DNA of 33,719 nt from a virus. The DNA lies in the IMG/VR virus record IMGVR_UViG_3300028384_001258, positions 1 to 33,719 of that record. The stretch is one strand, 5' to 3'. Shown here piece by piece: positions 1 to 33,719 of this stretch; the first letter of the stretch is position 1, and the number at the start of each line of letters is the position of its first letter. A program made the position numbers and the translations under genes. The notes beneath the pieces are model-generated. The model worked only from the letters and a program-made list of their open reading frames with translations. It made no database searches and was not told the DNA's origin.

Positions 1-171
1 GTTCTTGGACGTAAACAACAACTTCGTGCTCCAGAACCTGAAGTTGAAGAAGAGGAAACTCTTGAAGATCTCAGCGAAGGACGTGGAACTACTTCTGCAG
101 AAGAATCTGAAACTGTAGATGATGATGCAGATGACGCACTCTCATACTTCCAAAAACTTGCAGAAGATTGA
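1..171 (+). CDS. C-terminal tail of an upstream gene, possibly gp32-like ssDNA-binding protein (partial)
   Basis: The window opens inside a reading frame (frame 1) that runs 56 residues to a TGA at 169-171. The visible part is strongly acidic: runs of Glu (EVEEEE), then DDDADDA, ending in LSYFQKLAED. An acidic, disordered C-terminus finishing in a short hydrophobic/aromatic peptide is typical of phage and bacterial single-stranded DNA-binding proteins, where it recruits other replication proteins, so T4 gp32 is a candidate. This is inference from the tail alone; the DNA-binding core lies outside the window. Other acidic-tailed phage proteins are possible. A strong intrinsic terminator follows 16 bases after the stop, so this is the last gene of its transcription unit. 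Confidence 0.4.
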   Translation, partial: VLGRKQQLRAPEPEVEEEETLEDLSEGRGTTSAEESETVDDDADDALSYFQKLAED

Positions 172-177
172 TATCTG

Positions 178-186
178 TGGTATAAT
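178..186 (+). promoter_or_regulatory. Extended -10 promoter element TGGTATAAT
   Basis: TGG followed by a perfect TATAAT (181-186) is an extended -10 element of the bacterial sigma70 type. The same nine bases occur at 18624-18632 ahead of the tRNA array. Transcription would start near 193, inside the hairpin at 188-208, so the new transcript would lack part of the 5' arm and escape that terminator. No convincing -35 box is seen, which is common with extended -10 elements. It would drive the gene at 215. Confidence 0.45.
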
Positions 187-187
187 G

Positions 188-214
188 AGAGGGTCATAAA
201 GACCCTCTTTTTTT
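188..214 (+). terminator. Intrinsic terminator after the upstream gene
   Basis: An 8-bp perfect stem (AGAGGGTC, 188-195, with GACCCTCT, 201-208), a 5-base loop ATAAA, and a run of seven T (208-214). This is a strong rho-independent terminator for transcripts arriving from the gene ending at 171. The start codon of the next gene begins at the first base after the T run. Confidence 0.85.
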
Positions 215-886
215 ATGTGGAAATATATTATATCTGGACTTATTCTTAGTGCCTCACATATCCCTTCAGTTGAAGCTAATCCAACGAAGGGATATTATAC
301 ATATGATGCTATGGGTTGTATGTTGTTGCGGGAGTGTACTGATGGAGTCGATAAAGTCGAAAGTATCGCAACTATTGCTGATCAGTATCCCGATAGTGAT
401 TTTGATTTTGTTACTAACGAGTTCCACACAATGCTCGTTGCCCTTGATCAAGTCGGAGTTAACGTGTTTCTAGCAGATGAGAAGTATTTTCCTGTAGGTC
501 ATCGTGGAGTTTATCATACTGTAGGAAATAATTTCTTTCTGAATAAAGCATTCATGCATCGTCCTGGTACGCTTATGAGTGTAATGCGTCATGAGGGATG
601 GCACGCTGCACAAGATTGTATGGCAGGTACGATTAAGAACAATATGATTGCTATTATTCACAATGAGGAAGACGTGCCTGAGTTGTGGCAAGAGATGGCA
701 CGGAGATCATATGCACTCACCCCTTCAGCAATTCCTTGGGAGAAAGAAGCAACTTGGGCAGGAAAGACCGAAGGTATGACGATGAAAGCATTGCAATCAT
801 GTGCTGACGGCAATATGTGGGAAGTATATGAACCAACACCAAAGACTAGAGAATGGTTGATGGAAAATGGATTTATGACCCAGTGA
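215..886 (+). CDS. Exported protein with HEGWH zinc-peptidase-like motif
   Basis: A 223-residue protein. The first ~21 residues (MWKYIISGLILSASHIPSVEA) look like a signal peptide with an A-x-A-like end, so export to the periplasm or membrane is likely. H126-E-G-W-H130 fits the HExxH zinc-binding pattern of metallopeptidases and is followed by AAQDCMAG; several Cys residues (mature region) could form disulfides. No wider peptidase domain is recognised, so catalysis is inference. ATG 215 follows the terminator T run with no visible Shine-Dalgarno; it is chosen because it gives the complete signal peptide. The 3' end overlaps the convergent gp53 gene by 14 bases. A role in the host envelope (lysis, exclusion) is possible but unproven. 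Confidence 0.7.
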   Translation: MWKYIISGLILSASHIPSVEANPTKGYYTYDAMGCMLLRECTDGVDKVESIATIADQYPDSDFDFVTNEFHTMLVALDQVGVNVFLADEKYFPVGHRGVYHTVGNNFFLNKAFMHRPGTLMSVMRHEGWHAAQDCMAGTIKNNMIAIIHNEEDVPELWQEMARRSYALTPSAIPWEKEATWAGKTEGMTMKALQSCADGNMWEVYEPTPKTREWLMENGFMTQ

Positions 887-1634
887 GTCTAGTATTATAT
901 ACTGATTTGAGATTACTTGATAGTGTTTCGGAAGATTTTATGTCATAAGCCATAATTTTTTCAATATCACTAACAAATGTTGGAATGTATGATTTTTTAG
1001 GAAGTACAATGATTCTCTTGTCATCATTTATTTGAGACTCAAATTCAAAATTTGTTATTTCTCTAATTTTGCCATTTTTAAGAATATTTCCGTTTTCGTC
1101 CCGTGCAGTGCCATTGTCGTCAACAGTTGTAGCATTAGGTATCTTTGATGCGACATCACTATATGTAATTTCTTGTTCCCTTCCTGGATTTCTTTCCAAA
1201 TAAGACATATCAAAATTTGAATCTACAATTAATCCTGCTGGAATAACTATTCTAGAGTAGTCATCCAATTGCTCTGATGTTTCATAATGGTGAATTTCTC
1301 CAATTTTTTCTTCTGAACCATACTTTTCTATCAAATATTTTCTAAATGTTAGATCATCCATAGGCCATTCATTACGAATGTCAATGATATTATTTGCTAC
1401 TAAGATAACCCAATCATACCTGGAATCTCCATAATAAGTTTCCGCTAACTGATCTGGTCTCGTATCGCCAGGAATGTAAAAGTCATCAAAAGCATAGACC
1501 ACCGAAGCCTGGTCTTCCCTTACTTTTACTCTCCTAAAAATGTTTTTTACATCATTTGTTTCTTGAATAGATCTTCTATCAAGAGATCTGGAAAGATATC
1601 TTATGTTTGGTAAGTATGAGAAATAACCAGCCAT
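873..1634 (-). CDS. 53: Baseplate wedge subunit gp53
   Basis: A 253-residue protein resembling T4 gp53 (about 196 aa), which joins the wedge late and helps wedges assemble around the hub. Diagnostic parts are the N-terminal hydrophobic segment (GYFSYLPNIRYLSRSL) and the block DTRPDQLAETYYGDSRYDWVILVANN, here split for length: the R-P-x-x-L-A-x-x-x-Y-G core followed by W-V-I-L-x-x-N-N matches T4 RPEELANAIYG...WVLLMCNDN. The insert from about residue 140 to 220 makes it longer than T4. It is the last gene of the minus-strand operon; its ATG overlaps the gp48 stop (TAATG), suggesting translational coupling. The 3' end overlaps the convergent gene at 215-886. Confidence 0.88.
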   Translation of the reverse strand: MAGYFSYLPNIRYLSRSLDRRSIQETNDVKNIFRRVKVREDQASVVYAFDDFYIPGDTRPDQLAETYYGDSRYDWVILVANNIIDIRNEWPMDDLTFRKYLIEKYGSEEKIGEIHHYETSEQLDDYSRIVIPAGLIVDSNFDMSYLERNPGREQEITYSDVASKIPNATTVDDNGTARDENGNILKNGKIREITNFEFESQINDDKRIIVLPKKSYIPTFVSDIEKIMAYDIKSSETLSSNLKSVYNTRLTGS

Positions 1635-3226
1635 TAGTAACCTACGTCGAAAAGTCCGATTGGAGTTAAATCGCCCAATCCCCCTAAAGAAGAATCTCTT
1701 TCTTCGGGAATATTTTGAGTATAATCAGTATTGTATATAGGTTCAAGTTCAGAAAATCTGAATGTTAGAAATACTTTAACAGGGGCCCCTTGGTCATAGG
1801 CCATCCATTGTTCACCAGGAGCGTAGTTAACGGAAAAACTCGTTAATGCACATGGTTTAAATTTATTGACATGTTTATTCAAAGTACCACCTGTCAAATA
1901 TTGTAATTGGAAAATGTTTGGTGTTCCCAAGAAGAACGAAGATCCTCCTGCTTGTGGTCCTTGATTTACGTCTTCTGTTCCAGTTAATTTTCTTGGAGCT
2001 GACCATTGTTTAAAACATCTAATCATTGTAGTGATAGCCTGAGTCTCTACATAACTTCTGGCAACTAAAGTGTAAGCAAACTCAAAAGTTCTCAGTGTCA
2101 CACCCCTGAACATTAGTTCTGCGTTGCTGTTGGAGATGATTCCACCAGACCTTCCTAGAATTTGATCTGCACCAATATCAAATCCCAAATTTGCACCTAA
2201 CATACTAACAATATTTGCTCCAAGTGCTCCTTTTATGGCACCATCGCCATTTGCTATCATGGATCCATAAACTGCCAATTTAGCTGCTGAACCAACTAGA
2301 TTTCCGAGTCCAAGTGGGTTTAATTTCTCGACCACTCCAGCGCTCCCATACTGAAACGCATTTTTAGCAATATGTTGAGCTGCTCCTAATTGAATATCTC
2401 CCATATAGTCAACTTCCCATCCCGCAGAAGTTCCATCTACAATTGAATTGGGCATTGGAAGTTTGATAGATCCCAATCTTTCTTTGAATGGACTAGTTCT
2501 TTTGATATTTCCTATGCTTGTTTCTTGGAGAGCATCTGCATATGGAGGTTTGTATCTAAAACAAGTTATTTTCAGTGCATCCTGATTTGGGTTCATATTT
2601 TGTGGATATGTCAGGATATTACCAGGATACCCATTAAGAAGAGAAGCATCAAGATTAGTATCAAATTTGTTTCCTTGTAAACCATAATCTTTAACTAATC
2701 CAAATAAACCTTCAGATTGTATTGTTTTTAAAAAATTTTGACCCGATTGAAAAAAGTTTTCATCAGAGGAAACGTTTGTTCCTTGATTAGATCCACCAAA
2801 TAAACCATCTATACCATCTATCGCACCCTGTATGCCACTTGCAGCTCCAGTGGGTGTTTGTCCTGGTGCTATGGGTTCAAGAACATCACTTCCAGCAATT
2901 TGCGCCCAACTAGGTATGGTTTTATTGGATTGAATAGCTAATTGTTTCGTTGCAATTTGTATTTTTCTATGAAAATCTGCTTGTTGTTGTTCTGTGAGTG
3001 TGGTGACCTGACTCTTAGACCACTCGCCATTTCTGTATAGAGGCTTGGCATCTTTTAATTGTCTGCCTTCATTATCAATTGGAAACGCTCTTACTTGTTT
3101 AATTTTTTTGGTTGATTTTCCACGTTTATCTAGTGCATATTCGGCTATAATCACATATTCCCTTGTCACACCATCAACTACTTGGGTAACAGGAGGTTCA
3201 ACTTTTATTTTGCTTCGTGATGCCAT
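1634..3226 (-). CDS. 48: Baseplate tail tube cap gp48
   Basis: A 530-residue protein. The C-terminal half has the gp48-type tube-like fold: LMFRGVTLRTFEFAYTLVAR, then MIRCFKQWSAPRK, FFLGTPNIFQLQYL, FKPCALTSFSVNYAPG and VFLTFRFSELEPI, in the order usual for cyanophage gp48. In T4, gp48 caps the hub and, with gp54, starts tail tube polymerisation. It is much longer than T4 gp48 (~364 aa): the first ~110 residues are charged and appear phage-specific, followed by a Gly/Asn-rich stretch and a Gly/Ala-rich hydrophobic segment at about 300-355. Genes on both sides join by one-base TAATG overlaps, so it is mid-operon. Confidence 0.87.
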   Translation of the reverse strand: MASRSKIKVEPPVTQVVDGVTREYVIIAEYALDKRGKSTKKIKQVRAFPIDNEGRQLKDAKPLYRNGEWSKSQVTTLTEQQQADFHRKIQIATKQLAIQSNKTIPSWAQIAGSDVLEPIAPGQTPTGAASGIQGAIDGIDGLFGGSNQGTNVSSDENFFQSGQNFLKTIQSEGLFGLVKDYGLQGNKFDTNLDASLLNGYPGNILTYPQNMNPNQDALKITCFRYKPPYADALQETSIGNIKRTSPFKERLGSIKLPMPNSIVDGTSAGWEVDYMGDIQLGAAQHIAKNAFQYGSAGVVEKLNPLGLGNLVGSAAKLAVYGSMIANGDGAIKGALGANIVSMLGANLGFDIGADQILGRSGGIISNSNAELMFRGVTLRTFEFAYTLVARSYVETQAITTMIRCFKQWSAPRKLTGTEDVNQGPQAGGSSFFLGTPNIFQLQYLTGGTLNKHVNKFKPCALTSFSVNYAPGEQWMAYDQGAPVKVFLTFRFSELEPIYNTDYTQNIPEERDSSLGGLGDLTPIGLFDVGY

Positions 3227-3720
3227 TACTTACTCCAAGAATATGCTCTGTGTTTAGGATACTTCATACCTCGTTTATCAATAAACTTCTCTGTAGGTAG
3301 AAGAGCAATATCACCCCAGTTTTCATTCTTTGGAATTTTATATAAACTCCCAATACCAGAAAATAAGTATCTATGTATAGAGTTTTTCGGCACAGTAACA
3401 CCGCCCTTGCTATTTATTAAGCTTTTTGCAACTGCGTCTCGATAGTCTGGATTTATATAATGTAAGTTTGCTCCCAAAAAACCATCTGAATAAAATTGAA
3501 TGACGTATGATAGTGGTTGAACATCCCAGAATTCATATTTTTCTGGAAATTTTGCACCGTATTGAAAGAATATGAGGTCTCCAACAGCAACTCCCCCAGT
3601 ATCACTTTCACTAATGTCTGGATCTTGCACGGCTGATAATGCTGATTCTAGTGCAGAAATGTACCAATCTCCACTCCTTCTTTTTTTACCAGCTTGTTCT
3701 ATAATCGTTTGTGCAATCAT
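3226..3720 (-). CDS. Conserved T4-like virion-assembly protein of unassigned function
   Basis: A 164-residue protein between gp4 and gp48 in the minus-strand operon. After an N-terminal helical region (ESALSAVQDPD) it has a beta-rich block: VGDLIFFQYGAKFPE, WDVQPLSYVIQF, DGFLGANLHYINPDYRDA, then HRYLFSGIGSLYKIP and IALLPTEKFIDKRG. The pattern 'G-D-L-x-x-F-x-Y ... F-L-G-x-N-L-H-Y' is familiar from marine T4-like phages, where I recall such proteins being called hypothetical or DNA end protector; I cannot settle this. It is shorter than T4 gp2 (~274 aa). The operon context (head completion and tail tube cap) supports a structural or assembly role. It overlaps gp4 by four bases (ATGA). Confidence 0.6.
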   Translation of the reverse strand: MIAQTIIEQAGKKRRSGDWYISALESALSAVQDPDISESDTGGVAVGDLIFFQYGAKFPEKYEFWDVQPLSYVIQFYSDGFLGANLHYINPDYRDAVAKSLINSKGGVTVPKNSIHRYLFSGIGSLYKIPKNENWGDIALLPTEKFIDKRGMKYPKHRAYSWSK

Positions 3721-4154
3721 ATCCCCAGATCGTCTTCAGTCATCACTCTGAATTCATATTTTCTATCCGCACAGTATTCTTCTGCAGCTTTCCATTTAGC
3801 CTGATTGATTACCCAGTTATGAACATCATGAGCCCAGGATTTGGTTCTCTTTTTTGGATTCTTTTCTGGCATTTTCAGTTGTCGTTTTGGTTTCACTTCA
3901 ATTACAACTGATCTTCTTTTGCCTTCTCTATCAATATACTTGATAAAAAAGTCTGGAAAATATCTATGAATTTTATTATCAATGGGAGATTTGTACGGAA
4001 TGATAATCTCCTCGGATTGCCACTGATGAACACTTTCGTTTAGATCGCAATATCTCATAAATTTTCTTTCCCACAAAGATCGATAAATGATGTTAGTGGG
4101 ATCCCCTTTGTATTTTTTTGGGTACTCTGGTTTATATTTTCCTTTATAAGACAT
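3717..4154 (-). CDS. 4: Head completion protein gp4 (TnsA-like nuclease fold)
   Basis: A 145-residue protein from the ATG at 4154 (MSYKGKYKPEYPKKYKGDP); cyanophage gp4 proteins usually begin this way, and the longer frame to 4211 would run past the divergent gp54 start. Signature: YRSLWERKFMRYCD, W-x-S-E-E-x-x-I-P-Y, then RYFPDFFIKY and VVIEVKPKRQ. The P-D-F and E-V-K residues match the D...ExK catalytic core of TnsA/PD-(D/E)XK-like enzymes. T4 gp4 is needed to finish filled heads so that tails can attach. It is the first gene of the minus operon; a late-promoter-like TCTAAATA lies upstream at 4188-4181. Confidence 0.88.
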   Translation of the reverse strand: MSYKGKYKPEYPKKYKGDPTNIIYRSLWERKFMRYCDLNESVHQWQSEEIIIPYKSPIDNKIHRYFPDFFIKYIDREGKRRSVVIEVKPKRQLKMPEKNPKKRTKSWAHDVHNWVINQAKWKAAEEYCADRKYEFRVMTEDDLGI

Positions 4155-4180
4155 ATACATAGTATATAAGATCATAAAAT

Positions 4181-4188
4181 TATTTAGA
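4181..4188 (-). promoter_or_regulatory. Late-promoter-like box TCTAAATA for the gp4-53 operon
   Basis: On the minus strand 4188 to 4181 reads TCTAAATA, one base from the T4 late consensus TATAAATA and identical to boxes at 17058 and 20319. It is about 27 bases before the gp4 ATG at 4154. The first base of this box is also the first base of the divergent gp54 start codon. Confidence 0.5.
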
Positions 4189-5108
4189 TGAGCTTCATAC
4201 AACAACTTCAAGATATACTTGGTAGCTCAGCAAAAGTAAATACTAATGATGCTACATTTGCGTCTAGACTTCAATCACCATCAACAACCAACACCTATAA
4301 AATATCTTTACTTTTAGCAAAAAACTTAGGCAATCCTTCCGCTGATTTGAGTTCTTGGTTGACTAGTGCTGGAGTGTTTGATCAGTCTGACCCAGATAGG
4401 TTTGATTTTCTGTGTTCCGAAACATTTATTCCTGGAACAAACATGACTCCATTTGAAACTTTTGGAGATGTTCAGGGAATGTATGAGTCATTTAGTGGTC
4501 CCAGAAGAGACATGGAAATGGCATTTACATTCTATGTAGGATCAGATTATCAAACTCTTAGATTATTTGAGGAGTGGGTTAATTATATGAATCCAATTTA
4601 TGCTCCAAATGAACTTACCAGTGCCAGTCCTGGTGGATATGAATCTCATCTAAATCAAAGTGTAATGTATAGATTTAGATATCCATCTACATATAAGAGA
4701 GATATTGCTATTACTAAATTTGAACGAGATTATAGAGATAATATAACATATGCATTTAAGTCTGCTTTTCCAACAAATATCGAAAGTATCCCCCTTACAT
4801 ATGATGCTGGACAACTTTTGAAGGTTACTGTTAGTATGAGATATGATAGAAAAGTAATCATTCAATCTCGAAAACAGGTCGTTAACAATCAAACATCTGC
4901 AAATTCTTTCCCCTCATTGTTTGCTGGAGATGCAAAACCTGGTGGCGTCAATATAGATGCGGGCACACTAGTTGGAGAATTCCAAAGTGGTCCAGATACA
5001 CTGACTCAAAATTGGTTAGTTAATGGTCAACTTTTAACCAGTGATACTACTTTTGGATCAACTATAGTTACTGGATTTGATGGTGCAGAAGTCGGTGATT
5101 TGACCTAA
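4188..5108 (+). CDS. 54: Baseplate tail tube initiator gp54
   Basis: A 306-residue protein of the T4 gp54 type (T4 ~320 aa), which sits on gp48 and nucleates the tail tube. Visible features: FIPGTNMTPFETFGDVQGMY, a typical tube-protein loop; then RRDMEMAFTFYVGSDYQTLRLFEEWVNYM, in which M-E-M-x-F-x-x-x-x-D-Y-x-x-L-R-x-F-x-x-W matches T4 gp54 L-x-I-S-F-R-M-D...R-A-M-Q-D-W; and NITYAFKSAFPTNIESIPLTYD followed by LKVTVSMRYDRKV, the closing strands. It is the first gene of the plus-strand tail cluster and is divergent from gp4. Its stop codon lies in the late-promoter-like box preceding gp26. Confidence 0.82.
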   Translation: MSFIQQLQDILGSSAKVNTNDATFASRLQSPSTTNTYKISLLLAKNLGNPSADLSSWLTSAGVFDQSDPDRFDFLCSETFIPGTNMTPFETFGDVQGMYESFSGPRRDMEMAFTFYVGSDYQTLRLFEEWVNYMNPIYAPNELTSASPGGYESHLNQSVMYRFRYPSTYKRDIAITKFERDYRDNITYAFKSAFPTNIESIPLTYDAGQLLKVTVSMRYDRKVIIQSRKQVVNNQTSANSFPSLFAGDAKPGGVNIDAGTLVGEFQSGPDTLTQNWLVNGQLLTSDTTFGSTIVTGFDGAEVGDLT

Positions 5109-5114
5109 TAAATA
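5106..5114 (+). promoter_or_regulatory. Late-promoter-like box TAATAAATA before gp26
   Basis: TAATAAATA, a close match to the T4 late motif TATAAATA, starts with the gp54 stop codon and ends 24 bases before the gp26 ATG at 5139. The spacing leaves a short leader, as usual for T4-like late genes. Confidence 0.5.
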
Positions 5115-5138
5115 CTTTTATGAACTGAACTACTAGTC

Positions 5139-5861
5139 ATGCCTTTACCCAAAATTACAACATCCCAATATGAGTTGGTGTTGCCTTCCACAGGCAAAAC
5201 AATTAAGTATAGACCATTTCTTGTAAGAGAGGAAAAAATTCTAATCTTAGCTCTTGAAAGTGAAGATACTAAACAAATTACTAATGCTGTAAAACAAGTC
5301 TTAAAAGACTGTGTTATTTCTAGACTTAAGATTGAAGATCTTCCTAGTTTTGATATTGAATATTTGTTTCTGAATATTCGTGGAAAATCTGTAGGAGAGT
5401 CGGTAGATATCATTGTTACTTGTGGTGATGATGGAGAAACCCAAGTTCCTGTTTCCTTGCCCATTGACACCATCGAAGTCGATAGACATCCAGACCACAC
5501 TCAAGATTTGGAGCTTGGAGAGGGGTATGTATTGAGAATGAAATATCCTACCATGGGACAATTCATTGATACAAACTTCAATGTTAAGTCTACGGAAGAG
5601 GATGAAGTAGAAAGATCATTCAATATTATCTGTTCATGTATTGAACAGGTTTATAATGAAGAAGATATGTGGTCTGCTTCTGAGTGTTCAAAGAAAGAAC
5701 TAAGAGATTGGGTAGAAAGTTTAACCTCCGAACAATTTAAGAAAATTGAAAAGTTCTTTGAAACAATGCCCAAACTTCGTCATGAAATTAAAGTAATAAA
5801 TCCCAAAACCAAGAAAGAAAATACTGTCGTTTTGGAGGGTTTATCAAGTTTTTTCGCTTAA
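5139..5861 (+). CDS. 26: Baseplate hub protein gp26
   Basis: A 240-residue protein of the T4_baseplate/gp26 family (T4 gp26 ~208 aa), part of the hub assembly pathway. N-terminal signature: LPKITTSQYELVLPSTGK, then I-x-Y-R-P-F-L-V-R-E-E-K-I-L-I-L-A-L-E-S, followed by the conserved D-L-P-S-F-D-I-E-Y-L-F-L-N-I-R-G-K-S-V-G-E. The middle is an acidic beta region with VTCGDDG, and the C-terminal half is helical (ELRDWVESLTSEQFKKIEKF). These pieces are standard for cyanophage gp26. It precedes a small gp51-like gene, the same order as T4 26-51. ATG 5139 is the only sensible start. Confidence 0.87.
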   Translation: MPLPKITTSQYELVLPSTGKTIKYRPFLVREEKILILALESEDTKQITNAVKQVLKDCVISRLKIEDLPSFDIEYLFLNIRGKSVGESVDIIVTCGDDGETQVPVSLPIDTIEVDRHPDHTQDLELGEGYVLRMKYPTMGQFIDTNFNVKSTEEDEVERSFNIICSCIEQVYNEEDMWSASECSKKELRDWVESLTSEQFKKIEKFFETMPKLRHEIKVINPKTKKENTVVLEGLSSFFA

Positions 5862-5863
5862 TT

Positions 5864-6055
5864 ATGTCTCATATTGATCTTGAGGCATATTACCGAATCA
5901 ACTTTGCTTTAATGCAGTTCCATAAATATTCTTTGACTGAAATTGAAAATATGGTTTCTTGGGAAAGAGATATTTACGTTGGTCTCCTAAGAGCACACAT
6001 TGAAGAAGAGAATTTGAAACGCAAACAAGCAGAAGCGGCGAGACGTAATGCGTAG
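5864..6055 (+). CDS. gp51-like baseplate hub assembly protein
   Basis: A 63-residue, helical, charged protein directly after gp26 (two-base gap). It reads as a short N-terminal helix (DLEAYYRINFALMQFHKYSLTEIENM), a WERDIY turn, and a Lys/Arg/Glu-rich C-terminal helix. T4 places gene 51 (a hub assembly catalyst) directly after 26, and tail loci often have a small chaperone here, so gp51 is the best guess by position and size; the sequence alone is too short for certainty. Its stop overlaps the ATG of the next gene by eight bases, suggesting coupled translation. Confidence 0.6.
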   Translation: MSHIDLEAYYRINFALMQFHKYSLTEIENMVSWERDIYVGLLRAHIEEENLKRKQAEAARRNA

Positions 6056-7706
6056 TCCTATTACCCCACGAATAATGCCAAGAATATCTGGGATTCGTCC
6101 TGGAGCTTTCTTTGGTAGGGGTGCGGGTGCCTTTCAGGGGGCCACAGATTTTTTTGGAAGGAATAAGAAAGGAGTTGCTAGTCAGTCAAGGGTAAAGGCT
6201 GCTGGATCTCCACTCTTAGGTGCTGCACAGAATATATCCCAAGCTCTTGAACCACAACAAGAATATGAGGGAGTTAATGTAAATAGAATTAATCAAATTG
6301 TAGAGAATAAAGTCAATAGACTCATTCCTAGGATTGCGGAGAGAGTCGAAACGCAAGTTAATGCTTTTGATCCAAATGAGTTGCTCTCTAGAATTTTTAG
6401 AGGAGGATTAGACGAACTCCAAAGATTCGGACAGAATTTGCAGAGCTTAATGGTTCCTCTGCAGAGAACTTTTGATTTTATTTTCCAGTCTAGAGATATA
6501 TTATTAAAATTAATCGATCAATTAGCTACTGCTTCAAAGAATTTAGGCAATAGTAAGTCTCCTGGTATGGGACTTAGGGGACTCAAAACTCTTGCTCTTG
6601 CAGCCACTGCTGCTTATGCTGCAAAAATTACTTGGGATCAAATACAAAAAGCCAATGACGAAGGACCTCCGCCACAGGGAGGAGAAATTAGTGGAACTCC
6701 ACCCCCTATGGGAGGTGTTGAACAACAACAGTCTTTAACTGGAGGCGAAGAAATTAATACTGAACTATTCAATGAAACTGTTGGAAAGTTTGGTGCTATT
6801 TTATCTGGTATTGAGAAAGCTCTATATGGAGAAGAAAAAGGTTCTTCTGGCGATGGAATTTCCCTTTCGCCTCCTGGAGAGTCCACCAGCATACCAGTAA
6901 GCCAACCAATGAGTTCTAGTGGTGGAATCACATTGCCAAATACCCCTCCAGAAATATCTGCTCTTATGGATGCAGTTTCTGCTAGTGAAGGTGATGCAAA
7001 TTCTATTCAAGGTCAGGGAGCAATTCCTGGAGTGAATTTAGAAAATATGACTATTGAACAAGCTTTTCAAACTGGGGAGTCATATAGAGGTAAAGGAAAA
7101 ACAACAACTGGTGCAATTGGAGCATATCAATTCCATCCAGATTTTCATAGAGAAACGGCAAAAGCTGCTGGACTTGATTTGAATAAAGATAAGTTTACGA
7201 AAGACAATCAAATGCGAATGATGAGGACATATCTAACTCAGGTATATTCTCGTATGGGTGGAAAAGGGGGTGAAGCTGGAATAGTAAAATCTATTCAAGA
7301 AGGAAATTTAATGTCTGATGTAGTTCCAAAACTCGCAGTTGATATGGGATGGCCCTCTCTCCCTGGTGGAAGTCAACCAAATGTAAATACTGCTAGTTTT
7401 GAGTCCACATTTAAGTCGGCATATCAAACTTATGCAAATATGTTGACCCCAGACAGTGGTGGATCTCAATTTAGGGAACAGTCCTCCAGAGAAATCGCTC
7501 AAGTTCCATCTCAAATGTTGACTGATGAAGATGTCCAGACCAATATCATTCCAATAAATATGGGATCTCAACAACAAAGTCAAGATGGTGTACCAGATAA
7601 AATTCCCGATGGACAAGGTGCTACGATTCCATTTCTAGTTCCTTTTGATCAGTCCAATATACATCTCATGTACTCCAGAATTGTTTACAATATTGTTGAT
7701 GCATAA
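6048..7706 (+). CDS. Tail protein with lysozyme-like peptidoglycan hydrolase domain
   Basis: A 552-residue protein. Residues ~1-60 are Gly/Arg-rich; ~75-200 are helical (INQIVENKVNRLIPRIAERV; LMVPLQRTFDFIFQSRD) with a hydrophobic Ala-rich helix near 185-200; a Pro/Gly linker follows at ~205-300. From ~305 to 430 lies a lysozyme-like domain: VSASEGDA with E314 as candidate catalytic acid, then GAIGAYQFHPDFHRET (Y360-Q-F), a hydrophobic Gly-Leu, and a DKFTKDNQMRMM helix. This follows the phage muramidase pattern 'AEG ... GxYQF ... W ... LGL ... F ... Q'. It lies between gp26/51 and gp27, where T4 has no such enzyme, so it is probably a virion protein that opens the cell wall during infection. 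A tape-measure role is also possible, since gp29 is not otherwise seen. Confidence 0.72.
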   Translation: MRSPITPRIMPRISGIRPGAFFGRGAGAFQGATDFFGRNKKGVASQSRVKAAGSPLLGAAQNISQALEPQQEYEGVNVNRINQIVENKVNRLIPRIAERVETQVNAFDPNELLSRIFRGGLDELQRFGQNLQSLMVPLQRTFDFIFQSRDILLKLIDQLATASKNLGNSKSPGMGLRGLKTLALAATAAYAAKITWDQIQKANDEGPPPQGGEISGTPPPMGGVEQQQSLTGGEEINTELFNETVGKFGAILSGIEKALYGEEKGSSGDGISLSPPGESTSIPVSQPMSSSGGITLPNTPPEISALMDAVSASEGDANSIQGQGAIPGVNLENMTIEQAFQTGESYRGKGKTTTGAIGAYQFHPDFHRETAKAAGLDLNKDKFTKDNQMRMMRTYLTQVYSRMGGKGGEAGIVKSIQEGNLMSDVVPKLAVDMGWPSLPGGSQPNVNTASFESTFKSAYQTYANMLTPDSGGSQFREQSSREIAQVPSQMLTDEDVQTNIIPINMGSQQQSQDGVPDKIPDGQGATIPFLVPFDQSNIHLMYSRIVYNIVDA

Positions 7707-9553
7707 TGACTAAACCAATTAACATTAGAGCAGTAGCATCAGGTATACGGGGTCCTGTCGAGGATACCGAAAAAGTAATCGTTAAATTTAGCAAGTTTAT
7801 ACGAAGAAATGATGCGAAGCTGAGAAACTTCAAGTTTCCTAGTCGAAACAGAATGAAATATCTCAAGACACTGAACTTAACTGTCTTGGGAAAACACGAA
7901 AGGGGTGGATTTTCTTTAGGATTACCAAATCCTTTCAGAACTGTTACTGAAGCAGCATTATCTCGAATACTTACGCCTCTGGCCGTCGGAACAATTTTTA
8001 CCACTGCTGGAGCATGGTTACCTGCCTTAGTACCAGAACTAGTTAATGAACAGGAAAGAAAAACTGCAAAAACTCCTGGAAGTAGAGAAGAAAAACTTAG
8101 AGCACTATATGAACAGAAAAAGAATCTAAAATGGTGGGATTGGATTACTGGAGTTGCACAGGAAGTAGACGAACAAATCTATTTCTTAGAAACAGGACAA
8201 ACTAAATCATATGGTCGAAACTTGACTCCAAGGACACCAAGTGACTTTGATGCTGGTGAGTGGACAGAAAGAAAGCCCAAAGGTAAATTAGACCTCCAGA
8301 ACTTTGCTTCATCTGTAGCTGTTTTTGAAAAGTTGGCTTCAAAGGGAGTTTTTACTCAGGGATTGCCCATCAAACTTACTAATAACACTCAGGGCAAAAA
8401 CTCACAAGCTACCCCCACAAGCGGAATCTTAAATGTTGCACAATATGGAAAGGGAGGATTGCATCCGTTCCCAGGAGGAAACAGTATTACTTCTGACGTT
8501 GGGATGAGAGATGGAGATTATCATTGGGGAACTGATATTGCCGAGACAATGAAAGATGGAAAGTACAGGTCAAATCCTAGGACTCCAATCATTGCGATGC
8601 ATGATGGCGTAGTTTTGGAAGAGAAATTTAATAATGAGAAAGACGCATATCTAGCAGGAATGATGATCAATCATCCCGAGTTAAAAGTAGATGCAAGATA
8701 TTTGCATATGAATCCAAGTGTTCAACCTGGAGAAACTATAAAACGAGGACAAATTATTGGAACTCTCGTTCCTCTGGGAGGATCTGAAACACAATACAAA
8801 GATACTCACTTACATTTGGAACTATACAAGCCAGGAACCACAACCGCCTTGGGGAAAACAGAATCTAGAAAATTTCTTGGTGGATTGCATAAGGTTCCTT
8901 TTGCTGATGTAAATAATGCTACAAAACTTAAACCAAGAAATCAAATACCAGATCCCAGCGAAGCAACAACAGTTACTCCAAACACAGAAGTGATACCAAC
9001 AAAAGAAAATGCAATAGAATCAAAGAAAAAATTGAAGGAATTATCAACAAAGATTGGAGATTTAAAGGATTCTGGGGATATTAATAGAGCTGGAGAAAAG
9101 GTAAGAATCCCAGAAGTTGGAACATATGTATTTGGTAGGGCTTGGCATGGAGGACAAGAGGACAAATACTTTAACCCTAATGGTGAACGAATCAGTAGAG
9201 ATGAGTTTGAAGATAGATTCGTAAAATATGCAGAAAAACTAGAAGGGCAGATAACTGCCTCTCCAACTCCATCTGCTACCCTAAGTCCATCTATAGATCC
9301 AATTGTTACTGATTCATCGACAGTAGATCCTACTAAACGCGAAAGACCTTCTGTAGAAACTTATCCATCATATAATAGACCCAACAGGGTAAATAATACC
9401 ATCATAACAAATAATCAATTGCCAGATAAAAAAGGATCGGTCCCACAATATAGTTCTAGACCATCTAGTTCTGGTGGGGGTATGGTTTATATTGGTTCGG
9501 ATTTATCTTCAATGGCTTCTTCCATTTTACTCACACAATTATCAGGATCATGA
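7706..9553 (+). CDS. Tail protein with M23 (LytM-type) endopeptidase domain
   Basis: A 615-residue protein. The first ~130 residues are basic then hydrophobic (AALSRILTPLAVGTIFTTAG near 90-110). Residues ~245-375 form a complete-looking M23 zinc endopeptidase domain: H273-W-G-T-D277, H334 in RYLHM, and H368-L-H370-LE, the three motifs that bind zinc and catalyse cleavage of peptidoglycan cross-bridges. The loop HDGVV precedes them as usual. The C-terminal ~170 residues are low-complexity Pro/Ser/Thr/Asn. It starts in a TAATG overlap with the lysozyme-like gene, and its stop overlaps gp27 (ATGA), so the two hydrolases are co-translated tail components. This is a virion-associated wall-degrading role by inference. 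Confidence 0.8.
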   Translation: MTKPINIRAVASGIRGPVEDTEKVIVKFSKFIRRNDAKLRNFKFPSRNRMKYLKTLNLTVLGKHERGGFSLGLPNPFRTVTEAALSRILTPLAVGTIFTTAGAWLPALVPELVNEQERKTAKTPGSREEKLRALYEQKKNLKWWDWITGVAQEVDEQIYFLETGQTKSYGRNLTPRTPSDFDAGEWTERKPKGKLDLQNFASSVAVFEKLASKGVFTQGLPIKLTNNTQGKNSQATPTSGILNVAQYGKGGLHPFPGGNSITSDVGMRDGDYHWGTDIAETMKDGKYRSNPRTPIIAMHDGVVLEEKFNNEKDAYLAGMMINHPELKVDARYLHMNPSVQPGETIKRGQIIGTLVPLGGSETQYKDTHLHLELYKPGTTTALGKTESRKFLGGLHKVPFADVNNATKLKPRNQIPDPSEATTVTPNTEVIPTKENAIESKKKLKELSTKIGDLKDSGDINRAGEKVRIPEVGTYVFGRAWHGGQEDKYFNPNGERISRDEFEDRFVKYAEKLEGQITASPTPSATLSPSIDPIVTDSSTVDPTKRERPSVETYPSYNRPNRVNNTIITNNQLPDKKGSVPQYSSRPSSSGGGMVYIGSDLSSMASSILLTQLSGS

Positions 9554-10857
9554 GTTCTCCACTTCAACAGATTCAAATAAAAGAAGCATATCTAACAGGT
9601 CCAGAATCTGGTAATTCATATAGTTTTTCTAGAGCAATTGAGAGTATTGATTACTATGAGGATTTATTGAGTCCTTCATTGACATGTTATGTGAAGTGTT
9701 TTGATACTGATAACTTATATCAAACTTTACCAATTAGGGGACTGGATAGACTTGATTTAGACATACAAACTTCATTGGGCAACCTTAAATTTAATGAATC
9801 TAATAATACTCCATTATATGTTACGAGTGTTCAAGATATTATTACAAAAGATTCTACAGAAAGTTTTACGTTATCTTGTTCAACAAAATCGGTTCTTGAT
9901 AATGAAGTAACAAGGTGTTCTACTAAATTTAACAAGGCTCCTATATCTACTCATGTGGAGTCCATTTTAACAAATACTTTACTTGTCGATAGTCAAAGAA
10001 TATTTGTTGAGAATACTGCTAACTCATATGGTTTTATTGGTAATCAGAAGAAACCCTTTCATACCTGCACATGGTTAGCACCAAAAGCAGTTCCGTTCTC
10101 AAATACTGCTCAAGTAATGGGAACTTCTGGAAAAGGGACCAGTGCTGAAGCTGTAGGAACTTCTGGATTTTTCTTTTTTGAAAATCAAGAAGGATTTCAC
10201 TTCAAATCAATTGAATCTCTTTGTTCTGAAACCAAAGAATTGTTGTCTGCAGATGAAAAAGATATTATCACATATCAAAAAACCGATATTATAGAAGCTG
10301 GAGATTCTACGTTTAAAATCATCCACTCATATTTGGACAAAAATACGGATCTCATTAAAAATTTGAGAGTTGGATTATATTCAAACCTAACATATTTTTA
10401 CGAACCATATGACTGGAATTTCGACGCTTTTTCTTATAAAATCAAAGATTATTTTGATCCTTCTTTGGGGAGAACCCAAGGATTGCCTATAGACGAAATT
10501 TCTGAAAAGGCTTCTAGAATTCTGGTTAGAATAGGTGATACTGGAATGATTAGTAAAGATTTTGGAGAAGATAGTGGTAGAGATAACGCTGATATGGCAA
10601 AATCATTTTCTAGATATAATTTGCTTTTCACACAGTCACTAAATATTGTAGTGCCATGTAATGTCAATTTGAAAGTTGGTGATATTATTCGTTTAATTTT
10701 CCCAACGGTCGGACCAGGAAGTTCTAGTGATGAAAAACCAGTTGATAAGGAATCAAGTGGTAATTATTTGATAAGAAGTTTAAGACATCATTTTGATGTT
10801 GCTGGTGGTCAAAACACAACATCGTTGAATTTAGTCCGAGATTCATATAGAATATAA
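9550..10857 (+). CDS. 27: Baseplate hub subunit gp27
   Basis: A 435-residue protein related to T4 gp27 (391 aa), the trimeric hub ring carrying gp5. N-terminal region: IQIKEAYLTGP, SFSRAIESIDYYEDLLSPSL and YVKCFDTDNLYQTLPIRGLDRLDL, typical of hub proteins whose first domain mimics the tail tube fold. The region SFTLSCSTKSVLDNEVTRCS followed by PISTHVESIL and GFFFFENQEGFHFKSIESL is the conserved hub middle. The C-terminal NLKVGDIIRLIFP ... GNYLIRSLRHHFD ... TSLNLVRDSYRI is the usual ending. It is upstream of gp5 as in other T4-like phages, with a CP12-like gene inserted between. Confidence 0.88.
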   Translation: MSSPLQQIQIKEAYLTGPESGNSYSFSRAIESIDYYEDLLSPSLTCYVKCFDTDNLYQTLPIRGLDRLDLDIQTSLGNLKFNESNNTPLYVTSVQDIITKDSTESFTLSCSTKSVLDNEVTRCSTKFNKAPISTHVESILTNTLLVDSQRIFVENTANSYGFIGNQKKPFHTCTWLAPKAVPFSNTAQVMGTSGKGTSAEAVGTSGFFFFENQEGFHFKSIESLCSETKELLSADEKDIITYQKTDIIEAGDSTFKIIHSYLDKNTDLIKNLRVGLYSNLTYFYEPYDWNFDAFSYKIKDYFDPSLGRTQGLPIDEISEKASRILVRIGDTGMISKDFGEDSGRDNADMAKSFSRYNLLFTQSLNIVVPCNVNLKVGDIIRLIFPTVGPGSSSDEKPVDKESSGNYLIRSLRHHFDVAGGQNTTSLNLVRDSYRI

Positions 10858-10879
10858 CTATTCCACACTAAAAAAACTC

Positions 10880-11107
10880 ATGGAAAACATCGAAAAGCAT
10901 ATCGAGGAAGATAAGAAGATTCTGGAAACCCCCACAATTTCTCCTCAACAACGTCGCCATATTGAACATCAATTGGATCAGTTGGAACGTTATGTAGAAA
11001 ATCATAAAAAAGAAATCGAATCGGGTGATCATCACGATCCTACCGATCTGGAATTATATTGTGAAGATTTTCCAGAATCGGACGAATGCAGAATTTATGA
11101 AGACTAA
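10880..11107 (+). CDS. CP12-like Calvin-cycle regulatory protein
   Basis: A 75-residue acidic, His-rich protein. Its C-terminus LELYCEDFPESDECRIYED, with C61 and C70 eight residues apart, matches the C-terminal Cys loop of CP12 (C-x-x-N/F-P-x-x-x-E-C-R-x-Y), the part that binds GAPDH. The helix HQLDQLERYVENHKK lies where CP12 has its AWDxVEEL helix, but that motif is not conserved and the N-terminal Cys pair is absent. In cyanobacteria, oxidised CP12 ties up GAPDH and phosphoribulokinase and slows carbon fixation; marine cyanophages are known to carry CP12 and are thought to divert carbon to the pentose phosphate route. It lies between gp27 and gp5, so it may be expressed late with them. No clear ribosome-binding site is seen. 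Confidence 0.78.
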   Translation: MENIEKHIEEDKKILETPTISPQQRRHIEHQLDQLERYVENHKKEIESGDHHDPTDLELYCEDFPESDECRIYED

Positions 11108-11109
11108 TA

Positions 11110-13896
11110 ATGATTGACCACTCTTTATTAAAAACTCAGTATGCTGGTAGAGACGGATTTATCTGGTGGATTGGCAGAGTTGCCGATCCACGGGTTTGGC
11201 GTGATGAATCTACCGATCCTGAAACAGGGTGGCCATATAGATGTAAAGTAAGAATCATTGGATATCACCCATTTGATGGAGCCACTTTAGAAGAAAAGGA
11301 TTTGCCTTGGGCTCATGTCATGTCCTCTCCAACATCGGGTTCTGGACAAGGCGGTCTTGGCGAAACTAGTTCCATGATGGGTGGAGAAACAGTTTTTGGT
11401 TTTTTCCTTGATGGTGAAGATGCACAACAACCAGTCATTTTTGGATCTCTACAAAGAAATTTGACGGGAGTCAAAAATACAATCTCCAAAGAAGCAATTG
11501 AAGCAGAAAAATCTGCTGGATTTAGTGTTTTTACTGGCAAAATTGCTGGAGAGAAGATAGGTCCAACTACTCTACCACCAATAGGAGACAAGACTGTAGG
11601 TACTCCAACAGAAAATGGAACTCAAACCTCTGCCAACCCCCAGACTGGTTCTGTGGGGGATGTGGAGGGTGTTAGAAGGAAAGTGCAGTCTTCTAGTCAA
11701 ATATTTGGAAACGCATCTCTTGGACCTCATAGTGGATCAAATGCTTGTGAAAATGATGCTATTTCCAAAATTACTCATGCAATAGGTAGTTTCTTAAAAA
11801 CTATCAACTCCTTACAAAAATTTGGTTCTACTTATATTAATGCTGCACAAAACTTTGTTGCGGACGTAAGAAGAATTATAAGTAGAGCATCCAGAATCAT
11901 TGTTGGTGCAATGAAAATGATTCTGAATAGTGTTCGTGATAAAATCTTTAAATTCCTAAACAAAAGATTTCGTGATTTTGTTGGTCTGATTGTACCAGAA
12001 CCACAGAAATCTCCTGTTGCAGCAGCTTTAAAGAGAATCATGGATATTCTCTTTTGTATTTTGGAAAAACTAGGAATCAATATTTTTGATTATGTTTTTG
12101 GATTCTTGAACGAATTGGTCGATAAAACTATTGGTGCGTCTATTTGTGGCGTGGAACAAGCATCGGCAACGTTAGTTGCAAAGATGACCGATGCCATTAA
12201 TGATGCAATGAAACCAATTATAGATGGTTTGGACTGGTTAACTGGTGCTATGGGTGGTGTTGGGAGTCTGCTCGGTAAGGTAAGTGGATATATTAATATG
12301 ATTATGAGCTTCCTTTCTTGTGATAATTTGCAGTGTAAGGATTATGATGATTGGTCACAGGGTTGGGGTCTGTCTACAAAAGCTGCTGGAAATATCTCTA
12401 ATGTTCTAGATAATGTCACAATTATTAAGACAAATGATTTGGATATTGATCTTAATGATTTAGATGCTGCTGCAGGCGATGGCAATTTATCATTCTTGAG
12501 TCTTCTGGGTGGAAATATATCTCAGTTTGTTGATTGTAACAATCGAACTCAAAATCCCACAGATCAGGATGACCTTTCCGATACCGTTCCCGAAGGAAGT
12601 CGATTCACTAAGTGTCTACCTCCTAAAGTCAAAATTGTTGGAAGATGCGATAAGAGAGCAAAAGCAATTCCAATCATTTCGGATGTTGATGGAAGTATTC
12701 TTTCTATTGAAATTACTAAGAGGGGTAGAGGATACAAAAATCCTCCAAAAATTTGCATTATTGATAAGACAAGATTTGGCGGAGGTGCAATTGCTGAATC
12801 TGAAATCGATGATCGTGGTAGATTAAGTAGAATTTTCCTATTGGAACCTGGGTCTGGTTATTGTCCATCGCCATTTGGGAATCCAGAACTACCAGAACCA
12901 CCAGATGGTGATGATACTGATTTTATTCCAAATGATCCCAATGATCTTTTGAATCCAGATCCATTCTCCAATGAGTGTGAAAAAGTTGCTCAACTTAGAC
13001 AAGAGACATTTAAAGGAAAACCAAGAATTATTAGAGAACAGGGATTTCTCTGGGTAGATCAAAAAACACAAGAAGAATATTTTTGTCCAAACTTTGATCC
13101 AGTGGTGATCGATCCCGACGAGACCGATCCTGACGGCGGGCCCACGCCTCCACCACCGCCGCCAGGGCCTGGTCCAGATGATGGTGGAGATGGTACAGTT
13201 ACAACTCCAGATCCTGATACTCGGGATTTGGATCCACCGTTTATTATCTTCACCAATCCAGCAGATAATAATACGGGAATTTCAACATCTACTAATATCA
13301 GAATTAGATTCAGCGAACCAGTTTCTAGAGGAACTGGATCAATCAAAATTTATGAATTGACAAGCAATCAATTGCATGAGAGAATTGATGTTACTGATCC
13401 AGATATTGTCAAGTTCAATACAATTGATACCATTGTTATTAATCCAACTATAGATCTAAAACCATCTACTGAGTATTTTATTAATATTGATAGGGGAACT
13501 TTTCTTGATGGAGCTAACAATGTGTTCGCTGGTATTGGAAACACTACTGAGTATAATTTCTCTACAAGATCAACTGCTGACCCAACAGCACCAGCAACTG
13601 GTATTATCACAAGTTTTGTACCAATCAAACCAGGAATTGGATATACGCCAGGTGATTCGATTGTAGTTAATGGATGTACGTTTGGTCTGAATTTAACTCC
13701 AGCGGGAAGTATTATTGGCGTTGAACTTAGAGACTGTAATCATAAATTCGATAGAATTCCAAATATCACGATAAATACCAATACTGGGATAGGAGCAGAT
13801 ATACGACCTGTCCTTACATATGATCCAAATCTAACAAGAGACATTGGTTTAGAAATCAATCAATCTCTCGTTATTCACGTTATCGACTGTATTTAA
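11110..13896 (+). CDS. 5: Baseplate hub gp5: OB-fold with long extensions, no lysozyme domain
   Basis: A 928-residue protein. Residues ~1-125 form the gp5 OB fold (FIWWIGRVADPRVWRD, YRCKVRIIGYHP, LPWAHVMSSPTSG, ETVFGFFLDGED, QPVIFGSL). Residues ~200-420 are amphipathic helices. Cys-containing beta segments with G-x-G-Y turns occur at ~540-590 and again at ~835-870. A Pro/Asp/Gly linker near 675-700 leads to an Ig-like Big_5-type domain (PPFIIFTNPADNNTGI ... IRIRFSEPV ... LKPSTEYFINI). T4 gp5 (575 aa) has a lysozyme domain and a C-terminal beta-helix; neither is visible here. The beta-helix appears as the next gene and wall hydrolases occur upstream. The start is two bases after the CP12-like stop. 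Confidence 0.82.
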   Translation: MIDHSLLKTQYAGRDGFIWWIGRVADPRVWRDESTDPETGWPYRCKVRIIGYHPFDGATLEEKDLPWAHVMSSPTSGSGQGGLGETSSMMGGETVFGFFLDGEDAQQPVIFGSLQRNLTGVKNTISKEAIEAEKSAGFSVFTGKIAGEKIGPTTLPPIGDKTVGTPTENGTQTSANPQTGSVGDVEGVRRKVQSSSQIFGNASLGPHSGSNACENDAISKITHAIGSFLKTINSLQKFGSTYINAAQNFVADVRRIISRASRIIVGAMKMILNSVRDKIFKFLNKRFRDFVGLIVPEPQKSPVAAALKRIMDILFCILEKLGINIFDYVFGFLNELVDKTIGASICGVEQASATLVAKMTDAINDAMKPIIDGLDWLTGAMGGVGSLLGKVSGYINMIMSFLSCDNLQCKDYDDWSQGWGLSTKAAGNISNVLDNVTIIKTNDLDIDLNDLDAAAGDGNLSFLSLLGGNISQFVDCNNRTQNPTDQDDLSDTVPEGSRFTKCLPPKVKIVGRCDKRAKAIPIISDVDGSILSIEITKRGRGYKNPPKICIIDKTRFGGGAIAESEIDDRGRLSRIFLLEPGSGYCPSPFGNPELPEPPDGDDTDFIPNDPNDLLNPDPFSNECEKVAQLRQETFKGKPRIIREQGFLWVDQKTQEEYFCPNFDPVVIDPDETDPDGGPTPPPPPPGPGPDDGGDGTVTTPDPDTRDLDPPFIIFTNPADNNTGISTSTNIRIRFSEPVSRGTGSIKIYELTSNQLHERIDVTDPDIVKFNTIDTIVINPTIDLKPSTEYFINIDRGTFLDGANNVFAGIGNTTEYNFSTRSTADPTAPATGIITSFVPIKPGIGYTPGDSIVVNGCTFGLNLTPAGSIIGVELRDCNHKFDRIPNITINTNTGIGADIRPVLTYDPNLTRDIGLEINQSLVIHVIDCI

Positions 13897-14462
13897 TGAC
13901 ACAGGAAACAACCACATTAGAATATTATAGAAATTATCCTGGATTCAGAATTGAATCTGGGGTTTTGATTGAAGATGGTGAATTGAAAGGAAAGACAAGC
14001 GATGTTTCCATCATAACTGATGAGGGACAGGGGTTTGCATATTACAAAGATGGTTATTATAAGAGCATCTGTAATGGAACTTCTTATGAAATCTGTGGAT
14101 TTAAGAGAACTACAGAAGATGATTATGCAAAGATTCTCACTGCAGGATCTGGACATATTTTAATTGACGCTCAAGATGGCGATATTATCTTAAAAGGTCG
14201 AAATATTCGTTTATCTGCGGAAGATGGTGATGGTGAAATTACTTTAGTATCAGCAAAACACATTTATCTTAAGGGTGCGGTAACTCATATTCGAGGAACC
14301 AATGTAAATATTCTTGGTACAAATAACTTGTCTGTAGGTGCCGCTTTCGTTGAGACTACTGGTGGAGTATCTAATGAAGGTGGAACACAGACCGATATCT
14401 TTCAAGGTGGATTTTTTGGAGGAATTTTAAAATTTCTCGATAAATTCAAGGATTTTATTTGA
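13896..14462 (+). CDS. Separate membrane-piercing needle (gp5 C-terminal beta-helix-like)
   Basis: A 188-residue protein starting in a one-base TAATG overlap with gp5. The N-terminal half is globular (TTLEYYRNYPGFRIESGVLI). The centre is a string of short repeated beta strands: HILIDAQDGDIILKGRNIRL, SAEDGDGEITLVSAKHIYLK, GAVTHIRGTNVNILG. The alternation I-x-L/I every few residues and repeated D-G/G-x-N-I turns are as in the triple-stranded beta-helix needle of T4 gp5C and P2 gpV-type spikes. It likely forms the trimeric spike under the OB-fold hub. The C-terminus (GGFFGGILKFLDKFKDFI) is an amphipathic helix, unusual for a needle tip, and might touch the membrane. Assignment is by fold pattern and position. 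Confidence 0.68.
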   Translation: MTQETTTLEYYRNYPGFRIESGVLIEDGELKGKTSDVSIITDEGQGFAYYKDGYYKSICNGTSYEICGFKRTTEDDYAKILTAGSGHILIDAQDGDIILKGRNIRLSAEDGDGEITLVSAKHIYLKGAVTHIRGTNVNILGTNNLSVGAAFVETTGGVSNEGGTQTDIFQGGFFGGILKFLDKFKDFI

Positions 14463-14468
14463 GGCAAT

Positions 14469-15356
14469 ATGGCAGTTACAGGATCTATTGGAATGTTCGG
14501 TGATAAAGTAATCATCGGAGCTTTAGATGTATCCTTCTTAGATGCTACTTCTAGAGTCTTTCCTGGAACATTGGTGTGTAATGGACCAGCATATTTTGGA
14601 TTAAACGGTTCTGTTGGAGCACCTAGAGCCACTGTAATGATTGGTCCTCCAGTTGGAGTATCTGCACCCGCATCTCTAGAAGTCATTGGCATTACCAATA
14701 TTTTTGGTTCTTTAAACGTATTTGCCGTTAGTTCATTTACTGGATTATGTACCAAATTGGGGACAACTATCAAAAATGCTTTAAGTCTTAAGAATGGTGT
14801 TGATGTAAAAAATGCGTTGGATGTTGGAAATGCAACGGGAGTTAATAACGCGACATTTACTATCGCAGGGGCTTTGAATGTTGGTGGGACAATTAACTGC
14901 GCTTGGTTGACATCAGCTATTAACGCCGCAATGGCATCTCCACCAAAAGGATTTGATATGCATCATCCAACCAAGAAAGGTTGGAGACTAACACATATTT
15001 GTATCGAAGGTCCTGAAGCTGCAGTATATTATCGTGGTCAACTTCAAGGGAGTAATTATATTGATCTTCCAGACTATTGGAGAGGATTGGTTGACTCGGA
15101 AACAATCACAGTTCAGTTAACTCCTATTGGTGTATATCAAGAGTTGTCTTATGAAATTATTGACTGGGGCACTAGGGTTAAGGTGCTAAATAATGGGGGT
15201 GGCGCAGTAAACTGTAGTTATGTGGTCTTTGGTGAAAGAAAAGATGTTGATAAGATCGTGGTTGAGTATGAAGGAAAGATTGAGGACTATCCTGGACGAG
15301 ATCAACGTTCTATCGTTGGTTATCATTATGATTATAGACAAGGAGTGAATGGATAA
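14469..15356 (+). CDS. Virion structural / tail fibre-like protein
   Basis: A 295-residue protein. The N-terminal ~150 residues are Gly/Ala/Asn-rich beta repeats (GALDVSFLDATSRVFPG; NALSLKNGVDVKNALDVGNA), as in fibre shafts. The C-terminal domain begins at KGFDMHHPTKKGWRLTHICI and continues EGPEAAVYYRGQ, then IDLPDYWRGLVDSETITVQL, TPIGVYQELSYE and CSYVVFGERKDVDKIVVEYEG. I recognise this 'HPTKxGWRLxHxCIEGPEAxVYYRG' domain as recurrent at the end of marine phage fibre and virion proteins, probably a trimerisation or tip domain; its exact job is unknown to me. A GAGG ribosome-binding site precedes ATG 14469. It is in the hub cluster next to the needle gene, suggesting a short baseplate fibre or needle-associated part. 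Confidence 0.65.
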   Translation: MAVTGSIGMFGDKVIIGALDVSFLDATSRVFPGTLVCNGPAYFGLNGSVGAPRATVMIGPPVGVSAPASLEVIGITNIFGSLNVFAVSSFTGLCTKLGTTIKNALSLKNGVDVKNALDVGNATGVNNATFTIAGALNVGGTINCAWLTSAINAAMASPPKGFDMHHPTKKGWRLTHICIEGPEAAVYYRGQLQGSNYIDLPDYWRGLVDSETITVQLTPIGVYQELSYEIIDWGTRVKVLNNGGGAVNCSYVVFGERKDVDKIVVEYEGKIEDYPGRDQRSIVGYHYDYRQGVNG

Positions 15357-17056
15357 TGGCTACAGCAGCGGATCCCGATAAGATTGTAAGCAGACTCAGA
15401 AAACAAAGAGATCAACAGGATGCTCAGTTGGAGCAACTTGAGGAACAGTTGGCTCTTGTCGATGCAATTATTGACGAATATGACGAACTTATTATCAAAA
15501 TGGATAATAAGAGTCCTGGATTAATTGAAGAACTTAATGATGCTATCAATGTAGTTAAAGATGCATATCTTGCAAGAATTAGTGCTGGATGTAGAAGTGA
15601 TCTGGCCTGGATTGAACAAGAACCAACCAAATTCCAATCCTTAAGTTTTAATGATGATGACGAATTTACTATCTACAAAGTAGATAAAAATCCAGAAGTA
15701 TATGATTTTCTTGGGTACTATGGTATGAAATACTTTAGATATCCGAAAAATATCGAATATGGTGCTAACGTAACAGATACTTTGCCTAACTGCAATGTAG
15801 ACTTATTTTCAACTGCTGTTGTTCTTATTCCACAAAATCCCGCACCAATTGGAGGATCTGGAACGACATATTTTGAAACTACAGATGCTGAGACACAACA
15901 ACTTTCTAATGGGCAAAAAACAGTAAAGGTTGGAGATTTTATAACTGATGACCTCAGGGAACCAGAATATTTTCAAATTGGAGATTTGCCGAAAATTGTT
16001 GGTTTTGGAACTACCAGTTACCCTGGGAGAAGAGTAAACCTTACTGGATTTACCACTGCTGCAGACAACAAAATCTACTTCGATGGTATTGTGGGAGGCA
16101 TTGCTACAGTAGCCAGGGTTGGAGATTTTGTCTATGATCGGAGTGGAAATGGATATGTTGCTAATGGTTCATATATTCAAAGTATTGGAGTGTCAACCAT
16201 ATCACAAGATGTAATTAATGCATCTGGCATCACAACGCAAATCACAATTAATATTGATTTTGTTGTTCTTAATAATGTATCTCTAGGAACTACAGAAAAT
16301 CATACTTTCCAAGTTGGAATTGTTTCTACATATGATACTATTTTTATTAGCACTGGACCAGTGTCTAAGGCTGTGGAGGGCGATAGTCTTTTGGTTCTTA
16401 GACCACCTGAAGTTGGTGATATTGAATTTAATGCGACAGCAAGTCCTATTGATCCAGTAGAAATTGGTATTGTACAAGGCAACGATATCGGAAAAGGACA
16501 CAAAATTGATCTGATTAATAATGGAGTCGAAAATAAAAAGGACAGTTGGCATGAACAAAGATATGATCCAGATCCACCATACAGTGATGAACCAGTTCAC
16601 CCAGAACCCGCTGTAGGTAATGGACGTGCATCATATTGGATTGGAAATAGTCTATGGCCACAACTTACTGTTAATACTGGGGAAGATTCGGATACCTTCT
16701 ATGCTCCAATAGGCGAAACCGCCATTGTTGGTTCTGCGAATACCGCAGGAGCAAGTGTAAGTATTACTTATACTTCAATTAGTCCAACAAATCCGTCATT
16801 GAATGGTTGTGGATCTTTAGATACCGCAATTACTAATGCAGAAGCTGCTCTTCAAGTAGTTATCGATAAAAATGTTCCTATCATTGAAAATTATATTCAA
16901 GGTGCAAAGGCATTGAGAAGACTTAGGAATGAAGAGGAAACCACAGCTTGGTCATTCCAACAGGGCATTGGATTTATTAATAACAAAAAATCAACTCTAA
17001 ATAACGAAGCAAATGAGTTAGAATCATTGGATTGGAAAGATCTCCTTGCGGACTGA
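15356..17056 (+). CDS. Large structural protein of unknown function with coiled-coil ends
   Basis: A 566-residue protein that I cannot assign. It starts with a coiled coil (ADPDKIVSRLRKQRDQQDAQ through ~residue 60) and ends with another helical region (AEAALQVVIDKNVPIIENYI; ESLDWKDLLAD). The middle is beta-rich with many Gly/Asp/Thr turns (VGDFITDD, GDLPKIVGFG, RVGDFVYDRSG). YYGMKYFRYPKNIEYGANV near 120-140 is distinctive. It starts in a TAATG overlap with the fibre-like gene, ends the hub cluster, and is followed by a late-promoter-like box. The architecture suggests an elongated virion component such as a baseplate peripheral or fibre-attachment protein; this is inference from shape and context only. 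Confidence 0.6.
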   Translation: MATAADPDKIVSRLRKQRDQQDAQLEQLEEQLALVDAIIDEYDELIIKMDNKSPGLIEELNDAINVVKDAYLARISAGCRSDLAWIEQEPTKFQSLSFNDDDEFTIYKVDKNPEVYDFLGYYGMKYFRYPKNIEYGANVTDTLPNCNVDLFSTAVVLIPQNPAPIGGSGTTYFETTDAETQQLSNGQKTVKVGDFITDDLREPEYFQIGDLPKIVGFGTTSYPGRRVNLTGFTTAADNKIYFDGIVGGIATVARVGDFVYDRSGNGYVANGSYIQSIGVSTISQDVINASGITTQITINIDFVVLNNVSLGTTENHTFQVGIVSTYDTIFISTGPVSKAVEGDSLLVLRPPEVGDIEFNATASPIDPVEIGIVQGNDIGKGHKIDLINNGVENKKDSWHEQRYDPDPPYSDEPVHPEPAVGNGRASYWIGNSLWPQLTVNTGEDSDTFYAPIGETAIVGSANTAGASVSITYTSISPTNPSLNGCGSLDTAITNAEAALQVVIDKNVPIIENYIQGAKALRRLRNEEETTAWSFQQGIGFINNKKSTLNNEANELESLDWKDLLAD

Positions 17057-17057
17057 T

Positions 17058-17065
17058 TCTAAATA
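17058..17065 (+). promoter_or_regulatory. Late-promoter-like box TCTAAATA
   Basis: TCTAAATA, identical to the boxes at 4181-4188 (minus) and 20319-20326, lies between the stop at 17056 and the ATG at 17087. It would start a transcript covering the two oxygenase-like genes and small ORFs. Confidence 0.5.
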
Positions 17066-17086
17066 AAATTACCTTGTACATTAATT

Positions 17087-17740
17087 ATGATACATATTGA
17101 CTGTTCTAGAGAACCTCTAGATTTTTCACAATACGATCTGGCACAAGATGAGATCTTTGTGATCGATAATCTATTTCCATGGTGGTTTGTTCATCACATA
17201 GACAAAACAATCCTGCATGGATTTGGATGGCAATATGGTCTCTGTAGTGGTCATAAAAGTAAATCAGATGGTACTCCAGATTGGGATTATGATAAGGGTG
17301 CCGATTTCGACTTTGAAGTTCCTTGTTTCAAACAATCAATTTATCCACCTAGATCAGAATCTGCAAGTGACAGTGCCTACGGAATGTTGTATAATGCAGT
17401 GGTAGGTTCTATTGATTTCGATTTAGAACTGGGAGAAATCCTAGTAAATGGACAACAATATATCCATAACACTACTATTCATCAGGATTGTAGTTGTGAC
17501 AATGGATTAAGCTGGATTTATTATGTAAATAAAAGATGGGAACCAGAATGGGGTGGTCCAACTATCATTGAACATAATGGAGAAACAGTAGAAGTTTTAC
17601 CAAAACCAGGAAGAGTATGTTTCTTCAAAGGTAATATTCCACATAGAGGTGCTCCTCCCAATGGAGAATATTACCGAGGACTTAGAGCAACTCTAGTATA
17701 TAAAACTATGAGAAAGGATCCCCTACCTACTAGACAATGA
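17087..17740 (+). CDS. Fe(II)/2-oxoglutarate-dependent oxygenase-like protein
   Basis: A 217-residue protein with the double-stranded beta-helix signature. An HxD motif occurs in YIHNTTIHQDCSCDNGLSW, then WGGPTII with a GETVEVLPKPGRVCFF strand pair, the distal His in GNIPHRGAPP, and the 2OG-binding Arg in RGLRATLVYK. These residues bind Fe(II) (H, D, H) and 2-oxoglutarate (R). Members of this superfamily hydroxylate proteins, nucleic acids or small molecules; the substrate here is unknown. T4-like cyanophages often carry such genes. Its stop overlaps the next oxygenase-like gene (ATGA). Confidence 0.8.
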   Translation: MIHIDCSREPLDFSQYDLAQDEIFVIDNLFPWWFVHHIDKTILHGFGWQYGLCSGHKSKSDGTPDWDYDKGADFDFEVPCFKQSIYPPRSESASDSAYGMLYNAVVGSIDFDLELGEILVNGQQYIHNTTIHQDCSCDNGLSWIYYVNKRWEPEWGGPTIIEHNGETVEVLPKPGRVCFFKGNIPHRGAPPNGEYYRGLRATLVYKTMRKDPLPTRQ

Positions 17741-18267
17741 AGAAAGAAATCTTTGCTATTCCAATCTTTGAAGACACTATTGATTTAGAACTATTCAAAG
17801 TTCCTCCATGTAAAGATGGAGAAATTATAGAAACTTGGGATTCAAAAGTTCCAACGTCGTTTAATTCTAAACTAGATATTAGTGAAGATGCTATGCAGCA
17901 TCTAGTCAATGTCATTGAGAGAAATCTTGGTCCTGAGGGTTTAATTGCTATGAATCCTCGCATTGAACATATTTGGAGGAATGTATATAAGGAGAATGAT
18001 TATCAGGATCCACATATTCATCCAGTATGCCAATGGAGTTTTATCATTTATGAAACTGTCAGATCCAAAACATCATTCTTAAATCCCTCATTGGGCATCG
18101 TTCAAGAAAAGTATGGTATGAATTGCCGTGCTTTTCCACCAGACTATAAACCAGATCTGGAACCAGGAAGTATTATTATCTTCCCGTCAATGTTGCTTCA
18201 TTTCGTAAATAGTGGTAATATTGGCAGTACAATCTCAGGAAACATCTACATGGATTATGGAGGATAA
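17737..18267 (+). CDS. 2OG-Fe(II) oxygenase-like protein (2OG-FeII_Oxy_5 type)
   Basis: A 176-residue protein starting in the stop of the upstream oxygenase. Motifs: WRNVYKENDYQDPHIHPVCQ with the H-x-H-P of the 2OG-FeII_Oxy_5 group, then SFIIYETV, LEPGSIIIFPSMLLHFVNSG with the distal His, and TISGNIYMDYG as the closing strand. The last part replaces the usual 'R-x-S-I-A-F-N', so the 2OG-binding Arg is not evident and activity is uncertain. Together with the preceding gene it forms a two-gene oxygenase unit. Confidence 0.7.
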   Translation: MKKEIFAIPIFEDTIDLELFKVPPCKDGEIIETWDSKVPTSFNSKLDISEDAMQHLVNVIERNLGPEGLIAMNPRIEHIWRNVYKENDYQDPHIHPVCQWSFIIYETVRSKTSFLNPSLGIVQEKYGMNCRAFPPDYKPDLEPGSIIIFPSMLLHFVNSGNIGSTISGNIYMDYGG

Positions 18268-18268
18268 C

Positions 18269-18484
18269 ATGGAAGAAGAAAAAGTAATTAGAAGTGAACC
18301 TAATGCCAAGTATGGCAATGAACTCCTACTAGACAATATTGATTATATTGGTCAAGCAGTGGGTGATATCATTACCAGACTCAAGAGGCTAGAACAACGG
18401 ATGGATGCCGTTGAAGTTGATGCAAGATCAGCTAACTTCCAAATCAACAGAGTTTTAGATTACACTATTGGAGATGGAAAATGA
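18269..18484 (+). CDS. Small coiled-coil protein
   Basis: A 71-residue protein, mostly helical: LLLDNIDYIGQAVGDIITRL then KRLEQRMDAVEVDARSANFQ, with heptad-like hydrophobic spacing. ATG 18269 is preferred because GGAGGA (18259-18264) is four bases upstream and inside the previous gene's end; an in-frame ATG at 18257 is possible. The stop overlaps the next small ORF (ATGA). Small dimeric coiled-coil proteins of this kind are frequent in cyanophages; function unknown. Confidence 0.65.
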   Translation: MEEEKVIRSEPNAKYGNELLLDNIDYIGQAVGDIITRLKRLEQRMDAVEVDARSANFQINRVLDYTIGDGK

Positions 18485-18621
18485 CTACAAAAACTTTCAA
18501 AAAAATTGACAAAAAAGGTCATGAAGAAATTTGGGAGTGGGAAGAAACTCCCGAACTTCGAGCATTCATCAAGAATCAGTCAACTTCAAAACTGTCCGCT
18601 CCTCCTACAAGACCCCAATAA
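18481..18621 (+). CDS. Very small ORF (46 aa), hypothetical
   Basis: A 46-residue frame starting in the ATGA overlap with the preceding stop. It is Lys-rich at the start (TTKTFKKIDKKGHEEI), has a Trp/Glu segment WEWEETPELRAF, and ends SAPPTRPQ. The coupled start and close fit between the upstream gene and the tRNA promoter argue that it is real. Function unknown. Confidence 0.5.
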   Translation: MTTKTFKKIDKKGHEEIWEWEETPELRAFIKNQSTSKLSAPPTRPQ

Positions 18622-18623
18622 TA

Positions 18624-18632
18624 TGGTATAAT
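18624..18632 (+). promoter_or_regulatory. Extended -10 promoter TGGTATAAT for the tRNA/tmRNA cluster
   Basis: TGG plus perfect TATAAT (18627-18632), identical to 178-186, ends eight bases before the first tRNA. The predicted start of transcription falls at about 18638-18641, so the transcript would begin at or just before tRNA-Met. No -35 box stands out. Confidence 0.6.
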
Positions 18633-18640
18633 AACATAGT

Positions 18641-18713
18641 GCTTCCTTAGCAATCTGGTGAATGCTCCGAACTCATAATTCGGTTAAGGAGAGTTCGATC
18701 CTCTCAGGAAGCA
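18641..18713 (+). tRNA. tRNA-Met (anticodon CAT)
   Basis: A 73-nt cloverleaf: acceptor GCTTCCT / AGGAAGC with discriminator A; D arm GCA...TGC; anticodon stem CCGAA/TTCGG with loop CTCATAA; variable TTAAG; T arm GAGAG-TTCGATC-CTCTC. CCA is not encoded (CTT follows), so the host must add it. A CAT anticodon could also be read as Ile after lysidine modification; the sequence alone does not decide. Confidence 0.88.
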
Positions 18714-18718
18714 CTTAT

Positions 18719-18804
18719 GCGAGTATGGCGGAATCGGTAGACGCACCAGACTTAAAATCTGTTGACTATATAAGGTCGTGGGAGTTCAAGTCTCCCTACT
18801 CGCA
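18719..18804 (+). tRNA. tRNA-Leu (anticodon TAA)
   Basis: An 86-nt class II tRNA: acceptor GCGAGTA / TACTCGC with discriminator A; D loop GAATCGGTAGA; anticodon loop CTTAAAA; long variable arm with GAC...GTC stem; T arm GGGAG-TTCAAGT-CTCCC. CC but no complete CCA follows. It is five bases after tRNA-Met. UUA-reading tRNA suits the AT-rich phage codon use. Confidence 0.93.
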
Positions 18805-18808
18805 CCTT

Positions 18809-18880
18809 GCCCTTGTAGCTCAGTGGTAGAGCAGCGCTTTTGTAAAGCGAAGGTCATCGGTTCAAATCCGTTCGAGGGCT
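18809..18880 (+). tRNA. tRNA-Thr (anticodon TGT)
   Basis: A 72-nt cloverleaf: acceptor GCCCTTG / CGAGGGC with one G-U pair, discriminator T; D arm AGCTC...GAGC; anticodon loop TTTGTAA; T arm TCGG-TTCAAAT-CCG-type. CCA not encoded. It is four bases after tRNA-Leu and directly before the 7-bp hairpin that precedes the tmRNA. Confidence 0.92.
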
Positions 18881-18898
18881 TTCACTCTTTTGAGTGAA
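18881..18898 (+). other. Perfect 7-bp hairpin between tRNA-Thr and tmRNA
   Basis: TTCACTC (18881-18887) pairs with GAGTGAA (18892-18898) around a TTTT loop. No T run follows, so it is not an ordinary terminator. It starts at the base after the tRNA-Thr discriminator and ends where the tmRNA acceptor piece begins, so it may guide RNA processing. Confidence 0.5.
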
Positions 18899-18949
18899 TA
18901 GGTTGCACCATCGACATTTCGGACAGGAGTTCGATTCTCCTCGCTTCCA
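18899..18949 (+). ncRNA. tmRNA acceptor piece (encoded first)
   Basis: This segment would become the short acceptor RNA: the 3' strand of helix 2 (around AGGTTGCACC), the GGAC linker, the T arm, the acceptor strand and the discriminator A, which would take alanine after CCA addition. AGGTT (18900-18904) can pair with AACCT (18997-19001), or GGTTGC (18901-18906) with GCAACC (19012-19017), in the coding piece; one of these probably forms the inter-piece helix. The 5' end is uncertain by a few bases. Confidence 0.82.
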
Positions 18950-18954
18950 CTCAT

Positions 18955-19168
18955 GGGGGCGCAATGGTTTCGACGGGGTATACGGAGTGTGACTGAAACC
19001 TGCTTGGATAAGCAACCAATAGATGCAAAAACATCTGATGTCGCTGCGAACAATATCGTAGCATTCTCCCGCACTCGCGAACTCGCGACTGCCTGAATGG
19101 GAGATCGGGGTTAGACTAGCCTTGTTACCCAAGTAGTCCGTGGGGGTGTAATGCCCCCTTCATTCAGG
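18955..19168 (+). ncRNA. tmRNA coding piece
   Basis: This piece starts at GGGGGCG and carries the D-loop-like GGTTTCGACGGGG, the upstream hairpins/pseudoknot region, the tag frame (19043-19096), and a 3' structured part closed by CCTGAATG (19092-19099) with CATTCAGG (19161-19168). The helix includes the tag's stop codon, as in known tmRNAs. Inside it a G5/C5 hairpin (19142-19146 with 19154-19158) probably belongs to a downstream pseudoknot. Precursor processing is expected to remove the 5-base insert CTCAT at 18950-18954. Confidence 0.85.
19043..19096 (+). other. tmRNA proteolysis-tag reading frame
   Basis: GCT GCG AAC AAT ATC followed by GTA GCA TTC TCC CGC ACT CGC and so on to TGA at 19094-19096. 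It encodes (A)ANNIVAFSRTRELATA. The ANNIV start and the FSR core are as in cyanobacterial tags (I recall ANNIVxFSRxxxPVAA for marine Synechococcus), but the end is ELATA instead of a PVAA-type ending. The resume codon is either GCT (19043) or GCG (19046). Confidence 0.85.
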
Positions 19169-19174
19169 AGTGTT

Positions 19175-19360
19175 ATGAAAATCAACTTATGGTATTCTAA
19201 GAGTATGTCGCAATGGCGATGGACTCTTACCGAAGAGTTTAGGAATGGAGTTACTAAACTAGAACAACATTCTGGTCAACATCCATTTCTTAGAGATGCT
19301 ATGAATGATGTAGCAAACACGGTTGAATATCTTTTGGATGAGCACACCAATCCCAAGTAG
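19175..19360 (+). CDS. Small protein encoded between tmRNA and tRNA-Asn
   Basis: A 61-residue protein: INLWYSKSMSQWRWTLTEEF, then RNGVTKLEQHSGQHPFLRDA and a helical C-terminus. The start at ATG 19175 is set by AGGAG (19166-19170) four bases upstream; an ATG at 19151 in the same frame would lie inside the tmRNA helix and lacks a site. The ribosome-binding site overlaps the 3' strand of the tmRNA closing helix, and the stop codon (19358-19360) lies inside tRNA-Asn, so RNA folding or processing could control expression. Trp-rich opening resembles small cyanobacterial/cyanophage hypothetical proteins; function unknown. Confidence 0.6.
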   Translation: MKINLWYSKSMSQWRWTLTEEFRNGVTKLEQHSGQHPFLRDAMNDVANTVEYLLDEHTNPK

Positions 19361-19422
19361 CTCAGTGGCAGAGCCGCCGACTGTTAATCGGCTGGTCGCT
19401 GGTTCAAATCCAGCCTTGGGAG
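19351..19422 (+). tRNA. tRNA-Asn (anticodon GTT)
   Basis: A 72-nt cloverleaf: acceptor TCCCAAG / CTTGGGA with discriminator G; D arm AGCTC...GAGC; anticodon stem CCGAC-TGTTAAT-CGG type with GTT; T arm GCTGG-TTCAAAT-CCAGC. No CCA. Its first ten bases contain the last codons of the upstream small CDS. Confidence 0.93.
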
Positions 19423-19425
19423 TAA

Positions 19426-19498
19426 GGGGAATTAGCTCAGTTGGTAGAGCGCCTGCTTTGCAAGCAGGATGTCAGCGGTTCGAGTCCGCTATTCTCCA
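19426..19498 (+). tRNA. tRNA-Ala (anticodon TGC)
   Basis: A 73-nt cloverleaf: acceptor GGGGAAT / ATTCTCC with one G-U pair and discriminator A; D arm AGCTC...GAGC; anticodon stem CCTGC/GCAGG, loop TTTGCAA; T arm AGCGG-TTCGAGT-CCGCT. CCA not encoded. The position-3/70 pair region has G-U potential, the alanine identity feature. Three bases after tRNA-Asn. Confidence 0.93.
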
Positions 19499-19523
19499 TA
19501 TATAATAGGAATTGGATAAGTAT

Positions 19524-20252
19524 ATGTTTGAATTAAGTGAGTCGATGGAGGTCGCTCAAATTGATAACATCGGACCAAATGCTGTTACTTGTGTTGTTAT
19601 CGATAACCTCTATGCAAATCCAGATGAAGTTAGAAGATTTGCATTAAAACATAGGGGTGAAGCAGAGAAGATTAATGAATATTGTGACTTTGGTGATCGG
19701 TTAGCAATTAAACACAAGGATATCCGCAATATAAAAGAAGTTGTTGATGATTTTGTTAGGAACCGTGCTATCTGGAATAACTGGTATGACGAGTTATCAT
19801 ATGAAACTAACTGGCATGATGCCGAGTTTCTAGTAAATTTCACTAGTCACCAAACTTTAGTTAATAATCCATTTGGATTAATTCCACATCAAGACACATA
19901 TCTAAGATTTCAACTCCCAAGTAGATTTGGAGTTGTAATCTATTTAAATACTCCTGAGGAGTGTGAGGGAGGCACAAACTTTTATAGTTACCTTGGCAAA
20001 CAAGGACTCGAAAGATCTTTATTGTATGAGAAACAATTTAAAGATATTACGAGTGCCGATAATAAATGTACTGAGACATATGAAGAGTTATTCAATACAA
20101 TTCAAATGTCCTCTGCACTGAAAATTGAAGCAGAGATTGGAATGAGATATAATAGAATGCTCATTTATCCTGTAGATATTCTTCACGCACCAAGTATGGC
20201 TCCTGGATGGTTTAAAAATCATGAAAGAATTGCACAAGTAATGTTCTTATGA
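19524..20252 (+). CDS. DUF6445-like putative Fe(II)/2OG oxygenase
   Basis: A 242-residue protein from ATG 19524; a TTG at 19512 in frame is less likely because AGGA (19507-19510) would be too close. Motifs: VVIDNLYANPDEVRRFAL at the N-terminus, typical of this family; P-H-Q-D (HxD) in LIPHQDTYLRFQ; VVIYLNTPEECEGGTNFYSY; and the distal His in YPVDILHAPSMAPGWF. The family is found in phages and bacteria with prolyl-hydroxylase-like folds; substrate unknown. The same layout occurs in the gene at 27558, a clear paralogue. A TATAAT at 19501-19506 may be its promoter. Confidence 0.75.
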   Translation: MFELSESMEVAQIDNIGPNAVTCVVIDNLYANPDEVRRFALKHRGEAEKINEYCDFGDRLAIKHKDIRNIKEVVDDFVRNRAIWNNWYDELSYETNWHDAEFLVNFTSHQTLVNNPFGLIPHQDTYLRFQLPSRFGVVIYLNTPEECEGGTNFYSYLGKQGLERSLLYEKQFKDITSADNKCTETYEELFNTIQMSSALKIEAEIGMRYNRMLIYPVDILHAPSMAPGWFKNHERIAQVMFL

Positions 20253-20258
20253 TATAAT
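20253..20258 (+). promoter_or_regulatory. Possible extended -10 (TGA-TATAAT) before a terminator
   Basis: TATAAT directly follows the TGA stop of the previous gene, and the TG of that stop gives the extended -10 pattern TGnTATAAT. A terminator begins 22 bases later, so any transcript starting near 20265 would be only about 50 nt long. Confidence 0.35.
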
Positions 20259-20280
20259 TAGTATGTGTGAAGGAAGTGCG

Positions 20281-20313
20281 ACCTCTCTGACCGTAGGGTT
20301 GGAGGGGTTTTTT
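20281..20313 (+). terminator. Intrinsic terminator after the 19524-20252 gene
   Basis: Stem ACCTCTC (20281-20287) with GGAGGGGT (20301-20308 region, one G-U pair), extended by ACC/GGT inside, followed by six T (20308-20313). It ends the RNA/oxygenase transcription unit before the tail fibre gene. Confidence 0.75.
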
Positions 20314-20318
20314 CATTG

Positions 20319-20326
20319 TCTAAATA
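20319..20326 (+). promoter_or_regulatory. Late-promoter-like box TCTAAATA before the tail fibre
   Basis: TCTAAATA just after the terminator and 30 bases before the fibre ATG at 20357, with AAGGA (20331-20335) in the leader. Same octamer as at 4181 (minus) and 17058. Confidence 0.6.
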
Positions 20327-20356
20327 CAGAAAGGAATCATATATTGAGCAGATAAG

Positions 20357-23300
20357 ATGCCTCTATCAAGATTAGAAAATTTTCTGAAGAACGCAGAAGG
20401 TAACATTCTATATGTAAACCCAAGTGATTTTGACGCTACCGATAGTATTGAAAACCGTGGTAACTCGCAGACGAGACCTTTCAAAACTATTCAAAGAGCA
20501 TTGATCGAGGCTGCTCGTTTTTCATATCAAACGGGAAAAAATAATGACAAAATCGACAGAACAACTATTCTGGTTTTTCCTGGCGTTCACTACATTGATA
20601 ACAGACCAGGATATACTGTAACAAATAATAATGGAAGTGCTGAGTTTAGAGTAAGAAAAAATGCTGGTTGGCAAACTGCTGACCTGACTCAGTTCACTTC
20701 TGAGACTAACTTTGATGTTTTAGATCCAAACAACGAACTCTATAAGTATAACTCTACAGAAGGTGGAGCAATTCTCCCCCGTGGTACTTCCATCATCGGT
20801 TTAGATCTCCGCAAAACTAAACTGAGACCACTATATGTACCCGATCCTCTAAATGATAACCAACTATATGGTGGTATTCTTCGTGTTACTGGTACTTGTT
20901 ACTTCACTGCTTTCACAATCTTTGATGCAGATATTTCTAAAAATGCATATTATGATTATGACAGCAATACAAAAATTCCAACATATTCTCACCATAAACT
21001 TGCTGCATTTACATATGCGGATGGTGTAAATAATGTATTGATTAATGGAACCGACTCTGGTCTAACTGACCTGGATATGTTCTATTTCAAAGTAGCACAA
21101 GCTTATGGTGATGCTTCGGGTAGACCAGTTCCCGACTTCCCCACATTTGATGATTTTGAACCAAGTGTAGACGAATTTAGAATTGTTGGTGACCTAGCTG
21201 CGGACCCCGTTGGCATTACCTCTATTAAGGCCGGTGATGGTAACACTCCTAACAATGTCATTACCGTCGATACAACTAAAGCACATGGATTATTCAAAGA
21301 TACTCCTGTTCTTATTGCTGGTATCACAACATCTGTCAACTCATATAACGGATCCTTCTTAGTAGAAGAAGTTATTAGTGACACACAGTTTAGATACTTA
21401 GCTCCCAGTGTTCCTATTACTGCACTCCCAACTCCACAAGAGATTCAAAACTCTTCTGTAATTATTGAACCAGATACTGTTGGTTCTGCATCTCCATATG
21501 TTTTCAACTGTTCTCTTCGTTCCGTTTTCGGTCTAAACGGGTTAGATTGTGATGGAGATAAAGCTACTGGATTTAAATCCATGGTTTGTGCTCAGTTTAC
21601 GGGCATCTCTATTCAAAAGGATGATAATGCTTTTGTCCTCTATAATCCAGATACTGCAGTATTTAACGATGACTTAAGTGTATCGGATTCTGATAGACCT
21701 CTGCACTCAAACTCCAGAGCAATCTATAAACCAACCTTTGAGACCTCTCACATGAGAGTGAGAAACAATGCTGTTGTTCAGTTGGTTTCTATCTTCGCTA
21801 TTGCATATGCACGTCACTTCCATGCAGAAAGAGGTGGTGACGCATCTATTACTAACTCCAACTCTAACTTTGGACAAACGGCTCTAGAGTCTAGTGGTTT
21901 CAGACCAGAGTCATTTAACCGTGATGATGTTGGATATATCACTCACGTTCTTCCCCCCAGAGAGATTCCAAAGAATGAAACTACAGCATCTTGGTTAACA
22001 CTCGACACACAGAAGACGGTTGGTATTGGCATTACAGATCGACTATATCTTTTCAATTATAACACTGAAGAAATTGTTCCACCTGCACAGGTTGACTCAT
22101 ATAGAATTGGTGCGAAGAAAAGAGATAAATTATTCCTCTCTGTTGTAAATACTCTCTCTGGACAAGCTGTTCAAGAGACTTATGAAACCCCGATTCTTAT
22201 GCAGGTTCCTTCTGGGACGGGTGTTGAATCGGAGAAAGAATATCAAGTCATCAGAAATTCTGGTGTTAATGCTATTATTTCTAATGTCATTAGTTTTACA
22301 ACTAATCATCAGCTTAATAATGGAGAAAAGATTAGAGTTTTTTCCAACACTGGTGAAACTCCAAATGGTATTGTAAATGATAAAATCTATTATGCTATTG
22401 CTGGTGGAAATCTCGCTGCAAATAGAATTCAGTTAGCATCTACATTTAATGATGCACTATCTCGTAGACCTTTAACTGGTATTTCTAATGGTGGTGGAGA
22501 ACTAACTGTAGTTTCTAGAGTTACCGATAAATTGCCAGGAGATCCTGGACACCCAATTCAATTTGATAGTGTCAATAACCAATGGTACATCTTGGGTCAC
22601 CCAAGTGAAACCTTTAACCAAATTACCCCAGCACTTAGAACTATTGGTGCAGGTGTTATTGGAAATGAAACTGGTTCCACTTATGTAAAACGTAGAGTAG
22701 ATAATAGATCTCTGATTGATAGGTTATATCGTGTAAGATATGTTCTGCCTAAGGAACATGTTGATGCTCGTGCTCCTAAACCTGGATTTGTTCTGCAAGA
22801 ATCTAAGACTGTTGGTATTGGTAGTGCATCATTCCTGACCGCTGATCTATCCAACCCAACTCAACTTAAGAATGTTAAGATTATCAAAAAAGCTAATTAT
22901 AGCAATACTACCTTAACATTTGAGACAGAACTTCCTCACAGATTGAGTGAAGGTGATTTGGTAAAGGTAAGAAATGTAGAATCTGTTAATAATCCTCTCA
23001 ATAATTTTAACGTTGGATATAACGGCGAACATGTTGTCGATAATATCATTTCCAGCAAAGCATTTACTGTAACTGGAATCACCACAGATCCTGGTCTTTT
23101 CCTCAATGAAAACAACCAGAGAACAACACAACAACAAATTGAAGATTTACCAACATTAGAAAGATCCAAATCTAAGGATTCTTTCTATGTTTATCGAGTA
23201 CAGGAATCTAAACCACATATTCCTGGAACTGCTGGACAAGATGGTGTATATAACATCACTCTAGTTTGTGGATCTATCCCATTAGATAAAGATCTTGGTT

Positions 23301-23368
23301 TTGGTGTATCCTTCAAATCATTTTCACAAGACATTAGAAACCTTTATCCAATAGACAAAAATCACTAA
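20357..23368 (+). CDS. Giant tail fibre, N-terminal part (frameshifted gene)
   Basis: A 1003-residue frame that starts MPLSRLENFLKNAEGNILYV and carries NPSDFDATDSIENRGNSQTR, then PFKTIQRALIEAARFSYQTG and TTILVFPGVHYIDNRPGYTV, features familiar from the large cyanophage fibre/structural protein. The 'RPFKTIQRAL' element opens a parallel beta-helix, with many Asn/Gly turns. The frame ends at a TAA (23366-23368) right after a run of five A (23357-23361). The reading continues in the -1 frame as KSLTREALSYFMQGQE..., so this and the next feature are one gene of about 2392 codons if one A is added. It is likely an adhesin or baseplate-attached fibre. Confidence 0.82.
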   Translation: MPLSRLENFLKNAEGNILYVNPSDFDATDSIENRGNSQTRPFKTIQRALIEAARFSYQTGKNNDKIDRTTILVFPGVHYIDNRPGYTVTNNNGSAEFRVRKNAGWQTADLTQFTSETNFDVLDPNNELYKYNSTEGGAILPRGTSIIGLDLRKTKLRPLYVPDPLNDNQLYGGILRVTGTCYFTAFTIFDADISKNAYYDYDSNTKIPTYSHHKLAAFTYADGVNNVLINGTDSGLTDLDMFYFKVAQAYGDASGRPVPDFPTFDDFEPSVDEFRIVGDLAADPVGITSIKAGDGNTPNNVITVDTTKAHGLFKDTPVLIAGITTSVNSYNGSFLVEEVISDTQFRYLAPSVPITALPTPQEIQNSSVIIEPDTVGSASPYVFNCSLRSVFGLNGLDCDGDKATGFKSMVCAQFTGISIQKDDNAFVLYNPDTAVFNDDLSVSDSDRPLHSNSRAIYKPTFETSHMRVRNNAVVQLVSIFAIAYARHFHAERGGDASITNSNSNFGQTALESSGFRPESFNRDDVGYITHVLPPREIPKNETTASWLTLDTQKTVGIGITDRLYLFNYNTEEIVPPAQVDSYRIGAKKRDKLFLSVVNTLSGQAVQETYETPILMQVPSGTGVESEKEYQVIRNSGVNAIISNVISFTTNHQLNNGEKIRVFSNTGETPNGIVNDKIYYAIAGGNLAANRIQLASTFNDALSRRPLTGISNGGGELTVVSRVTDKLPGDPGHPIQFDSVNNQWYILGHPSETFNQITPALRTIGAGVIGNETGSTYVKRRVDNRSLIDRLYRVRYVLPKEHVDARAPKPGFVLQESKTVGIGSASFLTADLSNPTQLKNVKIIKKANYSNTTLTFETELPHRLSEGDLVKVRNVESVNNPLNNFNVGYNGEHVVDNIISSKAFTVTGITTDPGLFLNENNQRTTQQQIEDLPTLERSKSKDSFYVYRVQESKPHIPGTAGQDGVYNITLVCGSIPLDKDLGFGVSFKSFSQDIRNLYPIDKNH

Positions 23369-26300
23369 CTCGCGAAGCGTTATCTTACTTCATGCAGGGT
23401 CAAGAAGTTGGATATGCTGTTACTGGTGCAGTTGTTACTGGTACAGGTAATACCACTCTTACGATGTTTACAAAAGCTGAACATCGATTCAATCAAATTA
23501 AGGGGTTACGTATTATCAATCCTGGAGCAGGATACAATAATGGTTCTGGTATTGCAACTGTTATCTATTCCGCAGATCTTGAGAACGTTGCTCTAACTGG
23601 TAGACAATCATCGGCTAAGGTACAGATCTCTGCTGCGGGTACTGTAACTAGTGTAGAGATTATTGATGGTGGTACTGGTTATGGTATCGGAAATACCATG
23701 ACTATCTCTGCATATCCAGCAGGATCTCCTACGACTAATGCTGTTGTTGAAGTTACTGGTGTATTTGATAATGTTTATGATGGTATGCACTTATCTGGCT
23801 TCGCAGATCCTCTTCTGAATGGAACATTTAAGATCGTAGATATTCCATCTTCCAAGTCTATTTCTGTTGAGATACCTCAATCAAGAGGACTTGGACCTTA
23901 CTATACTGTAAGAGATGACAGAAGACTGCCATCATATCACCTGGCAAACATTGGTGTTGGTGTAACCTATATCCATGTTACTAATAGAGATGAAGGCACA
24001 GTACAGATTTTGACTGATGCAAACCATACTTTAGTTGCTGGTAATTGTTTCACCATTCAAGGAACTGGAAATACTAACTGGGATGATCAAATCTTTATCG
24101 TTGATGATGTTGATCAGAACAATCCACTAAGAAGTATTCACTTCAATGTTGGTGTCCATACTGTTGGTTTTGTAACCTCTTATGATACAATCAACACCAG
24201 ATTGTTTGGTACTGGTATTAGTGCAAATGCCAAGACTCTTGGTTTGGGTGAAAACAATCTTGCTGGTAGAGCATCTTACTTCTATACTGGTATTTCTACC
24301 ACAGTTGCTTCTCCAATCACAACAACAGATACCCAACTTACTCTTACTTCTATAGAAGGATTTAAGAAAGGTGATTATATCATTATTGGATCGGAAATCA
24401 TGCGATTCACCAATGATAACATCAATAATGTTCTCCGTGGTCAGTTTGGTACAGTCAACGCATCTGCTCCTGTTGGAGCAACCATCAAAAAGATTAATGT
24501 TCTACCAATGGAATTGCGTAGACCATCTATTCTTCGTGCATCTGGCCATACGTTTGAATATCTTGGTTATGGATCTGGTAACTACTCCACATCTCTGCCA
24601 CAAAAACAGGATAGAGTTCTAACAGACCAAGAAACACTTGCTGCACAGAAGAAAGAACTTGATGGTGGTAAAGTTGTCTACACTGGTATGAATGACAGTG
24701 GTGACTTCTATACTGGATACAAGAGACTATCTTCAATCACTGGTGAAGAAGAAGTTGTTGGCGCACCTATTTTCACTTATACTGGTGATGATGCAGAGGC
24801 AGAGGGAACTAAAAGAGTTGCGGGTGTATTTGACGAATTACTTGTTAGAGAATCTATCACAGTTGAGGGTGGAGATAACAACAATAGAACATCACAATTC
24901 TATGGTCCCGTAAACTTCACAGAAAAACTCGCCAATAGTTCTGATGATGGTATTGAAACCAAGAACTTCTTCTTACGAGGAAATGCACCTCAGGGCAAAT
25001 TATTAACTGTTGGTATTCAAACTCCAACTGGTGCAGCTCGTGCTGGAGATCTTTCATTTGCTGGTATTCCAGATAATGGTGGATACCTTGGACATATCTA
25101 TGCTGAGGGTGATTGGAGAAGATTTGGTGTTATTTCTAGAGAAAAGAATAGAAATTTCTATACTGTAGATCAAGTATCTATTGGAGCTAGTGACGGACAA
25201 ACTTTTAGATGGAGAGATGCTCTTGAAGTTAATGGTGTCACCAAACTGGATCACCTATTTGTTACTGGTATTGTTACGTTTGCATCTAACCAGACATTCT
25301 CTGGTGTTACCTATGATTCAATTGTTGTCAGACAACTTGCAAACTTCTATGGTTATAACTTAAGTGGTGGATTTTCGGATGAAGGTATTGCTTGGGAAAA
25401 CTATGGATTCTATACCATTGTTGATGAAGGTGGTACAGCAAGACTCAACAACATGGAAGTTGTTGGTACTTATGTTTCATTTAAAGCTTCTGCACAAGTT
25501 GACATTCTCTCACAGTTAACTTCTGGTTATACTGGTATTAACTCTATCAAGGGTGACATTACCTGTAGTAACATCTCGGTAAGAGAACAAGATCCTCTGA
25601 ATGGCAGTGGCAAGTTCTTCGCTGAAGATCTCGTAGTTCAAACTGGTTTTGCTACCGATTTCAATGTTGGATCTACTGGAACTGGTGGAGTCCTGACAGT
25701 TGGTAATAGAGCAGGATCTACACTTAATGGACATGCAAACATTGTAAGTATTACTGGTCCTGGTATGCCAGATGATACTGGTGGAGGTTCTGTTGCACTA
25801 CCACCACAAGGTGGCAGTCAAACATATCAAGGTGTTTCTAGAGTTGCTATTACTAGTGCATACGTAAATGTTGGTGTCATCACCAACTTCCATGCACCTT
25901 CTGTCTCTTACCTAAATCAACCAAAAATTGCAAGTGGTGTTGCAACTTCTTTTGAAGTTACAAATAATCTAACTGTTAATGATGCTGGTTCTAGTGCAAC
26001 TATTGCTACTCTGAACTTTACCACGGGTTCTGGTACAGATCTAAACTTAAGTGGAGATCTACAAGTTCAAGGCACCAATTCTGTTGCAAGACTCAGAGAA
26101 ATTGAATTTGATACTCAAATTGTAGGACCAACAGCATTATTCAATGATGTAAAATGTACTACTTTGAATCCCAAAACAAGCGGAACATTAGCAATAAATT
26201 GTACTACATTAACTGCGACAAATACGATTACTTGTCAAGGATCTTCTTTCTCAAGAATTAATAAACTCAATTCTCAAGTGATTGAGATGGAACCATTAGC

Positions 26301-27534
26301 TAGTGGTTCTATCAAAACTGGTAAATTGCAAGTTGGTGATACAAGTTCCAACTCACCAAGTTCTGATGCTAAAATTAGATATTTGAATGGATTGACAGTT
26401 GGTAGTGCCAATCCAAGACTGGATATTAATTGTGGTCCTCAAGGAAAAGTTACAGCTTTCCAGATTGAATCTACTGCAGCTTCTGGTAATCCACCGTTTG
26501 TAGTAAGATCTACGACCAAAGTTAATGATCTAAATGCCGATTTATTGGATGGACTCGACACATCTTCCAACGATAGAAGTGGAGATAGTGTTGTTGTTAG
26601 AGACAATGGTAATTTTGAGGCGGGAACTATTACAGCTGACAACTTCAATGGGGGAGATTTCTCTGGCGCGAGCCTTTCTCTTTCTGGAAATCTTGCATGT
26701 AGTGGTACAGTTACAAGTACATTTTCGGGTAACTTAACAGGAACTGCATCTAATGCAACTAAAGCTACAGATGTTGATCTTGGAAAAGGTGTTCTATACA
26801 ACACTGGCCAGACTGCAACAACAGTCTCTAGTAATTTCTATTATCAGTCAAATATACTATATGCTCCTAGATTCTCTGGTAATCACAGCGGTAATGGTTC
26901 TGGACTAACCAACCTTCAGGCTAGTGCTATTACTGGAACATTAGATTCAAGTCTACTTGGTAATCTGAGTGCGAGCATAATCACAAGTGGAGTTTTTGAT
27001 AAAGATAGAATCCCAACTCTAAACCAGGATACAACTGGTACTGCCTCTCAGGCAAATGATATTAGAGTTAATGGTTTGGGAAATAGTGCGGGACCACATT
27101 ATTTTCTCATGCAGGAGGGAACAGCTCCAGGAAATCATTACACCAGAGCAAGAGTTGATGGAGGAATTTGGTATAGATCCCACACCGACTCACTATATGT
27201 TTCTGGTGATCTTATCGCTTTCGCATCAGATGATAGACTTAAGACTAACAAAAAGATCATTGAAAATGCACTTGAAAAAGTACGTTCTCTAAATGGTTTT
27301 ACCTTCAACTTCAATGAAACTGCTGCGGAACTTGGCAAAGACACCGAAACCACACATGTTGGTGTTTCTGCACAAGAGGTTGAAAAAGTTCTACCTGAAG
27401 CAGTTACTGAATCTGCAACTGAGGGTTATTTAACTGTCAAGTATGACAAAATGGTTGCCCTTCTTATTGAAGCAATTAAGGAACAGTCTGAACAGATTGA
27501 TTATCTTAAGGAGGAGATTGAAAAGTTGAAATAA
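23359..27534 (+). CDS. Giant tail fibre, C-terminal part with S74 chaperone domain
   Basis: About 1392 codons continuing the fibre after the frameshift; an ATG at 23392 opens the frame formally, but no ribosome-binding site precedes it, and the codons upstream (SLTREALSYF) look coding. The body has beta repeats with G-x-G-Y turns (INPGAGYNNG; IDGGTGYGIG), then fibre shaft repeats (FSGNLTGTASNATKATD; HSGNGSGLTNLQASAITGTL). The last ~110 residues are a Peptidase_S74 intramolecular chaperone: ASDDRLKTNKKII with the catalytic Ser-Asp region, GFTFNFN, THVGVSAQEVEKVLPEAV, YLTVKYDKMVALLIEAIKE and a terminal coiled coil. In this family the domain trimerises and folds the fibre and then cuts itself off. 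Confidence 0.85.
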   Translation, partial: KSLTREALSYFMQGQEVGYAVTGAVVTGTGNTTLTMFTKAEHRFNQIKGLRIINPGAGYNNGSGIATVIYSADLENVALTGRQSSAKVQISAAGTVTSVEIIDGGTGYGIGNTMTISAYPAGSPTTNAVVEVTGVFDNVYDGMHLSGFADPLLNGTFKIVDIPSSKSISVEIPQSRGLGPYYTVRDDRRLPSYHLANIGVGVTYIHVTNRDEGTVQILTDANHTLVAGNCFTIQGTGNTNWDDQIFIVDDVDQNNPLRSIHFNVGVHTVGFVTSYDTINTRLFGTGISANAKTLGLGENNLAGRASYFYTGISTTVASPITTTDTQLTLTSIEGFKKGDYIIIGSEIMRFTNDNINNVLRGQFGTVNASAPVGATIKKINVLPMELRRPSILRASGHTFEYLGYGSGNYSTSLPQKQDRVLTDQETLAAQKKELDGGKVVYTGMNDSGDFYTGYKRLSSITGEEEVVGAPIFTYTGDDAEAEGTKRVAGVFDELLVRESITVEGGDNNNRTSQFYGPVNFTEKLANSSDDGIETKNFFLRGNAPQGKLLTVGIQTPTGAARAGDLSFAGIPDNGGYLGHIYAEGDWRRFGVISREKNRNFYTVDQVSIGASDGQTFRWRDALEVNGVTKLDHLFVTGIVTFASNQTFSGVTYDSIVVRQLANFYGYNLSGGFSDEGIAWENYGFYTIVDEGGTARLNNMEVVGTYVSFKASAQVDILSQLTSGYTGINSIKGDITCSNISVREQDPLNGSGKFFAEDLVVQTGFATDFNVGSTGTGGVLTVGNRAGSTLNGHANIVSITGPGMPDDTGGGSVALPPQGGSQTYQGVSRVAITSAYVNVGVITNFHAPSVSYLNQPKIASGVATSFEVTNNLTVNDAGSSATIATLNFTTGSGTDLNLSGDLQVQGTNSVARLREIEFDTQIVGPTALFNDVKCTTLNPKTSGTLAINCTTLTATNTITCQGSSFSRINKLNSQVIEMEPLASGSIKTGKLQVGDTSSNSPSSDAKIRYLNGLTVGSANPRLDINCGPQGKVTAFQIESTAASGNPPFVVRSTTKVNDLNADLLDGLDTSSNDRSGDSVVVRDNGNFEAGTITADNFNGGDFSGASLSLSGNLACSGTVTSTFSGNLTGTASNATKATDVDLGKGVLYNTGQTATTVSSNFYYQSNILYAPRFSGNHSGNGSGLTNLQASAITGTLDSSLLGNLSASIITSGVFDKDRIPTLNQDTTGTASQANDIRVNGLGNSAGPHYFLMQEGTAPGNHYTRARVDGGIWYRSHTDSLYVSGDLIAFASDDRLKTNKKIIENALEKVRSLNGFTFNFNETAAELGKDTETTHVGVSAQEVEKVLPEAVTESATEGYLTVKYDKMVALLIEAIKEQSEQIDYLKEEIEKLK

Positions 27535-27537
27535 ATA
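27531..27537 (+). promoter_or_regulatory. Late-promoter-like box ATAAATA
   Basis: GAAATAAATAC at the end of the fibre gene contains ATAAATA, overlapping the stop codon, 20 bases before the ATG at 27558. It probably serves the oxygenase pair. Confidence 0.42.
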
Positions 27538-27557
27538 CCAGAAATGGTGATTTTATA

Positions 27558-28319
27558 ATGAAAATAAATTTTGTCGAACCTAATGAAATTAGAGTCAATC
27601 CAGATGCTATCATCAACAACAAAAATATTGGGGAGAAAAATCACCCTCTTATTGTTGTTGATGATTTTTTACTAAATCCAGATCAATTAGTCAACGATTA
27701 TACTAGACACATTCCTGTTGCTCTCAATACTTTGAATTCGGAATCAGTCATACCTGGGTGGTATGGAGAATTGCCACATAGATTTATAGAAATTGACACA
27801 TCCATTAATCATTTAATTCATTTATTCACAGATATTACTTTAAGTGATAAAGAAATAAACACTTTTTCGTGGTCGTATCAGTTAAATGTATTGGCGGGTG
27901 GAGTCCAATGTGCGAGAAAAAGTGTGCAACCGCATGTTGATCCAGCAATGTTTGCATGGGTTTTATATCTAAATCCAGAGGAAGAATGTAAAGGAGGAAC
28001 TTCTTTTTACAGACATTCTGAAGCTGGAGATATGAATCTTGAATATGTTGAAAGGTCTTGGAAGAGAACAACTGAATATTGGAAATATAAAGAGTGGCAA
28101 TTTGAAAAAATAAGAAATCATGAAAATGAATATGTTGATCTTGATGTAAATTCAATGGACGACTCTTGGGAAGAATATCATTTTGTAAATATGAAATATA
28201 ATAGACTCGTTCTATATCCATCATATATTTTCCATAGTGCTCAAATTAAAAAAGATTGGTTTGTGGAATATCCAAGAGTAAGTATTTCTGGATTTATTAA
28301 GTCATCATATTTTACCTAA
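27558..28319 (+). CDS. DUF6445-like putative Fe(II)/2OG oxygenase, second copy
   Basis: A 253-residue protein, paralogue of the 19524 gene. Shared marks: VVDDFLLNPDQLVNDY near the start, HxD in VQPHVDPAMFAWVLYLNPEE, CKGGTSFYRHSEAG, and the distal His in YPSYIFHSAQIKKDWF. The HxD...H triad for Fe(II) is intact. It lies directly after the tail fibre and one base before another oxygenase gene, so it may act on a virion or host surface component, though no substrate is known. Confidence 0.75.
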   Translation: MKINFVEPNEIRVNPDAIINNKNIGEKNHPLIVVDDFLLNPDQLVNDYTRHIPVALNTLNSESVIPGWYGELPHRFIEIDTSINHLIHLFTDITLSDKEINTFSWSYQLNVLAGGVQCARKSVQPHVDPAMFAWVLYLNPEEECKGGTSFYRHSEAGDMNLEYVERSWKRTTEYWKYKEWQFEKIRNHENEYVDLDVNSMDDSWEEYHFVNMKYNRLVLYPSYIFHSAQIKKDWFVEYPRVSISGFIKSSYFT

Positions 28320-28886
28320 ATGAACTTATATAATTTTATCTTTACATATGAAGATATTCTAAATGAAAAAGATCATGAAAGATTTATACATCTTTGCAAA
28401 GAATTTGACTTTGGAGAATGTGATAAGTCCGATGACAATTACTATGAATTGGATGTTTTAAGATCACATATTCAATTATGCCCCAACGAACATAAAGAGT
28501 TATGGCAACTGAGTCATAAAGTGGCAATTAAAACAATGCCAAAAATATATGCTAATTATGAAAATTATCTTCCCAAAGAAGTAGATCTATACAATAAATA
28601 CAGTGGTTACTGGTTATGTAAATATCCCGTAGGTGGTAGATTATCAAATCATGCAGATCTTGATGGCGATTCTGGTTCGGTAACTATTTCATATACAATA
28701 AATGATGATTATGAGGGCGGAGAACTTAGATTTTGGGACAATTATGAGTTGAAAAATTATTCAAACTCAGTTCACATTTATCCAAGTAATTTTTTATATC
28801 CACATAAAGTAACACCAGTAACTAAAGGAGATAGATATTCGATAGTTTGCTGGTTTGGTTATCAAAAAGGAAACGACTGGAGTTAA
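28320..28886 (+). CDS. 2OG-Fe(II) oxygenase (prolyl-hydroxylase-like)
   Basis: A 188-residue protein starting at the base after the previous stop (TAAATG). Motifs: YPVGGRLSNHADLDGDSGSV with H-x-D, ISYTINDDYEGGELRFWD as the conserved strand pair, the distal His in YPHKVTPVTKGDRYSIVCWF with the Arg that binds 2OG. This is the classical prolyl 4-hydroxylase/PKHD-type layout, so activity is likely. Translationally linked to the DUF6445-like gene upstream. Substrate unknown. Confidence 0.83.
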   Translation: MNLYNFIFTYEDILNEKDHERFIHLCKEFDFGECDKSDDNYYELDVLRSHIQLCPNEHKELWQLSHKVAIKTMPKIYANYENYLPKEVDLYNKYSGYWLCKYPVGGRLSNHADLDGDSGSVTISYTINDDYEGGELRFWDNYELKNYSNSVHIYPSNFLYPHKVTPVTKGDRYSIVCWFGYQKGNDWS

Positions 28887-28888
28887 CA

Positions 28889-29926
28889 ATGGTAGAATTA
28901 GAATTACTCGAAAAGGTTCAAAGATCTGGAGAATATCCCAATCTACTCACATCAACCGATGTTGATAACATCAAATTGATTGTTGAATCAAATCCAAGTC
29001 TATTTGCTTATCCTTGGTATGATAAGAGATCAAATAGGAGAGATTGTGGTGTTGCCATTTCAAAGACTTTAGGTGGTTCTACACTATATGGATTCGGATT
29101 TGATGTTGTAAAACAAAACAGTGTTTATAAATTATGGGACAACCATATCCTAAGAAGTAATTTATTTGCTCACATATTTGACAGCAAAATATATTTTTAT
29201 GATCCAAGTGATCCATCATCTCCAGAAGAAGAACATATTAGTTTTGATTCTGTTCCAATATTTCAACCTTCCATCAATATGATCTGTGGTATAGCTTCAG
29301 AAATTACTGGAAGACAGTCTGTAGGAGATTTACAAAATTTATTGCAAATCATTCAAAATGTAGAAGAATTGGATGATTTGGATTATACGCTTACATATAT
29401 GCGTATCAATAGAAAAAGGCAAACTATCAAGTTTGATTTTGAGAAAAATGATAACAATAATACCTTCACTGATATAGTTGAATCTTTAACTTCAGAAGGA
29501 TCCATCGCAAGAATTAATTGCAGTGGACTTGCAGGTATTATTGCCAGTGAAATATTGTCAGATGAAAATACTACAACATCTATGACAATTACTTATGGAC
29601 CAGGAGGACTTTCGGAAGAAATATCTTTTTCATTATCAACCATTTGGAGCAAACTTGCTGCACCAGGAACCAGTCCCCAAGACAACTATACAGTTTTTCG
29701 GGAAAGATCCGTCTCACATACAAATTTTGTCCATGGAACATCCAATATGTTTACTAATCAAAATTGGATAACTTCAGATATATCAAATGAAATTTCCACA
29801 TGGGAAGACAATACTATATTAGAGAACATTTATGCAGTTACTACTATCACTGCCTCAGAGTCTGGAGTAGGTACAGAGTTGATATATGGATTTAGTGGAC
29901 CCAAGAATGGAAAACAACCATCATAG
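28889..29926 (+). CDS. Hypothetical protein following the oxygenases
   Basis: A 345-residue protein from ATG 28889, chosen because GGAG (28879-28882) is six bases upstream; the frame opens earlier at 28847 inside the previous gene. N-terminal: ELELLEKVQRSGEYPNLLTS, a short helical region; the remainder is mixed alpha/beta with Ser/Thr/Asn-rich strands (TSMTITYGPGG). No known domain is recognised. Its 3' end overlaps the convergent glycine-rich adhesin gene by six bases. Neighbouring the adhesin and sharing a beta-rich, Ser/Thr-rich style, it may be a virion surface protein; inference only. Confidence 0.6.
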   Translation: MVELELLEKVQRSGEYPNLLTSTDVDNIKLIVESNPSLFAYPWYDKRSNRRDCGVAISKTLGGSTLYGFGFDVVKQNSVYKLWDNHILRSNLFAHIFDSKIYFYDPSDPSSPEEEHISFDSVPIFQPSINMICGIASEITGRQSVGDLQNLLQIIQNVEELDDLDYTLTYMRINRKRQTIKFDFEKNDNNNTFTDIVESLTSEGSIARINCSGLAGIIASEILSDENTTTSMTITYGPGGLSEEISFSLSTIWSKLAAPGTSPQDNYTVFRERSVSHTNFVHGTSNMFTNQNWITSDISNEISTWEDNTILENIYAVTTITASESGVGTELIYGFSGPKNGKQPS

Positions 29927-30238
29927 ATCGTAAAATAAAGCTCCATTAGAACTAAAAGTAGCCCAGCCCTGTGCTCTGCCAGCACTTCCTCCGTTTTGTC
30001 CATCTCTTCCGTTTCTATCTCCTCTATATCCACATCCCTTTTCGTCACTTTCTCCATTATCACCCCTCGATCCTTTTCCTCCACTTCCGCCGCTGACGTT
30101 CCAAGTTCCGCCACCACCACCGTTACCACCTCTTCCACCTTTACCGCCACCGCGTCTGCTTCCACCTTGACCTCCTTGGCCTCCTTGACCTCCTTGCCCT
30201 GGGATATACCACGAAGATCCATTCCATCTAAACCCCAC
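29921..30238 (-). CDS. Glycine-rich adhesin-like gene, C-terminal part (after frameshift)
   Basis: About 105 codons that continue the 30228-31487 gene in the next frame: FRWNGSSWYIPGQGGQGGQG, then Gly-rich repeats with Lys/Arg/Asn (GGKGGRGGNGGGGGTWNVSG) and an end QGWATFSSNGALFYDL. The same FRWN motif precedes the Gly tract in the upstream part (RSFRWNQGMGG), which supports a single protein. Repeated Gly-Gly-x with aromatic flanks recalls the polyglycine tips of T-even gp38 adhesins, which bind host receptors. The frame is open to an ATG at 30409, but that stretch has the codons of the out-of-frame glycine tract, so I do not treat it as a start. Confidence 0.65.
   Translation of the reverse strand: MGFRWNGSSWYIPGQGGQGGQGGQGGSRRGGGKGGRGGNGGGGGTWNVSGGSGGKGSRGDNGESDEKGCGYRGDRNGRDGQNGGSAGRAQGWATFSSNGALFYDL
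30165..30200 (-). repeat. 9-nt tandem repeats coding Gly-Gln-Gly / Gly-Gly
   Basis: Four near-identical 9-base units (CCTTGACCT, CCTTGGCCT, CCTTGACCT, CCTTGCCCT on the plus strand) inside the adhesin gene, giving the repeated GGQ protein motif. Such units can change copy number by slippage. Confidence 0.8.
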
Positions 30239-31487
30239 CGCCGCCACCTTTTCCACCTTTTCCACCGCCGGCACCACCACCGCCTCCACCTGCTGCATCT
30301 GATCCAAATGCACCACTTCGTACATGAACGGGTGAAGCGAAATGTGCAGCAGGACCGCCATTGCCTCCATTTCCTGCGTTTCCTCCTCCTCTTTCTCCAG
30401 CCCAACCATAAATTTTACCCGAAACGGTCATCTCTCCTCTTCCACCCATTCCTTGATTCCATCTAAAGGATCTTCCGTTAGGCCCATCTGTCCCTAGACG
30501 ACCAGTCACGCGAACTTTTTTTGTTATATATGATTGCCAAACAGTTTCATCAGCAACAATCTGCCACCTCATAATTACCGTATTGCCATTGCCTTGAATG
30601 TCATAGATAAGTTTATTGGTGGTATTTCTCATATCTGATGCTTTGATTTCCCCAGATGTTGGAACCCCATTCAAATGAGCAAGAATATCAAGAATCTTAC
30701 TGCCACCTCGGTAAAATTGACTAAGTTTGGTATTACTTTTATCACCATTAAATTTTTCTTCCAGTTTGCTAAAACTTATCGATCCAGATTGAAACAACCG
30801 ATCCCAAGTAACTGCAAGAGTATAAGAAGATAATTCAGACGGGTCAAAGAAGTCATCGGGATTGCTTTCAATACTTCCAGAAGAAATAGTATTTCTTACA
30901 TCCTCAGGCAATTCATTAAATGTTTCGCCATGCATCATCTGGGTTCTTGGATATTCTCTAGCAATACTAGTTACCGATTCAGTTACAGACATCGAAAGAG
31001 ATTCGGAGTCTATATTTACTCTATGTAAGGTATCATCATCTTCACCAAGAATAAAAATCTTATCTCTATTTCCATTATATCTTCCCGCAACAGTTGAGAT
31101 CCATCTAGCACAATCTCTAAGATCTCTGTTTGATTTGTATGGAGTTTCGGTCTTTCTGAAAAAACAATCTATAAAAACAATTTTACATGTATGAGATACA
31201 AATTTTTGAATAACTCCTCCATCTTCATCAGCTAAATTTCTTGAAGTAGTTTCATTTCCTCTAATTACAATTTTATATTCTCCATTATCTCTATCAAGAT
31301 CCCATTGCGATGGTTGAAACCAAACATAACAATAAAAGTCTCCAACAGTTGATAGGGTTTTGTAAACCTGTTCATCTGCTTGAAGAACATATCTAGTCAG
31401 AGGAAAAGTAGAAGGTTGTGGATTTGCATCAATTTCATCTTCAATCCTCTGCTGTTCGGGATCATAAACTAACTTTGGATTATCCAT
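30228..31487 (-). CDS. Glycine-rich adhesin-like protein, N-terminal part (frameshifted gene)
   Basis: A 419-residue frame. The first ~330 residues have no family I recognise (DNPKLVYDPEQQRIEDEIDA; FYCYVWFQPSQWDLDRDNG). From ~335 the protein turns Gly-rich: GRSFRWNQGMGGRGEMTVSG, GWAGERGGGNAGNGGNGGPA, then GGGGGAGGGKGGKGGG before TAG (30230-30228). A G4 run (plus-strand CCCC, 30233-30236) precedes the stop; removing one G joins it to the 29921-30238 part to give about 521 residues. A receptor-binding adhesin is the likeliest role, by analogy with T-even gp38, but only the Gly tip supports it. A late-promoter-like box lies upstream at 31514-31521. Confidence 0.65.
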   Translation of the reverse strand: MDNPKLVYDPEQQRIEDEIDANPQPSTFPLTRYVLQADEQVYKTLSTVGDFYCYVWFQPSQWDLDRDNGEYKIVIRGNETTSRNLADEDGGVIQKFVSHTCKIVFIDCFFRKTETPYKSNRDLRDCARWISTVAGRYNGNRDKIFILGEDDDTLHRVNIDSESLSMSVTESVTSIAREYPRTQMMHGETFNELPEDVRNTISSGSIESNPDDFFDPSELSSYTLAVTWDRLFQSGSISFSKLEEKFNGDKSNTKLSQFYRGGSKILDILAHLNGVPTSGEIKASDMRNTTNKLIYDIQGNGNTVIMRWQIVADETVWQSYITKKVRVTGRLGTDGPNGRSFRWNQGMGGRGEMTVSGKIYGWAGERGGGNAGNGGNGGPAAHFASPVHVRSGAFGSDAAGGGGGGAGGGKGGKGGGGGV

Positions 31488-31513
31488 GACTATTATAGCT
31501 ACTATTATATCCC

Positions 31514-31521
31514 TATTTATT
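31514..31521 (-). promoter_or_regulatory. Late-promoter-like box AATAAATA for the adhesin gene
   Basis: On the minus strand 31521 to 31514 reads AATAAATA, 26 bases before the adhesin ATG at 31487. It is only two bases from an oppositely oriented box at 31524-31531, forming a divergent late-promoter pair. Confidence 0.55.
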
Positions 31522-31523
31522 GT

Positions 31524-31531
31524 GATAAATA
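31524..31531 (+). promoter_or_regulatory. Late-promoter-like box GATAAATA, plus strand
   Basis: GATAAATA differs from TATAAATA at one base and ends right before the ATG at 31532. If it is a promoter, transcription starts a few bases downstream, making the ATG at 31553 the better start for the small gene. Confidence 0.5.
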
Positions 31532-31729
31532 ATGAAAAACGTGAAATTTATCATGACAGACTACGCAAAAGAACTTACAGAACGTTCCGAAAAACTGAGA
31601 GAAGAACTACAAGAAATGCAAAAAACGTTTGAAGTAAAAAGAGAAGAATTTCTCAAAATTCAAGGTGCATTAGAAATGCTGGACGTTTTAGAAAAAGACT
31701 CTAAAGAAGCAGAGCAAAATGCTGATTGA
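31532..31729 (+). CDS. Small coiled-coil protein
   Basis: A 65-residue frame, or 58 residues from ATG 31553 (MTDYAKELTERSEKLREELQ). Almost the entire protein is a charged helix with heptad spacing (EEFLKIQGALEMLDVLEKDS) and an acidic end. The second ATG fits better if the box at 31524 is the promoter, but neither start has a clear ribosome-binding site. It is followed by a small hairpin and a terminator. Function unknown; similar short coiled-coil proteins are common in T4-like cyanophages. Confidence 0.6.
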   Translation: MKNVKFIMTDYAKELTERSEKLREELQEMQKTFEVKREEFLKIQGALEMLDVLEKDSKEAEQNAD

Positions 31730-31761
31730 ACTCTGACAGAGTAATTGTATCAAGATGCCAC

Positions 31762-31787
31762 GGGTCGGTCAAGTGCCGACCCATTTT
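31762..31787 (+). terminator. Intrinsic terminator
   Basis: Perfect 7-bp stem GGGTCGG (31762-31768) / CCGACCC (31776-31782) with a 7-base loop, followed by ATTTTAATTT. It separates the small coiled-coil gene from the DUF262-HNH unit. Confidence 0.65.
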
Positions 31788-31808
31788 AATTTCTTATGGG
31801 TTTGGGGG

Positions 31809-31837
31809 TTGACAATCCTGCTAGAACCTGACATACT
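31809..31837 (+). promoter_or_regulatory. Sigma70-like promoter TTGACA-N17-CATACT
   Basis: A perfect -35 TTGACA (31809-31814), 17 bases, then CATACT (31832-31837), a 4/6 match to TATAAT. Transcription would start near 31844, about 57 bases before the nuclease ATG. Unlike the late boxes elsewhere this is a host-RNA-polymerase promoter, suggesting early expression. Confidence 0.6.
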
Positions 31838-31900
31838 ACTTTTGTCCGACGGGGTTCCCCCACGACGACACACACTACAGTCCCTACACGGATTCTTATT

Positions 31901-33388
31901 ATGTCTAGCAAAATTACAGAAGTCGCAGTAAAAGATCTCTCCACCCGCAAGGTGATGCAGAAGGTCACACAATTCGCTACACTCAAAGATTTTTCTCGAA
32001 TCGTCAAACAAACTGGTCGCGATTGCACGGTGCAACGTGAGTCTGTTTGGCGTTTCATTCCCGATAAACAGTCCAAGTATATGAGTGCCCTTGCACAAGG
32101 TTACTCCGATACTTCCATCTTTCACCTCATCAACCTTGAGAAATCGGTAGAGATTCTTGAACCGATCGCTCTTTCTTCTGGTGTTCCCCAAGATCTGCAA
32201 TTCATCGATCACCAGAAGTCGTTCATCTCAAAAGGTTTTAACTGGGTTCACATCGACGGTGGCAATCGTTCCGATACCATTATGGATTGGTACGACAATA
32301 AGATTGCTCTTCAACCTGGAAACTATGTGATCCCTACTGGTGGTGAAGGTGATCTGGTTCGCTACACTCTGAACAAGACAAACTACTTCACTTATGAAGT
32401 ATGTTGTGAAGAGTTTCCTGCTCTGGTTGAGTTTATCGACAACCAAACGATTGCATGGATCGAGTATTCTGGTCTCAATCGTGAAGAACGTCGCGATTTG
32501 TTTGAACGTCTGAATGATAACGAGAACCTCAACACTGAGGAACTTCGTAACTGCAGCACATCGGAGATCTGCACAAACATTCGTGAACTGAACTACAAGT
32601 ACAAGGATCACTTTGTACTTGACAATGAGAAGAAGACTTTTGTTCTCAAGTCTAATGCAGAACGCTACAAGTTCTGTGCATACCTTGCATCTCTCCTGAA
32701 CTTCTACACTTTCCGTGGTCAGGTTGATGCCTTCTCTCCCAAGACTCTTGACTCGGATTACAACTCAAACTCTGAAGCAGAGAACAACTTCAAAGACTTC
32801 AAAAAGTTCTTTGAATCTACTTTCATGCCAATGGTAAAGTATGTCGGTGACTTCACCAAACTTGGTGGTGCTCGTAACCGTCTGATTGATCTTTACTGTG
32901 CTCTGGTTGAAATATATGCAGAGGGCGATGAACTTTATCGTCTAGATAACAACAAACTGAATTATCAACACTTCCTTGAGTGTTATCTTGAGTTGGTTGG
33001 TAAGTATTGGGGTGAGGAAGAAGCACGGTTTGAAACTGGTCGTTCTTCCTGCAAGTTCAAGGATCTGTATGGTGCTAACACCAATTACAAGATGAAGCAC
33101 CGTCTTGAACTTATCCGCAATGAGTTCATCCCCATGTTGAAAGAACGTGGTATTGTTGTCACCAAGGATAAGACTCGTTATTTCCCTCAGGAATGGCGAC
33201 GTATCTTGTGGTCTCGTCAACAGGGTAAGTGTGCTCTGACTGGTGAAATCATCCCCATCACTGATGTTGAGAACGGTGATAAAGTCCACATCGATCACAT
33301 CGTTCCTCACTCAAAAGGTGGTAGGACAGTGATGGAGAATGCTCAACTTACCCTTGCTGGTCCTAACATGGAGAAGAGTAACAAGTGA
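31901..33388 (+). CDS. DUF262-HNH nuclease (GmrSD-like)
   Basis: A 495-residue protein. N-terminal DUF262/ParB-like part: QRESVWRFIPDKQSKYMSAL and HIDGGNRSDTIMDWYDNKIA with I118-D-G-G-N-R123, the DGxxR motif that in this family binds or hydrolyses nucleotides; then TIAWIEYSGLNREERRDLFE and FERLNDNENLNTEEL, typical of DUF262. The C-terminal HNH domain has KCALTGEIIP and H463-I-D-H466-IVPHSKGG followed by NAQLTLAGPNMEKSNK. GmrSD/type IV restriction enzymes pair DUF262 with an HNH (DUF1524) domain and cut modified DNA; a phage copy could attack rival phage or host DNA. Codon use (many CGT, CTG/CTT, AAC, GAC) is visibly less AT-rich than its neighbours. A host-type promoter precedes it. Confidence 0.8.
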   Translation: MSSKITEVAVKDLSTRKVMQKVTQFATLKDFSRIVKQTGRDCTVQRESVWRFIPDKQSKYMSALAQGYSDTSIFHLINLEKSVEILEPIALSSGVPQDLQFIDHQKSFISKGFNWVHIDGGNRSDTIMDWYDNKIALQPGNYVIPTGGEGDLVRYTLNKTNYFTYEVCCEEFPALVEFIDNQTIAWIEYSGLNREERRDLFERLNDNENLNTEELRNCSTSEICTNIRELNYKYKDHFVLDNEKKTFVLKSNAERYKFCAYLASLLNFYTFRGQVDAFSPKTLDSDYNSNSEAENNFKDFKKFFESTFMPMVKYVGDFTKLGGARNRLIDLYCALVEIYAEGDELYRLDNNKLNYQHFLECYLELVGKYWGEEEARFETGRSSCKFKDLYGANTNYKMKHRLELIRNEFIPMLKERGIVVTKDKTRYFPQEWRRILWSRQQGKCALTGEIIPITDVENGDKVHIDHIVPHSKGGRTVMENAQLTLAGPNMEKSNK

Positions 33389-33719
33389 ATTTGTTCCCCA
33401 CTTTAGTGGAAGAGTATGACCTTTCGGGGTCCTCTGCTCTTTCCACATTCAAAGAGATTATTGATACTCAGGGCCAGAAAGGACATCACTTTCTTGCTGT
33501 TGGGGGGGAGTCAAGTCATGGTCGTTGGGATCCATTTAGAGTTGATGGATCCCGTCCATTAGTTAAACTCGTAGTGCAATGTATGCAGCACTATGTTGAT
33601 AAGGTGAAACTCAACCCAATTATTATTGGTAACGCATGGTATAATGAGTTGCCTCCTGGTGGTTGGACAAACAGACATCGCCATGAGTTTAGTACGATCA
33701 GTGGCGCACTATATTTGAA
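33385..33719 (+). CDS. 2OG-Fe(II) oxygenase-like protein (partial, runs off the window)
   Basis: The first ~111 codons are visible, from a GTG in a four-base overlap (GTGA) with the nuclease stop. The sequence shows QCMQHYVDKVKLNPIIIGNA, WYNELPPGGWTNRHRHEFST and ISGALYL. 'W-x-N-x-x-x-x-G-x-x-N-x-x-H-x-H-x-x-S-x-I-S-G-x-x-Y-L' is the signature of the 2OG-FeII_Oxy_5 family, with the first iron-binding His residues. It shares the codon style of the nuclease and is co-translated with it. The rest of the domain lies beyond the window. Confidence 0.75.
   Translation, partial: MNLFPTLVEEYDLSGSSALSTFKEIIDTQGQKGHHFLAVGGESSHGRWDPFRVDGSRPLVKLVVQCMQHYVDKVKLNPIIIGNAWYNELPPGGWTNRHRHEFSTISGALYL

Follow-up and report, generated by a model that had tools for sequence, protein, structure and literature searches.

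A phage-encoded, circularly permuted tmRNA of cyanobacterial type and the varied tag endings of its viral relatives

A virus of marine cyanobacteria, represented by a 33.7-kb record analysed over its full 33,719 nucleotides (the window), encodes a cyanobacterial-class tmRNA in circularly permuted form. tmRNA rescues ribosomes that have stalled and adds a tag to incomplete proteins. We put at roughly 0.8 the probability that this phage gene is a working one, whose RNA would be processed by the host and would tag stalled products with ANNIVAFSRTRELATA. Its relatives form a viral lineage of their own, in which tag ends that are often unlike any host tag in our sample may change the fate of tagged proteins.

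Covariance models and gene prediction identify the gene at 18881-19158 on the plus strand, Rfam and ARAGORN agreeing over its full length. The match to cyano_tmRNA (RF01851; window 18868-19157, model 1-288, full length) scores 143.3 bits (E 2.5e-39) against a cut-off of 70 bits, and that to tmRNA_permuted (RF04321), also full length, 82.7 bits (E 1.3e-14) against 47 bits. ARAGORN calls a permuted tmRNA (tmRNA*) here. The acceptor piece precedes the coding piece, all 7 positions of the acceptor stem pair, with G-U at the third (G3-U70, 18957/18946) and the fourth, and a short tag frame with its stop lies between hairpins, a pseudoknot following downstream (Table 1). One P2 position is unpaired in this copy, 18915 facing 18980 as C-A. 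The folding z-score relative to shuffled sequence is -4.1, and Rfam found no riboswitch in the window. A sequence-only reading had proposed a phage-encoded permuted tmRNA within the tRNA array, with its parts at these positions, acceptor strands paired over 7 bp, and the phage's own tag sequence and stop; each of these holds at the level of sequence, and the Infernal/Rfam search it suggested as a check returned the cyano_tmRNA match rather than no covariance-model hit. ARAGORN's first call in the region, a tmRNA at 18533-18950 with the tag APDLKSVDYIR..., was rejected because three tRNA genes lie within it.

Table 1. Features of the window tmRNA and of related viral loci
Feature	Position	Strand	Basis or remark
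tRNA-Thr (TGT)	18809..18880	+	ARAGORN; 3' end adjoins the leader hairpin, which starts at the next base
Leader hairpin TTCACTC-TTTT-GAGTGAA, 5' end of acceptor piece	18881..18898	+	Sequence, cyano_tmRNA alignment, MFE fold
3' acceptor piece	18899..18949	+	cmscan alignment, pair counts
P2 strand of acceptor piece	18901-18921	+	cmscan alignment
T arm	18925-18941	+	cmscan alignment
Acceptor 3' strand CGCTTCC	18942-18948	+	Sequence, cmscan alignment
Discriminator A	18949	+	CCA not encoded
Intervening sequence CTCAT, 5 nt	18950..18954	+	Sequence; viral relatives have 4-6 nt here, or a tRNA; presumably lost from mature RNA
Acceptor 5' strand GGGGGCG	18955..18961	+	G3 (18957) pairs with U70 (18946)
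Conserved CAATGGTTTCGA (D-loop region) and P2 5' strand (18974-18994)	18962..18994	+	cmscan; compensatory changes in P2
Two pre-tag hairpins (19001-19014; AGATG/CATCT, 19021-19036)	19001..19036	+	Second: two pairs changed on both sides
Tag frame ANNIVAFSRTRELATA (19046-19093) and stop TGA (19094-19096)	19046..19096	+	Frame as in the ARAGORN call; a start one codon upstream, at GCT 19043, is also possible
Hairpin of tag 3' half and bases after stop	19065..19104	+	Alignment helices 6-8
Pseudoknot: stem CGGGGT/GCCTTG; loop GACTA (19114-19118) with TAGTC (19134-19138)	19106..19138	+	5/5 pseudoknot pairs changed on both sides
Terminal hairpin GGGGG-TGTAATG-CCCCC, 3' end of coding piece	19142..19158	+	cmscan, alignment, MFE fold
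Promoter-like (T)TGACA-N17-TACTAT	L008, L010, L013, about 1935-1975 of each		S-CAM1, S-CAM3, AG-345-P14
Insert tRNA-Tyr(GTA)	L223, L233, L242, L248, L279, L346		Viral contigs
Insert tRNA-Asn(GTT)	L232, L243, L273, L302, L303, L304		Viral contigs

The same gene exists in a cultured phage. Synechococcus phage Sf-FS3, isolated on WH8102, carries a tmRNA 100% identical to the window copy within a 1000-base stretch that is 99.9% identical; its record annotates the tRNAs and leaves the tmRNA unannotated. Window proteins match T4-like tail genes (baseplate wedge, tail tube cap, DNA end protector, tail tube and baseplate hub), and the array runs tRNA-Met(CAT), Leu, Thr, tmRNA, Asn, Ala by ARAGORN. A consensus promoter scan around the array gave no match. 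Just ahead of it, TGGTATAAT (18622-18636) resembles an extended -10 element, which the scan did not report for want of a -35 match. In S-CAM1, S-CAM3 and AG-345-P14 a promoter-like sequence immediately precedes the tmRNA; the window copy has a tRNA there instead. Some annotated coding sequences collide with these genes: SfFS3_24 (window 19151-19360) overlaps the tmRNA, starting inside the terminal hairpin, with ATG 19175 the likelier start, and SSSM7_025 and N170310_215 fall within tmRNA sequence (L007 1994-2212; L008 1974-2099) and are probably spurious. Oxygenase-like proteins lie beside the tRNA array and the fibre gene (window 17087-17740, 17737-18267 and 27558-28319); Sf-FS3 annotation just upstream of the array names a prolyl 4-hydroxylase-type 2OG domain and a JmjC domain, and 27558-28319 gives a weak 2OG-Fe(II) oxygenase match.

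Related tmRNAs are widespread in viruses, occurring in about 100 viral contigs among the matches listed from scans of IMG/VR for core and tag patterns. With the tmRNA alone as query, blastn returned 16 phage records, among them Sf-FS3 and, at ~73-76% identity, S-SSM7, S-SSM6a, S-CAM1, S-CAM3 and AG-345-P14; a divergent copy lies in the freshwater phage S-CRM01. The plasmids searched hold no relative of the window tmRNA. The search for the same gene order in other cyanophages, suggested from the sequence beforehand, found it in S-SSM7, S-CAM1, S-CAM3, AG-345-P14 and S-CRM01. In the records examined for these five and S-SSM6a the gene is unannotated, as it is in Sf-FS3; phage tmRNAs often are, and a translation-rescue function of marine cyanophages is therefore being overlooked. 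Apparent non-permuted viral copies proved an artefact, the T-loop GGTTCGAC having been mistaken for the core; the copies inspected have the permuted order. Separately, tmRNA-like cores of other, non-cyanobacterial types appear in further viral contigs, at L044 1378-1392 and in L325, L326, L314 and L333; a candidate tag frame with an AA end accompanies some of them.

Our comparisons use a cleaned set with a readable tag: at least 104 viral and 111 host loci, with 77 and 106 distinct 5' pieces. Host loci were collected by T loop plus core with no tag condition, and viral loci by core or tag start, the tag end never being a criterion. The tag frame is open to its stop in 104 viral copies, selected for a tag start of AN[N/K]I[V/I]. 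Within 160 nt upstream of the core, tRNA-Thr(TGT) is the nearest tRNA in 24 of 104 viral loci; in the 111 host loci that interval contains no tRNA at all.

Compensatory changes reveal that the RNA structure is maintained across viruses. We aligned 43 distinct viral copies and scored them for the structure of the window copy; L287, one of the rows, comes from a copy with a nested tRNA and has tRNA sequence in its upstream part. The proposed structure pairs in 90.1% of cells, and 29 of 69 pairs have changed on both sides. Double-changed cells number 270; shuffles give 95.6 (sd 9.8), and controls with slid partners no more than 52. This excess over about 96 is what establishes maintenance of the structure. 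Covariation extends to all five pseudoknot pairs downstream of the tag. At the third position of the acceptor stem, 42 of 43 copies have U-G and the other has C-G; this G-U is described as completely conserved and an AlaRS determinant (PMC3985003). Covariation together with this alanine identity determinant is strong evidence that the viral RNA works as a tmRNA, although processing and tagging lie outside what covariation shows.

From this structure we infer how the RNA would be processed, charged and used for tagging, and how it might benefit the phage. The tmRNA would be transcribed together with the tRNA array. Host tRNA enzymes probably cut the precursor, RNase P at 18955 and 3' processing after 18949, after which CCA would be added; the acceptor and coding pieces would stay joined through the acceptor stem and P2. 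Recognition of G3-U70 would let host alanyl-tRNA synthetase charge the RNA, and host SmpB and EF-Tu would bring it to ribosomes stalled on broken mRNA, where ANNIVAFSRTRELATA would be added to the stalled product. The search for SmpB was positive in control genomes but gave no gene in Sf-FS3 or in 8 other virus records that carry a tmRNA, so the RNA presumably depends on host SmpB. Ribosome recycling with the phage's own tag is a plausible role; selection might instead maintain the structure for a competitive or inhibitory function without productive tagging.

The viral tmRNAs form an old lineage rather than one captured recently. Phylogenetic analysis of 65 viral and 30 host sequences puts viruses and hosts at opposite ends of one branch of length 0.39 (support 100/99), which is present in all 200 bootstrap trees; the tree is unrooted, draws on few columns, includes several long viral branches and does not give the direction of transfer. 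The window copy falls outside the host sequences, and the clean division excludes recent host capture for this sample. The capture from a cyanobacterial host proposed from sequence can therefore stand only as a remote origin, and a single ancient exchange is the simplest reading. The 5-base insert, thought unusual beforehand, is in fact the commonest viral length, followed by 4 and 6 nt, and picocyanobacterial host inserts also begin at 5 nt, ranging to 27 nt, an upper value set by the search pattern.

Tag endings distinguish viruses from hosts. All 106 distinct host sequences (for example, tag ANNIVRFSRQAAPVAA) end their tag in VAA, while the middle of the tag varies. The 77 distinct viral tags end in VAA (27), ATA (19), VTA (13), ALV (9), VAV (4), VSV (2), VPA (1), VVA (1) or ATV (1), so that 50 of 77 lack a terminal AA. 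Nearly all keep the start ANNIVxFSR, and this N-terminal half is common to hosts. The window tag ends in ATA, threonine replacing the penultimate alanine, and departs from the usual, though not strict, AA-type degron. S-CAM1 and S-CAM3 encode ANNIVAFSRSTVAA, AG-345-P14 ANNIVVFSRIRQLATA, and S-SSM7 the 24-residue ANNIVAFSRILTREFARTDELVTA, with an extra in-frame hairpin. The last belongs to a clade with 24-25-residue tags and that hairpin (L007 2139-2213, from S-SSM7, and relatives including L204, L206 and L302; one such tag is TTCTCTCGTATTCTTACGAGAGAA), a long-tag type apparently of single origin. When tag columns are masked, the resulting tree calls for some 12 changes between AA and non-AA ends in viruses, at least 3 of them forced by well-supported branches, and none in hosts. 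The endings LATA, LVTA and STVAA recur on different backbones; L282, a near relative of the window copy, has an STVAA end on a similar backbone, which suggests that the tag end is exchanged as a module.

Two refinements of the working-tmRNA reading account differently for these endings. The first, to which we give somewhat less than even odds, is that the phage copy supplements host tmRNA with a normal degradation tag and frees ribosomes during mRNA destruction, its tag end drifting under weak selection. The complete conserved structure, the open tag frame and the N-terminal half held in common with hosts all fit this account; the recurrence of LATA, LVTA and STVAA on different backbones is not obviously drift.

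The second, a possibility we hold more loosely, is that the phage tmRNA frees ribosomes with a tag that host Clp recognises less well or differently, which would uncouple rescue from host-type degradation. The contrast between 106 of 106 host tags and 27 of 77 viral tags ending in AA points this way, as do the repeated switches confined to viruses. The C-terminal ALAA needed for ClpXP and ClpAP is highly conserved except in Mycoplasma, which is without those proteases and whose tag end AFA is an accepted exception (PMC3985003), and in E. coli degradation is slower with the AAV variant than with LAA (PMC9382460). Because C-terminal AA is a recognised Clp signal in E. coli, altered proteolysis of viral tag ends is a reasonable hypothesis. 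Against it, host tags here end in PVAA rather than LAA, cyanobacterial Clp may accept threonine for alanine, and 27 viral tags keep AA. The tag 3' end also sits within an RNA hairpin (helices 6-8), so some tag changes may follow RNA constraints. An invariant host end beside a labile viral one offers a test of whether phage trans-translation recycles ribosomes yet alters the fate of tagged proteins.

It is very improbable that the gene has lost its function and persists as a relic, or that recombination with a host gene left it behind as a passive remnant: lytic phages do carry imported host genes, and ssrA fragments are known in prophages (PMC9004378), but covariation contradicts this reading, as do deep viral diversity, the intact G3-U70 pair, the clean split from hosts and an intact gene in isolates.

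The insert itself can carry a gene. A complete tRNA, Tyr or Asn, lies inside the tmRNA insert of 12 viral contigs among the matches listed, and of 0 of 111 host loci; the window copy, with its 5-nt insert, is not one of them. L287 looks like a thirteenth such form, clipped by the locus end. Six rows with odd acceptor stems proved to hold a nested tRNA, and the covariance models align full length across it. Removal of the tmRNA insert is attributed to RNase P and tRNase Z (PMC3985003), so a nested tRNA could be released by the very cuts that excise the insert. These forms suggest that the excised piece of a permuted tmRNA can be a useful RNA itself. In the literature searched, supplementary tables aside, we found neither the tag-end contrast nor recurrent viral nested tRNAs, and an earlier description is possible. 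A broader synthesis, which we regard as speculative and rather unlikely as a whole, would have an independent cyanophage tmRNA lineage in which selection has reshaped the tag end away from VAA, so that ribosomes are rescued and products spared or rerouted, with part of the lineage serving also as a tRNA container that yields three RNAs per processing site.

The window gene belongs to an already known kind. Phage-borne and two-piece tmRNAs, which the sequence-only reading had called rare, are published and recurrent in marine phages (PMC9004378): a survey of 18,146 genomes assigned 53 of 133 distinct phage tmRNA structures to the two-piece form, 50 of them aquatic, and named AG-345-P14, and the 2025 tmRNA database holds 79 phage tmRNAs. 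The closest system is the cyanobacterial two-piece tmRNA (RF01851; ssrA of Synechococcus, Prochlorococcus and Cyanobium), with the same permuted order, leader hairpin, P2, T arm, G3-U70 acceptor stem, ANNIV tag start, downstream pseudoknot and terminal hairpin. Viral copies differ in occupying their own side of the tree, often within tRNA clusters, with inserts mostly of 4-6 nt, a tag often without an AA end and, in most aligned copies, an extra pre-tag hairpin. Other cyanophages (S-SSM7, S-SSM6a, S-CAM1, S-CAM3, AG-345-P14 and S-CRM01) have the same permuted gene with different tags. The two-piece tmRNA of methylophage Melnitz and pelagiphages is likewise phage-borne, permuted and marine, but is of alphaproteobacterial type with a predicted glutamine riboswitch (PMC9004378), a feature for which Rfam gives no match in the window. 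A permuted tmRNA with tRNA-Ala nested in its intervening sequence, from one nominally archaeal genome and called unique in the 2025 database paper (PMC11915505), resembles the 12 viral relatives in holding a complete tRNA in its insert, whereas the viral nested tRNAs are Tyr or Asn and the insert of the window copy is 5 nt.
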